A stretch of 53,577 bases of DNA, taken from the NCBI GenBank assembly GCA_029857955.1, contig JAOUFY010000011.1:1-53577 (forward strand), given 5' to 3'. Position 1 is the first letter of the stretch. Each line of letters begins with the position of its first letter. Positions 1 through 53,577 of this stretch are shown here, piece by piece. The stretch comes from Spirochaetia bacterium. Lineage in GTDB: Bacteria > Spirochaetota > Leptospiria > Turneriellales > JAOUFE01. Position numbers and translations under genes: made by a program. The notes beneath the pieces are model-generated. The model ran no database searches and was not told where the DNA came from. It saw nothing but the letters and a program-made list of their open reading frames with translations.

Positions 1-166
1 AGTTTAGTTTTCTAATTAAATCAGCTGCAAATATAAAGCTTCCCTTTAATATACAGATTAAAACTATATTTTTTGTTCCAAGGCAGTCATGGTTTAGTGT
101 CATTGCCATGTCAGTTATTTTATTGGCAATGGCAATTTCGTCGAATAACGGTTTAATTTGGTTCAT
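1..166 (-). CDS. hpt: Hypoxanthine phosphoribosyltransferase, N-terminal part (runs off the window)
   Basis: Reading the minus strand from the ATG at 166 gives 55 codons that stay open to the window edge. The segment matches the N-terminus of purine salvage phosphoribosyltransferases, which convert hypoxanthine or guanine plus PRPP to the nucleotide in the cytoplasm: a helix with the pattern LFDEIAIANKITDMA, then the strand-loop ILKGSFIFAADLIRKL, which carries the family LKG(S/A) loop. The PRPP-binding motif lies outside the window. Its start codon overlaps the stop of the sensor kinase gene (ATGA), so the two are probably translationally coupled. Family assignment is good; hypoxanthine versus guanine specificity cannot be judged. 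Confidence 0.75.
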   Translation of the reverse strand, partial: MNQIKPLFDEIAIANKITDMAMTLNHDCLGTKNIVLICILKGSFIFAADLIRKLN

Positions 167-3100
167 AAAATATCAATGATGATCATCGTTATGTCATCAT
201 GCGGAGTTTTAATATTTACAAAGTAATCATTTAATATGAGTTTACGGGCATTGTCTACAGATAATGCTAAACTATCCTGTACTAAACCGAGAAGATGGTT
301 TTCTCCGGATTCATATCCAATTTGTTCATAGGCTTCTGTAATTCCATCCGTATACAATATTAAACGATCACCGCTTCCAATATCAAGGCTGTTTTGACCT
401 AATTTTATATCTTTTCGAAAACCAATTGCGCCGCCTGTTGTTTTTAGCAGACTTAGTGCGCTGGTTTTTTTACTGTAATGTATTCCATAGGGGTGACCTG
501 CGTTGCTGTAAAAAGCTTTTTCATTATTTAAATCAAGGTAAAGGTAGAAAGAAGTGAGAAATGAAGTTCCCGTGTGATTAAATAATTTATCATTGATAGC
601 TTTTAACATATTGGACGGGTTTTCAATTTCACTGCGCAAGTCGGCAAATAAAATTTTAATCATGGATGCAATGAGAGCCGCCGCCATTCCGTGACCTGAA
701 ACATCTGCGACTATAAATCCAATATTATTTTCTCTTGAAATTGTATAATCATAATAATCTCCTCCGACTTGTGTCATGGGAATATAGGTAAACGAACATT
801 CAATATTATTTAGTTTGGGTAAACTTTTCGGTAAAATAGAACTTTGCAGCTTAACGGCCATTTCCATATCTTTCTTCATATACAAAAGTTCGTTATGATT
901 TTTAATGGATTTTTTTAGCTGAAGTAACGTTTTAATTCTGGCTACTAATTCATTGGAGCGAAATGGCTTGGAAATATAATCATTAGCGCCGCATTCAAAT
1001 CCATATTTAATATTATTTTCGTCGTTCAATGCCGTCAGGAGAATTATCGGTAATTCATAAGAATTAAACTTGTCACGGATTATTTTCGTAACTTCAAATC
1101 CGCTCATCTCGGGCATCATAACATCTAATAAAATTAAATCCGGTTTATCGGCGCTGGATGTTAATAAATTCAAGCATTCTTTACCTGAGCTTATCTTTGT
1201 GATTTTATAATTTAATTTGTCCAGGATTCTCGCAACAACTTCAATATTTATGGGTTCATCATCTACAACATAAATATGTGATTTATTTTGAATATTGTCG
1301 GTTAAATTTTCTATTTTATGTTTAAGTTCCGGTTCTTTTAGTATATAACTGGTTACTGGCTGCTTAAAAGTTAGTGCATTAGCTTCTTCCTTTGTTATTT
1401 TGGAGCTTAGGGGTAAAGTAAATGAAAATCTTGAGCCTTTTCCGGGTTTTGATTTTACAAAAATTTCGCCAGAATGTAAATTAATAAGTTGCCTTGTAAT
1501 GCTTAAGCCTAATCCCATTCCGCTTGAATTCCTGGTAACGCTGTTGTCAATTTGTTCAAATGGTTTAAAAATTTTATTATGGTATTTAATGTCGATGCCT
1601 ATTCCGGTATCTCTAACGTGAATTATCGCATGGGTCTTGTCAAGTGTGCAGCCATAAATGATAATTCTGCCTGATACAGTGTATTTAATTGCATTGGAAA
1701 AAAGATTCAGCAATATTTGTTGTATTCTGTTTTCATCTCCATACAGGAAGGGAAATTGATCAGAAATTTTATTTATAATGACGATATTTTTATTTACTAT
1801 GGATTCTTTCATAAGAAGCAGAACAATGTTAAGTAAAGAAGGCAGGTGAATATTTTTATGAATCAGCCGTAAATCATGATTTTTTAAACGCGTGACATCA
1901 AGAATATCATTTATAAGAAACAAAAGTCTTCTGGCGCTTGTGTTGATGATGTGTAAACTTTCTTGAACATTCTTGTTTAAAGGCTCATTAGTATTTAATA
2001 AGGATTCGCTGATTCCAAGTATGCCATGTAAAGGCGTTTTAATTTCGTGGGAAGTATTGGCAAGGAATTCATTCTTCATTAAATTTGCTTTTTTTAAACT
2101 ATTGATGGACTTTTTTTGAGCTTTAGATTTTTCAATTTGAAATCGTAAAATACTTTCATTTAAACTAAAAGAAAAGATCAGAGATTGAATAAGAAAACCA
2201 GATTGTAAAATATTTTCGGTCATTATATTGTGAGGAACAAATCCGGATGATTTTAACACAATAAAAATACTGGTTATGGGTAATATCAGCCAGCCAATAA
2301 AAAAAGAAAAGTTTTTTACATGATTTTTAAATAATAATTTTATAGAGATACCAAGCATGGTGAGAGCAAAGATGACTGATGTAAACATGGCGGTATTCAC
2401 TACAAATATTCTTGAAATATGCTTTCCAATCATCAAAGACATTGCAATGATAATTAAAGATGCAAAGGCCAGAAAATTGATCGTTGTCAGGTTTACTTTC
2501 GCGTTTCGTAGCGAATTTAAAAATGAAAGACAAAAAAAGCTTGCTGTAAGTATGGTTGTTCCAAGAAAAAATGGAAGAGAGATATAATTCCACCAGACAC
2601 TATCTGGCCAGATGAACTGATAGGTTAAACCTTGCAGAGATGCGCTTAAAAGATTAATAGAAATAATAAAAATAACGTAGTATAAAAATGTAATTTTTTT
2701 TATGGAAAAAAACATCAACAAGTTATATATGATCATAGCTAGCATAATTCCATAATATAATCCAAACAATAGATTTCTTTTCTGGTTATATTCGTCAAAA
2801 ATATCATGACGTTGTAATTTTGCAGGAATTATTTTTGAACCGGAACCGCTTATTTTAATGTAGTATGTGTAAGACTCTGTTTGTTTTGGAATTTTTATTG
2901 GAATGATAAAATTTGCATGAGGATAAATTCTTGAAGAAAATGGCAATAAGCGCCCTGTTTGGTAATGATCAACTTGGCGGTTGTTTTGATATGTATACAG
3001 ATCTATAAAATCATGATGTACATATTCAATGTTTAAAAACCAAAATAAATCTTCATTATCTTTATTTTTTAAAGTGAATTTTAGCCAATATGTATTTTTA

Positions 3101-3351
3101 TTAAAGCCGAAGTTCGGTGTTTTGGGCGCGGTACTGAAAAATTCATTTTGAAGCGTCGGGTTGATCACCTGGTCTACACTAAAATATCTTTCTCTGTCAT
3201 TTAATATTTCAAAGTAGTTTGACAGTAAAATAGTATTTGATTTTTTACTTAACTCAATATCATTTGATAGCGCATATGTATGCCCATAAAGCAGTATTGC
3301 CAGTACAATAATAATTCGTTGGTAAGTCTTCACTATCATGTCTATAAGCAT
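163..3351 (-). CDS. Hybrid sensor: 7TMR-DISM input, histidine kinase, receiver and SpoIIE/PP2C phosphatase
   Basis: A 1062-residue membrane signalling protein. A signal peptide (about 1-28) precedes a 7TMR-DISMED2-type periplasmic domain (about 45-190), then a seven-helix membrane block (about 190-400). HisKA contains NTSHEIKTPLHG with the phospho-His near residue 437; the HATPase has an N box and the G box GMGLGLSI. A receiver starts with VVDDEP near 694 and has the acceptor Asp in LLDVMMPEMSG. The C-terminal 210 residues are a SpoIIE-type PP2C phosphatase with GGDYYDY and VADVSGHGMAAAL. The protein could therefore control both phosphotransfer and dephosphorylation of a partner, for example an anti-sigma antagonist; this is inference. 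This architecture is common in Leptospira-like spirochaetes. The gene ends in a 4-base overlap with hpt. Confidence 0.9.
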   Translation of the reverse strand: MLIDMIVKTYQRIIIVLAILLYGHTYALSNDIELSKKSNTILLSNYFEILNDRERYFSVDQVINPTLQNEFFSTAPKTPNFGFNKNTYWLKFTLKNKDNEDLFWFLNIEYVHHDFIDLYTYQNNRQVDHYQTGRLLPFSSRIYPHANFIIPIKIPKQTESYTYYIKISGSGSKIIPAKLQRHDIFDEYNQKRNLLFGLYYGIMLAMIIYNLLMFFSIKKITFLYYVIFIISINLLSASLQGLTYQFIWPDSVWWNYISLPFFLGTTILTASFFCLSFLNSLRNAKVNLTTINFLAFASLIIIAMSLMIGKHISRIFVVNTAMFTSVIFALTMLGISIKLLFKNHVKNFSFFIGWLILPITSIFIVLKSSGFVPHNIMTENILQSGFLIQSLIFSFSLNESILRFQIEKSKAQKKSINSLKKANLMKNEFLANTSHEIKTPLHGILGISESLLNTNEPLNKNVQESLHIINTSARRLLFLINDILDVTRLKNHDLRLIHKNIHLPSLLNIVLLLMKESIVNKNIVIINKISDQFPFLYGDENRIQQILLNLFSNAIKYTVSGRIIIYGCTLDKTHAIIHVRDTGIGIDIKYHNKIFKPFEQIDNSVTRNSSGMGLGLSITRQLINLHSGEIFVKSKPGKGSRFSFTLPLSSKITKEEANALTFKQPVTSYILKEPELKHKIENLTDNIQNKSHIYVVDDEPINIEVVARILDKLNYKITKISSGKECLNLLTSSADKPDLILLDVMMPEMSGFEVTKIIRDKFNSYELPIILLTALNDENNIKYGFECGANDYISKPFRSNELVARIKTLLQLKKSIKNHNELLYMKKDMEMAVKLQSSILPKSLPKLNNIECSFTYIPMTQVGGDYYDYTISRENNIGFIVADVSGHGMAAALIASMIKILFADLRSEIENPSNMLKAINDKLFNHTGTSFLTSFYLYLDLNNEKAFYSNAGHPYGIHYSKKTSALSLLKTTGGAIGFRKDIKLGQNSLDIGSGDRLILYTDGITEAYEQIGYESGENHLLGLVQDSLALSVDNARKLILNDYFVNIKTPHDDITMIIIDIL

Positions 3352-3682
3352 TGATTTAACCTGTCAATTGGAATTCCTTTAAGGTTGTTTTTCGTGCATA
3401 AAAGTTTGCCTGGTATACAAATACAGCACTCATTGGTCATGAAATCGTTATTTGGAAAAAATTAAATTTTTTAAATAACTCTTAGTGAATCGTATTAAAG
3501 ATTTACCTCAAAAATCAAGTTGGTAGTTTAGTGTATCCGATATTGTTTTTATGAAGGAATTTTAAACTTTTAATTACATTACGAAGTGAAATATATTATA
3601 ATATAATAATTACTGTCGAAAAATTAAGTTTAGTTTTAAAATATTTTCAATGCATTCATTAAAAAATTTAAATAAGTAACAT
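3352..3682. other. Intergenic spacer between the sensor gene and a small ORF
   Basis: This AT-rich stretch separates the minus-strand sensor gene from a short plus-strand ORF, so it must hold divergent promoters. A run of TATAAT-like words lies around 3594-3610. No clear -35/-10 pair, hairpin or RNA gene was seen. Confidence 0.4.
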
Positions 3683-3850
3683 ATGGATTTTAAAGAAGAT
3701 AAATTACATGAACGTGAGAAATTAATATCAAGTATGGATATTAACCATGAAGAAGTCGAACAAAAACAACTTTTATATTTTGATCATACACGTATTCGTC
3801 ACATGGAACGTATGTTCGACTTGTTTCTGACATTATTTAAACGCAGATAA
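3683..3850 (+). CDS. Small hypothetical protein (55 aa)
   Basis: An ATG-to-TAA reading frame of 55 codons, highly charged, beginning MDFKEDKLHEREKL and ending LFLTLFKRR. It is predicted mostly helical, with many Glu, Lys, His and Arg residues, and has no signal peptide or membrane segment. The TATAAT-like words of 3594-3610 lie upstream, but no convincing Shine-Dalgarno sequence precedes the ATG. A GC-rich inverted repeat follows 35 bases after the stop, as expected of a transcription end. I do not recognise a family. It could be a chance ORF; the natural-looking amino acid composition is the main argument for it. Confidence 0.4.
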   Translation: MDFKEDKLHEREKLISSMDINHEEVEQKQLLYFDHTRIRHMERMFDLFLTLFKRR

Positions 3851-3884
3851 TTCATCATCGATACCAATGAGGGATCCATTCGGT

Positions 3885-3927
3885 TGCCGCCCCTCTCTTA
3901 AATATTTTGCAGACGGGGCGGGCGGCA
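3885..3927. terminator. GC-rich inverted repeat between convergent genes
   Basis: TGCCGCCC (3885-3892) pairs with GGGCGGCA (3920-3927), giving an 8-bp GC-only-core stem in an otherwise AT-rich spacer. It sits between the 3' ends of the small plus-strand ORF and nrdJ. On the minus strand no U-tract follows directly, so a classical Rho-independent mechanism is uncertain. It may be a bidirectional terminator or an mRNA 3'-end stabiliser. Confidence 0.4.
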
Positions 3928-3940
3928 TGCTTTTAAAATT

Positions 3941-6900
3941 TTATGAACAACCTGTCGTTGCTCCGCAACTTTCGCATTTTAGACACGATCCATTGCGTAC
4001 CAGCGTCATTGAATTACATTCAGGGCAGGCCTGTCCTTCGTATCCTTTAATTCGGGCTTCCTCTATTTTTGTTTTTTGAGCAACCATTCTTTGTTGTTTA
4101 TTATCTTTTGCGTCATCTTTGCCGCTGCTGAAAATAGGCATACCTTCAGGAATATCGGATGGGTCGTCAATGGATTCATTTTCTTTATGCGGATCGCGAT
4201 TTTCTGTTATTAAATCTTCAGGCGAAACATGAGCCAGGTCATTTCTACCTAGATAGTTTATGGCAAGTTCGCGGAAAACATAGTCCATTACCGATGTCGC
4301 CATTTTAATCCTGTCATGACCGCTTACGATACCGTTTGGTTCAAACTTGGTAAAGATGAAGGCATCGACAAATTCTTCAAGAGGAACTCCATATTGCAGT
4401 CCCAGAGAGATGGCGATGGCAAAGCCGTTCATGATGCTTCTAAACGCGGCTCCTTCTTTATACATATCCAGAAAAATTTCTCCAAGCGTTCCGTCTTCGT
4501 ATTCGCCTGTCCTTAGATAAATTTTATGGCCAGAAATGATACCTTTTTGGGTATATCCTGATCTTCTATGCGGTAATTTTCTGCGTTGCTGCATTTGTTG
4601 TGTTGCTATCATGTGAGCCAGTTTTTCTGCCTTTTCTTGTTGAGGCATTGCTGTTAATTCCGAGACATCAACATGTTTAAAAAGGTTTTCGCCAAACGAT
4701 GACAGCGGCTGTGAAAGTTTTGAACCGTCTCTGTAAATGGTTGTGGATTTTAACATTAGTTTCCATGACGAAATAAAAACGCTGTTTATATCCTCAAGGG
4801 TTACGTCGTGGGGCATGTTGATGGTTTTTGATATCGCACCTGAAACAAAGGGTTGGGCGGCAGCCATAATTTGCACATGCGCCTGATAAGGAATAAAACG
4901 TTTACCAATTTTACCGCATTTGCTGGCGCAGTCAAAAATTGACAAGTGTTCTTCTTTAATAACAGAAGTTCCTTCAATCGTCATTGTACCGCAGATGTAT
5001 TGATTGGCTTCGTTAATTTGATTTTCTGTAAATCCAAGGTGGATTAAAATATTAAAATCAGGGTCTTCAAGTTGATCAAGGGATACGCCCAGGCTGCCGG
5101 TTAAGAAATCATCGCCAAGGATTACCCTGTTAAACACATAATTCAAGTCAAAAACCGTAGGCAGCATTTTTTCCATCGTTGCAATTAAATCCGTCGTAAA
5201 CCCTAACGATTTTAATGTTTCAAGATTAATGTGGGGTGCATTTTCAAACGATGCAGTACCAACCATGTGGGCTTGAATGGCATCAATATCACGCGAGCTA
5301 TACCCGAGCGCCTTTAGTGTTGCAGGAACAGATTTATTGACAATTTTAAAATATCCTCCGCCGGCAAGTTTTTTAAACTTTACCAGTGCATAATCAGGTT
5401 CAATTCCGGTTGTATCACAATCCATCAACAAGCCAATTGTACCAGTCGGAGCAATTGCCGTTACCTGGGCGTTTCTAAAACCATATTTATTTCCAAATTC
5501 GAGTGCATCATCCCACGATTGTCTGGCGGCTTTTAACAATACTTCAGGCGTATACTTTTCTAAAATTCCAAGAGGCGTTATAGTCAGACCTTCATAGGCA
5601 GATGCTTCTTCATTATATGCGGCTCTTCTATGGTTTCTCATAACGCGCAACATTGGTTCTTTATTATTTTCATAAGCTGCAAAAGCGCCAAGCTCTGAAG
5701 CCATTTCCGCTGAAGTTTTATACGCAATTCCTGATAAAATGGCTGTGAGCGATGCGGTAACCGCGTTCGCTTCTCTTGAATTGTAGGGGATTCCCATCAC
5801 CATTAACAGAGAACCAAGATTGGCATAACCAAGACCAAGGGTTCGATATTTATAGGAGAGTTCTGCAATTTTAGGCGATGGATATTGAGCCATCAGTACT
5901 GCAATTTCAAGTACAACTGTCCAGATTCTTATTGAATGGGTATACAAATCAACATTAAATGTCTTTTTATCTTCATCGTAATATTTTTTTAAATTTAACG
6001 ACGCCAGATTACAGGCAGTATCGTCTAAAAACATGTATTCACTGCATGGGTTAGAAGCATTGATTTGGCCATCTGTAGAACATGTGTGCCATTCGTTGAT
6101 GGTTGTATCAAACTGCACTCCAGGGTCTGCTGCTGTCCATGCCGCATAAGAAATTTTACCAAACAAATCTTTTGCCTGTACCGTTTTTACCGTATGCCCG
6201 TCTGTTCGACTGGTAAGATTCCATGTACGATTGTCTTCTACGGCTTTCATAAAAGCATTTGAAAGTCTAACTGAATTGTTGGAGTTTTGACCGCTAACGG
6301 TTTGGTACGCTTCTGAATTGTAGTCGACGTTAAATTCTTCAAATTTCAGGGCATTGATATCGTGTATGCCCTGCTTTGCAATTTCTGTAATTCTCTGAAC
6401 GTAACTTTTAGGAATACAGTTTATCTGGGCTTCAATTAAAGCTTCGCGTAATTTTTCATTGGTGTCAGGGTTTAAAAGTTCAGGATTTTCAATGACTCCT
6501 TTAAGCGACTGAAGCAGTTTGGTCATTGTTTTTTTAATGATGATGGAACCCGCAACAAGACTTGCTACCTTGTTTTCTTCGCGAACTTTCCAGCTCACAA
6601 ATTCTTCAATATCAGGATGATCTACATCAAGGGTTACCATTTTGGCTGCCCGACGGGTAGTTCCGCCTGATTTTATCGCGCCTGCCGCAGCATCGCCAAT
6701 TTTAAGAAAACTCATGAGACCGGAGCTTTTGCCTCCGCCGGATAGTTTTTCATCACGCGCACGCAGTTTGGAAAAATTGCTTCCTGTGCCGGAACCATAT
6801 TTAAATAATCGGGCTTCGCGAATCCATAGATCCATGATTCCGCCGGAATTTACCAGATCATCGCTTACTGACTGGATAAAACAGGCATGAGGCTGCGGAT

Positions 6901-7477
6901 GTTCATAAGCAGACTTGCTTTTTACCATTTTTTTAGTTACCGGGTCGATGTAGTAGTGCCCCTGAGAAGGACCATCGATACCATATGACCAGTGCAGTCC
7001 TGTGTTAAACCATTGAGGAGAGTTTGGAGCCGCAATTTGCTGAACAAGCATATAGGACAATTCATTGTAAAAATTTAGAGCGTCATCCTCGGAATCAAAG
7101 TAATTATGTTTATAACCCCAATAAGTCCATGTTCCGGCAAGTCGGTGTACAACCTGCTTAACGCTGGTTTCTCTCGTAAAACGTTCTTCTGCAGGTATGT
7201 TTTTTAATTTTTCTTCATCCGGAACTGATCGTTGCAGCCATTCGGGGACGTTTTCTTCTTCTACTTTTTTAAGGAAGCGGGGTATGCCGGCTTTTCGAAA
7301 ATACTTTTGAGCAAGTATGTCTGTGGCGACCTGCGACCAATAAGAAGGAACTTCAACATCTCGTGCTTCAAATATCTTTCTTCCGTCGGTATTTAAGATT
7401 TCAGATGTTCTTTTTTCAAACAATATGTCTGAAAATATATTGTTTTGTCCATTTGTATATTTTTTATTAAACTTCAT
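3941..7477 (-). CDS. nrdJ: Vitamin B12-dependent (class II) ribonucleoside-diphosphate reductase
   Basis: A 1178-residue adenosylcobalamin-dependent reductase that makes deoxyribonucleotides without oxygen or a separate radical subunit. The catalytic barrel shows HACFIQSV, the loop GSGTGSNFSKLR, NPCSEYMF with DTACNLASLNL, and the nucleotide-site APTGTIG. The C-terminus is an insertion-rich tail ending in a zinc-ribbon (CPEC ... CLKCESCG) typical of the long NrdJ subgroup. The start ATG has a GGAGAG ribosome site about ten bases upstream. A canonical promoter lies about 180 bases upstream, leaving a long leader. No nrdA/nrdB genes are seen here. Cobalamin dependence is consistent with cobA at 19.3-20.0 kb. 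Confidence 0.95.
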   Translation of the reverse strand: MKFNKKYTNGQNNIFSDILFEKRTSEILNTDGRKIFEARDVEVPSYWSQVATDILAQKYFRKAGIPRFLKKVEEENVPEWLQRSVPDEEKLKNIPAEERFTRETSVKQVVHRLAGTWTYWGYKHNYFDSEDDALNFYNELSYMLVQQIAAPNSPQWFNTGLHWSYGIDGPSQGHYYIDPVTKKMVKSKSAYEHPQPHACFIQSVSDDLVNSGGIMDLWIREARLFKYGSGTGSNFSKLRARDEKLSGGGKSSGLMSFLKIGDAAAGAIKSGGTTRRAAKMVTLDVDHPDIEEFVSWKVREENKVASLVAGSIIIKKTMTKLLQSLKGVIENPELLNPDTNEKLREALIEAQINCIPKSYVQRITEIAKQGIHDINALKFEEFNVDYNSEAYQTVSGQNSNNSVRLSNAFMKAVEDNRTWNLTSRTDGHTVKTVQAKDLFGKISYAAWTAADPGVQFDTTINEWHTCSTDGQINASNPCSEYMFLDDTACNLASLNLKKYYDEDKKTFNVDLYTHSIRIWTVVLEIAVLMAQYPSPKIAELSYKYRTLGLGYANLGSLLMVMGIPYNSREANAVTASLTAILSGIAYKTSAEMASELGAFAAYENNKEPMLRVMRNHRRAAYNEEASAYEGLTITPLGILEKYTPEVLLKAARQSWDDALEFGNKYGFRNAQVTAIAPTGTIGLLMDCDTTGIEPDYALVKFKKLAGGGYFKIVNKSVPATLKALGYSSRDIDAIQAHMVGTASFENAPHINLETLKSLGFTTDLIATMEKMLPTVFDLNYVFNRVILGDDFLTGSLGVSLDQLEDPDFNILIHLGFTENQINEANQYICGTMTIEGTSVIKEEHLSIFDCASKCGKIGKRFIPYQAHVQIMAAAQPFVSGAISKTINMPHDVTLEDINSVFISSWKLMLKSTTIYRDGSKLSQPLSSFGENLFKHVDVSELTAMPQQEKAEKLAHMIATQQMQQRRKLPHRRSGYTQKGIISGHKIYLRTGEYEDGTLGEIFLDMYKEGAAFRSIMNGFAIAISLGLQYGVPLEEFVDAFIFTKFEPNGIVSGHDRIKMATSVMDYVFRELAINYLGRNDLAHVSPEDLITENRDPHKENESIDDPSDIPEGMPIFSSGKDDAKDNKQQRMVAQKTKIEEARIKGYEGQACPECNSMTLVRNGSCLKCESCGATTGCS

Positions 7478-7661
7478 TTCCAGTTCTCTCCATCATACAT
7501 TATCTAGCATACTTTTTTAATACGATGATCATACTAAAGGTTAGTAGATATCTCTATTTGTCTCTTGTTACAAAAGTTATGTCTATATTTAGCTACCTGA
7601 AAGGGTATAATCCATATTATGTCACATTTACAAGGATCATTTCTCAACAGATTGGACATGC

Positions 7662-7689
7662 TTTATATAAACTCTCGACCCTATGTCAA
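7662..7689 (-). promoter_or_regulatory. Sigma70-type promoter upstream of nrdJ
   Basis: On the minus strand TTGACA (7684-7689) is followed after 16 bases by TATAAA (7662-7667). This reads toward nrdJ and predicts a leader of roughly 180 nucleotides. No cobalamin B12-box or NrdR-type box was recognised in the leader. Confidence 0.5.
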
Positions 7690-7726
7690 ATTACTTTTTC
7701 CAAATTGTTAAAAAAATTAACTTATA

Positions 7727-8395
7727 TTATTTTACAACAAATCCGTTTAAAAGCTCTTCAATATCATTTTTATAGTCAGGAAACGATTCCTCTGCAGTAA
7801 ACCCGACGATTTGAAAAGAGGATTTTTTTTCTGAATAAATATAATACATATAAATGAAATTCATACCTTCGATGTTTGCCTTTATTGTCAGCATGATCAC
7901 TTTTACGCCATTTACAACTCGTTCTTCTTCATTTAATATTTTAACCGAGCTTGATGCCTCGCGTACGTTTTGTATAACGACATTTCTTAATTCCTCCATG
8001 GGAATATATTCATTTTCAGGAACTACCATGGCATATGCCTTGGCATCCGTGTACTCAAGACTGTATTCGGCGATTTCGCTTAGACTTTTTTCAAGAATTT
8101 TCCATTTTTTAGAATCATAATTGATTGTATATTGTGTATTCTTTCCTTTTACATTGTCTTTTGAGAGGGAAGGAGTAGTAAATTTTTTAGAATTGATAGC
8201 GCGAAGTTCTTTGGGCACATATTTCCAAGTTCCGTCGAAGTAGAGATTTACAGATTCGCCTGATTCTGTTACGGCTTTAATGGGCGCTTTAGAGCTTGAC
8301 CCTTCTTGATTATTTGATGTTTGGGTAAAAACAGAAGATGATAAAAATATTAATATAAAGGTCAGTAGACTGATGAACGTATTTTTTTTACTCAT
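7727..8395 (-). CDS. Secreted protein with a PsbP/Mog1-like C-terminal domain (hypothetical)
   Basis: A 222-residue protein with a signal peptide (about 1-25, hydrophobic core then SVFTQ). Residues about 35-60 contain a short segment with the pattern VNLYFDGTWKYVP. The remainder (about 85-222) resembles the alpha/beta fold of PsbP/Mog1/DUF1795-type proteins: a strand with KKWKILEK, a central VPENEYIPMEELRNVV, and a C-terminal helix of the type FPDYKNDIEELLNGF. No catalytic motif is seen. Localisation is periplasmic or surface. No Shine-Dalgarno site precedes the ATG. It is upstream of nrdJ on the same strand but has its own promoter region. The fold assignment is tentative and the function unknown. 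Confidence 0.7.
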   Translation of the reverse strand: MSKKNTFISLLTFILIFLSSSVFTQTSNNQEGSSSKAPIKAVTESGESVNLYFDGTWKYVPKELRAINSKKFTTPSLSKDNVKGKNTQYTINYDSKKWKILEKSLSEIAEYSLEYTDAKAYAMVVPENEYIPMEELRNVVIQNVREASSSVKILNEEERVVNGVKVIMLTIKANIEGMNFIYMYYIYSEKKSSFQIVGFTAEESFPDYKNDIEELLNGFVVK

Positions 8396-8701
8396 TTAGT
8401 AAATTGTTATACATATATTATGGCGTAAATAAAAATATAATTGTGGAGCGGCTACTTCTGACAAAATGCAGCCACTCGTTATAATTTTAAGTTTGACCAA
8501 TTGTTGAATTGTAAAACTTTTGATTTGCTTTTTAATCAATATTTTGTTACCTTGGTATACAATAATACAAGAATGTATGTATTTCTGTTTTATGTAAAAA
8601 TTGTTGCTGTATTATGATCAAGTGTAAGTTTTTAATGAATAAATAACTTAATTATTCAAATATTGGGTAAGTTTAGTATATTTAAATGTAGGAGTAATAA
8701 T
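8396..8701. other. Divergent promoter spacer carrying a dispersed repeat copy
   Basis: The spacer separates a minus-strand secreted protein gene from the plus-strand acyl-CoA synthetase. It contains copy A of the GGAGCGGCTACTT repeat (8445-8457) and otherwise AT-rich sequence with several TATACAAT-like words. No RNA gene was seen. Confidence 0.5.
8445..8457 (+). repeat. Dispersed intergenic repeat, copy A (GGAGCGGCTACTT)
   Basis: This 13-mer recurs at 39076-39089 (complement strand) and 53451-53464. Here GAGCGGCT (8446-8453) can pair with AGCCACTC (8470-8477), with one mismatch, to make a hairpin. All three copies lie between divergent genes. Confidence 0.5.
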
Positions 8702-10573
8702 ATGAAAAATTTAACTCAAGTGCTGGCGAATTCAGCGCAAAAATATAAAGATCGGCCTGCCTTTGCTTATCGGGTAGGTGAAAAATTTGAAGAGGTTTCA
8801 TTTGGCGAGTTATATGAGCAAGTGCAAGATCTCGCGATGGGGCTACTGGAACTGGGCGTAAAAAACGGCGATCATGTGGGGTTGTTTGCAGACAATCGGT
8901 ATGAATGGATTTTAGCCGATATGGCCGTGATATTTTGCGGAGCAGCCGATGTACCCAGAGGAAGTGATGTAACCGATCATGACATTATACACATTGTACC
9001 TCATTCAGATATGAAAATAATGTTTGTTGAAAATTTAAAGTTATATGAAAAAATAAAAAAAAATCAGCGTAAATTACCTAAATTAAAAAAAATTATATTA
9101 ATGGCAAAAGGCGAAAAAGCGCCTAAAGGTGTTTTTCATTTATATGATTTAATGGAAAAAGGAAAAAAATCAAGAGAAAAAAATCAAAAGAAGCTCGATG
9201 CTGCCTGCAAAAAAATCAAGGGCAGCGATTTGTTCACATTGATTTACACATCGGGAACGACCGGAGTTCCCAAAGGGGTGATGCTTACCCACAGTAATAT
9301 TTTGTCTCAAATCGAACACATTCCGATTAAAATTAATGAATACGACCGTATGCTTTCCATTTTACCCGTTTGGCATATCTTTGAACGAATGTTTGAAATG
9401 GTTGCGCTGATAAGCGGTTGCGGCACATACTACACTTCTTTACGAAACCTGCGAGATGACATGAAACTGGTTAAACCCACATTCATGGCGTCAGCTCCGC
9501 GGCTTTGGGAAAAAGTTTACCTTGGTATTTACAATAATATTGAAAAATCATCTCCGGTAAAAAAGGCAATGTTTCATGCAGCATATTATGTTTCAGAAAA
9601 TTATAATCGGGCAGTGCGTTTTTTAAAAGGTAAAGAATTAGATACAACCGGACGCAGTCCAATTATATCATCAGCTAGAGCTTTATACGAGGTTTTGATT
9701 TGTGTTGCCCTTTTTCCTGCTTTTAAGTTTTTTGATGCGATTGTTTTAAAAAAAATCAGGGCTGCGACAGGAGGAATGTTAAAGGGATCGGTATCCGGTG
9801 GCGGAGCATTGCCCATGCATGTGGATCTTTTTTTTAACAACATTGGTATTCCTGTACTGGAAGGTTATGGGTTGACTGAAACCTGTCCTGTACTTTCTGT
9901 TCGTCATCTTGATGATCTGGTCATTGGAACCATAGGTCCTCTATATCCGCTTACAGAGGCAAGAATCATGGATTTAAATGACGGTCACATCATTTATCCT
10001 GGTCAATACGGCGTTAAAGGCGAGCTCCATGTAAAGGGACCCCAGGTAATGTCTGGTTATTATAAAAATAAAATTGCGACGGCGGAAGTTCTTTCAAAAG
10101 ACGGCTGGTTTAATACCAGAGACATTGCCATGATGACATATAACCAAAGCTTGAAATTATACGGCAGAACAAAAGATACCATCGTATTGTTAAGCGGTGA
10201 AAACGCAGAGCCGGTACCTATTGAAATCATGATCAATCAGTCTGTGTATGTGGATAATTGCATGGTTGTCGGTCAGGATCAGAAATACCTGGGGGTGCTG
10301 ATTGTTCCCAGTCTTGAAATGCTTCAAGAGCATGGAAGTACCCTTAAAGAAGTATGCAATAATGATCAGGTAAAATTTTTAATAAAAGAAGATTTAAAAC
10401 GGTTGATTAGCGCAGAAAATGGATTTAAACCTTTTGAGCGCATTGTTGATTTTGCCTTAATTGATAAAACATTTGATGTTGGCGACGAATTAACCGCCAA
10501 GCTTTCTATAAAGAGACATGTAATAACGGCAAAGTATCAAAAAATTATTGATAAAATGTATAAAGACAGGTGA
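8702..10573 (+). CDS. Long-chain acyl-CoA synthetase (AMP-forming)
   Basis: A 623-residue adenylate-forming enzyme that activates fatty acids to acyl-CoA through an acyl-AMP intermediate. The ATP/AMP signature YTSGTTGVPKGVMLTHSN begins near residue 181. The A5-type motif GYGLTETCP and the hinge region GWFNTRDIA ... LYGRTKDTIVLLSGEN follow in the expected order. Its length and the segment CGAADVPRGSDVTDHDI match the FAA1/FadD15-like subgroup. A TTG or upstream Met at 8663 is possible, but the ATG at 8702 has a good TAGGAG site ten bases before it, so I chose it. The gene stands alone, facing a convergent PLP enzyme. Chain-length preference cannot be read from sequence. Confidence 0.9.
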   Translation: MKNLTQVLANSAQKYKDRPAFAYRVGEKFEEVSFGELYEQVQDLAMGLLELGVKNGDHVGLFADNRYEWILADMAVIFCGAADVPRGSDVTDHDIIHIVPHSDMKIMFVENLKLYEKIKKNQRKLPKLKKIILMAKGEKAPKGVFHLYDLMEKGKKSREKNQKKLDAACKKIKGSDLFTLIYTSGTTGVPKGVMLTHSNILSQIEHIPIKINEYDRMLSILPVWHIFERMFEMVALISGCGTYYTSLRNLRDDMKLVKPTFMASAPRLWEKVYLGIYNNIEKSSPVKKAMFHAAYYVSENYNRAVRFLKGKELDTTGRSPIISSARALYEVLICVALFPAFKFFDAIVLKKIRAATGGMLKGSVSGGGALPMHVDLFFNNIGIPVLEGYGLTETCPVLSVRHLDDLVIGTIGPLYPLTEARIMDLNDGHIIYPGQYGVKGELHVKGPQVMSGYYKNKIATAEVLSKDGWFNTRDIAMMTYNQSLKLYGRTKDTIVLLSGENAEPVPIEIMINQSVYVDNCMVVGQDQKYLGVLIVPSLEMLQEHGSTLKEVCNNDQVKFLIKEDLKRLISAENGFKPFERIVDFALIDKTFDVGDELTAKLSIKRHVITAKYQKIIDKMYKDR

Positions 10574-10605
10574 GAAGTCCTTGCTTTAAACGCCGGATAT
10601 TCATT

Positions 10606-10662
10606 CATGCCGCGAACAAAGTGTTTGACTTAGGTCAAGCGCATTGAAGTTCGGCGTGCATG
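10606..10662. terminator. Nested hairpin between convergent genes
   Basis: GTGTTTGAC (10621-10629) pairs with GTCAAGCGC (10634-10642) around a TTAG loop, using two G-U pairs. An outer imperfect arm pair, CATGCCGCGAAC (10606-10617) and GTTCGGCGTGCATG (10649-10662), flanks it. It sits between the convergent acyl-CoA synthetase and ACC deaminase-like genes and may end transcription in both directions. No U-tract follows. The core TTGACTTAGGTCAA also looks like a CRP/FNR-family half-site pair, but its position downstream of both genes argues against an operator. Confidence 0.4.
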
Positions 10663-10706
10663 GAGTTATATGGTGTTTGGCTCCCTGACAATTTTTGGTA
10701 TTGTGT

Positions 10707-11618
10707 TTAAACAATGCCATTTCGGTGATATCGTTTGAGTTGACTTTCATTACCGTGTACTCCGCCGGAATGAATAAAAATGATGTCCCTGTTTTTTATT
10801 TTATCAAAGTAGTTTTTTATCCATAGCCATACCTGTGTATCATAAATTAAATCAAACTCTATTCCTGCATTTTTTAATTCTTTGTAAATTTGAAACAACT
10901 CTTTGTGGGGTCTGGCAAATGGAATGTTTAAAATCGATTCAAGCATAATTAAATTTTCAGGAACGAAACAAATTTGTTTAATTTGTTCTTTTAAATAGTT
11001 TAGTTTTCCTACGCAGGCAACCGTATAAACCTGAAAATCGGGCATATGTTTTGCCAGAAAAGCTGCCGTTGTACCGGTTCCCGATGAAAGAAAAATATCA
11101 GTATTTTGTTCTTTTAGTTTTAATTGGTAAATTTGTTCTTTGAGTTCAGCTGCAAGAAGTTTGATGCCTTCTTCTGCAAGTTTGCTTTGAGCTCCCATGG
11201 GAACAATGTGAGATTTTTGATCGCTGAACTGTTGAGGTAAAAAATTTATAATTTCAACGTATTCTCTGGTCTTAAGTTCGAGAAGTTTCATTCCATTTTC
11301 AAGAGCATTCTTTAAGTTTCCAGAAGGATTATTTTTAATTACAGGATCAATTTGATGTGTGAAATACGTAAATTCCCATTTTTTAAGGTTTGCCAGGCTT
11401 GATAAGGCATACATTGCATTGGACTGAGATCCGCCCCATGAAATCAAATGATCAAATTCAAAATTACGTGTTTTGATTAAGTAATGAAGTTTTCGTGCTT
11501 TGTTTCCATTAAAAAAGGGATGAAGTAAATCATCCCTTTTTATGTAAATCTCTTTATTTTGAAAGGTTATTTTTTCGAGAGGCGATATGCCAATAGAACT
11601 TAAACCAGTTGATAGCAA
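10707..11618 (-). CDS. ACC deaminase / D-cysteine desulfhydrase-like PLP enzyme
   Basis: A 303-residue fold-type II pyridoxal-phosphate enzyme. The catalytic Lys is K40 in FNGNKARKL, followed by SWGGSQSNAMYAL (substrate and PLP contact), the phosphate-binding loop SSGTGTTAAFLA and IHSGGVHGNE near the C-terminus. Relatives remove ammonia from 1-aminocyclopropane-1-carboxylate or H2S from D-cysteine; which applies here cannot be decided. The frame opens with TTG at 11618, seven bases after the stop of the upstream HTH protein gene, with a purine-rich AAGAAGAAAA upstream. The two genes clearly form one transcript. At 303 residues it is slightly shorter than most family members. Confidence 0.85.
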   Translation of the reverse strand: MLSTGLSSIGISPLEKITFQNKEIYIKRDDLLHPFFNGNKARKLHYLIKTRNFEFDHLISWGGSQSNAMYALSSLANLKKWEFTYFTHQIDPVIKNNPSGNLKNALENGMKLLELKTREYVEIINFLPQQFSDQKSHIVPMGAQSKLAEEGIKLLAAELKEQIYQLKLKEQNTDIFLSSGTGTTAAFLAKHMPDFQVYTVACVGKLNYLKEQIKQICFVPENLIMLESILNIPFARPHKELFQIYKELKNAGIEFDLIYDTQVWLWIKNYFDKIKNRDIIFIHSGGVHGNESQLKRYHRNGIV

Positions 11619-11625
11619 TTTAAAA

Positions 11626-12189
11626 TTATTTTTTCTTCTTTTTTTGTACGCTATTCATCCCGTTGTTGTCTTTTATTTCATTTAATTTTTTACGAAGTAC
11701 TTTTTCATCAGAAACAATTTTCTTTAGAATCATACTTTTGTTAACTTTTGCAGCTCCTTCAAGCTCAAAAATTCTATTGGCAAGGTTAATTCTTCTGCGA
11801 ATTGCCTGAATGGATGGCAGTGACCTTTTAAATTGCTGGGCAAGTTCTCTGTCTGTGATTTTATCGTTAACTTCGAGGAATTGCTTTAACAATTCAATTG
11901 TCCAAGGTTGAGTGTTCCCTGTACTGTAGTTAAAATCACTGAATCTTTTTCTTGTTCTAAACTGATGATTTTTTTGTTTTATAGCTTTCCAGTAAGGATG
12001 TCGGTTTCTGGCATAAGAAATGTCCTCAATTGTAAAGTCGGTCTGTTCGAGCCATATTTTTGTTGCACGCGCTTTATCTCTCTGTGGTAGTTTGCTTTTT
12101 ACCGAGTTATCAATATACTCTTCGGGTGTTTTCGCGCTTAGAAGTTTTTTTATTTTCTGATTGTCCATGACATCTTTTATTTTACTCAT
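11626..12189 (-). CDS. Putative SANT/Myb-like helix-turn-helix DNA-binding protein
   Basis: A 187-residue basic protein, predicted helical, without membrane segments. Residues about 97-135 form the pattern W-x2-ELLKQFLE ... ITDRELAQQFKRSLPSIQAIRRRI, which is typical of a Myb/SANT-like or sigma-region-4-like three-helix DNA-binding fold. The C-terminus is a poly-Lys tail. A TAAGGAAA ribosome site precedes the ATG. It is the first gene of the operon with the ACC deaminase-like enzyme, so a regulatory link is possible but unproven. I do not recognise a characterised family. Confidence 0.6.
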   Translation of the reverse strand: MSKIKDVMDNQKIKKLLSAKTPEEYIDNSVKSKLPQRDKARATKIWLEQTDFTIEDISYARNRHPYWKAIKQKNHQFRTRKRFSDFNYSTGNTQPWTIELLKQFLEVNDKITDRELAQQFKRSLPSIQAIRRRINLANRIFELEGAAKVNKSMILKKIVSDEKVLRKKLNEIKDNNGMNSVQKKKKK

Positions 12190-12383
12190 TATTGTTTCCT
12201 TAGATTATTTAAAATCTTTTTTGATACAAAACTTTTTTAATATAAAGAAAGAATCATTTAACGTCCAAAAAAAGTATTATATATAACTAATATAACGTTC
12301 TATACAAGCTTTACTTTGCATCAATTTTAATTCTTTTTTGTTACATGTACCTGAGTTTCTACATTGACGTTATGTCAACTAAA

Positions 12384-12755
12384 TTATTGCCAATTTGACG
12401 GGTCGTTACATTGATCATTATTAATGCGTTTTTTTATGAGAGATAATTCAAAGGTCTTGCCTGCACAGGAACCGATTTTTGTGCCCCAGTTTCTGCCATC
12501 TTCTGGTTGAACGAGTACGTCGGGTATTTTTTCTTCGTTTTCTTTAATACATATTCTTGTTGCAGAAAGGGCAGTTTCTTCACATTCAATAGCGGTTATG
12601 TTAAAACACTGTCTGAAATATTGACTGGAATTGCAAAAAGCTGCCGGTAATGCCGAAGTCATACCTTCTATCCAGGTTTTTTTACTCACTTCAAAAGCAT
12701 GTGTTGAAAGCGGCAAAGTAAAAAAAAACAGAGAAAAGTAAGTGGTAATTTTCAT
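12384..12755 (-). CDS. Small secreted cysteine-containing protein (hypothetical)
   Basis: A 123-residue protein with a signal peptide (about 1-20, ending THAFE). The mature part holds six Cys residues (FCNSS, RQCFN, IECEE, RICIKE, GSCAG, NDQCND), which suggests disulfides in the periplasm. The segment RNWGTKIGSCAGKTFELSL near the C-terminus looks conserved-type, and I have an impression of similar short secreted proteins in intracellular or aquatic gammaproteobacteria. A strong AAGGAG site lies six bases before the ATG, supporting this start. The gene is isolated. Function unknown. Confidence 0.65.
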   Translation of the reverse strand: MKITTYFSLFFFTLPLSTHAFEVSKKTWIEGMTSALPAAFCNSSQYFRQCFNITAIECEETALSATRICIKENEEKIPDVLVQPEDGRNWGTKIGSCAGKTFELSLIKKRINNDQCNDPSNWQ

Positions 12756-13035
12756 GATAACTCCTTTTGATATGGTTTTTAATGTTAATTCTTCTGTCAG
12801 GTCAACAGGAATTTTATATTGAAACTAAAAAGCCTGGATTCGTGATGATCAGGAATTTTTACATTAAAAGTGAGGTGAGCGAATCAAAATATTTTAAAGA
12901 TCATAGTTTATTGAGAAGTCATAAAATGTAACAAAATCTTAATAAAAAGTTAGTAATATTTTTTGTTTAAACAATTTTCTGACATAATTTACAATCTACG
13001 TTGACGTATGAGATTAAAAATTACGTATTGTTCAA

Positions 13036-14409
13036 ATGGACACAATAGATATCGAAAGGCTCATTCACAAATACAACACGCCAGTGCCCAGATACACGTC
13101 ATACCCGACGGCGGTTGAGTTCTCCGCCGACTTTAACCCGCAAGATTATTTTACAGCTCTAACTGAAATGACTTCCGAAAAACCAGTAAGTCTGTATCTG
13201 CACATTCCTTTTTGTGAACACCGATGTTTTTACTGTGGCTGTAATGTAATTGTCAGCAAACGAAAAGAAATGAATGATGATTTTTTAAAAGATATAATGA
13301 ATGAAATCATTTATAAAACCAGTTTTATAAAATTTAAACCTGTTGTAAGTCAGCTTCATTTCGGCGGCGGAACACCTAATTTTTTAAGGATTTCAGACTG
13401 GCAAAAGCTCATGGATTTTCTGCATAATTATTTTATTTTTAGTTCAGATATAGAACTTAGTATTGAACTTGACCCTATGGTAATGGACGTGACTTATCTT
13501 GAAAATTTACGCTCGTTTGGTTTTAACAGAGTGAGTTTCGGGATTCAGGATGTAAATGAACAGACTCAAAGAGCTATCGGACGTATTCAAAACATGACTC
13601 ATATTGATGAACTTTTTCAAAAAGCGCGTGAATTGGGGTTTACCTCGGTTAATGTTGATTTTATTTATGGCCTGCCATTTCAAAATCTGGAAACTTATCA
13701 GGCCAATATAAACTGGATTTTAAAATTTAAACCTGACCGTATGGCTATGTTTAGTTATGCTCATATTCCATGGATTAAAAAACATCAGGCGCAAATGCCC
13801 GTTGAAGCAATGCCGAATGCTTCTGAAAAGCTACGTATATATTTATCCGTCGAATCTCAACTTAATATGAATGGTTATGTCAGTATTGGCATGGATCATT
13901 TTGCAAAAGTCGAAGATCCAATGAGTCAGGCTTTAAAAAACAAAAGTTTGCACAGAAATTTTATGGGTTATACTACCCAGGCAAATCTTGATCAATTGGC
14001 GTTTGGCCCAAGTGCGATATCGCATGTGCAGGGAGTCTTTGTTCAAAATCATGTAAAACTTCGCGCATATGAAAAATCGGTTCGCGACAAAGTCGAACTT
14101 TTTGAAAAAGGCATTAAACAAAACAATGAAGATAAATTAAGAAGTTATATAATTCAATCTATCATGAACAATCTGTATCTTGATATCAATGAATGTAATA
14201 CCTTATGGGGTATTGATTTTAATAAAAAATTTAGTACAGAAATTGAGAATTTACGGGAATTTGAAAAAAATGAACTTGTTAAAATTTATCCGGATAAAAT
14301 CGAAGTAAAACCTTATGGAAGATATATCGTTCGTCATCTTGGTAAAATTTTTGATGCCTATCGAAAACCTAGCGAAGAATTTACAAAACGTTTTTCACGG
14401 GGAATTTAA
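13036..14409 (+). CDS. hemN: Oxygen-independent coproporphyrinogen III oxidase
   Basis: A 457-residue radical-SAM enzyme that decarboxylates two propionates of coproporphyrinogen III to make protoporphyrinogen IX without oxygen. The 4Fe-4S/SAM cluster motif is C60-x3-C64-x2-C67 in HIPFCEHRCFYCGC, and the glycine-rich SAM site is FGGGTPNFL. The N-terminal tyrosine-rich segment TPVPRYTSYPTA and the C-terminal HemN domain are present. The length matches true HemN rather than shorter HemW-type proteins, and YTT near residue 315 agrees. The gene is monocistronic in appearance. Together with cobA it places tetrapyrrole synthesis in this region. Confidence 0.95.
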   Translation: MDTIDIERLIHKYNTPVPRYTSYPTAVEFSADFNPQDYFTALTEMTSEKPVSLYLHIPFCEHRCFYCGCNVIVSKRKEMNDDFLKDIMNEIIYKTSFIKFKPVVSQLHFGGGTPNFLRISDWQKLMDFLHNYFIFSSDIELSIELDPMVMDVTYLENLRSFGFNRVSFGIQDVNEQTQRAIGRIQNMTHIDELFQKARELGFTSVNVDFIYGLPFQNLETYQANINWILKFKPDRMAMFSYAHIPWIKKHQAQMPVEAMPNASEKLRIYLSVESQLNMNGYVSIGMDHFAKVEDPMSQALKNKSLHRNFMGYTTQANLDQLAFGPSAISHVQGVFVQNHVKLRAYEKSVRDKVELFEKGIKQNNEDKLRSYIIQSIMNNLYLDINECNTLWGIDFNKKFSTEIENLREFEKNELVKIYPDKIEVKPYGRYIVRHLGKIFDAYRKPSEEFTKRFSRGI

Positions 14410-14549
14410 TAAAATTCGTAATAACTTTATTTATTTTAATCTTTTTAACAGTTTCTTAACAAAACCTTAATTCTCACTTAGCTATTATCCTGTATAGTTT
14501 GAATATGGTTTGAGATGGATCATAATAAAGAATCAAAGGTTAAGTAAAT

Positions 14550-17234
14550 ATGCAAAATAGATCTGTTTCTGTAAGTAAAAATCAAACAAACGTAAGCTTT
14601 AAACAATCTCTAATAAACGATTTTGATCAGTTTATGAAGACTCAAAAAGATCGTTTCCCTGTTGAAGAGAGACTCCAGGTAGATTTGCACTGCCATGATA
14701 AAAACAGTGATGTTCCCGACGAAATTCTCGGCAGACTTCTGGAAATTCCAGAAACATGGCTTGAAACTGACGAACTTATTGGCGCATTAAAAAGACATGG
14801 TTGTGACACCTATACGATTACAAATCATAACAATGCACGTTCATGTTTTGAACTTCAGGATCGGGGTATGGACATTCTTACGGCAGCCGAGTTTACTTGC
14901 CATGTTCCTGATTATAACATTTGGATCCATGTGTTGACATATGGATTTAGCGCTGAAGAAGAAATAAGACTAAATAAACTACGCTACAATTTGTATAAAT
15001 TTTTAGTATATACAAATGAACATAATATTCCAACAATCTGGGCTCACCCTCTTTATTATTATAGTGTTAAAGGTATCCCGCCGATTTCATTTTTTGAGAA
15101 GCTGTCGGTTATTTTTGAGCGATTTGAAGTGGTAAACGGTCAGCGAAATACAAGACAAAATTTATTAATGAAAGAATGGGTAGAACGATTGAGCCCTTCC
15201 AGGGTAAATGCGTTTGCTAAAAAATATAAGTTAGAAATTACCGATTATTGCCGTTTAAACAAGAAATCTATTTCCGGAGGTTCCGACAGTCATATGGGAA
15301 TTTTCCCCGGTCTTTCTGGTACGTATCTTCATGTACCAAATTTAAAAGGAAAACTTGCCAGACAGTCGCGTTCGCAGCTGGCGCTAGAAGCTATTCGAGA
15401 TGGTAAAATGGCGCCTTATGGTACGCATAATGAAAGCGAACGGCTAATGGTTGCATTTTTGGATTATTTCTGCCAAATTCCTCTTTATATGCGTGATCCG
15501 GGTTTAATTCGGATCATTCTTCATAAAGGTGAACCTTTGGAAAAATTAGAGGCGCTTGTTCTTGGAAACGGTTTTCTTGAGTTAAGAAGACACAAGGTCA
15601 CCATGAGTTTTCTAAAAACATTTCATCAGTGTTTTAAGGGGCAGGTTCCTTCGAAGACCAAATCATGGTTTATTAAATCTGAATATCGTGAGATTTTTCA
15701 AATTGCAAGAGAAATTGCCGTTATTAGAAAAGAGACCCCTGAAAAGCTGACGCCTGAGTATTTAAATACATCGATTATGTTTAGCAACGAGAAATTAAAT
15801 AAAATATTTTTTTCCAGATTGGGTAAAAAACTTGAAAAGTTACTTTCAGATCAGAAGTCAGAGAAATTTAATTTTGAGTCTTTTGTAAGGTCGCTGGAAT
15901 TACCCCTTGAATTTGGACGTTATATCGGCATGGAAAAGAAAAAAAGTAAAGAAGCCAATATGTCTTTACAACAATTTTTAGATGGACTTCCTTTTCCATT
16001 TCTTGCTGCGTCGGTAATTTATGGGGCTGCTTTTGCGGGAACAAGAGTACTTCATAACTCAAGACCTTTGCTTGATGAAATGGCGCAGAAAATGAGGGCA
16101 CTGGAACAACCAGCCAGGGCTTTGTGGCTGACCGATACTTTTTCAGATAAAAACGGCGTTGCACATTCACTAAGAGTATTACACGAAGAAATAAAAAGAC
16201 GTAATTTACCAATTGATATATTGGTATGCAGTGATACTATTGAGCCAGATGACCATTTAATTGTAGTTCGACCGGTTTTTGAATTTACTGTACCGATGTA
16301 TGAACAACAACCTTTTCGAATTCCAGATTTACTTCAAGTTCATCGTATTTTTGATGAAGGTTCTTATGACCGTTTGGTATGTTCTACAGAGGGTTCGATG
16401 GGATTAATTTCTATGGCATTAAAAAACGCCTTTTCGGTGCCTGCATATTTCTTTTTACATACGGACTGGCTTACATTTGCCCAGATCAACATCGAATCAG
16501 ATATACACATGGTAAATCGATTTCGTAGATTATTAAGGGTTTTTTATCGACAATACGATTATCTTTTTGTTTTAAACAACGATCAGCAAAAATGGCTTTC
16601 GGGAAAAGATATAGGAATCGAATCGTCACGAATATTTAAAACAGCTCACTGGGTTGATGCCAAGTTTATTCCAAAAACGTTTAAACCTGAAGAAGTATTT
16701 GGAACAGAAAAAAACGAAAAAATACTTTTATTTGTTGGTCGTGTAAGTAAAGAAAAAGGAGTCATGGACTTACCTTACATTTACGAGATTGTTAAAAAAG
16801 AAATTTCGCAAGTCCGTTTAGTTGTAGTTGGCAGCGGACCAGCAGAGTTTGAGTTAAAAGAAAAAATTCCCGATCTGATACATATACCCTGGATTGACCA
16901 TGACAAATTACCTCAGATATATTCAAGTGCGGATCTTCTTGTTCTTCCTTCAACATTTGATACTTTTGGATTGGTGGTTCTCGAAGCCCTGGGGTGCGGA
17001 CTTCCTGTTGCAGCATATGATATCATGGGGCCGGGAGAAATCATTGAAAGCGGTAAAAGCGGTTATCTTGCTAAAAATAAAAAGTTACTTTCTGAAATGG
17101 TTGTCAAACATTTTACGAATATAAACAAGATTAAACAAATGCGTAAAAATGCGCTGGAAAGATCAAAGCAATATCATAAAGACAATATATTAAAAGAGTT
17201 GTTAAAAAATCTTGATTTACCTGAAAAAAAATGA
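14550..17234 (+). CDS. PHP-domain / GT4-type glycosyltransferase fusion
   Basis: An 894-residue two-part protein. Residues about 40-300 form a PHP metal-dependent phosphoesterase with its metal motifs in order: DLHCH, ITNHNN, AAEF, IHVLTYGF, IWAHPLYYY and GGSDSHMG. Residues about 525-890 form a GT-B fold glycosyltransferase like GT4 members: an N-terminal domain with WLTDTFSDKNGVAHSL, then LFVGRVSKEKGVMDLP, SADLLVLPSTFDTFGLVVLEALGCGLPVAAYD in pieces, and GEIIESGKSGYL. The middle (about 300-520) is not recognised. The stop overlaps the start of the GH13 gene (ATGA). The acceptor sugar or lipid and the PHP substrate are unknown; a glycolipid or osmolyte pathway is a guess. Confidence 0.85.
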   Translation: MQNRSVSVSKNQTNVSFKQSLINDFDQFMKTQKDRFPVEERLQVDLHCHDKNSDVPDEILGRLLEIPETWLETDELIGALKRHGCDTYTITNHNNARSCFELQDRGMDILTAAEFTCHVPDYNIWIHVLTYGFSAEEEIRLNKLRYNLYKFLVYTNEHNIPTIWAHPLYYYSVKGIPPISFFEKLSVIFERFEVVNGQRNTRQNLLMKEWVERLSPSRVNAFAKKYKLEITDYCRLNKKSISGGSDSHMGIFPGLSGTYLHVPNLKGKLARQSRSQLALEAIRDGKMAPYGTHNESERLMVAFLDYFCQIPLYMRDPGLIRIILHKGEPLEKLEALVLGNGFLELRRHKVTMSFLKTFHQCFKGQVPSKTKSWFIKSEYREIFQIAREIAVIRKETPEKLTPEYLNTSIMFSNEKLNKIFFSRLGKKLEKLLSDQKSEKFNFESFVRSLELPLEFGRYIGMEKKKSKEANMSLQQFLDGLPFPFLAASVIYGAAFAGTRVLHNSRPLLDEMAQKMRALEQPARALWLTDTFSDKNGVAHSLRVLHEEIKRRNLPIDILVCSDTIEPDDHLIVVRPVFEFTVPMYEQQPFRIPDLLQVHRIFDEGSYDRLVCSTEGSMGLISMALKNAFSVPAYFFLHTDWLTFAQINIESDIHMVNRFRRLLRVFYRQYDYLFVLNNDQQKWLSGKDIGIESSRIFKTAHWVDAKFIPKTFKPEEVFGTEKNEKILLFVGRVSKEKGVMDLPYIYEIVKKEISQVRLVVVGSGPAEFELKEKIPDLIHIPWIDHDKLPQIYSSADLLVLPSTFDTFGLVVLEALGCGLPVAAYDIMGPGEIIESGKSGYLAKNKKLLSEMVVKHFTNINKIKQMRKNALERSKQYHKDNILKELLKNLDLPEKK

Positions 17235-18862
17235 GTCAGGTAAATTATTTATGGTGGAAACATGGCGTATTGTATCATTTGTATGTCAGGAGTTTTTACG
17301 ATTCCAATGATGACGGAATAGGGGATTTACAGGGTGTAATCGAAAAACTTGATTATATAAAAGATCTGGGTTTTTCAGGAATATGGCTTTCTCCTGTATT
17401 TAAATCGCCGATGTTTGATTTTGGTTACGATATTTCGGATTATTATTCAATTGATTCGCAGTATGGTACTATGGACAATTTTAAACAGTTATTAAATGAA
17501 TCCCGCAGACGGGGTTTGTATATTATTTTAGACATTGCTGTAAATCATACATCTCAACTGCATCCCTGGTTTATTGAATCTAGTTCATCGGCGAATAATT
17601 TAAAGAGAAACTGGTACATCTGGAAAAAGGGTAAATGGATTGGCCCGCCAAACAACTGGATTACAGGTTTTTTTCAATCGGCGTGGAAATATGACTGTGT
17701 AACAAAAGAATATTATCTCCATTCATTTTTAAAAAACCAACCGGATTTAAACTGGAGAAATGTTGAAGTCCAAGATGAATTTGTAAAAATATTTAAATTC
17801 TGGATGGATCTCGGAGTTTCTGGTTTTCGACTCGATATGGTCAACTGGTTAATTAAAGATAAAGAATTTCGTGATAATCCATCAAGATTTTTTTTTAAAA
17901 TATTTCAAAAACAAATATATAATAAAAACAATAACAAAATTTTCCCGATATTAAAAATGATTAGAAAACTATTTGATCAGTATCCAGAAAGTGTTACCAT
18001 TGGAGAAGTATTTACAATGCCGCCGGGAGATCCTGAATTATCAGCGTTTTATATGGGAAATGGTCAAGATTCTCTTCATATGGCTTTTGATTTTTCCATG
18101 ATGTACAGATTTTGGAATGCCCGTTTAATTTTTAAAACCGTATCAAGGTGGATTCATGCCGTAGGAGAAAATGGCTGGCCGGTGCATGTGTTATCCAATC
18201 ATGATCAAAAAAGAAGTTTTAGCCGTTTTTGCAGGGGAAAACACAAGTTTCAAAAAGCTAAAGTTCTGGCCACACTGTTTTTAACATTGCCCGGTACACC
18301 GATTGTATATTACGGAGAAGAGCTGGGAATGAAAAGTATCGGGCTGAAAAAAAAAGACATTGTTGATCCTCTGGGTTTAAAGTTCTGGCCTTTATACAAT
18401 GGAAGAGATTCTTCAAGAACGCCGATGAAATGGAACTCACAAAAAAACGCGGGTTTTTCCAATTCAGAAAAAACATGGCTGCCGGTAGATGCAGATTATG
18501 AAACCTCAAATGTAATGATACAGAAAAAAAATCCAGATTCGCTGTTAAATTATTATAAAGAATTGATCTCTTTGCGAAATAAAAACCAAGCTCTGCATCG
18601 AGGCAAATGGAAGGTTCATATAGACGGTAAAGAAGGGATCATTGCTTATTTTCGAACATATATAAATGAATCCATTTTAGTTGTTTTAAATTTAAAAAAT
18701 AAAAGCAGTAAAATTAAAAGTTCCCCGGAAGGAGCATTAAAAGTATTATTTTCAACACATCTTGAAAAAAGCACAATTCTTCCTGATCAGGATTTTATTT
18801 TAATGCGGCCCATGGAAGCGACAATTTACAGTTGCTTGACTTCCCAGTACCAGACGCAGTAA
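17231..18862 (+). CDS. GH13 alpha-glucosidase / trehalose-synthase-like amylase family protein
   Basis: A 543-residue cytoplasmic GH13 enzyme acting on alpha-glucosides. The N-terminus has the oligo-1,6-glucosidase-type pattern WWKHGVLYHLYVRSF with DGIGDLQGVIEKLDYI. Conserved regions include DIAVNHTS, the nucleophile D202 in GFRLDMV, the acid/base E259 in IGEVF, and D325 in LSNHDQ. A C-terminal beta domain ends near residue 535. The motifs fit the GH13 subfamilies of oligosaccharide glucosidases; trehalose or sucrose isomerase activity is not excluded. It overlaps the PHP-GT4 gene by 4 bases, so the two are translationally coupled and probably act on one carbohydrate. Its 3' end overlaps the convergent CcbP-like gene by 37 bases. 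Confidence 0.88.
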   Translation: MSQVNYLWWKHGVLYHLYVRSFYDSNDDGIGDLQGVIEKLDYIKDLGFSGIWLSPVFKSPMFDFGYDISDYYSIDSQYGTMDNFKQLLNESRRRGLYIILDIAVNHTSQLHPWFIESSSSANNLKRNWYIWKKGKWIGPPNNWITGFFQSAWKYDCVTKEYYLHSFLKNQPDLNWRNVEVQDEFVKIFKFWMDLGVSGFRLDMVNWLIKDKEFRDNPSRFFFKIFQKQIYNKNNNKIFPILKMIRKLFDQYPESVTIGEVFTMPPGDPELSAFYMGNGQDSLHMAFDFSMMYRFWNARLIFKTVSRWIHAVGENGWPVHVLSNHDQKRSFSRFCRGKHKFQKAKVLATLFLTLPGTPIVYYGEELGMKSIGLKKKDIVDPLGLKFWPLYNGRDSSRTPMKWNSQKNAGFSNSEKTWLPVDADYETSNVMIQKKNPDSLLNYYKELISLRNKNQALHRGKWKVHIDGKEGIIAYFRTYINESILVVLNLKNKSSKIKSSPEGALKVLFSTHLEKSTILPDQDFILMRPMEATIYSCLTSQYQTQ

Positions 18863-19236
18863 TCTTCAATGAGTCTATAGTTGGGGTCGTCCTGTTGAAT
18901 TACAATCTCGCTTAAAGGAACTTTGAAATTTCCTCTATCGTCGCTGGCTTCACAAACCAGCCCATAAGCGGCTAAATCTTCCGTAGTATCAGGGTCGAGG
19001 ATATTGTGAACATCGATGATGGTTATATGTTCTCCGCCTTTTTCACGATCGGGCATGGCAAACTCGGCACGAAACGGAAAACTCACTGTAGATATCAAGT
19101 GATCAAACATAATTTCAAGATTTTGCCCGTTGATAAGCGGCCATTCATCTTCAATGTCGAGAGCAAAAATCGGATTAATGCGTTCTTTAGCCCCCCTGAT
19201 TTCTCTATCGTAAAAATGCAGTCCTGGATCTTCCAT
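18826..19236 (-). CDS. CcbP-like calcium-binding protein
   Basis: A 136-residue acidic protein resembling the calcium-binding CcbP family first described in Anabaena. Shared features are an N-terminal DREIRGAKERI region, the core FDHLISTVSFPFRAEF, and the C-terminal VPLSEIVIQ ... DYCVWYWE. It is rich in Asp and Glu, consistent with a soluble Ca2+ buffer or a carbohydrate/DNA-associated small acidic protein. An AAGGAGGA site lies close to the ATG, giving a confident start. It overlaps the GH13 gene tail by 37 bases on the opposite strand and lies just downstream of cobA (same strand). Family assignment is from pattern memory and tentative. Confidence 0.6.
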   Translation of the reverse strand: MEDPGLHFYDREIRGAKERINPIFALDIEDEWPLINGQNLEIMFDHLISTVSFPFRAEFAMPDREKGGEHITIIDVHNILDPDTTEDLAAYGLVCEASDDRGNFKVPLSEIVIQQDDPNYRLIEDYCVWYWEVKQL

Positions 19237-19286
19237 AGTTCCTCCTTTTTCGATTTTAAATTGATTTGCCCGGGTATTTGGCGCTT

Positions 19287-20036
19287 TTAAACCTCATTTT
19301 TAATTTTCTCAATATTGTCCATAAAATTTACAACATTTCCAATGATTAAAAGAGCAGGCGGTTTTACATCTGCTTTTTGGGCAATTTCAGAAATATTTCC
19401 CAGATTACCGCGAACGACACGCTGCAAAGGCAGAGTTGCATTTTCAATGATGGCGACAGGAATATTACAGTTGCCGTTTTTTTTACAAATCTCGCTGACC
19501 ATTTCTGATAAGGCAGTTACTCCCATGTAAATAACCGCAGTTTTGTCATGAAGGTCAAGTTCTGTAAAAGCAGAATAATCGCCATCTTCTTTTTTATGAC
19601 CGGTGATAAAAATAATTTGAGAGGCATAATCTCTATGCGAAAGGGGCAGGCCAATGGCAGCTGCAGCCGCAGAGGCCGCTGTAATGCCGGGAATGACTTC
19701 GCAGGAATAACCATGACGGGCAAGGTGTTCAAGCTCTTCGCCGCCGCGGCCAAAAATAAAAGGATCCCCTCCTTTTAGCCTGGAAACTACGTCGTATTTT
19801 GACGCAAGATCAACAAGCAGGTTGTTGATTTCATCCTGCGGAATGACATGAGCCCCTTTTTTCTTTCCGACGTAGACAAGTTTCGTCTCAGGCGCAGCAT
19901 GCTTGAGAACTTCTTTGTTTACAAGTTGATCATATAGTATAGCCTGTGAATTTTGTATGGCCTTGACAGCCTTTAGTGAGAGCAATTCAGGATCGCCCGG
20001 TCCCGCTCCAATTAAATAAATCTTTGTTTTTTTCAT
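19287..20036 (-). CDS. cobA: Uroporphyrinogen-III C-methyltransferase
   Basis: A 249-residue SAM-dependent enzyme that methylates uroporphyrinogen III at C2 and C7 to give precorrin-2, the branch point to cobalamin and siroheme. The family signatures are YLIGAGPGDPELLSLKA at residues 7-23, VSRLKGGDPFIFGRGGEEL near 85, and PGITAASAAAAAIGLPLSHR near 115. It is the single-domain form, not fused to siroheme synthase or uroporphyrinogen synthase. An ACAGGAA site precedes the ATG. The nearest related gene is hemN about 5 kb away. Its product is consistent with the B12 need of NrdJ. Confidence 0.95.
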   Translation of the reverse strand: MKKTKIYLIGAGPGDPELLSLKAVKAIQNSQAILYDQLVNKEVLKHAAPETKLVYVGKKKGAHVIPQDEINNLLVDLASKYDVVSRLKGGDPFIFGRGGEELEHLARHGYSCEVIPGITAASAAAAAIGLPLSHRDYASQIIFITGHKKEDGDYSAFTELDLHDKTAVIYMGVTALSEMVSEICKKNGNCNIPVAIIENATLPLQRVVRGNLGNISEIAQKADVKPPALLIIGNVVNFMDNIEKIKNEV

Positions 20037-20064
20037 TTCATTCCTGTGGTCTTTTCTCTAGACA

Positions 20065-20092
20065 ATAGTATACAATTCTAATAAAGGGGCAA
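20065..20092 (-). promoter_or_regulatory. Putative promoter of cobA
   Basis: On the minus strand TTGCCC (20087-20092), a 16-base spacer and TACTAT (20065-20070) read toward cobA, with a leader of about 25 bases before the ATG. Confidence 0.4.
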
Positions 20093-20111
20093 CCATTAAT
20101 AATTAAATAAA

Positions 20112-20159
20112 AGGGGGTTTTTGATATGAATGCCAATACTGTTTCTTTCAACACCCCCT
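20112..20159. repeat. Inverted repeat with G5/C5 arms
   Basis: AGGGGGT (20112-20118) and ACCCCCT (20153-20159) are perfect complements, extended inward by TTTGA/TTCAA with a bulge. The loop contains a 13-codon frame starting at the ATG 20126, which I regard as accidental. It could be an attenuator or operator in the spacer between cobA and the molybdopterin module. Confidence 0.4.
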
Positions 20160-20215
20160 CGCCTTAGAGTTGTTTAAAATCATGAAAATTAGCACTTATA
20201 ATTTCAATTTAATTT

Positions 20216-20231
20216 ATAGTACTAGTACTAT
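20216..20231. promoter_or_regulatory. Perfect 16-bp palindrome, candidate operator
   Basis: ATAGTACTAGTACTAT is an exact palindrome without spacer, suited to a dimeric regulator. It lies between divergent cobA and the molybdopterin-module genes. No regulator gene sits next to it. Confidence 0.4.
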
Positions 20232-20689
20232 GTCTGTTTAATTTATACATGTTCAAACTTGAAGTGGCTCCGCATTAATTTTAAATATTGTGAAGCACAC
20301 CCCTTGTTAAGTATTAATCCATGGTTTGTGTCGTATATTTGGCGCTTTTAACATTAATCACGTTAAACAGACTTGTCAAGTAGCGTTTGAATATGTTTTG
20401 CGCAAGCGGAACAAATCAAAAAGACACGGTAATAGAAATGAAATAAAACGAATGATTTTTAAACAACTCTTCGGCTACCCCCAAAGGTTAAAAATTCATC
20501 ATAACATTTAAGATTCAAACAAGAATAACAGATAATTATTATATTAGAAAAAATAGATATAAAAAAACTTGTAAAACGGAGAGGTTTTTTTTTATTAACC
20601 GTTTAATAATGTAATGGCAGTTACGTTGAAATTATTGTAATTCTGGCGAAAGCTGTATCACAATAAAATTGAGGAATGAGAGAGTAATC

Positions 20690-22363
20690 ATGAAATACGG
20701 ATTTATACTGGATAATCGAAAATGTATCGGATGTCATGCCTGCACCGTCGCGTGTAAATCAGAGCACAGCGTACCGATAGGCGTAAACAGAACATGGGTT
20801 AAATATATAGAAAAAGGAACTTTTCCTGATAGTCGTCGTTATTTTACAGTCATGCGGTGCAATCATTGTGAAAATCCACCCTGTGTGGACATTTGTCCTG
20901 TTGGGGCGCTCTTTCAACGCGAAGATGGTATTGTTGATTTTAACAATCAGCGATGTATCGGATGTAAGTCGTGCACCCAGGCCTGTCCTTACGATTCATT
21001 ATACATAGATCCAAATACCATGACGGCCGCAAAATGTAACTTTTGCGCTCATCGCATTGATCAAGGTTTAAACCCGGCGTGCGTAAATGTATGCCCTGAA
21101 GAAGCCATCATTTGCGGCGATATGGATGATCCGTCTTCAGCTATAAGTAAGCTCATGGGTAGAAACCAGTTACAGACTCGTAAAGCTGAAAAAGGTACCA
21201 CTCCCAAGTTGTATTATATTAACAGCGAGGCCTCGGCTCTTCATCCGATGGCGGCTCCGCCGACAAATCAATACCAGCAGTTTTCACAGGCAGCGGGGGT
21301 AGGTCATTATGCCAAATATGCTGAAAAACGAATTGTAAATGATGAATCCAGATTTTTACATAATTTAAACTCAAACAAAGCTGATTACGAAAAAGAAAGT
21401 CTGGCAGAAAATGGCGTTTTTCTGGCAAATGCTGGCGGGCAGGATGCTAAACTAATGAAAGGTGTAATGCATCGAACACATGACGCCCCTTCAAAAGGTC
21501 CTCAATGGGGTTGGGAATTGCCGGCCTATCTGTGGAGTAAGGCAATTTCAGCAGGGCTTTTTATCATCACAGCTGCGGTATCATTAAGCGGTTTCAAAGA
21601 TTCTGTTACAGGAAATACTTCAATGCAAACGCAAACTTTTGAATGGTTTAATGTTTTAGCTTCTTTTGGATTTTTAATTTTAACGACCATTTTCTTGATT
21701 AAAGATCTCGATAAACCATCTCGTTTTTTATATGTGATTTTACGTCCACAGTTTAATTCATGGCTTACACGGGGCGGCTACATACTTTCAACGTTTGGTT
21801 TTTTTCTGGCGCTATGGATTTTAGGCAGTCTTACTGGTGTTGAGTCATTGATCACCATGGGATACATTGGCGGACTTGTCGCAGGTATTGTGCTTGGAAT
21901 TTACACTGGATTTTTACTGGCCCAGGCAAAAGGACGCGATTTCTGGCAAAGTCCAATGCTGCCTTTACACATGTTGATTCATACAGTAATTGCGGGTTCG
22001 GCTTTTTTAATCATGACGTCAGGATTAAATTCGATGACTGTCAATTTAACCGGTCTTTTAACTGATGTTTTAACTGGAGCGCTATTTTTAAATTTAATTG
22101 TAATTGCTCTGGAATTAAAAGTTCCTCACCCGACAACAGACGCCAAACTTACGGTTGGTATGATTGTAGGAAAAAAATTCGGTTTATTGTTTTATGGCGG
22201 CAGTTTATTGATTGGGCATGTAATTCCCCTGATCATTTTATCACTCGGGATATCAGCGGCAAACCCTGCAGCAGCGGCACTGGCGGGACTTTGCGTGCTG
22301 ACAGGTATGTACATTACAGAACACATCTGGGTAAGAGCCCCTCAATTGGTCGCCTTGAGTTAA
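20690..22363 (+). CDS. Four-cluster Fe-S electron-transfer protein fused to an NrfD/PsrC-type membrane anchor
   Basis: A 557-residue fusion. Residues about 10-140 have four Cys clusters for 4Fe-4S centres: CIGCHACTVAC, CNHCENPPCVDIC, CIGCKSCTQAC and CNFC ... CVNVC. This is the DmsB/PsrB-type ferredoxin layout. A linker (about 150-270) leads to eight predicted membrane helices (about 275-555) like NrfD/PsrC quinone-reactive anchors. In most relatives these are two proteins. I chose the ATG at 20690, which follows GAGAGAG; a TTG at 20669 is also in frame. The next gene, 15 bases on, is the catalytic subunit. Inference: the complex exchanges electrons between the quinone pool and a molybdenum site. 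Confidence 0.88.
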   Translation: MKYGFILDNRKCIGCHACTVACKSEHSVPIGVNRTWVKYIEKGTFPDSRRYFTVMRCNHCENPPCVDICPVGALFQREDGIVDFNNQRCIGCKSCTQACPYDSLYIDPNTMTAAKCNFCAHRIDQGLNPACVNVCPEEAIICGDMDDPSSAISKLMGRNQLQTRKAEKGTTPKLYYINSEASALHPMAAPPTNQYQQFSQAAGVGHYAKYAEKRIVNDESRFLHNLNSNKADYEKESLAENGVFLANAGGQDAKLMKGVMHRTHDAPSKGPQWGWELPAYLWSKAISAGLFIITAAVSLSGFKDSVTGNTSMQTQTFEWFNVLASFGFLILTTIFLIKDLDKPSRFLYVILRPQFNSWLTRGGYILSTFGFFLALWILGSLTGVESLITMGYIGGLVAGIVLGIYTGFLLAQAKGRDFWQSPMLPLHMLIHTVIAGSAFLIMTSGLNSMTVNLTGLLTDVLTGALFLNLIVIALELKVPHPTTDAKLTVGMIVGKKFGLLFYGGSLLIGHVIPLIILSLGISAANPAAAALAGLCVLTGMYITEHIWVRAPQLVALS

Positions 22364-22378
22364 GTAAAAGGAAAAATT

Positions 22379-25261
22379 ATGTCAAAACCACACTATAAAC
22401 CAACTTTTATTGAAAAAATTGCAGAGTCGTTAAACCTGATACCAGGTTTACACGGAAAAGGTAAAAATGATCAACCGGAATTTAACAACGAATTAACTAA
22501 ATTTCCACCTATAGAAAAATGGAATAACTGGGAAGAATATGATCCCAAAGTATGGCCGCAAAAGCAAAAGAAAAAGTACATGATTGTACCAACCAACTGT
22601 TTTAACTGTGAATCAGGTTGCGGTTTAATCGCCTATGTAGATAAAGAAACCATGAAGGTGAAAAAATTTGAAGGAAACCCGTATCACCCTGGAAGTCGCG
22701 GTAAAAACTGCGCGAAGGGCCCGGCTACGATCAACCAGATTGACGACACAGATCGAATTTTATATCCGATGAAACGAAAAGGCGAGCGAGGCAGCGGTCA
22801 ATGGGAAAAAGTTTCCTGGGAAGAAGCGCTCGATGCTATTTCAGGACGAATACATACTGCGCTTAAAGAAGGGCGAAACAATGAAATTACTTATCACGTT
22901 GGCCGCCCTGGTCATGAAGGTTATATTGAGAGAGTGCTAAACGCATGGGGCGTCGACGGGCATAACAGTCATACCAACATTTGTTCTGCCGGCGCAAGAC
23001 TTGGCTATGCACTTTGGTCTGGATTTGATCGACCATCGCCGGATCATGCCAATGCAAAATTTATTTTGTTGATCAGCGCGCACCTTGAATCAGGTCATTA
23101 TTTTAATCCTCACGCTCAAAGAATAATGGAAGCAATGAACAACGGTACCAAACTTGCCGTCATTGACCCTCGACTAAGCAATACAGCAAGTATGGCTGAT
23201 TACTGGGTTGCCGCATACCCTGGAACGGAAGCCGCAATGCTGTTGGCTATGGCTAAAATCATTCTCGAAGAAAAATTGTATGATCGCGATTTTCTTGAAA
23301 ACTGGGTGAACTGGCAAAATTATATGGAGTATTTTGAACCAAAGGCTAAATCGACGTTTGATAATTTTATAGAATCTTTAATTAAGACCTATAAAGATTA
23401 TACTCCTGAATTTGCAGCTAAAGAATGCGGAATCGAAGCAAAAATGATCATTGACATTGCTCATGAAATTGGCAAAGCCGGGAAACAGTTTTCATGCCAT
23501 ACATGGCGAGCAGCTACAATGGGAAACGAAGGCGGTTGGGCTGTGGCAAGATCACTTCATTTTTTAAGTGTACTTACGGGCAGTGTAGGTACTGTCGGCG
23601 GAACTTCTCCAAGCGCATGGCAGAAGGTTAAACCTCATGTTTTTGATTCACCCGCCGCTCATAAATTCTGGAATGAACTACATTTTCCTAAAGAATATCC
23701 GTTATCTCATTATGAGATGAGTTTTCTTTTACCGCATATGTTAAAAGATGGCAGCAGTAAAATTGATGTATATTTTACTCGCGTATTTAATCCGGTATGG
23801 ACATATCCCGATGGTTTTACCTGGATGGATGTTTTAAAAGATGAATCAAAAGTTGGCTTACACGTAGCTCTTACGCCTACCTGGAATGAAACTGCTTATT
23901 ACGCCGACTATGTTTTACCGATGGGACATTCTTCAGAACGTCATGACTGGATCAGCTATGAAACTCATGCCGGCAAGTGGGTTGGTTTTCGTCAGCCGGT
24001 TTTAAGAGAAGCAGCAAAACGTATGGGTAAAAAAGTTGAATTTACCTATGAAACAAATCCAGGAGAAGTCTGGGAAGAAGATGAATTCTGGATTGAGCTT
24101 TCCTGGAAAATGGATCCGGACGGGTCATTGGGTATTCGTAAACATTTTATTTCACCTTATCGAAAAGATAAAAAAATTACCATTGATGAATATTACCAGT
24201 ATGCTTTTGAAAAACTGCCTGGTCTGCCAGAGAAAGCTAAAGCAGAAAAACTAACTCCTTTGGAATATATGAAAAAGTATGGCGTTTTTGAAGTTGAGAA
24301 AAAAACCTACAACAAGCATCTTTCAAAAGTAAATACTGCAGGAGCGAAGGTGGATAAAAAAAGTAACTGTGTTGTAAAAGACGGCAAAACCATCGGCGTG
24401 ATGATTAACGGCGAAGCTGTAGAGGGTTTTCATACCCCTTCAAGAAAGCAGGAATTGTTTTCTCAAACCATGATCGACTGGAAATGGCCTGAATACAGTT
24501 TACCGGTTTATATAAAAAGTCATATTCATGAAAGTAAAATCAACCGAAACAAGGGTGAATTTACATTATTGCCGACATTTCGTTTGCCAAATTTAATTCA
24601 CTCAAGATCCGGAAACGCACAATGGCTGGTTGAACTTGCCAATAAAAATCCGGTATGGATGCATACTTCAGATGCTGAAAAAATGGGCGTAAAAACCGGA
24701 GATTTAATTCGGGTTAATACCGAGATCGGTTATTTTGTCAACAGAGTATGGGTAACCGAAGGAATTCGTCCTGGCGTGGTTGCCTGTTCTCACCACATAG
24801 GTCGATGGCGCAAACTGGAAGATCCAAAGGGCAACCGATGGGCATCAAATCTGGTAAATGTTACCAAAGACGGCGATACATGGAATATGCGCGTAATGGA
24901 TGGTATTCGTCCTTTTCATTCCAGCAATTCTGATACAAAGCGAATTTACTGGAGTGATGGCGGCGTTCATCAAGATATCACCCATGCAGTTCATCCGGAT
25001 CCTGTCAGCGGGGCCCATTGCTGGCATCAGAAGGTCAGCGTTGAAATCGCGTACCCTGATGATCGATACGGCGATGTGTCTGTTGATACAAAAAAATCCA
25101 TGCAGGTATATAGAGACTGGCTAAAGAAAACCAGACCAGCTCCAGGTCCTGGAGGATTGCGCAGACCTCTTTGGTTGGGCAGACCGTTAAAACCCGCCGA
25201 CGAATTGTTTTATATTAAAGATAAAACGGCTGTGAAAAAAGCTTCTGCAAAGAAGAAGTAA
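22379..25261 (+). CDS. Molybdopterin (bis-MGD) oxidoreductase catalytic subunit, substrate unknown
   Basis: A 960-residue DMSO-reductase-family catalytic subunit. The N-terminal 4Fe-4S motif is C74-x2-C77-x3-C81 with a fourth Cys near 110 in KNCAKG. Then come KVSWEEALDAI, a likely Mo ligand Cys202 in TNICSAGARLGY, the MGD-binding VIDPRLSNTAS, and a C-terminal MopB-4 domain with VKTGDLIRV. The N-terminus has no twin-arginine signal, although many relatives with NrfD anchors are exported by Tat. The AAGGAAAA site supports this start. The C-terminal tail is Lys-rich. Polysulfide/thiosulfate-, arsenate- or other-substrate roles are all possible; a Cys ligand is compatible with the polysulfide/thiosulfate/arsenate or nitrate-type branches. 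Substrate is not assigned. Confidence 0.88.
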   Translation: MSKPHYKPTFIEKIAESLNLIPGLHGKGKNDQPEFNNELTKFPPIEKWNNWEEYDPKVWPQKQKKKYMIVPTNCFNCESGCGLIAYVDKETMKVKKFEGNPYHPGSRGKNCAKGPATINQIDDTDRILYPMKRKGERGSGQWEKVSWEEALDAISGRIHTALKEGRNNEITYHVGRPGHEGYIERVLNAWGVDGHNSHTNICSAGARLGYALWSGFDRPSPDHANAKFILLISAHLESGHYFNPHAQRIMEAMNNGTKLAVIDPRLSNTASMADYWVAAYPGTEAAMLLAMAKIILEEKLYDRDFLENWVNWQNYMEYFEPKAKSTFDNFIESLIKTYKDYTPEFAAKECGIEAKMIIDIAHEIGKAGKQFSCHTWRAATMGNEGGWAVARSLHFLSVLTGSVGTVGGTSPSAWQKVKPHVFDSPAAHKFWNELHFPKEYPLSHYEMSFLLPHMLKDGSSKIDVYFTRVFNPVWTYPDGFTWMDVLKDESKVGLHVALTPTWNETAYYADYVLPMGHSSERHDWISYETHAGKWVGFRQPVLREAAKRMGKKVEFTYETNPGEVWEEDEFWIELSWKMDPDGSLGIRKHFISPYRKDKKITIDEYYQYAFEKLPGLPEKAKAEKLTPLEYMKKYGVFEVEKKTYNKHLSKVNTAGAKVDKKSNCVVKDGKTIGVMINGEAVEGFHTPSRKQELFSQTMIDWKWPEYSLPVYIKSHIHESKINRNKGEFTLLPTFRLPNLIHSRSGNAQWLVELANKNPVWMHTSDAEKMGVKTGDLIRVNTEIGYFVNRVWVTEGIRPGVVACSHHIGRWRKLEDPKGNRWASNLVNVTKDGDTWNMRVMDGIRPFHSSNSDTKRIYWSDGGVHQDITHAVHPDPVSGAHCWHQKVSVEIAYPDDRYGDVSVDTKKSMQVYRDWLKKTRPAPGPGGLRRPLWLGRPLKPADELFYIKDKTAVKKASAKKK

Positions 25262-25311
25262 TAAATTTTATTTAGAGAGCGTCCCAAAACCCATCCATGG
25301 ATTTTGAGATG

Positions 25312-25369
25312 CCGGTACATCCCTGTACCGGAAGAGCGTGCCCAAGTTTTAGACGCGCTCTTAACTGCC
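25312..25369. repeat. Tandem hairpins downstream of the molybdopterin module
   Basis: CCGGTACA (25312-25319) and TGTACCGG (25324-25331) make a perfect 8-bp stem with a TCCC loop. Immediately after, AAGAGCGTG and CGCGCTCTT pair (one G-U). Upstream, 25294-25303 is the palindrome ATCCATGGAT. The pattern CATCCxTG occurs in both of the first two loops, suggesting a repeated structural unit. Confidence 0.45.
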
Positions 25370-25377
25370 GTGTTTGA

Positions 25378-25427
25378 AACAAAGTAGTCAAAAAACTATA
25401 TAAAGTTAATTGATTACTTTGTTTTTT
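25378..25427 (+). terminator. Rho-independent terminator of the molybdopterin operon
   Basis: AACAAAGTAGTCAA (25378-25391) pairs with TTGATTACTTTGTT (25410-25423) over 14 positions with one G-U. A run of six T follows at 25422-25427. It is 117 bases after the stop of the catalytic subunit gene and faces the convergent rapA-like gene. Confidence 0.7.
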
Positions 25428-25495
25428 CGATTATAAAATTTATTCATAAAAAGTGCAATCGCGAAAAAAATTCATAGCAGATTGAGTTAAAAGTC

Positions 25496-28354
25496 TTACC
25501 CCAAATCTTTACTCAAAATTAGCCTTAGCGAGTCCAGTCGAACCCTTGAGTTTTCGATGATATTGCCGAGTAATTTTTGTTCATCTTTGTAATCATCAAT
25601 TTGTTTCGATTCAATATTTACATTAATTTTTTGCAAATTTTTTAAACGATTGATCTCTATTGTCATTGAAGTGTCCATCTGATGTATGGCATTGTTGCGT
25701 ATTTTATTTCCAGATGCATTTGCAATGGTTTCACATTTTTTAACCATATTTGGGAACAATTCGCCTTTAAACTGCGGGTTATCTAAAATTTTTGCTCTTT
25801 CTGTATTTTTTAAATGGGTTGATAAAAATTCATGAGTGTAAATATTGCCACAATCCTCCATAAGGTGATTTACAATCACTCGAATCGGAGTAGGCGGTAA
25901 AAAACGGTCGAGATGCAAACCCTGGGGAGCGACACACTCGAGTACATAAATCGTTTCTAGCAAGATTTTTTGTTTTTGATCGCTTTGTAAAATAGCAAGC
26001 GAACAGTTTCCTTTTTCTGATGTCAGTAAAAATTCAATTGAACTTGAAACCAAAGGATGATCACGGCTTATAAATTCCATATGCTCATGACTAACCGCTG
26101 TTGTACGGTCAAAGGTTATGACCAGATCATCTTTTCGTAGAACCGGCAGTGGAAAATCATCGCTGTTTAAAAATGATAAGTTTAGTTTATACGTTTTATC
26201 TGAAATTAAATCTTCTTCAATTCCAAACGATTCAAAAATATCGAGCATCATTTCTTCAGTTTCATTTGAATGGTCTACGTTTTGTATTTGTGTAATTAAT
26301 TTCTGAGCTATTTCTGGTCGAAAAGAATTTAATTCAAGTAGATGATCTTTACCTTTGCTGAATTTTTTTGCTGTTTCAGCACAATACAGTTTTGTTTTGG
26401 AGATTAGCTCATTGAGTTCATGAAAACTTTTGTTAGAAATGATATTTAATAAATTATCTTTCATGGTTTCAAAAATTAAATGAACGCCTGGAATATTTTG
26501 AACAAAAGCGTTTAAACCTTCGTGGTACCAACGAGCTAAAATTTCATACTCACTCCCTTTAAAAAAGGGAACATGAATATGAATGGTTTCTTTTTGACCG
26601 ATACGATCCAGTCGGCCGATTCTTTGTTCGAGAAGTTCCGGGTTAACTGGAAGGTCAAACAATACCATATTATGGGCAAATTGGAAATTTCGTCCTTCGC
26701 TTCCGATTTCTGAGCAAATTAAAATCTGGGCTCCATCGTTATAAGCAAATCGACTTGCATTTTTATCTCTTTGTAATAAAGAAAGTTCTTCATGAAAAAG
26801 AACAATTTCAATATTTAAAATATTTCGAAGACTTTGTTCAACTGCTTTTGCCTTTTCTTTGGAAGAACAAATGACCAGTATTTTTTTTTGCTCTGACGTT
26901 TTAATTAAAGTAGCCAGCCATTGAATTCGCGCATCATTTTTAAATTGAAAAAAATTTTCGTCAAATTCAGGCATTGATTTTAATATTGCATTAAACTCTA
27001 GCGTTTGATGGATTAAATCCTCTTCTGAGGTATTTATGGCCGTAAGGTAAACTTTGCGCTCAGGAAAATCTTTCATGATAGATCGAGAGTTTTGAAAGAC
27101 TGCTCTGCCGGTTCCTAATCTATCAAGCAATTCTTCCATCATTTGCTCAGGGGAGTTTTTGGAATATTCAATTAAATGCAGCTTTAGAATGTCAGTTTCA
27201 GATATTGTCAAAAGTTTGTTTTTTTTAACTTTATCAAGAATATGTGCAATTTTTATATATTGTTCTTCTTCATTTCTAAACAATTCATAATTAAAATAAC
27301 GTGAAGGGTCAAGAAGATGAAGACGTTCAAAGTGACTTTTAAAACCAAATTGCTCAGGAGTTGCCGTAAGTAATAATAAACTTTTAGATTTTTGTCCCAG
27401 ATTTTTTACCAAAAGATATTCAGGACTTCCTTCAATAAGGTGATGAGCTTCATCTATAACGATCATATCCCAGTCGGCATTTATAGCCAGATTTTGAAGT
27501 GTATCTTGCGAGGAAGTTTTTAGTACATTTTCAGAAGTAAATAAATCAAGGTTACACAAACATAATTGATTTTCAAGAAATAAGTTACCTGTATAATTTG
27601 AAAAACTCAAAGATTCAATATAACTTTTATCAATGATTTTAAAAATTAAATTAAATTTTCTTAGCAGCTCTACAAACCATTGGTGAACCAGCGATTCTGG
27701 AACAAGAATCAATACTCTTTTAATTTGTTCATTAAGCAAAAGCCGGTGAATGATTAAACAGGCTTCGATGGTTTTTCCAAGACCCGTTTCATCGCCAAGC
27801 AGGACTCTTGGATTATAGCGAGCGCTAACTTCATGTGCAATGTATAATTGATGAGCGATGAGATCGATGCGACCTCCCATAAATCCTCGTATTGATGATT
27901 TACGAATTTCATTTTGAAAAAGCAGGGCACGATATCGTAAATTAAAGTCGAGAGTATTTTCAAATAGTTTGCTGTTAAACCGGTCTTCTGGAGTTGTAAA
28001 GTTTAAGGAATCTTTAAGTTCACTTTCTCGTAAACTAATTTTTTTTCCCAAGGAATCTTTTCCAGTGTAAATAAAAACCTGCTTCGTTTCATTTACAGTA
28101 ATGATTTCGAATTTTAACCCATCTTTGGATTCAACGTTATCGCCAGGTTTAAAAATTACTCTTCGAAGCGGAGCTGAAGAAATGGCGTATAATCTTAAAC
28201 AATCTGATGCAGGGTAGTGTATCTCAACTCTCCGATCTGAGATACTTTTAACAATTCCAAGTCCAAGGTTTAACTCCAGTTCGCTTATCCATCGTTGTCC
28301 AGCTGCAAATTTTGAATTATTATTGTTTATTATTTTAGTATTTTTTTGCTGCAA
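25496..28354 (-). CDS. rapA: RapA-like SNF2-family ATP-dependent helicase
   Basis: A 952-residue SWI2/SNF2 protein of the RNA-polymerase-associated RapA type, which recycles RNA polymerase after transcription. The N-terminus carries a Tudor/KOW-like region (about 15-140) starting FAAGQRWISELELNLGLGIV, as in RapA. The ATPase has Walker A GDETGLGKT near residue 190, DEAHHL near 300, LLTATPEQ, and a C-terminal helicase domain with SEIGSEGRNFQFAHNMVLFDLP and QRIGRLDRIGQ. The C-terminal ~300 residues match the RapA tail only loosely. The start is TTG at 28354 after AAAGGA. It is isolated between convergent and divergent neighbours. RapA identity is likely; a generic SNF2 helicase is the alternative. 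Confidence 0.85.
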   Translation of the reverse strand: MQQKNTKIINNNNSKFAAGQRWISELELNLGLGIVKSISDRRVEIHYPASDCLRLYAISSAPLRRVIFKPGDNVESKDGLKFEIITVNETKQVFIYTGKDSLGKKISLRESELKDSLNFTTPEDRFNSKLFENTLDFNLRYRALLFQNEIRKSSIRGFMGGRIDLIAHQLYIAHEVSARYNPRVLLGDETGLGKTIEACLIIHRLLLNEQIKRVLILVPESLVHQWFVELLRKFNLIFKIIDKSYIESLSFSNYTGNLFLENQLCLCNLDLFTSENVLKTSSQDTLQNLAINADWDMIVIDEAHHLIEGSPEYLLVKNLGQKSKSLLLLTATPEQFGFKSHFERLHLLDPSRYFNYELFRNEEEQYIKIAHILDKVKKNKLLTISETDILKLHLIEYSKNSPEQMMEELLDRLGTGRAVFQNSRSIMKDFPERKVYLTAINTSEEDLIHQTLEFNAILKSMPEFDENFFQFKNDARIQWLATLIKTSEQKKILVICSSKEKAKAVEQSLRNILNIEIVLFHEELSLLQRDKNASRFAYNDGAQILICSEIGSEGRNFQFAHNMVLFDLPVNPELLEQRIGRLDRIGQKETIHIHVPFFKGSEYEILARWYHEGLNAFVQNIPGVHLIFETMKDNLLNIISNKSFHELNELISKTKLYCAETAKKFSKGKDHLLELNSFRPEIAQKLITQIQNVDHSNETEEMMLDIFESFGIEEDLISDKTYKLNLSFLNSDDFPLPVLRKDDLVITFDRTTAVSHEHMEFISRDHPLVSSSIEFLLTSEKGNCSLAILQSDQKQKILLETIYVLECVAPQGLHLDRFLPPTPIRVIVNHLMEDCGNIYTHEFLSTHLKNTERAKILDNPQFKGELFPNMVKKCETIANASGNKIRNNAIHQMDTSMTIEINRLKNLQKINVNIESKQIDDYKDEQKLLGNIIENSRVRLDSLRLILSKDLG

Positions 28355-28721
28355 TATGGAAATCCTTTAACAGAGATAATATTATATTTTATATGATCAA
28401 ATTTAAATAACGTTTTCATGTGTGTCAACCAGTTTAAGTAAAAAGTGATTGCCGATTGATTTTCACCTCGCTTATTGATAGAAAATGGCTCTTTATCGTT
28501 TTTAAATCCATTTTTATGTCTAAATCAGTGATGTAATTTGTATTGTAGCAATTTTTAATATGTCAATTCTTGTAAAAATTTTTAAAACTGTTTTATAAAG
28601 CTTTAAGATAATACTTAATTAAAAAATCTCTCGTTCTTTTTTTGGGTAAATATTTCACTATAAGTTATTTTATACTCTTGACAAGCTCTTTTGATGATTT
28701 GTTATTAACAGGTTTTTTAAA
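28355..28721. other. Divergent spacer between the rapA-like gene and the MCP-like gene
   Basis: This 367-base AT-rich gap must hold promoters for both genes. TTGACA at 28678-28683 lies 39 bases before the MCP-like start, but the -10 match (GTTATT at 28701-28706) is poor. No hairpin, RNA gene or repeat was noticed. Confidence 0.4.
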
Positions 28722-29324
28722 ATGAACGAAAAAAATAGTAATAGTTTTGATCTTAATAAAGTATTGGAAATCAACGAGTTTATAAAATCTATTGATTCTC
28801 TTGCATTTTATATTAAATTAAATGCTCTAAACGCTCTTTTTCTGGCAATTCGTTCCGGTGAACAATTGCGAGGATATATAGTTGTAACAGATGAATTTAA
28901 TCGTTTTTCTGAAGAACTCATGAAGTTTGTAAGCATGCTTTTAAGGATAATTCATGAAATTGTATTTTTAGTTTCAGAACAACTCAAACAAACGCATCGG
29001 TTGAACCTTTATATGAGAATAATCTCTGAAGGAGATACTGAATCGACAAAAATAATACGTAAATTTGTAAGTGAGCATGAACTAAAAATAACTAACTTAA
29101 ATGAAAAAATTAAAACAGAGCTGGAATCAATTAACTCTTCTTTGCAGAGAAATGAAAAAATCATTCTTCGCGGAGATATGCTGGCTATGCAGGCAAAGAT
29201 CGAAGGCGCTTATTCTAAAAAATCCAGAGAAGTTTTTATGGATGTTGCTGAAAATTTTCAAAAACACATTGGTCGAATTCGTGAGTCTCTTCAAAGTTTG
29301 AGAAGGATGTTGAAAAAAGGATAA
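28722..29324 (+). CDS. Soluble MCP-signalling-like protein with two hairpin-tip-like segments
   Basis: A 200-residue helical, cytoplasmic protein without membrane segments. Residues about 24-66 resemble the chemoreceptor signalling tip: LNALNALFLAIRSGEQLRG followed by YIVVTDEFNRFSEEL fits the MCP pattern LNAAIEAARAGE-x2-RGFAVVA-x-EVR. A second, weaker match lies near residues 145-185 (MLAMQAKIEGAYSKK then VFMDVAENFQ). The usual Glu of the EAARAGE motif is replaced in the first copy. The next gene, 78 bases on, encodes an ODP-like diiron protein, an association known for oxygen-sensing chemotaxis in Treponema. CheA/CheW contact is inferred, not shown. Confidence 0.6.
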   Translation: MNEKNSNSFDLNKVLEINEFIKSIDSLAFYIKLNALNALFLAIRSGEQLRGYIVVTDEFNRFSEELMKFVSMLLRIIHEIVFLVSEQLKQTHRLNLYMRIISEGDTESTKIIRKFVSEHELKITNLNEKIKTELESINSSLQRNEKIILRGDMLAMQAKIEGAYSKKSREVFMDVAENFQKHIGRIRESLQSLRRMLKKG

Positions 29325-29402
29325 GTTTTAATAAATACTTTTAAATTGTTTTATTTTAATTTGGTATATTTTACAAGGAACTGAGAAAATCAGAATTACA
29401 AT

Positions 29403-30419
29403 ATGAAAAAAATACATTACATTTTTCACGATAATGACCATCGTTGGGCCGTTATATCTCGCGACCCTGATCGTCCGGCATATATGATAGATACAAATGA
29501 ATGTCTGGTAATATCCGGCGATGAGGCTATTTTAACTGATCCAGGCGGAATGGAAATATTTCCAGCAGTATTTTCCGCTATCAGTACAAGTTTCAACCTG
29601 CGAAATATCAAGGCAATTTTTTCTTCGCATCAGGACCCCGATATCATTTCTTCTCTTACGCTCTGGTTAGAGGTTAATCCTGAGTTAAGGTGCTATATAA
29701 GCTGGTTATGGTCGACCTTTGTTCCGCATTTTGGAGGAACAGATAAAACTTTTATTCCCATTCCAGATGATGGATTGACAATAAAACTGGGTTCTATAAA
29801 ATTGCACTGCATTCCTGCTCATTATCTGCATTCAGCCGGAAACTTCCATTTATATGATTCAAAGGCAAAAATTTACTTTAGCGGAGACGTAGGCGCAGCT
29901 TTGCTCGATCAAAATAATTCTGATATCTATGTAAAAAATTTTGATGAGCATATTAAATCGGCTAAAAAATTTCATCAACGCTGGATGGGTTCAAATGAAG
30001 CCCGACTGGATTGGTGTGAAAGAGTTTCTCAGTTAGAAATTGACATGCTGATTCCACAGCACGGCTGCATTTACCAGGGAAAAGATGTTAAACGCTTTAT
30101 TGACTGGTTCTCTGAATTAAAAGTTGGCTTATTTACAATGGGAGAAACATTTGAAGATGAAATAAAAAGCGAAGTTGATGAACCAGAACCAGAAATCAGC
30201 GAGGTAGTTACAGAGCCAGAAATTGTTGAGATACCAAAAGAAGAAAACAATGATGAAATTGCGCAAGGTCATTCTGATTCCCTTAATGATTCTGCTTTAA
30301 AGGCGTTGATGGGTCAGGATTCCGGAACAAATTCAGTAAAGGAATTAAAAAAAGATAAGGGCTCTAACTCTATTGGAAAATCAATTTTTTCAGCAATTAA
30401 AAACTTTTTTAAAAATTAA
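29403..30419 (+). CDS. ODP-like oxygen-binding diiron (flavodiiron-type metallo-beta-lactamase fold) protein
   Basis: A 338-residue protein. Residues about 1-245 form a metallo-beta-lactamase fold of the flavodiiron branch. Candidate iron ligands appear in order: SSHQDPDI (H-x-D variant of the HxExD motif), PAHYLHSAGN, FSGDVGAAL and IPQHG. No flavodoxin domain follows, so this is not a full NO or oxygen reductase. Instead there is an acidic tail (about 255-290) and a Lys-rich C-terminus. In Treponema such ODP proteins bind O2 and couple to MCPs. The gene follows an MCP-like protein on the same strand, which supports an oxygen/iron sensor role. No CheA or CheW gene is in the window. Confidence 0.75.
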   Translation: MKKIHYIFHDNDHRWAVISRDPDRPAYMIDTNECLVISGDEAILTDPGGMEIFPAVFSAISTSFNLRNIKAIFSSHQDPDIISSLTLWLEVNPELRCYISWLWSTFVPHFGGTDKTFIPIPDDGLTIKLGSIKLHCIPAHYLHSAGNFHLYDSKAKIYFSGDVGAALLDQNNSDIYVKNFDEHIKSAKKFHQRWMGSNEARLDWCERVSQLEIDMLIPQHGCIYQGKDVKRFIDWFSELKVGLFTMGETFEDEIKSEVDEPEPEISEVVTEPEIVEIPKEENNDEIAQGHSDSLNDSALKALMGQDSGTNSVKELKKDKGSNSIGKSIFSAIKNFFKN

Positions 30420-30442
30420 TATTTATCAGTGAATATATCTTT

Positions 30443-30778
30443 TTATTGAGCTTTATTAAAAACAACGTTCATAAGATGAATTTTAAAGTTATTATTTTTT
30501 AATTCAGCGAATAATTCCTGACGAGAATGTATTTTTGATTTTTGATTAATCTCTTTTGAAACTTTAGACGTATTTTCTTTATATTTATTACTTGCATAAA
30601 ATATTGATAAAGAGATTATTAAAATACAAGGTACAAACGCAAGTTGTGACCATTTTCGAATGTTTTTTTTCCGGTTAAGTAATATTTTTTGAACAATAAA
30701 TGTATCCCATTGTTCATCATTTAATTTACTTTGAATGGATTGATTAAATAAGTTTAAATTTGATTTTTTGTCTTTCAT
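30443..30778 (-). CDS. Single-pass membrane protein, putative anti-sigma factor
   Basis: A 111-residue protein with one membrane helix (about 45-62, pattern QLAFVPCILIISLSIFY), a charged cytoplasmic N-terminus and a basic C-terminal tail outside. The gene begins 18 bases after the ECF sigma gene ends and lies on the same strand, a classical sigma/anti-sigma arrangement. No zinc-binding HxxxCxxC motif is present, so it is not a ZAS-type anti-sigma. No Shine-Dalgarno sequence precedes the ATG. It could also be an unrelated small membrane protein. Confidence 0.55.
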   Translation of the reverse strand: MKDKKSNLNLFNQSIQSKLNDEQWDTFIVQKILLNRKKNIRKWSQLAFVPCILIISLSIFYASNKYKENTSKVSKEINQKSKIHSRQELFAELKNNNFKIHLMNVVFNKAQ

Positions 30779-30796
30779 AAATTATTTATTGAATTA

Positions 30797-31345
30797 TCAG
30801 GTAGAAAGCTTCATTTGATGAGCCCACTGTCTTATTTTTTCTCTTGCTCTTGAATTTCTGGATTTTACGGTACCAAGGTTTATTTTAAGTTTTTCGGCAA
30901 TTTGCCAGTCTTTAAATCCAAGGATATCAAGTTCTAAAACACTTTTATACTTTTGGGGTAGTTTACCAATGATGATGTTTATAATTTCAAGTTTCCCCTG
31001 AATTTGATTTTTATTTTCAGAGTTCAGCTCCCTTGTAGTATCAATAAGTTGCCTTTCATTTAATAAAGAGTCATCAAGTTTTTTTTCAATGCTTCTAAGT
31101 TTATTTATTTTAATATTTAACCTCCGTGATTCATTTCTAGCAATTGTATATAACCAGGTGTTTAGGCTTGCTTCGTAACGAAATTGATTTTTTTTTAAAC
31201 TATTGTACGCTCTAATGTAGGTTTCTTGAACAACATCATCTATCATATGTGCATAATCAGGTTTCAGATTTTTGGAAATGGCGCTTAGTACAGACGATTT
31301 AGTCTTTTTAACTAATAAGTTAAATTGATTATCTAATTCTTTCAT
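30797..31345 (-). CDS. ECF-type RNA polymerase sigma factor
   Basis: A 182-residue sigma-70 family protein with only regions 2 and 4. Region 2 shows MIDDVVQETYIRAYNSLKK and LNTWLYTIARNESRRL; region 4 near the C-terminus shows LPQKYKSVLELDILGFKDWQIAEKL with KSRNSRAREKIRQW. It would direct polymerase to a small stress or envelope regulon. The gene directly downstream probably encodes its membrane anti-sigma. A long hairpin at 31407-31446 and a putative leader ORF occupy its upstream region; whether it autoregulates is unknown. Confidence 0.9.
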   Translation of the reverse strand: MKELDNQFNLLVKKTKSSVLSAISKNLKPDYAHMIDDVVQETYIRAYNSLKKNQFRYEASLNTWLYTIARNESRRLNIKINKLRSIEKKLDDSLLNERQLIDTTRELNSENKNQIQGKLEIINIIIGKLPQKYKSVLELDILGFKDWQIAEKLKINLGTVKSRNSRAREKIRQWAHQMKLST

Positions 31346-31406
31346 TTTAATCCAATTTATTCATTGTATTTAATCGGTCAATTCATTCATTTTCCCCGGT
31401 GAGGGG

Positions 31407-31446
31407 GGTGAGGGTAAAATAATGGAGATTTTATTTTACTCTCACC
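31407..31446. repeat. Near-perfect 40-base inverted repeat upstream of the ECF sigma gene
   Basis: GGTGAGGGTAAAATAA (31407-31422) pairs with TTATTTTACTCTCACC (31431-31446) at 15 of 16 positions plus a G-U, around an 8-base loop. The preceding GTGAGGGGG run gives it a REP-like look. Both adjacent transcripts are divergent, so it is either an operator, a cruciform element or part of a leader. Confidence 0.55.
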
Positions 31447-31501
31447 TGGAAAAGTTCTGTTATTGTGAATTGATCACTCGAACAGATAAAAAGGAGGAGA
31501 T

Positions 31502-31540
31502 ATGAATTTTATTGTTATTTGTTATTTCAAAATTTGTTAA
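31502..31540 (+). CDS. Putative 12-residue leader peptide
   Basis: AAAAAGGAGGAGAT directly before the ATG is one of the strongest ribosome sites in the window, yet the frame encodes only MNFIVICYFKIC before TAA. Two hairpins follow before the next gene, the small lipoprotein at 31665. A leader or attenuation role is possible; a remnant gene start is the alternative. Confidence 0.3.
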   Translation: MNFIVICYFKIC

Positions 31541-31664
31541 TTTATTTAATTATCATCTTAGACCCCGTGTTATTGAAATGGTTCCATTTTATTTCAGGAT
31601 TACCTTGAAAAGTACTGGTCGGGTAAAGTAAGGGATTTAAATTACCCTGTTTTGGTGATTTATT

Positions 31665-31889
31665 ATGGGTTATAATATAAATATAGCAAAATTCATTTTA
31701 ATCTGGATTGGATGTTTATTTGCCGGGTTTGGCTGTCAAAATGAATGCGAAAAATATAAACAAGCAGCCTGCTCAGATAAAAATTCTACACTTTGTCACG
31801 AAGCTATGCAGAAAATACCCGATATATCTTCTTCTGAGTGTACTGAAAAAATAATGATTATAAATTCAGAATTAAAATTAAAAAAATAA
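31665..31889 (+). CDS. Small cysteine-containing lipoprotein-like protein
   Basis: A 74-residue protein with a hydrophobic N-terminus (about 8-24) ending in the lipobox-like FAGFGC, so Cys24 may be lipidated. The mature part has five more Cys (ECEK, AACSD, LCHEA, SECTE and similar) that could form disulfides. It is followed after 15 bases by an aminotransferase gene on the same strand. No family recognised. The lipobox is imperfect, so simple secretion or anchoring is also possible. Confidence 0.5.
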   Translation: MGYNINIAKFILIWIGCLFAGFGCQNECEKYKQAACSDKNSTLCHEAMQKIPDISSSECTEKIMIINSELKLKK

Positions 31890-31904
31890 AATTTTGGTGA
31901 ATAT

Positions 31905-33026
31905 ATGGAAATCAAGACTTCGAATCGCATCAATCAAATTGATTCAAGTGAGATTAGAAAAATTTTTGATCTTGCAGGCAAACTAAAAAACCCCAAAAAT
32001 CTTTCCATTGGTCAGCCTGATTTTCCTGTTCCCGATGTTGTAAAGAATGCCTTGATTCAGGCTGTTTATGATAACAAGAATTCGTATACCCAAACACAGG
32101 GGATTTTACCTTTACGTGAAAAACTTTCTCAACAGTGGCTAATCAATGGAATAGATATCAAGCCGGAGAATATATTGATTTCGGCGGGTGTAGCTTCTAT
32201 TTTATATCTGCTTTTTGATGTTTTGTTTAATTCTGGAGATGAAATATTGATCATAGAGCCTTACTTTTTAGTCTATGAATCGCTTTCAGTTTTTCATAAT
32301 TTAAAAGTAACCTGTATTCCTGAAAATTTTGACGAAAAATACATTGAAAATCTTCTATCTCGAACGAATTTTAAACCTAAAGTTATTTTATTTTCATCGC
32401 CTTCAAACCCTACTGGAAGAATCATTATGAAGGAACAAATTGTTTTACTTGGAAAGATTGCAGAAAAGCATGATTCGTTGATAATTGCAGATGAGATTTA
32501 TAGCGCCTTTGATTATGATAAAAAATTTTGTGCAGCTGCTTCTGTGATTCCAGAAAGGACCATCAGTCTGGGGGGATTTTCCAAGTCTCATGCCATGACG
32601 GGGCTTCGTGTAGGATACATTGGGGTCCATGAAAAGTTAACGGTTATTTTACAAAAAATGTCGGCCCTTCAGCAATATTCGATAGTTTGTTCGCCGACCC
32701 CTTCTCAATGGGCAGCTCTCGTTGCCCTGGATCATCCATTGTCCATTGAATTGGATATCTTTAAAAAACGTAGAGACAGGGTTGTTGAATTACTTAAAGG
32801 CAGGGTTAATTTCCCATTTCCAGACGGGGCATTTTATGTATTTCCCGAGATTCCAATTGATTCGAGAGATTTTATAAAAAAAGCAATAGAAGCCGAGTTA
32901 TTGATCGTTCCGGGGTATATTTTTACAAAAAATAGTAAAACTGTCCGCATAAGCTATGCTCAACGTGAAGATTTGCTTGAGGAAGGGTTGAAAATATTTA
33001 TTGAAATATTGGAGTCAGTAAAATAA
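31905..33026 (+). CDS. PLP-dependent class I/II aminotransferase
   Basis: A 373-residue fold-type I aminotransferase. The PLP lysine is K227 in LGGFSKSHAMTGLRVGYIG, with the upstream Asn/Asp region SSPSNPTGRII and ADEIYSAF. The substrate Arg lies near the C-terminus in VRISYAQ. It looks like the AspC/aromatic aminotransferase group rather than a histidinol-phosphate or MalY type; the exact amino donor is not resolved. It follows the small lipoprotein gene closely and is one base from the START gene, so the three may be one transcript. Confidence 0.88.
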   Translation: MEIKTSNRINQIDSSEIRKIFDLAGKLKNPKNLSIGQPDFPVPDVVKNALIQAVYDNKNSYTQTQGILPLREKLSQQWLINGIDIKPENILISAGVASILYLLFDVLFNSGDEILIIEPYFLVYESLSVFHNLKVTCIPENFDEKYIENLLSRTNFKPKVILFSSPSNPTGRIIMKEQIVLLGKIAEKHDSLIIADEIYSAFDYDKKFCAAASVIPERTISLGGFSKSHAMTGLRVGYIGVHEKLTVILQKMSALQQYSIVCSPTPSQWAALVALDHPLSIELDIFKKRRDRVVELLKGRVNFPFPDGAFYVFPEIPIDSRDFIKKAIEAELLIVPGYIFTKNSKTVRISYAQREDLLEEGLKIFIEILESVK

Positions 33027-33027
33027 A

Positions 33028-33678
33028 ATGATTCCCCGAAGTCTTGCAATTACTTTTTGTATACTTATTTCTAATATAGTTTTTGCTGAAGACGGATGGG
33101 AGTTACGAAAAAATGAAGATGGGATTATAATTTATACACGTCCAGTAAAGGATACGCCATATTCCGAGTTTAAGGCAAATACCAAAGTTAAAACTTCTCT
33201 TTTTAGCATTCTTGCCTTGTGGGCTGATCCGGATACATACGTGGAGTGGATGTTTAATTGTAAAGATGCGGGACTCTTAAAAAGAGAAACCAAAACAGCT
33301 CTTTATGCGTACATCGTTTCTGATTTACCCTGGCCTTTAATGAATCGAGAAGACATTCTTTTTGCAGATACAACCCAGGATCCGGCATCTGGAATCATCA
33401 CCATTGTGTTGACCGGTAAGCCGGATTTTATGCCACCAAAACCAGAGATGGTACGTGTTCAACATGCATATGGAAAGGTTGTATTGATCCCGTCAGGAAA
33501 TGGAGAAATTGAAGTAAACTTTAATTTTTTTATGAATCCGGGAGGTATGATTCCTGCTTCAATTGCTAATTTAAACGTTTTGGAGTTTCCTTTTTTTACA
33601 TTAAAAAAAATGCGAGAAGTTGTAAAAAAGAAAAAATATCAGGAAACTAATTTTGAATTTTTTACTAATTATAAATAA
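33028..33678 (+). CDS. START-domain lipid-binding protein, secreted
   Basis: A 216-residue protein with a signal peptide (about 1-20, ending VFAED). Residues 22-205 match the START fold: WELRKNEDGIIIYTRPVKDTPYSEFKA in segments, a central SDLPWPLMNREDIL motif common to bacterial START proteins, and a C-terminal helix with PFFTLKKMREVV. Such proteins bind a hydrophobic ligand, perhaps a lipid, in the periplasm. The ligand is not predictable. The gene starts one base after the aminotransferase stop. Confidence 0.85.
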   Translation: MIPRSLAITFCILISNIVFAEDGWELRKNEDGIIIYTRPVKDTPYSEFKANTKVKTSLFSILALWADPDTYVEWMFNCKDAGLLKRETKTALYAYIVSDLPWPLMNREDILFADTTQDPASGIITIVLTGKPDFMPPKPEMVRVQHAYGKVVLIPSGNGEIEVNFNFFMNPGGMIPASIANLNVLEFPFFTLKKMREVVKKKKYQETNFEFFTNYK

Positions 33679-33715
33679 TATGTATGAGTTTACGAAAAAA
33701 TCAAGTAGTTTTGGG

Positions 33716-33850
33716 ATCTGTCTAAAAAGTCGCTTCGATACAATTTATGCCCCGTTTATCGAGTGAAAATGGCCTATTTTTGCATAAAAAGGCCATTTTT
33801 GTATCGAAATAAGTGACAAAAACCACTCAGCGACCTCTTTTTAGGCAGCT
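33716..33850. mobile_element. MITE-like inverted-repeat element
   Basis: Terminal arms CTGTCTAAAAAG-TCGCT-TCGATACAA on the left and the complement of the right end (TTGTATCGA ... AGCGACCTCTTTTTAGGCAG) match apart from short indels. Inside, AAAATGGCC (33766-33774) pairs with GGCCATTTT (33791-33799), and TTTTT/AAAAA extends it. It has no coding capacity. This layout is typical of a miniature inverted-repeat element or an insertion-sequence end derivative. No target duplication was established. Confidence 0.5.
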
Positions 33851-33963
33851 GCTGCGTGTGCCAGCATCGAAGGTCGATTTCGACTGAAAAAACCTTCTAT
33901 GTTTATAAAATGTAAAATTGATCCAAGAAAAGATGATATCAGACGGCATAAAACAAGAAAATG

Positions 33964-33991
33964 TTGACATTGTGTTTCATTTTCTTAAAAT
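33964..33991 (+). promoter_or_regulatory. Promoter of the rpsP operon
   Basis: TTGACA (33964-33969) and TAAAAT (33986-33991) are separated by 16 bases, about 70 bases before the rpsP start. This is the best consensus promoter in the window. Confidence 0.6.
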
Positions 33992-34060
33992 GCCAGCCTA
34001 GCTTATTGTAAGAACGGAAAATTCTTATAGTTAATTAGGTTTTATATTTAAGGAGATCAT

Positions 34061-34411
34061 GTGCAGGTAAAAATCCGACTACAGAGGTTTGGTAGTAAAA
34101 AAAGACCGTTTTATAGAATCATTGCTACCGCTTCAGCAAAAAAAAGAGACGGAAGGTTTCTTGATATTTTAGGTTTATATCATCCAGTTTCAGCTCCGGA
34201 GTCTCAAATCCGGTTAGATGATGAAAAGGTTAAAAAATGGTTACAAATTGGCGCTGTGCCAAGCGATACCGTTAAAAATATATTAACTAAAAAAGGTTTA
34301 TGGAAAGAGTTTGCCCAGGTTAAAGAAGCCAAAAGAGTGGAAAAAATAAAACGATCCAACAAAGCCTCAAAAGAAAATAAGCCAAAAACAGAAAAAGCTG
34401 TTAAAGAATAA
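34061..34411 (+). CDS. rpsP: 30S ribosomal protein bS16
   Basis: A 116-residue bS16 with the family start VKIRLQRFGSKKRPFYRI and the segment DGRFLDILGLYHP. The C-terminal 30 residues are a Lys-rich extension beyond the common length of about 80-90. It starts with GTG at 34061 after AAGGAGA, spaced six bases. It leads the rpsP-KH-rimM-trmD operon; the usual upstream neighbour ffh is absent here. Confidence 0.95.
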   Translation: MQVKIRLQRFGSKKRPFYRIIATASAKKRDGRFLDILGLYHPVSAPESQIRLDDEKVKKWLQIGAVPSDTVKNILTKKGLWKEFAQVKEAKRVEKIKRSNKASKENKPKTEKAVKE

Positions 34412-34433
34412 ATTTACCTCACAATAGTAAATT

Positions 34434-34727
34434 ATGTCAGAAAAAATACTTAGATCTGACCCTGTCGGGTTAGTTGAATACATTGCGCGAAACCTTGTAA
34501 AACATCCTGATGATGTTGAGGTTGTTCCAGTTTGGAGTCCTACATCTTTAATAATTGAGCTTCATGTAAATAACATAGATATTGGAGCTGTTATCGGTAG
34601 AAATGGAAAAATTGCCCGTGCGCTTCGTACTCTTTTAAGTTCAATCTCAGTAAAAAAAATTCAACCGGATAGCGGTGAAGCCGCCGGAAATATCAGTAAA
34701 GTTGTACTTGAAATTATCGATCAGTAA
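34434..34727 (+). CDS. khpA: KH-domain RNA-binding protein (KhpA-like)
   Basis: A 97-residue single-KH protein, located between rpsP and rimM as in many Gram-positive bacteria and spirochaetes. The GxxG loop is seen in VIGRNGKIARALR. The first 30 residues match the N-terminal helix and strand of KhpA (LVEYIARNLVKHPDDVEV). In other bacteria it partners KhpB and affects cell division and small-RNA function. No khpB is in this window. Confidence 0.9.
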   Translation: MSEKILRSDPVGLVEYIARNLVKHPDDVEVVPVWSPTSLIIELHVNNIDIGAVIGRNGKIARALRTLLSSISVKKIQPDSGEAAGNISKVVLEIIDQ

Positions 34728-34767
34728 ATAAATTTATTTTGATATAAATTTATTTAACACTTGTAAA

Positions 34768-35328
34768 ATGTCTGACGAAATCCTGGTTCTTGGTAAAATA
34801 CAGGGCGCCAGAGGGGTTCGAGGGGATCTTCGAATCATTCGTCGCGGCGATATGCTTGACAATCTTAAAAAAAATTCGCCAATTGAACTTTACCGTGCTC
34901 AAGGCATTCGTGATGGTTTTTTAACCAGCCCTGAGTTTTATAATGAATATATTATGCAAAATTTTGCAGTTCTTACGCCCGATACGGCGCAACTTAGACT
35001 TAAAGGTATAGCCAATGCAGACGATGCATGGAGTTTAAAAGGTTTTTTTATTGGCATAAAACTATCCGAGGCAAAAATAAAATTTCATAATCCCGAAGAT
35101 CCTTATTTGTTTGAATACATTGGCCTTGATGTATTTGAGGGAAATGAATTTAAAGGAAAAGTTAAACGCGTTGATGAATACAATCACAAGCAATGGCTTA
35201 TTGTTGATTGTTTAAATTCTGAAGTTATGATTCCGCTTCAAGGTCCATACATCGAAGTCACCGATTTTACACGCGGCATCAACATTGTACAGGACTCAGG
35301 ACTTTTTATATTAGATGATGAAACTTAA
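34768..35328 (+). CDS. rimM: Ribosome maturation factor RimM
   Basis: A 186-residue 30S maturation factor. The N-terminal RimM barrel has LGKIQGARGVRGDLRI, a close match to the family VGKIVGTHGIRGEVKV pattern; the C-terminal PRC barrel contains YLFEYIGLDVF and VKRVDEY ... VMIPLQGPYIEV. It acts in the cytoplasm on bS19-containing 30S precursors. Its 3' end overlaps trmD by 14 bases. Confidence 0.92.
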   Translation: MSDEILVLGKIQGARGVRGDLRIIRRGDMLDNLKKNSPIELYRAQGIRDGFLTSPEFYNEYIMQNFAVLTPDTAQLRLKGIANADDAWSLKGFFIGIKLSEAKIKFHNPEDPYLFEYIGLDVFEGNEFKGKVKRVDEYNHKQWLIVDCLNSEVMIPLQGPYIEVTDFTRGINIVQDSGLFILDDET

Positions 35329-36025
35329 TATTCACGTCATTACACTTTTTCCTGATTATTTTACATCTCCCCTTCAAAGTAGTTTATTAGGTAAAGCCAT
35401 AAACTTAAAATTAATTGATGTAAATATAATTAACCTGAGAGATTTTGCGATAAATAAGTATGGCCAGGTAGATGATACTCCCTATGGCGGAGGCCATGGA
35501 ATGGTGCTTATGATTGAGCCACTTAAAAAGGCCCTTGAATCTATTAAAGAAACATCATATAAAATATTGTTAACTCCCAGGGGTTTTTTATGGAATCAAC
35601 AAAAGTGTCTTGAAACTTATAATTTTTTAAAACATGAGAACAGGGGTGGTGAAAATAAAAGCATTACCTTAATTTGTGGTCATTACGAGGGTGTTGATGA
35701 ACGCATCGTGGAGTTTATCGATGAGAGTATCTGTATTGGAGATTATATCTTGTCAGGTGGAGAAAGCGCTGCTCTGGTTTTAATTGATACATTAAGCCGT
35801 CTGATACCCGGATTTATGGGCAATGCCGAATCGCTTACCGAAGAATCATTTAACAAGAATGAATACATTGAATATCCCCAGTATACAAAGCCTTCAGACT
35901 TTGAAGGATTAAAGGTTCCAGATATCCTTGTTTCGGGTCATCATGCACGAATCAAGGAATGGAGGCACCAAAAAAGTATAGATGCTTATCAAAAGTTTAG
36001 AAAGGTCTTCGAAAAACAGGATTAA
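35315..36025 (+). CDS. trmD: tRNA (guanine-37-N1)-methyltransferase
   Basis: A 236-residue SPOUT-family enzyme that methylates G37 of tRNA using SAM. The trefoil-knot motifs are visible: DDTPYGGGHGMVL, LICGHYEGVDERI and SICIGDYILSGGESAAL. The start may be the second Met (35318). It overlaps rimM by 14 bases and is the last gene of the operon; rplS, the usual next gene, is missing. The final 29 bases overlap the convergent membrane protein gene. Confidence 0.95.
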   Translation: MMKLNIHVITLFPDYFTSPLQSSLLGKAINLKLIDVNIINLRDFAINKYGQVDDTPYGGGHGMVLMIEPLKKALESIKETSYKILLTPRGFLWNQQKCLETYNFLKHENRGGENKSITLICGHYEGVDERIVEFIDESICIGDYILSGGESAALVLIDTLSRLIPGFMGNAESLTEESFNKNEYIEYPQYTKPSDFEGLKVPDILVSGHHARIKEWRHQKSIDAYQKFRKVFEKQD

Positions 36026-36614
36026 TAATAGAAATTAAAGCATTGAGGTATATCAAATATGTGGTTACCCATACTATGTATGATTTAACATCCACTTTTA
36101 ATGAAAACAAGTTATCTTTCATCGCTGATTTAAAAGCCATCAGAAAATAATAAAAAGCAAAGATACCAGATATTGCCAGTAATCCAAAAAAAGTTGTTAA
36201 AAAAACGTTTACACTTATTTTCAATGTTATGAGATCCATTAGAAATCCTATTAGATTTGGACCGCCGGTAAACGAATAATAAAATCCAGTGATTAAAAAA
36301 AGCAATGCCCATGTGTAACGAGGTGCAGGTTCTGGATACCAGTGCAGTTTTTTAATAACCAGCAGCGGTATCAGTGACAAAATCATAATAGTTATTAAAT
36401 ATGGCATATTTACAAGGATCAGATCGTGGTATACTGGGTGAATCATTACAATCAGCAATACAGTCAGGAATGTAACAACACCTGTCAGTGTTACGATAAA
36501 TGAAAAGTTGTTTCGAATGATTTTAACAGGATTCACTTTGTAACAAAAGTTTTTTGCTCTGATGTTGTCAAGATTCTTACGAGTTAGATTTTTATTTTTA
36601 TAATAAACGATCAA
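35997..36614 (-). CDS. Multi-pass membrane protein (hypothetical)
   Basis: A 205-residue protein with a basic N-terminus and five to six predicted membrane helices (about 38-58, 68-86, 100-120, 130-155, 180-198). The motif RYTWALLFLITGFYYSFTGGPNLIG is not one I recognise. The frame begins with TTG at 36614, with no strong ribosome site, so the start is uncertain; the first internal Met is near residue 57. The gene is convergent with trmD and overlaps it by 29 bases. Confidence 0.6.
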   Translation of the reverse strand: MIVYYKNKNLTRKNLDNIRAKNFCYKVNPVKIIRNNFSFIVTLTGVVTFLTVLLIVMIHPVYHDLILVNMPYLITIMILSLIPLLVIKKLHWYPEPAPRYTWALLFLITGFYYSFTGGPNLIGFLMDLITLKISVNVFLTTFFGLLAISGIFAFYYFLMAFKSAMKDNLFSLKVDVKSYIVWVTTYLIYLNALISIINPVFRRPF

Positions 36615-36662
36615 TTAATTGCAATGTAGTTAACTGAGAGTATATTCGTCGCGTAATTGGCG

Positions 36663-37541
36663 TCAATCTTCAGTTCTCAAACCCATCACACCTGTTACAT
36701 AATTGATGGGGGCATGATCGGCCAACTCTCTAAAGGCGACTGTTCCACGCAAAAAAGCCTGATGAACAAAATAATCTGACTTTGCTTGATTTCGATCCAA
36801 ACTCATTTCATTTTCACCAGGTGAATTTAATAAATGCCCTTTTCGATTTATGTATTGTAATTTTCCTGAATGAACATAACCCAGATTTTCAAAAGGAACT
36901 TCTGTTACAATGTCGCAACAATCAACAAAGCGAATGTGTTCTATTTTTTGAATGGAGTTTACAAATGAAATATCTCCTACCCGCGGTGAGCCAAATGTAT
37001 ATAAATGAGCAGATGGTAACCAGCTGGAGGTTAATGTCGCCAGAGCCGCTCCAAGGCTGTGACCAGTAAGCAGTATACGGTTTGATTCTGATTTTGAATT
37101 TACGTATTCAATTACTTTATTTAAGATATCGTTTTTGGTTAGAGCTTCTGCAAAACCGGAATGAACTTTTCCAATAAATGCGCTGGATCTATTTTTCCAT
37201 TGAGTAAAAATAAAATTTGCATCCGTAAATAAATCAGAGGGATCATCTGCTTCTGTTCCTCGAAAAGAAACTATCGTGATATTTGTGCTGTTATTTGTTG
37301 TAATAAATAACGAAGTTCCATTATCTTTATAACCAATGGAGATGTCTTTTTTAAAATTAATACGGTCAAGACAGTATTCTAATTTAGATTCATCATTAAC
37401 ATAGGCAAGACGTGACATTTCAGCACAAAGTCCGGCTTCATTTTTAAGATAGTTTTCGCTGGAATCAAGTTGAAAAAAATCATCAGATTCACCAGGTTTA
37501 AAGAGTGATTTAGAGCTTGAATCATACTGTATAACGCCCAT
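36663..37541 (-). CDS. Class 3 (Rhizomucor-type) lipase
   Basis: A 292-residue alpha/beta hydrolase. The nucleophile Ser162 is in TGHSLGAALATL; the oxyanion-side motif is VSFRGTEADDP; the catalytic Asp is likely in RFVDCCDIVTEVP and the His near the C-terminus in DYFVHQAF or DHAP. No signal peptide is seen, so it is probably cytoplasmic or exported by another route. AAGGAAA precedes the ATG. It hydrolyses ester bonds of acylglycerols; specificity is unknown. Confidence 0.85.
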   Translation of the reverse strand: MGVIQYDSSSKSLFKPGESDDFFQLDSSENYLKNEAGLCAEMSRLAYVNDESKLEYCLDRINFKKDISIGYKDNGTSLFITTNNSTNITIVSFRGTEADDPSDLFTDANFIFTQWKNRSSAFIGKVHSGFAEALTKNDILNKVIEYVNSKSESNRILLTGHSLGAALATLTSSWLPSAHLYTFGSPRVGDISFVNSIQKIEHIRFVDCCDIVTEVPFENLGYVHSGKLQYINRKGHLLNSPGENEMSLDRNQAKSDYFVHQAFLRGTVAFRELADHAPINYVTGVMGLRTED

Positions 37542-37622
37542 CTTGATTTCCTTGATTTAAATACAATTAAATAATTTAAAAAATTATGGCGAATTTAGCA
37601 GATTTATTGAAGCCGTCAATAT

Positions 37623-38963
37623 TTATTGTTTTATTTTAACGATAATCAGTGAAATGTCATCCATATTATTTATGTTATCAGTAACACTGTTTAATTCTTT
37701 AATAAGTGATTCTGAAATTTCAATAGCCGGGTTTATTGAATTTTCAATAATAATTTGTTCTACAGTTTCCCATCCTATACAATATTTTCCCTTTTTTGTC
37801 ATGTCGGTAAAGCCATCAGTAAATAAAACCAGTACATCATTTTGGCTTACCTTTAATTCATGATTGCGATATTGATCCTCTTTTATCATGATCCCAATGG
37901 GAAGTGCAGGATGACCCCCTGCGTCTTGCAGTATTTTATTTTTTGAGCAATAAGTCATGGGGAAGTGACCGGCATTTGAAAATTCTATCGTGTGGGTTTT
38001 ACGATTGATGATCATGTAGAGCGCTGTTACAAATACGGAGTCCATCGATTCATTGACTAAAAATCGATTTAAGTTATCCAGTAAATCTCCCGGTTTAATT
38101 TGGGCAAGATCAGGCATTGTTTTAATGATTGTACGTATTTTGGTCATTATTAGCGCAGCGGGGATTCCTTTACCTGCTACATCACAGATGATTATACCTG
38201 TTCGATCTTCATCAAATTGAAAAAAATCGAAATAGTCTCCTCCGATTTCCATGGCAGGTTTATAATAACCAACAATGTCGATAAAATCAGAATTGATGGT
38301 CTGAGGTATAAATGATTTTTGAATAGCTGCTGCGGCAACAAATTGCTGGTCGAAAATATCTTTTAACCATATATCTTTTTCTTGTTGTATAAGCTCGCTT
38401 TCGGTATCTTCTCTGATTTTTTCATAAAAATAAACTAAAGATGTGACTGCCGCAAGGCTGGCTAACATTTGACGAATTTCAATGAAACTGTATGCAAATG
38501 AGGGTATGTAATTTTTATTATGAAGAAAATAAAGTACAATTGTAATTAGATACAGTACTCCAGTATAAAAGAGCCCTGATCGTTTTCCAAGCAAAAAAAA
38601 GGCGATAAGGGGGAATGTATAAAACCAGTATATTCCTGTTCTATTTACTCCGCCAAGAATTAAAAGGACAATGAGAACGCAGTACATCAAGAAAACGATG
38701 TTTTTTCCTGCAATTTTATAATTTCGTGTATATCTAAAGCAGATAACGTTTATTATGCAAAGGATAATCAGGAGAATCTCTAATGTTCCATTGGTAATTT
38801 TGTTTGAGAGGAGGTTTGATATAGCAAAAATCGAAGTGCTTAACATTCCAATCAAGCTAAAGGAATTGATAAATTTTATTTTTTTTAATATTATTTTATC
38901 AGTGAAAGTTATATTTGTTCCTGAGTGCAGATAATTAAGCCATATTTTTATTAAGATATTCAT
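37623..38963 (-). CDS. Membrane-anchored SpoIIE/PP2C phosphatase
   Basis: A 446-residue protein. Residues about 30-190 contain five or six membrane helices; the rest is a SpoIIE-type PP2C phosphatase with EIGGDYFDFFQF, IICDVAGKGIPAALIM, SNAGHFP and LVLFTDGFTDM, the full metal-binding set. No receiver or kinase domain is present. Such proteins dephosphorylate anti-anti-sigma or STAS-type partners; no partner gene is adjacent. It is the second SpoIIE-type phosphatase here, after the hybrid sensor. Confidence 0.88.
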   Translation of the reverse strand: MNILIKIWLNYLHSGTNITFTDKIILKKIKFINSFSLIGMLSTSIFAISNLLSNKITNGTLEILLIILCIINVICFRYTRNYKIAGKNIVFLMYCVLIVLLILGGVNRTGIYWFYTFPLIAFFLLGKRSGLFYTGVLYLITIVLYFLHNKNYIPSFAYSFIEIRQMLASLAAVTSLVYFYEKIREDTESELIQQEKDIWLKDIFDQQFVAAAAIQKSFIPQTINSDFIDIVGYYKPAMEIGGDYFDFFQFDEDRTGIIICDVAGKGIPAALIMTKIRTIIKTMPDLAQIKPGDLLDNLNRFLVNESMDSVFVTALYMIINRKTHTIEFSNAGHFPMTYCSKNKILQDAGGHPALPIGIMIKEDQYRNHELKVSQNDVLVLFTDGFTDMTKKGKYCIGWETVEQIIIENSINPAIEISESLIKELNSVTDNINNMDDISLIIVKIKQ

Positions 38964-39075
38964 TTATTTGAAATTATTTTTTACTTTTATCTGCACTGTC
39001 AACAGAAGTTTCTGATGTTTCAACTTAAGTTCCGGCATCGAATCTTAAAAGCATTCTAAGCTCCTTTCTACCAAT

Positions 39076-39089
39076 AAGTAGCCGCTCCC
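39076..39089 (-). repeat. Dispersed intergenic repeat, copy C (GGGAGCGGCTACTT on minus strand)
   Basis: The 14-mer matches copy B at 53451-53464 exactly and copy A over 13 bases. It lies in the 182-base gap between the divergent phosphatase and methyltransferase genes. A short CTAC/GTAG hairpin can form next to it. Confidence 0.5.
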
Positions 39090-39145
39090 AGAAAATATCC
39101 TGCTAATGATTACTTGATTCAGGTCGATATTATTTCTAGGGTAAT

Positions 39146-39973
39146 ATGCAAATAAATCAAATCGTACATGCCAATATGCTGGAGTTTACAGAAACGTTGC
39201 CTGAAAACAGCATAGATTTAATCATTGCTGATGGACCCTATGCCGTAACTAATCAATATTGGGACAAGATAAAATCAATACAAACTTATAATTTAAACCT
39301 GATTAAAATATTTGGAAAAATTTTAAAGAATGGAGGTTCATTGTATTTGTTTGGAAAACATGACGCCATTGACTTCATAGATTATTCTCCTTTTTTAAAA
39401 CTTAATACGCGCATTATCTGGTATCAACCAAGCAGATTGGCACAGGGAAGAAATAACTTTACTGATAACTATGATGTCATTTATTATTTTTCAAAAGGTA
39501 AAACAGATACCTTTAATCTGGATGATATTCGCGTTCCACAACTGGTAGAGCTGATACATAGAAAAAGATGTGAAAATGTTCCTTCCGTTAAAAATGGAAA
39601 GTTTAATAAAACAAGATTTAATCCGAATGGAAAAAACCCGGGTAATGTGTGGGGGGATATAAAACAGCTCACCTATAAATCTAAAGAATTACTGGATAGA
39701 AAATTATTAAACACCATTCAAAAACCGGAAAAACTAATGGAACGTTTAATAAAAGCAAGTTCTCGGCCAGGTGATATTGTTTATGATCCGTTTTTAGGTA
39801 CCGGTACTTCACTAAAAGTTGCCGCTGAACTTGGACGAAATGTCATTGGATGTGAATCTGATGAGTATATGATCAATACTGCCTACAAACGTTTAAAGTC
39901 TGTGGTTAAAGATCTTGATATTAATTACGAGTATAGCGAAAGCTTAAGCGATAAAAGTACAATTCGGGCGTAG
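39146..39973 (+). CDS. Orphan DNA methyltransferase (N6-adenine or N4-cytosine type)
   Basis: A 275-residue amino-methyltransferase. Catalytic motif IV is DGPY at residues 29-32 instead of the usual DPPY/NPPY; the SAM-binding motif I is DPFLGTGTS near 213-221, followed by GRNVIGCESDEY. The motif order (IV before I) is that of the beta class. No restriction gene is adjacent, so it may have a regulatory or solitary role. Its 3' end overlaps the DUF115 gene by 53 bases on the opposite strand. The recognition site is unknown. Confidence 0.85.
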   Translation: MQINQIVHANMLEFTETLPENSIDLIIADGPYAVTNQYWDKIKSIQTYNLNLIKIFGKILKNGGSLYLFGKHDAIDFIDYSPFLKLNTRIIWYQPSRLAQGRNNFTDNYDVIYYFSKGKTDTFNLDDIRVPQLVELIHRKRCENVPSVKNGKFNKTRFNPNGKNPGNVWGDIKQLTYKSKELLDRKLLNTIQKPEKLMERLIKASSRPGDIVYDPFLGTGTSLKVAAELGRNVIGCESDEYMINTAYKRLKSVVKDLDINYEYSESLSDKSTIRA

Positions 39974-41048
39974 CAAGTCTGGTATTTCTCATATATTGTC
40001 GTCGATGATAGGCTGATCCTCGAAGATGAGTTGCTCTTTTTATATGACCTCCGTCATGACCAATGATCTCCGGGTGATTGCGGATATCTAACGGATTCAG
40101 TTTTATTTCTGCATTATTTTTATAAATCAGATTAAACGCACTGTCCATAAAACCAAAAACATCATCAGTTGAATTTTCTATTACGGTAAAATTATTTTTT
40201 GACTGTTGAATCAATGGATTGCTGTTTGCACATGTAAATTTTTTTTTAAATTCAAGATCAAACAAAGCAGGAAACGAAAGAGGGTCGATAATCACTGTCA
40301 TTTCAGGTATTTTATTTTTATCGATTGCTGTAATAAAATGTTCATATGAACCATGACCTGCATCGAGAGTAAAAACGCACTTTGGGATTATATTGTAATG
40401 TAAAAGGGCAGGCAGGGCTGTATCTGCGCACCAGATATTCACATTTTGTTTTAGCTTATTTATAGATTTATCTACAGAAGGTCCTCCCAGAACTAAAAAG
40501 TCCGGCAAAGGAAAATCCATACGTAATATATCAGGCAATAAAATCCATTTATTGAGATTATGCTTAAAATTATTTTGCCATAATGTTGAAAAATGTGCAA
40601 TGGTTTTTAATCTAACTGCAGAACTTTTTAATAAACAAATCATTAAATTTTGAAAAGTTTCTTGAAAGCCAATGGTTTTAAAACAAACATGTAATTCAAT
40701 TGAAAATGAATCTTTACGATTTATTTCGCGTAGAAAAAAATTTAATTTGTCAATGTTATCGATAATATCTTTTTTAGAGCTTGTAAAGTTTATCGGAGAA
40801 ATCCATTTTAAACTTTTAAGAAGGTCCTTATCTAAACTAAAGAATATTTTTTCATGAAACGGAGCTATCCAGATTAACGTTTTGTTTTCTTTTTTACTTT
40901 TTTTCAGTTTTGAGTTTAATGTGTTAATTTCACGTAGTAAAGATCGTTGAGAATATACTTTATAGTTAACATTTTTAGCGTCGAGAAAGTCAATTAGATA
41001 ATTATCATTTTCAGTCTTTGATTTGAATAAATTGAAAATTTCATCCAT
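39921..41048 (-). CDS. DUF115/MptE-like 6-hydroxymethylpterin or sugar-transfer-type protein
   Basis: A 375-residue protein. The middle carries the DUF115/MAF-type region: LVLGGPSVDKSI near residue 190, a following CADTALPALLHYNIIPKCVFTLD, and a C-terminal part with the Arg-rich pattern typical of spirochaete members. Family members are motility accessory or nonulosonate-type transferases; archaeal MptE-like members are pterin pyrophosphokinases. Which applies here is unclear. The N-terminal 120 residues are unrecognised. It faces the DNA methyltransferase and overlaps it by 53 bases. Confidence 0.7.
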   Translation of the reverse strand: MDEIFNLFKSKTENDNYLIDFLDAKNVNYKVYSQRSLLREINTLNSKLKKSKKENKTLIWIAPFHEKIFFSLDKDLLKSLKWISPINFTSSKKDIIDNIDKLNFFLREINRKDSFSIELHVCFKTIGFQETFQNLMICLLKSSAVRLKTIAHFSTLWQNNFKHNLNKWILLPDILRMDFPLPDFLVLGGPSVDKSINKLKQNVNIWCADTALPALLHYNIIPKCVFTLDAGHGSYEHFITAIDKNKIPEMTVIIDPLSFPALFDLEFKKKFTCANSNPLIQQSKNNFTVIENSTDDVFGFMDSAFNLIYKNNAEIKLNPLDIRNHPEIIGHDGGHIKRATHLRGSAYHRRQYMRNTRLATPELYFYRLSFRYTRN

Positions 41049-41082
41049 TCGTTTATCACCAAATCCTGAGAGGCGTATTTGC

Positions 41083-41137
41083 TTTGTCTAAAATAAAAAA
41101 ACCGCATTTAATTGCGGTTTTAATTATTTTAGACAAA
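41083..41137 (-). terminator. Long terminator palindrome downstream of the VOC gene
   Basis: TTTGTCTAAAATAA on the left matches the complement of TTATTTTAGACAAA on the right. Inside, ACCGCA (41101-41106) pairs with TGCGGT around a 6-base loop. On the minus strand the GC stem is followed by seven T. It closes the VOC gene transcript and precedes the DUF115 gene. Confidence 0.75.
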
Positions 41138-41176
41138 TATTGAAGTGCAGATATTTTATATTAATTCAGTAACAAA

Positions 41177-41536
41177 CTATTCCTGGTAATATAGTTCAAT
41201 TGTATTTCCTGCCGGGTCTGCAATTAACAGATTTTCCCCTCCATCAATTTCACTTGGGCCTGAAATGATCGGTATGTTACTCGATTCAATTTCCTGTAAG
41301 GCTTCTGTAAAATCATCTATATCCATTATAAAAGAAAATATAGGGAAATTACTATTTATTGGGCTACCTTCTGTTTTAATTAGTCGGATATTTAACTTAT
41401 CATCAAATGAAATGGTTACACTGTTAGTATCTGATTCAACTTCTTCAAAGTCAAGAAGCATGGCATAAAATTCAACGGATTTTTCCAGGTCATGTGCAGG
41501 GAGGTTGATGTGGTTTAGTGATTCTATAACTATCAT
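41177..41536 (-). CDS. VOC-superfamily (glyoxalase-like) protein
   Basis: A 119-residue vicinal-oxygen-chelate domain: SLNHINLPAHDLEKSVEFYAMLLDF in pieces, then a second beta-alpha-beta repeat ending in LLIADPAGNTIELYYQ. The metal ligands His (NHINL) and Glu (IELYY) are visible; the other sites are not clear. I chose the ATG at 41536, which has AAAGGA before it; an ATG at 41557 is also in frame but has no ribosome site. Substrate unknown. Confidence 0.8.
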   Translation of the reverse strand: MIVIESLNHINLPAHDLEKSVEFYAMLLDFEEVESDTNSVTISFDDKLNIRLIKTEGSPINSNFPIFSFIMDIDDFTEALQEIESSNIPIISGPSEIDGGENLLIADPAGNTIELYYQE

Positions 41537-41680
41537 ATATTTCCTTTTGTCCACCATGCGAATAGAAAACGCTCTTACAAGCTTTTTTTAAATTGCCTTA
41601 AAAATTATAAAATCAAAAAATAAATGAAAAACCAAAAGTTAATATGATGTCAGGATACTTTAATTTTGCAAATAATTGTT

Positions 41681-42283
41681 TTAGTTGTTGTTGATAAAAT
41701 CTCTTGCTTTTTCAAGATCCAATTTCATGAGATTGTATTGTGGGCTTACCTTGCCTCCATTTCTAAGAACGTAACTTGGATGAAAAATCGGCATGAGTGA
41801 TATTCCTCGATAATCATGCCATTTGCCGTGAATGCTTGTTATACCTTGATTTATATTTAAAAGAGCTTTTGCTGCGCTTGAGCCGACTGCGATTATCACC
41901 ACTGGTTTAATGATCTCAAGTTGCATGGTTAGAATGGGCAGGCAAGCTTCCACTTCGTTTTTTTCAGGAGCGCGATCTTTTATCATTTTCAAATCAATGG
42001 TTGGGCGGCATTTCACAATATTTGTAATGTAATAGTTTTTTCTCGTCCATTGAAAAACTTCAGAAATTGCCTGGGACAAAAGTTGACCGGAGCGTCCGAC
42101 AAATGGAATTCCCTGTATATCCTCTTCTTTGCCGGGGCCTTCACCGATAAAAATTACTTTAGAATCTGCATTGGCTTCGCCAAAAACAACATGTGTTCTT
42201 GTTTTACCTAGAGGGCAGCGATTGCAATCTTTGATTTTTTCAAATAAAAAGTTTAATTTTTCTTGATTAGACAAGGATTCCAT
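41681..42283 (-). CDS. Family 4-type uracil-DNA glycosylase
   Basis: A 200-residue 4Fe-4S uracil-DNA glycosylase that removes uracil from DNA. Cluster Cys are C20 and C23 in DCNRCPLGKT plus later Cys in VKCRP and EACLP. The active-site motif is GEGPGKEEDIQGIPFVGRSGQLL, and the C-terminal IFHPSYVLRN carries the conserved HPS. It is the last gene of the TPR/lipoprotein operon, starting one base after the lipoprotein stop. Confidence 0.93.
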   Translation of the reverse strand: MESLSNQEKLNFLFEKIKDCNRCPLGKTRTHVVFGEANADSKVIFIGEGPGKEEDIQGIPFVGRSGQLLSQAISEVFQWTRKNYYITNIVKCRPTIDLKMIKDRAPEKNEVEACLPILTMQLEIIKPVVIIAVGSSAAKALLNINQGITSIHGKWHDYRGISLMPIFHPSYVLRNGGKVSPQYNLMKLDLEKARDFINNN

Positions 42284-42284
42284 T

Positions 42285-42995
42285 TCATTTTAATTCTATT
42301 TTTTTATAAATAATTTCAATGTATTCATTTGAGTCAAAAATAATCTTGATGCTTTCAGGAAAATATCTGGAAAGATTGTTTTTTAAATTTCCGGAAGCTT
42401 TATACACTACCTGGTGAAAATCTTCAGATGGATTACATATCAATGTATTTAAAGTAGAATCTGAGAAAAAACCAACAACATCATAATTGTTTTTGGAATA
42501 TTTTATGGTTGTTTTACTTTGACTTGATTTTCCTCTTTTTAACATTTCATCCGGTAAATTTCCGGTTAAAAGTGGAATCAATATTTCGGCTGGCAGTTGT
42601 TGATTCGAGAAAAATAAAATACTTGAATTTAAATATTCATAACTTTTTTCTTGATTTTTTAAATGATCTTTCCATGTCAAACGATCATTATTTATATTGA
42701 TCGATACAAGAGGTGATAGAAAAATTAAATCACGAACGACCATGTATAATTTATAGCTATGTGGATTTTCTTTGTTTTCTACAGTGATTTTGCCATTGTA
42801 CGTAAAAGGAGTTCCTGAAATAAATCCTTTTACAATGAAGTCGCCCTGCAGATTTGTATAGGGAATATAATGAGCTGTCAGATCATTAGCGACAATTCCT
42901 CTTTTGTGGTCTTCGGGAACTTCAGTTGTTTTACATTGATTAAAAAGTAAAACAACTATGATAAATATCCATTTGAGATTTTTTTGAATTAACAT
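42285..42995 (-). CDS. LolB/DUF4292-like outer-membrane lipoprotein
   Basis: A 236-residue lipoprotein: signal helix (about 8-20) ending in the lipobox LLFNQC (Cys21). The mature part is mostly beta strand, with LQGDFIVKGFISGTPFTYNGKI and YMVVRDLIFLSPLVSI, resembling the half-barrel of LolB/DUF4292 proteins. Such proteins bind acyl chains, and DUF4292 members often sit beside TPR proteins, as here. A role in outer-membrane lipoprotein handling is inferred. It is spaced two bases from the TPR gene and one from udg. Confidence 0.65.
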   Translation of the reverse strand: MLIQKNLKWIFIIVVLLFNQCKTTEVPEDHKRGIVANDLTAHYIPYTNLQGDFIVKGFISGTPFTYNGKITVENKENPHSYKLYMVVRDLIFLSPLVSININNDRLTWKDHLKNQEKSYEYLNSSILFFSNQQLPAEILIPLLTGNLPDEMLKRGKSSQSKTTIKYSKNNYDVVGFFSDSTLNTLICNPSEDFHQVVYKASGNLKNNLSRYFPESIKIIFDSNEYIEIIYKKIELK

Positions 42996-42997
42996 AT

Positions 42998-45175
42998 TTA
43001 TTTTACTGCAGGAGATGATAAAGTCTTCACTTGAGACTCAATATATTTTTTATCGAGGGGTTCAGATGAGTGTTCATAATGTTCAAGCGATAATTTATAA
43101 AAACGAATCGCCTGGTTTGTATTATTTGTTTTATAATATGTTTCTGCAATATGAAAATCAATGACTGGATCTTTTCTGCCTTTTTTTTCTGAAAGCGTTC
43201 TGGCTACAAGTAATTGTCCAAGAGCTTCCTCAAATTTATTCATCTTGTAGTAAATCCATCCGAGAGTATCTAGGTAAGCGTCGTTTTCAGGGTCATCTTC
43301 CAGACCTCTTTTTATGTACTCATAGGCGCTTTCAAGATTTATATTTTTAAGAGAATACATATAACCAAGATAGTTTAAATAAACAGGGTTATACGGATCA
43401 AGTTCTATTGCTTTTTTAAGTAAGACCTCCATTTGATTAAAATCATTAAGCTTATCATAAGCTATGCCGAGGTAAAAATAATAATTTGGCGGCGCAATTT
43501 TTTTTTCTGAATTCTTCTCATAAAGACTAACAGAATTTAAAAGAGAATCTTTAGCCTTTTCATATTGTTTTAAATCATCTTTAGCATTTTCATAAGTAAT
43601 CAGGCCATTGATAAAATAAGCTCTGGGGTCCTGGTCATTAATCTCAATGTTCTCTATCAGGCTTTTATCTGTATCTTTTTTTAATTTATTTGCCAGCCAG
43701 TTGTAGTTTAACAAGGCTTCATATTTTTTTTCTCGAAGCGATTTTATTTTATACAATGTTTTTTCTTTATCCCTGTTTAATTCAGTGTTTTCAGATTTAA
43801 ATAATTTACTCTCAAAATGGAGGTATTCTTCAGGTTTATATTGTTTCTCTAAAATCGCAAGTTGGTCATTGATCAGGTGCAGACATTGTACATAGTAAGC
43901 CAGCGCTTGCTTTGAGTAATTTAAATTTTCCATAGAAATGGCATGAGTATAATAAGAATCGATGTATTCATTCAGCAATTTTTCTTCGTCATGATTGAGT
44001 GGAATGGCTTTATCACTATGTTCAAGTTTGTTTTGAAAGTTTGTTTCTTTTTTTTCCTGATCTAATATTTGAAAAACCTGATCCATAAAAAAAGCCGCAA
44101 GATCATAAGATCTAATTTTTTGAGCCAGAATGGCAATCGTATAAGCTTCCTTTTTTCTTTCTTCAAGATTTTCTTTTGGTATTGAATTTAATAAACCGAT
44201 ATGGGCGCTGATTCGATTTGGATTTTTTTTTAAAACATGGTTAAAATTGGCATTTGCAGAATTTAAATCACCTGAGAACAGTTGATCGATACCAGAATAT
44301 AAAGAATTAATTTTTTGCTTATTGTCCTTATATGTTTTTAAAAAAGCCCTGGTTTGATAATCATTTATTATAAATAAAGATTCAATTAATGATTCCAGTA
44401 CTTCTATATTTCCAGGGTCTTTTTTTAAAAGTTGAATCATCACTTCTGAAGATTTACCAAACTTACCGTTTACCTTCAGCAACTCGGCATATACGTATGC
44501 TGAATTAAAATCCTCAGGGCTTATTTCAATAATTTTTTCATAATATTCAAGAGCTTTTTCATAATCCTGAATATCATAGTAATAATGAGCAATGTTTGTG
44601 TAAGATTTATTTAACAATCGAATATTGGCGCTGTTTTTAAGGGTAGCCATCGATAATTTTTTATAATACACCATGCTTTTTCTTTTGTCTTTTTTTATAT
44701 TGTAAATTTCAGCTAATGTAAATAATGCTCGTTCATTGACAGGATCCAAATCTTCGATGCTTTCCAGGATTTTTATGGCGGAATTATCGTCTTTATTGGT
44801 AAGATAAATTTCTGCAATTGATGTTAGTGTATCAATGTTTTTAGGATGGAGTTTATCAGCTCTTTGAAAATATGAAAGGGCTTTTTCATTATTTTTAAGG
44901 TTAAGATAAATTTTACCTAAATGAGTTAATGAAACCTCTTCTTCACCTGCAACCTTGAGGTATTTTTCAAAATATACAATTGCTTTATCGTAATCGTAAT
45001 CATTATAATAATGAAACGCCATATTCAAGATATATTCAGGAGGTTCCTGTTGAGCAGGAGTCGATACTTCATCTTGATCAGCGGCATCTTTAGAAAAAAG
45101 GTTCAGTGGGTTGATTGTAAAAAAAATAAATAATAATGAAATGTGAATAATCTTTTTTTGATGTAATTTACTCAT
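42998..45175 (-). CDS. Secreted TPR-repeat protein
   Basis: A 725-residue protein with a signal peptide (about 1-28, ending LNLFSKD). From about residue 50 to 260 there are at least six tandem TPR units (for example ALSYFQRADKLHPKNIDTL and KALEYYEKIIEISPEDF), a helical linker with a coiled-coil-like stretch near 440, and four more units near 540-690. It probably scaffolds an envelope complex in the periplasm. It is the first gene of the operon with the LolB-like lipoprotein and udg. Confidence 0.85.
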   Translation of the reverse strand: MSKLHQKKIIHISLLFIFFTINPLNLFSKDAADQDEVSTPAQQEPPEYILNMAFHYYNDYDYDKAIVYFEKYLKVAGEEEVSLTHLGKIYLNLKNNEKALSYFQRADKLHPKNIDTLTSIAEIYLTNKDDNSAIKILESIEDLDPVNERALFTLAEIYNIKKDKRKSMVYYKKLSMATLKNSANIRLLNKSYTNIAHYYYDIQDYEKALEYYEKIIEISPEDFNSAYVYAELLKVNGKFGKSSEVMIQLLKKDPGNIEVLESLIESLFIINDYQTRAFLKTYKDNKQKINSLYSGIDQLFSGDLNSANANFNHVLKKNPNRISAHIGLLNSIPKENLEERKKEAYTIAILAQKIRSYDLAAFFMDQVFQILDQEKKETNFQNKLEHSDKAIPLNHDEEKLLNEYIDSYYTHAISMENLNYSKQALAYYVQCLHLINDQLAILEKQYKPEEYLHFESKLFKSENTELNRDKEKTLYKIKSLREKKYEALLNYNWLANKLKKDTDKSLIENIEINDQDPRAYFINGLITYENAKDDLKQYEKAKDSLLNSVSLYEKNSEKKIAPPNYYFYLGIAYDKLNDFNQMEVLLKKAIELDPYNPVYLNYLGYMYSLKNINLESAYEYIKRGLEDDPENDAYLDTLGWIYYKMNKFEEALGQLLVARTLSEKKGRKDPVIDFHIAETYYKTNNTNQAIRFYKLSLEHYEHSSEPLDKKYIESQVKTLSSPAVK

Positions 45176-45242
45176 AATAACCTGTAACCTTCAATGTATA
45201 AATTTAAATTTAATAATTTAAACGAGGATTCTTTTTATAGTC

Positions 45243-45272
45243 TTGCGTTGACAAGTAAAAAATCGGTATACT
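45243..45272 (+). promoter_or_regulatory. Putative promoter of relA/spoT
   Basis: TTGCGT (45243-45248) and TATACT (45267-45272) with an 18-base spacer read toward the relA gene, about 190 bases upstream. The spacer of 287 bases holds nothing else I recognise. Confidence 0.35.
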
Positions 45273-45462
45273 GATCTGTAGCAAAAAAGCTATTTTCAAG
45301 AAAAATATTTTCGTATTTCAAATGATGCAACGTTTACAAAATAGAAAATATTGCTGCATTGGTTTGTCTTCTGCGTATAAAAAGTATGTCATTAACTAAA
45401 TAGTTGAATATGCTTAAAAACAAAAAAATAATTGGCATCTTATGATCTAAAGTTTAAGAGGT

Positions 45463-47526
45463 ATGCACAAGATGAAAATGCTGGTAAAAAAAAATCCAAA
45501 TCTACTGATGGAGAAGATTCATTATTTAAGCAGAACACAAAAGGCGATTGTTAAAAAAGCTCTTCTTCTTGCTGAAGATGCCCATAAGTTTCAAAAAAGA
45601 CTCTCTGGCGAACCATACGTGATCCATCCTTTTAATGTGGCATTAATTCTGGCGGAGCTAGGCCTGGATTATGAAACAATCTGCGCAGGTTTACTTCACG
45701 ATGTTCTTGAAGATACAAACATCGATGAAAATTACATACGGAAAGAATTTGGCGATTCGACGACAAATCTGGTAAAAGCTGTAACCAATATTTCAGCCTT
45801 AAAAACCCAGAGCAAGGTAAAGATGGAGGCAGAAAACCTTCGTCGTTTAATTCTCGAAACCGTAAAAGATCCTCGAGTTATTTTGGTGAAACTGGCAGAT
45901 AAACTGCATAACATGAGAACCCTGGAACATCAGCCGTTGGCAAAAGCCAGAAAAATTGCCAGAGAAGCCCTTGAGATTTATGCGCCATTGGCGGGGCGGC
46001 TTGGTATTTATAAAATAAAATTTGAAATTGAAGACATCAGCCTCCTGTATCTTCATCGCAAAATTTACTACAATATCAGAAAAATTATTTCTGAAAAAAA
46101 ATCCTCCAGAGAAAAACGAATTAAGGCCATTGCATCGATTTTAAGTCAAAAAATGAAAGAAAACAAGATTAAATGCCAGATCGAAGGAAGATCAAAGCAT
46201 TTTTATTCAATTTATCAAAAGATGAAATCAAAAGACAAAAATTATGTTGAAATATATGATCTCAGCGGATTGCGAATACTTGTAGATAGTGAACAGGATT
46301 GTTACAAGACTCTAGGCGTTATACATAACATGTGGCGACCCATACCGGGAAGATTTAAAGATTATATATCAGTTCCTAAATCAAACGGATACCAGTCGTT
46401 GCATACAACTGTAATCGGCTACGGTGGAAAAGCAATTGAATTTCAGATTCGAACCAAACAAATGCACACGGTCAGCGAAATTGGAATTGCGGCTCACTGG
46501 ATGTATAAGGCTCGTAAAAAAACAAATCAGCATGGTTTTGAAAATATTTTTCAAAATATTTCAGACTTAAATGCAGATAGACAAAATTCTCTCGGATTTA
46601 TTCGGGATTTAAAATATTCCCTGGGTGATTCCGAGATATATACATTTACTCCCAAAGGAGAAATCATTACGTTACCTCATAACTCAGTTGTCCTGGATTT
46701 TGCTTTTCAAATTCATACCGATTTAGGCATTCATTGTGCAGGAGCAGAAATTGATTCAAAGTTTGTATCCATTCGAACACCGTTAAAAAATGGAAACCAG
46801 GTAAAAATCATTACTAATCCATCAATAACTCCGGCAAAAAGCTGGTTAAATATTGTTCATAGTTCTCATGCCCGAAGTAAGCTGAGAAACTGGTTTAAAA
46901 AGCATCAGAAAAACCAGCATAAAAAAACAGATAACAGGAATCATACTCATCACCATGCGAAACAAGATCATCAATCGGGGCAACATCTTGATGAAATGGT
47001 GCTCATTCGAAGTCCTGATAAATTTAATTATCATGGAGTTGTTCTCCAAAGAGCAGCGTGCTGTCTTCCTTCTCCAGGTGAAGATATTATAGGCGTATTT
47101 AACGTAAATAATCAGCTCTGGGTACACCGAAAAAACTGCAGCGAATTAAGCGAAATTTTACAGTTTGAAAATAAAAAAAAGAATTCTGTTGATTTGATTT
47201 GGAACGAACACGGAGGACCGCTTACATGTGAATTAAATGTTATGGCTCTAAATGAACCCGATGTATTAATGGAAGTACTTGGAATATTTTTGTTTACCGG
47301 TTCTCATGTGATCAGCATACATATGGACTCAAGCCCCGAACACAGAGGAGATTTATATCGGAAAAAATTTATGAAGGGAACCGTACAGCTGGAGTGTGAA
47401 AATTTAAAGATGTTCAGCAGTACCATTGATTTGTTAAAGAAGCATGATTCCGTAGAAAAAATACAATATAATATTTTAGATTTTGGAAGGTATAATGTAC
47501 CAACGGCGCATTTCTTGGAAAATTAA
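45463..47526 (+). CDS. relA: RelA/SpoT-family (p)ppGpp synthetase/hydrolase
   Basis: A 687-residue long RSH protein. The HD hydrolase domain (about 35-160) has LSGEPYVIHPFNVALIL, LLHDVLEDT and DKLHNMRTL, all the metal-binding residues, so hydrolysis is likely active. The synthetase domain (about 215-340) shows EGRSKHFYSIYQKM and YDLSGLRILVDS with DYISVPKSNGYQSLHT. A TGS domain (about 385-450, with FTPKGEII) and a C-terminal ACT-like domain follow. A weak AAGAGG site favours a start at 45472 over 45463. The name relA/spoT is a convention; the sequence suggests a bifunctional Rel. Confidence 0.93.
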   Translation: MHKMKMLVKKNPNLLMEKIHYLSRTQKAIVKKALLLAEDAHKFQKRLSGEPYVIHPFNVALILAELGLDYETICAGLLHDVLEDTNIDENYIRKEFGDSTTNLVKAVTNISALKTQSKVKMEAENLRRLILETVKDPRVILVKLADKLHNMRTLEHQPLAKARKIAREALEIYAPLAGRLGIYKIKFEIEDISLLYLHRKIYYNIRKIISEKKSSREKRIKAIASILSQKMKENKIKCQIEGRSKHFYSIYQKMKSKDKNYVEIYDLSGLRILVDSEQDCYKTLGVIHNMWRPIPGRFKDYISVPKSNGYQSLHTTVIGYGGKAIEFQIRTKQMHTVSEIGIAAHWMYKARKKTNQHGFENIFQNISDLNADRQNSLGFIRDLKYSLGDSEIYTFTPKGEIITLPHNSVVLDFAFQIHTDLGIHCAGAEIDSKFVSIRTPLKNGNQVKIITNPSITPAKSWLNIVHSSHARSKLRNWFKKHQKNQHKKTDNRNHTHHHAKQDHQSGQHLDEMVLIRSPDKFNYHGVVLQRAACCLPSPGEDIIGVFNVNNQLWVHRKNCSELSEILQFENKKKNSVDLIWNEHGGPLTCELNVMALNEPDVLMEVLGIFLFTGSHVISIHMDSSPEHRGDLYRKKFMKGTVQLECENLKMFSSTIDLLKKHDSVEKIQYNILDFGRYNVPTAHFLEN

Positions 47527-47567
47527 TACAGTTATAGAGATTTAGATCTATTGAAACGGGAAATCAA

Positions 47568-48392
47568 ATGCCGGAAAATAATAAAAAATCCTCAATGCCG
47601 ACGCTTTTTATTCCGCATGGAGGCGGCCCGTGTTTTTTTATGGAATGGACAATGGGGCCGGCTGATACGTGGGATAAAATGGCAGCATGGTTTCTCGAGA
47701 TTCACAATACTCTGCCGCAAAAACCGCGCGGTATCATTGTAATTTCAGGGCATTGGGAAGAACCTCATTTTACAATTTACAAGCACAGTCATCCGCCATT
47801 GTTTTATGACTACTATGGATTTCCTGAATCAACCTATCAAATACAATACCCTGCCGCCGGTTCGCCCAAACTTGCCGGCCAGGTTGAACATTTGCTGGTT
47901 AAATCTGGCGTTGATGTACGATCAGAATATGAACGGGGTTTTGATCATGGCGTTTTTATACCATTAAAATTAATGTTTCCCGATGCGGATATTCCGGTTA
48001 TTCAACTGTCGTTAAAAACTGGACTTAATCCAGGTAAGCACATCATGGTGGGCAGGGCTCTTGAGAACTTGCGCGATGAAGGAATTTTAATCATCGGCAG
48101 CGGCATGAGTTACCACAACATGAGAGGTTTAATGTCGGGCAAAAAGCAAATTCATGATTCCGATATTTTTGATGATTGGCTGACACAAACGGTCAGTGAA
48201 ACCAACGTCGAGCTTCGAAATCAAAAATTAATTTCATGGGAATCTGCGCCTGCCGCCAGATCGGCACATCCGCGTGAAGAACATTTAATTCCTCTGATGG
48301 CGGCAGCCGGCGCAGGCGGAAACGACATTGGTAAAAGGATCTTTACCGATAGAGTGATGGGTTCCATCGTTTCAGCCTATCAATTCGGATAA
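47568..48392 (+). CDS. LigB-type class III extradiol ring-cleavage dioxygenase
   Basis: A 274-residue DODA/YgiD-type dioxygenase, Fe(II)-dependent, that cleaves aromatic diols. The metal-binding His are seen in FIPHGGGPCFFM and SGHWEEPHFT, with FDHGVFIPLKLMFPDADIP and IIGSGMSYHNMRGL in the later half. It is similar in length to YgiD/DODA. The start follows a GGGAAAT site. It is convergent with the aldolase-SDR gene 13 bases downstream. The aromatic substrate is not predictable. Confidence 0.88.
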   Translation: MPENNKKSSMPTLFIPHGGGPCFFMEWTMGPADTWDKMAAWFLEIHNTLPQKPRGIIVISGHWEEPHFTIYKHSHPPLFYDYYGFPESTYQIQYPAAGSPKLAGQVEHLLVKSGVDVRSEYERGFDHGVFIPLKLMFPDADIPVIQLSLKTGLNPGKHIMVGRALENLRDEGILIIGSGMSYHNMRGLMSGKKQIHDSDIFDDWLTQTVSETNVELRNQKLISWESAPAARSAHPREEHLIPLMAAAGAGGNDIGKRIFTDRVMGSIVSAYQFG

Positions 48393-48405
48393 TGATTGTA
48401 AAAAA

Positions 48406-50379
48406 TTAAATAACCCTTTCGTTTCCGCCGTCTACAGGAACATTGGAGCCGGTGGTTTTTGCAAAAGCGGGGCCGCACATTTCAACGGCCAGTCTGGCAA
48501 CGTCATGACTGGTGACTTCAGTTGAAAGAACGTTATTTTTTTTGTACTCATCAACCGTTAAACCGTAGCTTTTCGCGCGCGATTGAAGTACCTCATCTGT
48601 CCAGATTCCCGTGTCAAACACCGCATTCGGGTGAATGCTGTTGATGCGAATACCGTCTTTTCCCCATTCAAGGGCGGCAACTCTGGCAAGTTGATTTAAA
48701 GCCGCTTTTGAAGCGCTGTAGGCAGATGCTCCAGGTCCGGGGGCTGCCACATTTTTTGAACCAATGATCACAACACGGCCATATTTAGGAGAATTTTTTA
48801 AAAGAGGGTGGGCAAGTTTTAACAATTCAACGTTGGCCGTTAAATTGATTTGCATGACCTTGTTCCACGTAGAAATGTCCATTGCGGCAATCGGCATTGA
48901 CTTTGGAAAAATACCCGCGTTCAATACAATTGCATCGAGACCGCCAAATTTTAACACAGCCTGATTTAAAACTTTTTCAATACTGGCTTCGTCGGTGATG
49001 TCGCAGACAATACCAAGATATTCTTCTTTTTTATAGATCGTGGTAATGTCAGGGTTAATATCGATACCAACTACGCAGGCGCCATTTTTTAAAAAAGCAT
49101 CAACGCAGGACTTGCCAATTCCAGAAGCAGCGCCAGTGACCAGAACGATTTCGCCCTGCATAACCGGAGCCGAACCTGATTTTTTTAGTTTAGCCTGTTC
49201 GAGATCCCAGTATTCCATTTCAAATAAATCAAATTCATCGAGAGCTCTGTAGCCGCCCAGGATTTCAGCGCGGTAAATGATGTCGATAGTATGATCATAA
49301 ATTTCAGAAACAATCATGGCATCTTTAATGGATTTGCCGGTGCTGATGATTCCAAGCTTTTTGTCGATAACCAGTTTAGGGGCAGCATCAAGCATGGTTT
49401 TTTTATCGCGAGCTTTCGGCGCATTCCGCTCAAAGTATTTTTTATAGTCGTCAACATAGGCTGCGACATCATGACCAATGGCGGGTAATCGCTTTGTTCT
49501 TATAATATGATCCGGCGTTGCAGGACCCTGTTGGGATATCTTTGAAATGTTTTTATCATTTGCAAAATGAAGCGATTTGTTATTGGTGTCAGAAAACAAA
49601 ATCATCGGTGAACCGGCAGCCTTTGAAATGTTTTTTCGCAAAACCGAAATCTCTTCACGATTAAATTCTACCGGTTTTTTAGAGGCAGCATAAGAAAGAT
49701 TCAAGGCCTTCCTGCTTTCAAGAAATTTATCAGCCATGTCGATGAGCTGAATTTGACGTTCATAAGATTCTTTCGCCGTATCGCCAAAAGAAAACATACC
49801 GTGCTTTAAAAGAGCCATGCCGATGATGTCTTTGTTCATACTTTTTTTAAATTCAACCGCGCAGTAACGAGCCAGATCAAAACCAGGCATAAGGTAGGGA
49901 ATCACAATGACCTTTTTGCCGTATATTTCGCGAATGAACTTTTCGCCATCAGGGGTATTGGTGATCGAAACCAGGGCGTCGGCATGAGTATGATCGACAT
50001 ACTTAAAAGGAATGATCGCGTGAAGAATGGTTTCAACAGAGGGAGCAGGCGAACCATAGTTGGTCATGGCTGTTTTTAATTCATTAACCATTTGCGGATC
50101 AGATAATTTTTCAAGATTAGATAATTCAATCGATTTATCCAGACGAACAGGGCTAAATCCCGCTTCTTCGATGGTTTCCAGATCCCAACCGCTGCCTTTA
50201 ACGTATAAAATATCTTCTTCTTTACCGAGAATATTTTTAACTTTTATTTTAACCGAGGTATTGCCGCCGCCATGAAGAACCAGCGACTTGTCGCGCCCTA
50301 AAAGACGAGATGTATAAACCCGCAAGGCCAGATCAGACTTGTATTCAGAGGCTTCTTTATCATTCCATAAACTTTTCAT
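48406..50379 (-). CDS. Bifunctional class II aldolase / short-chain dehydrogenase (RhaD-YuxG type)
   Basis: A 657-residue two-domain protein. The N-terminal half is a zinc class II aldolase (HGGGNTSVK near 36, VDHTHADALVSI with metal His, and LKHGMFSFGD). The C-terminal half is an SDR dehydrogenase with VTGAASGIGKS near 416, LNAGIFPKS, and the catalytic Tyr-Lys in YSASKAAL near 552. In related enzymes the pair cleaves rhamnulose-1-phosphate and reduces the lactaldehyde product. The surrounding genes are not rhamnose genes, so substrate is uncertain. Confidence 0.88.
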   Translation of the reverse strand: MKSLWNDKEASEYKSDLALRVYTSRLLGRDKSLVLHGGGNTSVKIKVKNILGKEEDILYVKGSGWDLETIEEAGFSPVRLDKSIELSNLEKLSDPQMVNELKTAMTNYGSPAPSVETILHAIIPFKYVDHTHADALVSITNTPDGEKFIREIYGKKVIVIPYLMPGFDLARYCAVEFKKSMNKDIIGMALLKHGMFSFGDTAKESYERQIQLIDMADKFLESRKALNLSYAASKKPVEFNREEISVLRKNISKAAGSPMILFSDTNNKSLHFANDKNISKISQQGPATPDHIIRTKRLPAIGHDVAAYVDDYKKYFERNAPKARDKKTMLDAAPKLVIDKKLGIISTGKSIKDAMIVSEIYDHTIDIIYRAEILGGYRALDEFDLFEMEYWDLEQAKLKKSGSAPVMQGEIVLVTGAASGIGKSCVDAFLKNGACVVGIDINPDITTIYKKEEYLGIVCDITDEASIEKVLNQAVLKFGGLDAIVLNAGIFPKSMPIAAMDISTWNKVMQINLTANVELLKLAHPLLKNSPKYGRVVIIGSKNVAAPGPGASAYSASKAALNQLARVAALEWGKDGIRINSIHPNAVFDTGIWTDEVLQSRAKSYGLTVDEYKKNNVLSTEVTSHDVARLAVEMCGPAFAKTTGSNVPVDGGNERVI

Positions 50380-50457
50380 AGAATCTGATTCTTTCTTTAT
50401 CTCATGTGGTAAAGTTTTTTATTGGTTATTTTATCAGTATAATGATGCGATAAAAAT

Positions 50458-50536
50458 GGGCGTTGCCTTACGGCCGGGCTTTTCACTGCAAGTCCCCATG
50501 CTTTGCATGCGGGCTTTCCGTTTCAATCCCTAACGC
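50458..50536 (+). repeat. Structured multi-hairpin repeat-like element upstream of tmk
   Basis: This GC-rich 79-base block stands out from its AT-rich surroundings. It starts GGGCGTTGCC and ends CAATCCCTAACGC, so GCGTT can pair with AACGC to close it. CCC-CATGC (50494-50501) and GCATG-C-GGG (50505-50513) form an internal hairpin. I have an impression of similar GGGCGTT ... CCCTAACGC elements in other genomes, but that is memory, not a search. Confidence 0.5.
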
Positions 50537-50558
50537 AAAGAATCTGATGATGGTTTAC

Positions 50559-51164
50559 ATGAAACATAAATTTATAGTAATTGAAGGTATTGACGGCGCG
50601 GGAAAAAGCACGTTAACCGGTAAACTTTCCGGATTATATAAAAACTCCTGTGAGGTATTTGCCGAACCAACGCGCATTAGTCCGTTTTCCCGCGCGATAC
50701 GAGACATATTGAACGGAAAAAATAAAGAAGATGCAAGAGAGCTGCTGATGCTGTTTAAAAAAGACCGCATATGGAACATAAAAAACAACATTCAGCCATC
50801 AATAAATAAAAACAAATTAACAGTATTGGACAGGTATTATTTTTCAACGGCCGCCTATCAGGGGCAAAATCAGCAGCAAGTAAGAGACATCATCAATGAA
50901 TATCTTGATGATGAAGAAATTTTACAACCCGACTATGTTTTTTATTTAAAACTTACGGCAGAAGAAGCGCTTAAACGAATCAGCCAAAGAGGAGAGGCAA
51001 AGGCAATTTTTGAAAATAAGCCAAGGCTCGTTTCCATTATGCAAAATTACGATTATATATTTTCAAACATGGAGTTTGACTTTCCGTGTTTTATACTCGA
51101 TGCGCGTTATCCGTCAGAAGACATTGCTGATTTTATCGTTTCTACAGTTTTTCCAGAACAATGA
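50559..51164 (+). CDS. tmk: Thymidylate kinase
   Basis: A 201-residue kinase that phosphorylates dTMP to dTDP. The P-loop is FIVIEGIDGAGKSTLTGKL near the N-terminus; the DR(Y/F)-type motif is VLDRYYFSTAAYQG; LID-region Args follow in RISQRGEAK. The frame extends to 50463, but those extra residues are the translated structured element, so I start at the ATG 50559; ATG 50547 or 50550 is also possible. No good ribosome site is seen. Its tail overlaps trmB by 23 bases. Confidence 0.9.
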   Translation: MKHKFIVIEGIDGAGKSTLTGKLSGLYKNSCEVFAEPTRISPFSRAIRDILNGKNKEDARELLMLFKKDRIWNIKNNIQPSINKNKLTVLDRYYFSTAAYQGQNQQQVRDIINEYLDDEEILQPDYVFYLKLTAEEALKRISQRGEAKAIFENKPRLVSIMQNYDYIFSNMEFDFPCFILDARYPSEDIADFIVSTVFPEQ

Positions 51165-51846
51165 TGTAAATATTTTCTTTTTCGCTTCTTTTTAAATTTT
51201 CAAAAAAACTAACGGGTCTTCCTGCAAGGGCAGGCAGTATTACGCCATCTCCGTATTTGTTTTTCCAGTTTAAAGAACGTTCAAAAACCGGAAGAACATC
51301 CTGCATGTATAACCAGCTGTCGGTTGCAAATTCAAGAATTCCGCCTGATTTGGTGATGCTGGTTAATTCAGCGATCAGCTCAGGCCCGACAAAACGATGT
51401 TTTTGATGACGTGACTTCGGCCAGGGATCAGGAAAGTTAATAAAAATTTTATCAAAGCTTTCTTTTTCAAACAAACCGTTAAAAACCCATTCCAGATTAC
51501 AAACCATCCACCGCAGATTTGGAATATTCATGCGAGTTTGCTCTTTTGCGGATTTTTTAATACGGTATTTTTTTTTATCCAGAGCAATGTATAAATGATC
51601 AGGATTTTTTTGCGCATATTCAAGAGCAAATTCACCCCAGCCGCTTCCGAGTTCAAGCAAATAAGATAAATAACGCGGATACAATTGTTTGACATTTAAA
51701 GGAAAAAGAGAAGGCTCAAAAGGTATCAGACAATCTTTGTATTTCGTCGACAAACCATTGTTTTTAGACTCTAAAATATACGTTAATTTTTTTTGAATAT
51801 TTTCAGGAAGTTTAAAGGCAATGGCTTCGTCATTTTCAGGGTTCAT
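51142..51846 (-). CDS. trmB: tRNA (guanine-N7)-methyltransferase
   Basis: A 234-residue SAM-dependent enzyme that methylates G46 of tRNA. Motif I is LELGSGWGEFALEYA; the catalytic and substrate region is FINFPDPWPKSRHQKHR, diagnostic for TrmB; a later EFATDSWLYMQ completes the set. It lies eight bases after gltX on the same strand, so the two are likely co-transcribed. It overlaps tmk by 23 bases. Confidence 0.94.
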   Translation of the reverse strand: MNPENDEAIAFKLPENIQKKLTYILESKNNGLSTKYKDCLIPFEPSLFPLNVKQLYPRYLSYLLELGSGWGEFALEYAQKNPDHLYIALDKKKYRIKKSAKEQTRMNIPNLRWMVCNLEWVFNGLFEKESFDKIFINFPDPWPKSRHQKHRFVGPELIAELTSITKSGGILEFATDSWLYMQDVLPVFERSLNWKNKYGDGVILPALAGRPVSFFENLKRSEKENIYIIVLEKL

Positions 51847-51854
51847 GAATTGTT

Positions 51855-53384
51855 TTAAATTAATTTTTCCAGTCTATGAATCACCCGTTTTTTACCAAGC
51901 AATGACAGATAGACCGGCAATTCAAGTCCATGAACTTTTCCCGTTGCGGCGCTTCGAATGGTCATAAACAGTTCTTTACCTTTAATAGAAGTTTCGGCAG
52001 AAACCGTTGAAAATGCTTTTTGAATGTTTTCAGCAGAAAAGTCATGGATTGAATTTAAATTTTCAAATAAACTTTTAACAATTTTAGAGCCGTTTTCCCT
52101 GGTTAACCATTCGTTGGCTTCATGGGTTGGTTCAATGTCGGCATAAAAATCGCAGATGTAATGGCGAATTTGCTGAAGGTAATCAAGGTAGACTCTTAAA
52201 GATAAAAGTATGCTTTTCAGGTTTTCATTATCTTTTTTTAATTCATTTTCAGGAATACAATTGCAGTCGCTTACAAATGGAAATATTCTTTCCAGGTATT
52301 CTTCTTCTGTAAGAGCGCGTATGTGTTGATTGGAAAGCCAGTTGAGTTTCGATTTTGCAAACAAATAATTTTCAAGTTCTTTGGCAGAAAGAAGATTTAA
52401 TTCAACTTCGCCTGCTTTTGAAAGATCAAATACGTCAAACATTGCAGGGCTTTTACTGCAACGGGCAATGTCAAACTGTCCTGTGATGTCGGCTTCAGAC
52501 ATAAATTCTTTGCCGCCGGGCGGAGACCAGCCCAGCAAGGACATGTAATTAATAAAGGCTTCTCTGGGGTAGCCCATGTCGCGAAATGCAGTGATGCTGG
52601 TTGCGCCATGTCGTTTTGAAAGTTTTTTATGATCGCTGCCGACAATCTCACTGACATGAGCCCATGCGGGTTCATTCCAGTCAAAAGCATGGTAGATTAA
52701 AATTTGGCGTGGGGTGTTAGAAAGGTGACCGACGCCGCGAATTACGTGGTTGATTTCCATTAAATGATCGTCGATGACAACGGCAAAGTTATAAGAAGGG
52801 TAGTCGTTTGATTTTATAATGATAAAGTCGCCGATGATGGCGGTATCAAATTTAACGTCGCCTTGTACGATGTCTCTTACAATGATTTCTTTATCCAGGG
52901 TTTTAAAACGAATGGTATGGCCGGTTTTTTGGTCAAGTTTTACCTTGACTTCTTCATCAGAGAGACTTCTGCATTTTCCGTCATAAACGGGCGGCAAACC
53001 CATGCCTTCACGTTTTTTCTTTTTAATTTCAAGTTCTTCTGCGGTGCAAAAGCAATAATAAGCTTTTTTTTCGGCGACAAGTTTTGCCGCATGTTCTCTA
53101 TAAATTTCAATTCGTTCTGATTGACGGTAACTTTCATGCGGCCCGCCGACACCGGGACCTTCGTCCCAGTCCAAACCCAGCCAGGCAAGCGATTCAAGCA
53201 TCTGGTTATAACTTTCTTCTGTGGATCTTTCTACGTCGGTATCTTCAATACGAACAATAAAAGTTCCTTTCATGGCTCGCGCATATAAATAATTAAAAAG
53301 CGCCGTACGCGCGCCGCCAACATGAAGGTAGCCGGTTGGCGATGGGGCAAATCTGGTTCGTACTTTAGGCTTTGTATGGCTCAT
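51855..53384 (-). CDS. gltX: Glutamyl-tRNA synthetase
   Basis: A 509-residue class I aminoacyl-tRNA synthetase. The HIGH-type motif is RFAPSPTGYLHVGGARTALFNYL at the N-terminus, and the KMSKS-type motif is KKLSKRHGA near residue 255. The C-terminal anticodon-binding domain (about 330-505) is shorter on recognisable motifs. The length is typical of bacterial GluRS; discriminating versus non-discriminating type cannot be read. It heads the gltX-trmB unit. Confidence 0.95.
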   Translation of the reverse strand: MSHTKPKVRTRFAPSPTGYLHVGGARTALFNYLYARAMKGTFIVRIEDTDVERSTEESYNQMLESLAWLGLDWDEGPGVGGPHESYRQSERIEIYREHAAKLVAEKKAYYCFCTAEELEIKKKKREGMGLPPVYDGKCRSLSDEEVKVKLDQKTGHTIRFKTLDKEIIVRDIVQGDVKFDTAIIGDFIIIKSNDYPSYNFAVVIDDHLMEINHVIRGVGHLSNTPRQILIYHAFDWNEPAWAHVSEIVGSDHKKLSKRHGATSITAFRDMGYPREAFINYMSLLGWSPPGGKEFMSEADITGQFDIARCSKSPAMFDVFDLSKAGEVELNLLSAKELENYLFAKSKLNWLSNQHIRALTEEEYLERIFPFVSDCNCIPENELKKDNENLKSILLSLRVYLDYLQQIRHYICDFYADIEPTHEANEWLTRENGSKIVKSLFENLNSIHDFSAENIQKAFSTVSAETSIKGKELFMTIRSAATGKVHGLELPVYLSLLGKKRVIHRLEKLI

Positions 53385-53450
53385 AAATCCAGAAGAGCGT
53401 TTAAAGACAGGTCGTCAACGATTGATTTTCTAACCTTCCGACGAAAATTC

Positions 53451-53464
53451 GGGAGCGGCTACTT
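53451..53464 (+). repeat. Dispersed intergenic repeat, copy B (GGGAGCGGCTACTT)
   Basis: Exact match to copy C (39076-39089, complement strand). TACT/AGTA hairpin arms follow immediately. It sits in the spacer between divergent gltX and the gene that starts at 53518. Confidence 0.5.
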
Positions 53465-53517
53465 TTTAGTAAGAAAATAGTGCGTTATATACAGTCGAAG
53501 AATTTGATATTGGTCGC

Positions 53518-53577
53518 ATGAAACCCTTAAAAGAAGAATCAAAACTTCCCAAAGACATAATGGACAGAATTAACGAA
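53518..53577 (+). CDS. Start of an unidentified gene (runs off the window)
   Basis: Twenty codons from an ATG remain open to the window end, beginning MKPLKEESKLPKDIMDRINE. The frame also stays open upstream to 53473 without a start codon. The sequence is charged and helical, too short for a family call. No strong ribosome site precedes the ATG. Whether it is a real gene cannot be decided here. Confidence 0.35.
   Translation, partial: MKPLKEESKLPKDIMDRINE

Follow-up and report, generated by a model that had tools for sequence, protein, structure and literature searches.

REP and BIME repeats are dispersed, mostly intergenic, imperfect palindromes that are tied to RAYT (Y1) transposases. Flavo-1 is an RNA family (RF01705; Weinberg et al. 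2010, PMC2864571) typed in Rfam as 'Gene; sRNA'; in the part of PMC9723704 that concerns F. psychrophilum, its matches are reported in sense, in antisense and outside the paper's TRs. The passages on Flavo-1 considered from PMC2864571, PMC9723704 and PMC9029176 give it no function, nor do they describe the outer helix or the GGACTT-type subtype set out below. The element described here shares with Flavo-1, as the family appears in Rfam and in those passages, a match to all 76 model positions, the order of the helices and the purine-rich loops; it differs in its inner arm, which is of a GCC/GGACTT type where that of Rfam is AUCC/GAUU, and in an outer GCGTT/AACGC helix and a 3′ side hairpin that the Rfam model leaves unpaired. 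The sequences of both outer helix and side hairpin are also contained in a Lutibacter copy that lies over the Rfam cut-off (L221:1606-1709). With REP/BIME the element has in common that it is dispersed, mostly intergenic, imperfectly palindromic, indifferent to orientation and multi-copy in some genomes; however, it is longer (80-150 nt) and has multiple helices, and no linkage to a Y1 transposase was found: of 12 genomes searched, 11 have the gene, and among their 26 PF01797 loci there is one weak element match (22.9 bits, E 0.0016).

The window analysed is a 53,577-nucleotide stretch from a spirochaete of Turneriella's order, as its NCBI lineage states; an order-mate of its genome (G007) has a contig of 25,287 bp that over the first 20 kb shows 100% identity to the Turneriella parva plasmid NC_018021.1. 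An earlier note on this DNA had singled out a 79-base block at 50458-50536, closed by GCGTT and AACGC; both arms can be read directly in the sequence (GCGTT at 50460-50464, AACGC at 50532-50536) and form the ends of the block. Between them CCCCATGC-TTT-GCATGCGGG at 50494-50513 makes up the internal CCC-CATGC/GCATG-GGG hairpin that the note had described, and this hairpin is present in the folds. The composition is as unlike that of the flanks as had been claimed, at 58.2% G+C over 50458-50536 against a window-wide 35.4%; a content this high is reached by 0.27% of the window's 79-base stretches. The sense strand of the block is minus, not that of tmk, and its extent is corrected from 50458-50536 to about 50456-50541.

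The block is one minus-strand copy of a Flavo-1-family element (Table 1). The RF01705 model matches 50468-50541 on the minus strand with 33.7 bits (E-value 1.5e-5 when 401 bases were searched, 2.6e-5 across the whole genome), and the alignment spans positions 1-76 of 76 with consensus pairing and four non-standard marks, indicating homology to the whole model. The score is below the Rfam gathering score of 42 bits, so the copy falls outside the family as Rfam's threshold delimits it, and a scan of the entire window at the gathering threshold gave no matches. Two further models include the outer helix and the side hairpin: R1, which adds them, was built from 33 compact copies (alignment A1), the window copy among them, and its score of 82.4 bits for that copy is high by construction; R2 was built from 32 Bacteroidota copies with the window copy left out, and matches it at 50456-50538 on the minus strand with 80.8 bits. 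R2 has no match elsewhere in the window at E<=1. A CRISPR repeat, suggested by GATTGAAAC at the core, was rejected as a chance resemblance (CRISPR-DR18 16.5 bits, E 2.9, gathering 50; single copy), and snoRNA matches in the Rfam scan of the block were likewise dismissed as chance.

Table 1. Coordinates of the element, its parts and the neighbouring genes in the window.
Feature	Position	Strand	Basis or remark
Flavo-1-family structured element, GGACTT-type subtype, whole	50456..50541	-	RF01705 match and model R2
Outer closing helix, 5′ strand (minus GCGTT)	50532..50536	-	both-side changes in 4/5 pairs, 83 copies
Outer closing helix, 3′ strand (minus AACGC)	50460..50464	-	outside the RF01705 match
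Side hairpin GCC-GUAA-GGC, 3′-proximal	50465..50474	-	minus-strand fold; unpaired in RF01705
24-nt core TTAGGGATTGAAACGGAAAGCCCG	50510..50533	-	core pattern: 73 Bacteroidota stretches, 1/392 Spirochaetota genomes
Second half GGACTTGCAGTGAAAAGCCCG	50475..50495	-	pairs with core via short helices, two 3x3 purine-rich loops between
Inner arm hairpin CCC G CAUGC AAA GCAUG GGG	50494..50513	-	folds
Bifunctional aldolase/short-chain dehydrogenase (PRK08324.2-4)	48406..50379	-	NF006196 1048 bits, cut-off 831
tmk (dTMP kinase)	50559..51164	+	TIGR00041 130.2 bits, cut-off 83.25; Pfam Thymidylate_kin; alternative ATG 50547

The fold begins with an outer 5-bp helix, followed by a GGG/CCC helix with the side hairpin; further inward, short helices with two symmetric 3x3 purine-rich loops between them lead to a freely varying inner arm. 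This arm is the variable region of the family and differs freely from copy to copy. Relatives of the window copy keep the helices by compensatory changes. R1 gives 82 matches in 73 Bacteroidota loci plus the window copy (33 of these built R1), and in alignment A2 of 83 copies 95.6% of cells are paired, with both-side changes in 18 of 21 pairs; the 67 both-side cells compare with a shuffled mean of 11.7, and none of 500 shuffles reaches any of the five measures, A2 (like A3) being fitted to the model's structure and the shuffles ignoring the relatedness of the copies. In several copies the outer helix is swapped as a unit, GCGTT/AACGC being replaced by GCATT/AATGC, GGCTT/AAGCC, GGGTT/AACCC or CCGTT/AACGG, and a few copies break it; the side hairpin has both-side changes in all four of its pairs and 80.3% of its A2 cells paired. 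Columns 18 and 166 of A2 hold A-U in the window copy and G-C in 69 of the 83 copies. In the short middle helix, a core A faces U in all six copies with the second half (L005, L016, L020, L030, L074 and the window), and a core C faces G in three of three (L004, L011, L064); L071 has the core A too, without a second half. The pattern used for the scan sets no constraint at that base, so this covariation is not built in. Compensatory change among copies, which the earlier note had proposed as the check on its hairpins, is thus found both in A2 and among 15 Lutibacter-group orthologues; as for the single-copy block without conserved folding that the note had named as its refutation, the copy is single in its own genome, but the folding is conserved.

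The 15 orthologues share one intergenic site, with a DUF4407 gene on one side and a PhnA/YjdM gene on the other. For their retrieval 6.5 kb of a Lutibacter genome (G063), containing the element, was compared with 38 genomes of its genus group, giving 19 further loci (L223-L241), and the regions were located through the genes on either side. Both flanks are anchored in 13 loci, and the element is present in all 13 as well as in G063; it is also present in L236, joined by the right flank, and absent from L240, matched on the PhnA side only, while L226, L228, L232 and L233 do not span the site. The element is therefore present in 15 of the 16 regions at the PhnA site. Among the copies examined there, L234 is over the Rfam cut-off (51.2 bits), and L221:4379, L223:5938, L231, L235, L238 and L241 are below it and of the GGACTT type, which establishes positional homology of the subtype with accepted Flavo-1 members; because the orthologous position carries either, the GGACTT-type and Rfam-accepted forms are one family. 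The 15 orthologous copies have 93.3% of cells paired (shuffle maximum 88.5) and 22 both-side cells, where 1000 shuffles that ignore relatedness reach 12 at most; further pair types number 16, a count that shuffles also reach. The fold at the PhnA site looks to be under selection, and a site kept in 15 genomes with compensatory changes offers a defined place for a functional test by deletion. At a second Lutibacter site (L221:1606) the element is found in L223, weakly in L226 and not in L225, with no clean junction. Stretches of ~130-150 bp that include the flanks of the element recur elsewhere in the Lutibacter group at 91-93% identity (L221:4347-4499, G063:C225:13525-13656, G428:C33:30279-30430), hinting at recent copying or gene conversion.

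The reach of the subtype was assessed with an exact pattern of the 24-nt core, which matched 73 stretches across a collection that covers 84,980 species; from their genus placements, we take all 73 to be Bacteroidota. Beyond the core they mostly share GCGTTAGGG, the inner arm and GAGGACTTGnAGCGAAAAGCCCG, together with the side hairpin and AACGCC; since these loci were chosen by the exact core, little core variation is visible and identity to Bacteroidota is inflated. Each of 18 loci taken from the 73 holds a GGACTT-type element and has no Flavo-1 match at the Rfam gathering score, and nine RF01705 matches in eight loci of the same subtype (E up to 1) score 25.8-37.1 bits where 42 are needed. 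In Limnovirga soli R1 gives at least 68 copies and RF01705 at least 55 at E<=0.01, none of them over the cut-off; copies per genome reach at least 90 in R1 searches, and relatives of Flavo-1 are dispersed repeats of tens of copies in some genomes and few or none in others. One Lutibacter genome has both forms, L221:1606-1709 being over the cut-off (59.5 bits) and L221:4379 and 13524 not. The exact 24-mer has no occurrence in viral contigs. The extended structure with outer helix and side hairpin, and a subtype below the Rfam cut-off, would provide a better search model, as a genome like that of Limnovirga soli has tens of copies overlooked at that cut-off. We tentatively put forward, with considerable doubt, that the GGACTT type is a large part of Flavo-1 missed by the cut-off, selected at promoter-side sites in Bacteroidota, dispersing, and crossing phyla as a naked unit of ~80 bp. 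Short forms also occur (L014, L017, L032, L050, L052, L055, L059, L067), which have neither inner arm nor second half, the 5′ half running directly into a side hairpin and a closing AACGCC-like end; AGCGGAAAGCCCG is common to both halves, so deletion between direct repeats could yield them.

The gene context of 74 Bacteroidota copies is varied: tandem genes flank 33 of them (15 in sense, 18 in antisense), divergent genes 15 and convergent genes 8; a further 11 lie inside a frame called by a mechanical ORF caller and 7 at a contig edge. The copies are thus indifferent to gene orientation, which speaks against their being terminators of upstream genes or leaders tied to a single gene family. On the simplest reading the element may be REP-like, a dispersed intergenic hairpin whose fold would be the active part, either in RNA on read-through or in DNA as a cruciform or a single strand; a protein could land on it, or it could set a local boundary of transcription or mRNA. 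In the window its effect would fall on the divergent aldolase/tmk intergenic region, unless the copy is a passenger there. Such REP-type working, rather than that of a one-gene riboswitch or a dedicated sRNA, is considered to have about an even chance. With a pattern that we take to be that of the Bacteroidota-type promoter, sites were found beside the 74 copies on 9 of 148 sides, compared to 83 of 5256 control windows (1.6%); as the control includes coding sequence, the difference is given no weight here.

Several other explanations bear on the locus. The note's remark that the block reads partly in frame with tmk is correct in that a frame open from TTG 50463 to 51164 passes through it into tmk, and this open frame, along with weak fold energies, is what favors chance GC-rich hairpins or the coding sequence of an extended tmk. 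Fold energy is unremarkable on the plus strand (z -1.30; 21 of 200 shuffles equally good) and of modest strength on the minus (z -2.15, equalled by 3 of 200); the minus-strand minimum-energy fold of 50456-50538, whose helices are those of the comparative structure, has -28.1 kcal/mol, reached by 0.26% of 83-base stretches (sampled every 40 bases, both strands) and by 7.5% of the 80 sampled stretches with at least 50% G+C. Homology (RF01705, R2) and covariation nevertheless make either form of this explanation extremely improbable, and the extension has no family match: in the extended frame Thymidylate_kin covers residues 40-223 from its first profile position onward, and all four families found (Pfam, E<=0.001) leave residues 1-37 uncovered. 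The ATG at 50559 is residue 33 of that frame, and the TIGR00041 match places profile position 3 at residue 2 from this start; the query for tmk relatives also began at 50559 and hence covers tmk without the upstream extension. The block is not conserved tmk protein, and the conservation of the upstream frame that the note would have counted against its reading is without support in the family scan. A cis-acting leader, of the aldolase gene in sense or of tmk in antisense, is unlikely: the element does lie on the aldolase strand with the start codon 76 nt past its 3′ end, is antisense to tmk and just upstream of it, and stands upstream of the PhnA gene in 15 Lutibacter-group genomes, so that some copies are position-fixed; however, the 74 Bacteroidota copies have no gene preference, and a search at E<=1 gave no element in the tmk loci of L109 and L110, from the closest two order-mates, in the aldolase fragment of the congener (L185, without the 5′ side of the gene) or in six Bacteroidota aldolase loci.

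A trans-acting gene for a putative small RNA would agree with the Rfam type, with a structure maintained by compensatory change and with Weinberg et al., who in the portion considered list Flavo-1 as probably RNA and not cis-regulatory (PMC2864571); against this, at least 90 copies in a genome are unusual for an sRNA, many F. psychrophilum matches fall outside the TRs in the part of PMC9723704 noted above, and the one promoter-like and zero terminator-like sites near the window copy (sigma-70 type) are not above shuffles. We regard such a gene as improbable here. A non-autonomous mobile element or its remnant, either a MITE or a REP moved by a transposase, is possible but doubtful, and this holds for the remnant of a mobile unit that the note had suggested; copy numbers that range between genomes from tens of dispersed copies to few or none, the presence in a spirochaete of a copy like those of Bacteroidota, and the recurring Lutibacter-group stretches with flanks (in G063 and G428) are consistent with mobility, but only one of the 26 Y1-transposase loci has an element nearby, and that a weak one, no clean empty site with a target duplication was found, and the PhnA site is kept across 15 genomes. 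Taken as a whole, the block is with good confidence best explained as a Flavo-1-family copy with a covarying fold, of a Bacteroidota subtype, that probably arrived laterally and may work in a REP-like manner.

In its own genome (G000) the element has one copy only by DNA search, RF01705 and R1; three further RF01705 matches there (E 0.41, 4.4 and 4.6) are attributed to chance, as 10 of 14 control genomes match similarly. The multiplicity of REP/RAYT repeats is therefore lacking in this genome and seen in others, and the earlier suggestion of a structured RNA or REP-type repeat was right in kind, the block being a relative of Flavo-1 that is dispersed elsewhere, but single-copy in this genome. 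Both neighbouring genes look native: tmk is closest to those of order-mates (47-49% identity), and the aldolase is 76% identical to that of the congener (G001). No tmk relatives were found in viral contigs. In G001, the only congener, the aldolase leaves the contig 4 bases past the match, and a search at E<=1e-10 gave no tmk. Among 385 Spirochaetota genomes the aldolase gene was found in two (E<=1e-80), both belonging to this genus, and it is perhaps itself an acquired gene. As for a possible joint transfer of gene and element, at the same threshold the gene occurs in 126 of 395 Bacteroidota genomes, the best four at 46-49% identity and 606-650 bits, under the 831-bit cut-off, and six aldolase loci of those genomes have no element.

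Flavo-1 in the wider sense is present in these spirochaetes as well, as RF01705 matches at E<=0.01 in 9 of 61 genomes including G000, is over the cut-off in 3 of the 61, and has at least 64 matches (87 in a later search) in a spirochaete of the same class, G019. The window copy is nonetheless unlike the other spirochaete copies examined and of a subtype found in many Bacteroidota. The exact core is present in 1 of 392 Spirochaetota genomes, that of the window; within two mismatches it is present in five, compared to one (G263) for a reversed control pattern, and some of the four 2-mismatch matches may be chance. One of these (L188, in G362) has no R1 match at E<=0.01 in its genome and 24.8 bits with R2. 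R2 gives the window copy 80.8 bits and Bacteroidota copies outside the model 80.5 (L005), 77.7 (L030) and 77.2 (L020), while the 28 spirochaete loci examined score 24.8-64.3 bits, all below the window copy. Across 48 conserved bases the window is identical to a Segetibacter copy (L030, 48/48) and has one difference from L016 and L074; the nearest other spirochaete copies compared (G336, G047) differ at 8. The 21-base second half, which is outside the scan pattern, is identical in the window, L016, L030 and L074. Arrival in this spirochaete lineage from a Bacteroidota donor is thus likely, though not proven; alternatively, the copy may descend from an old spirochaete copy, since spirochaetes carry other Flavo-1 copies. 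A lone Bacteroidota-like copy in a spirochaete also provides a clean background for testing.

The copies of G019 vary in form. Seven of them (L079, L096, L103, L144, L149, L153, L155) have neither outer helix nor side hairpin, and in them GCACG or GCCCG leads into a run of T, a form resembling that of intrinsic terminators; a palindromic repeat like TAAGGACTTAATTTATTAAGTCCTTA adjoins copies L102, L103 and L107.
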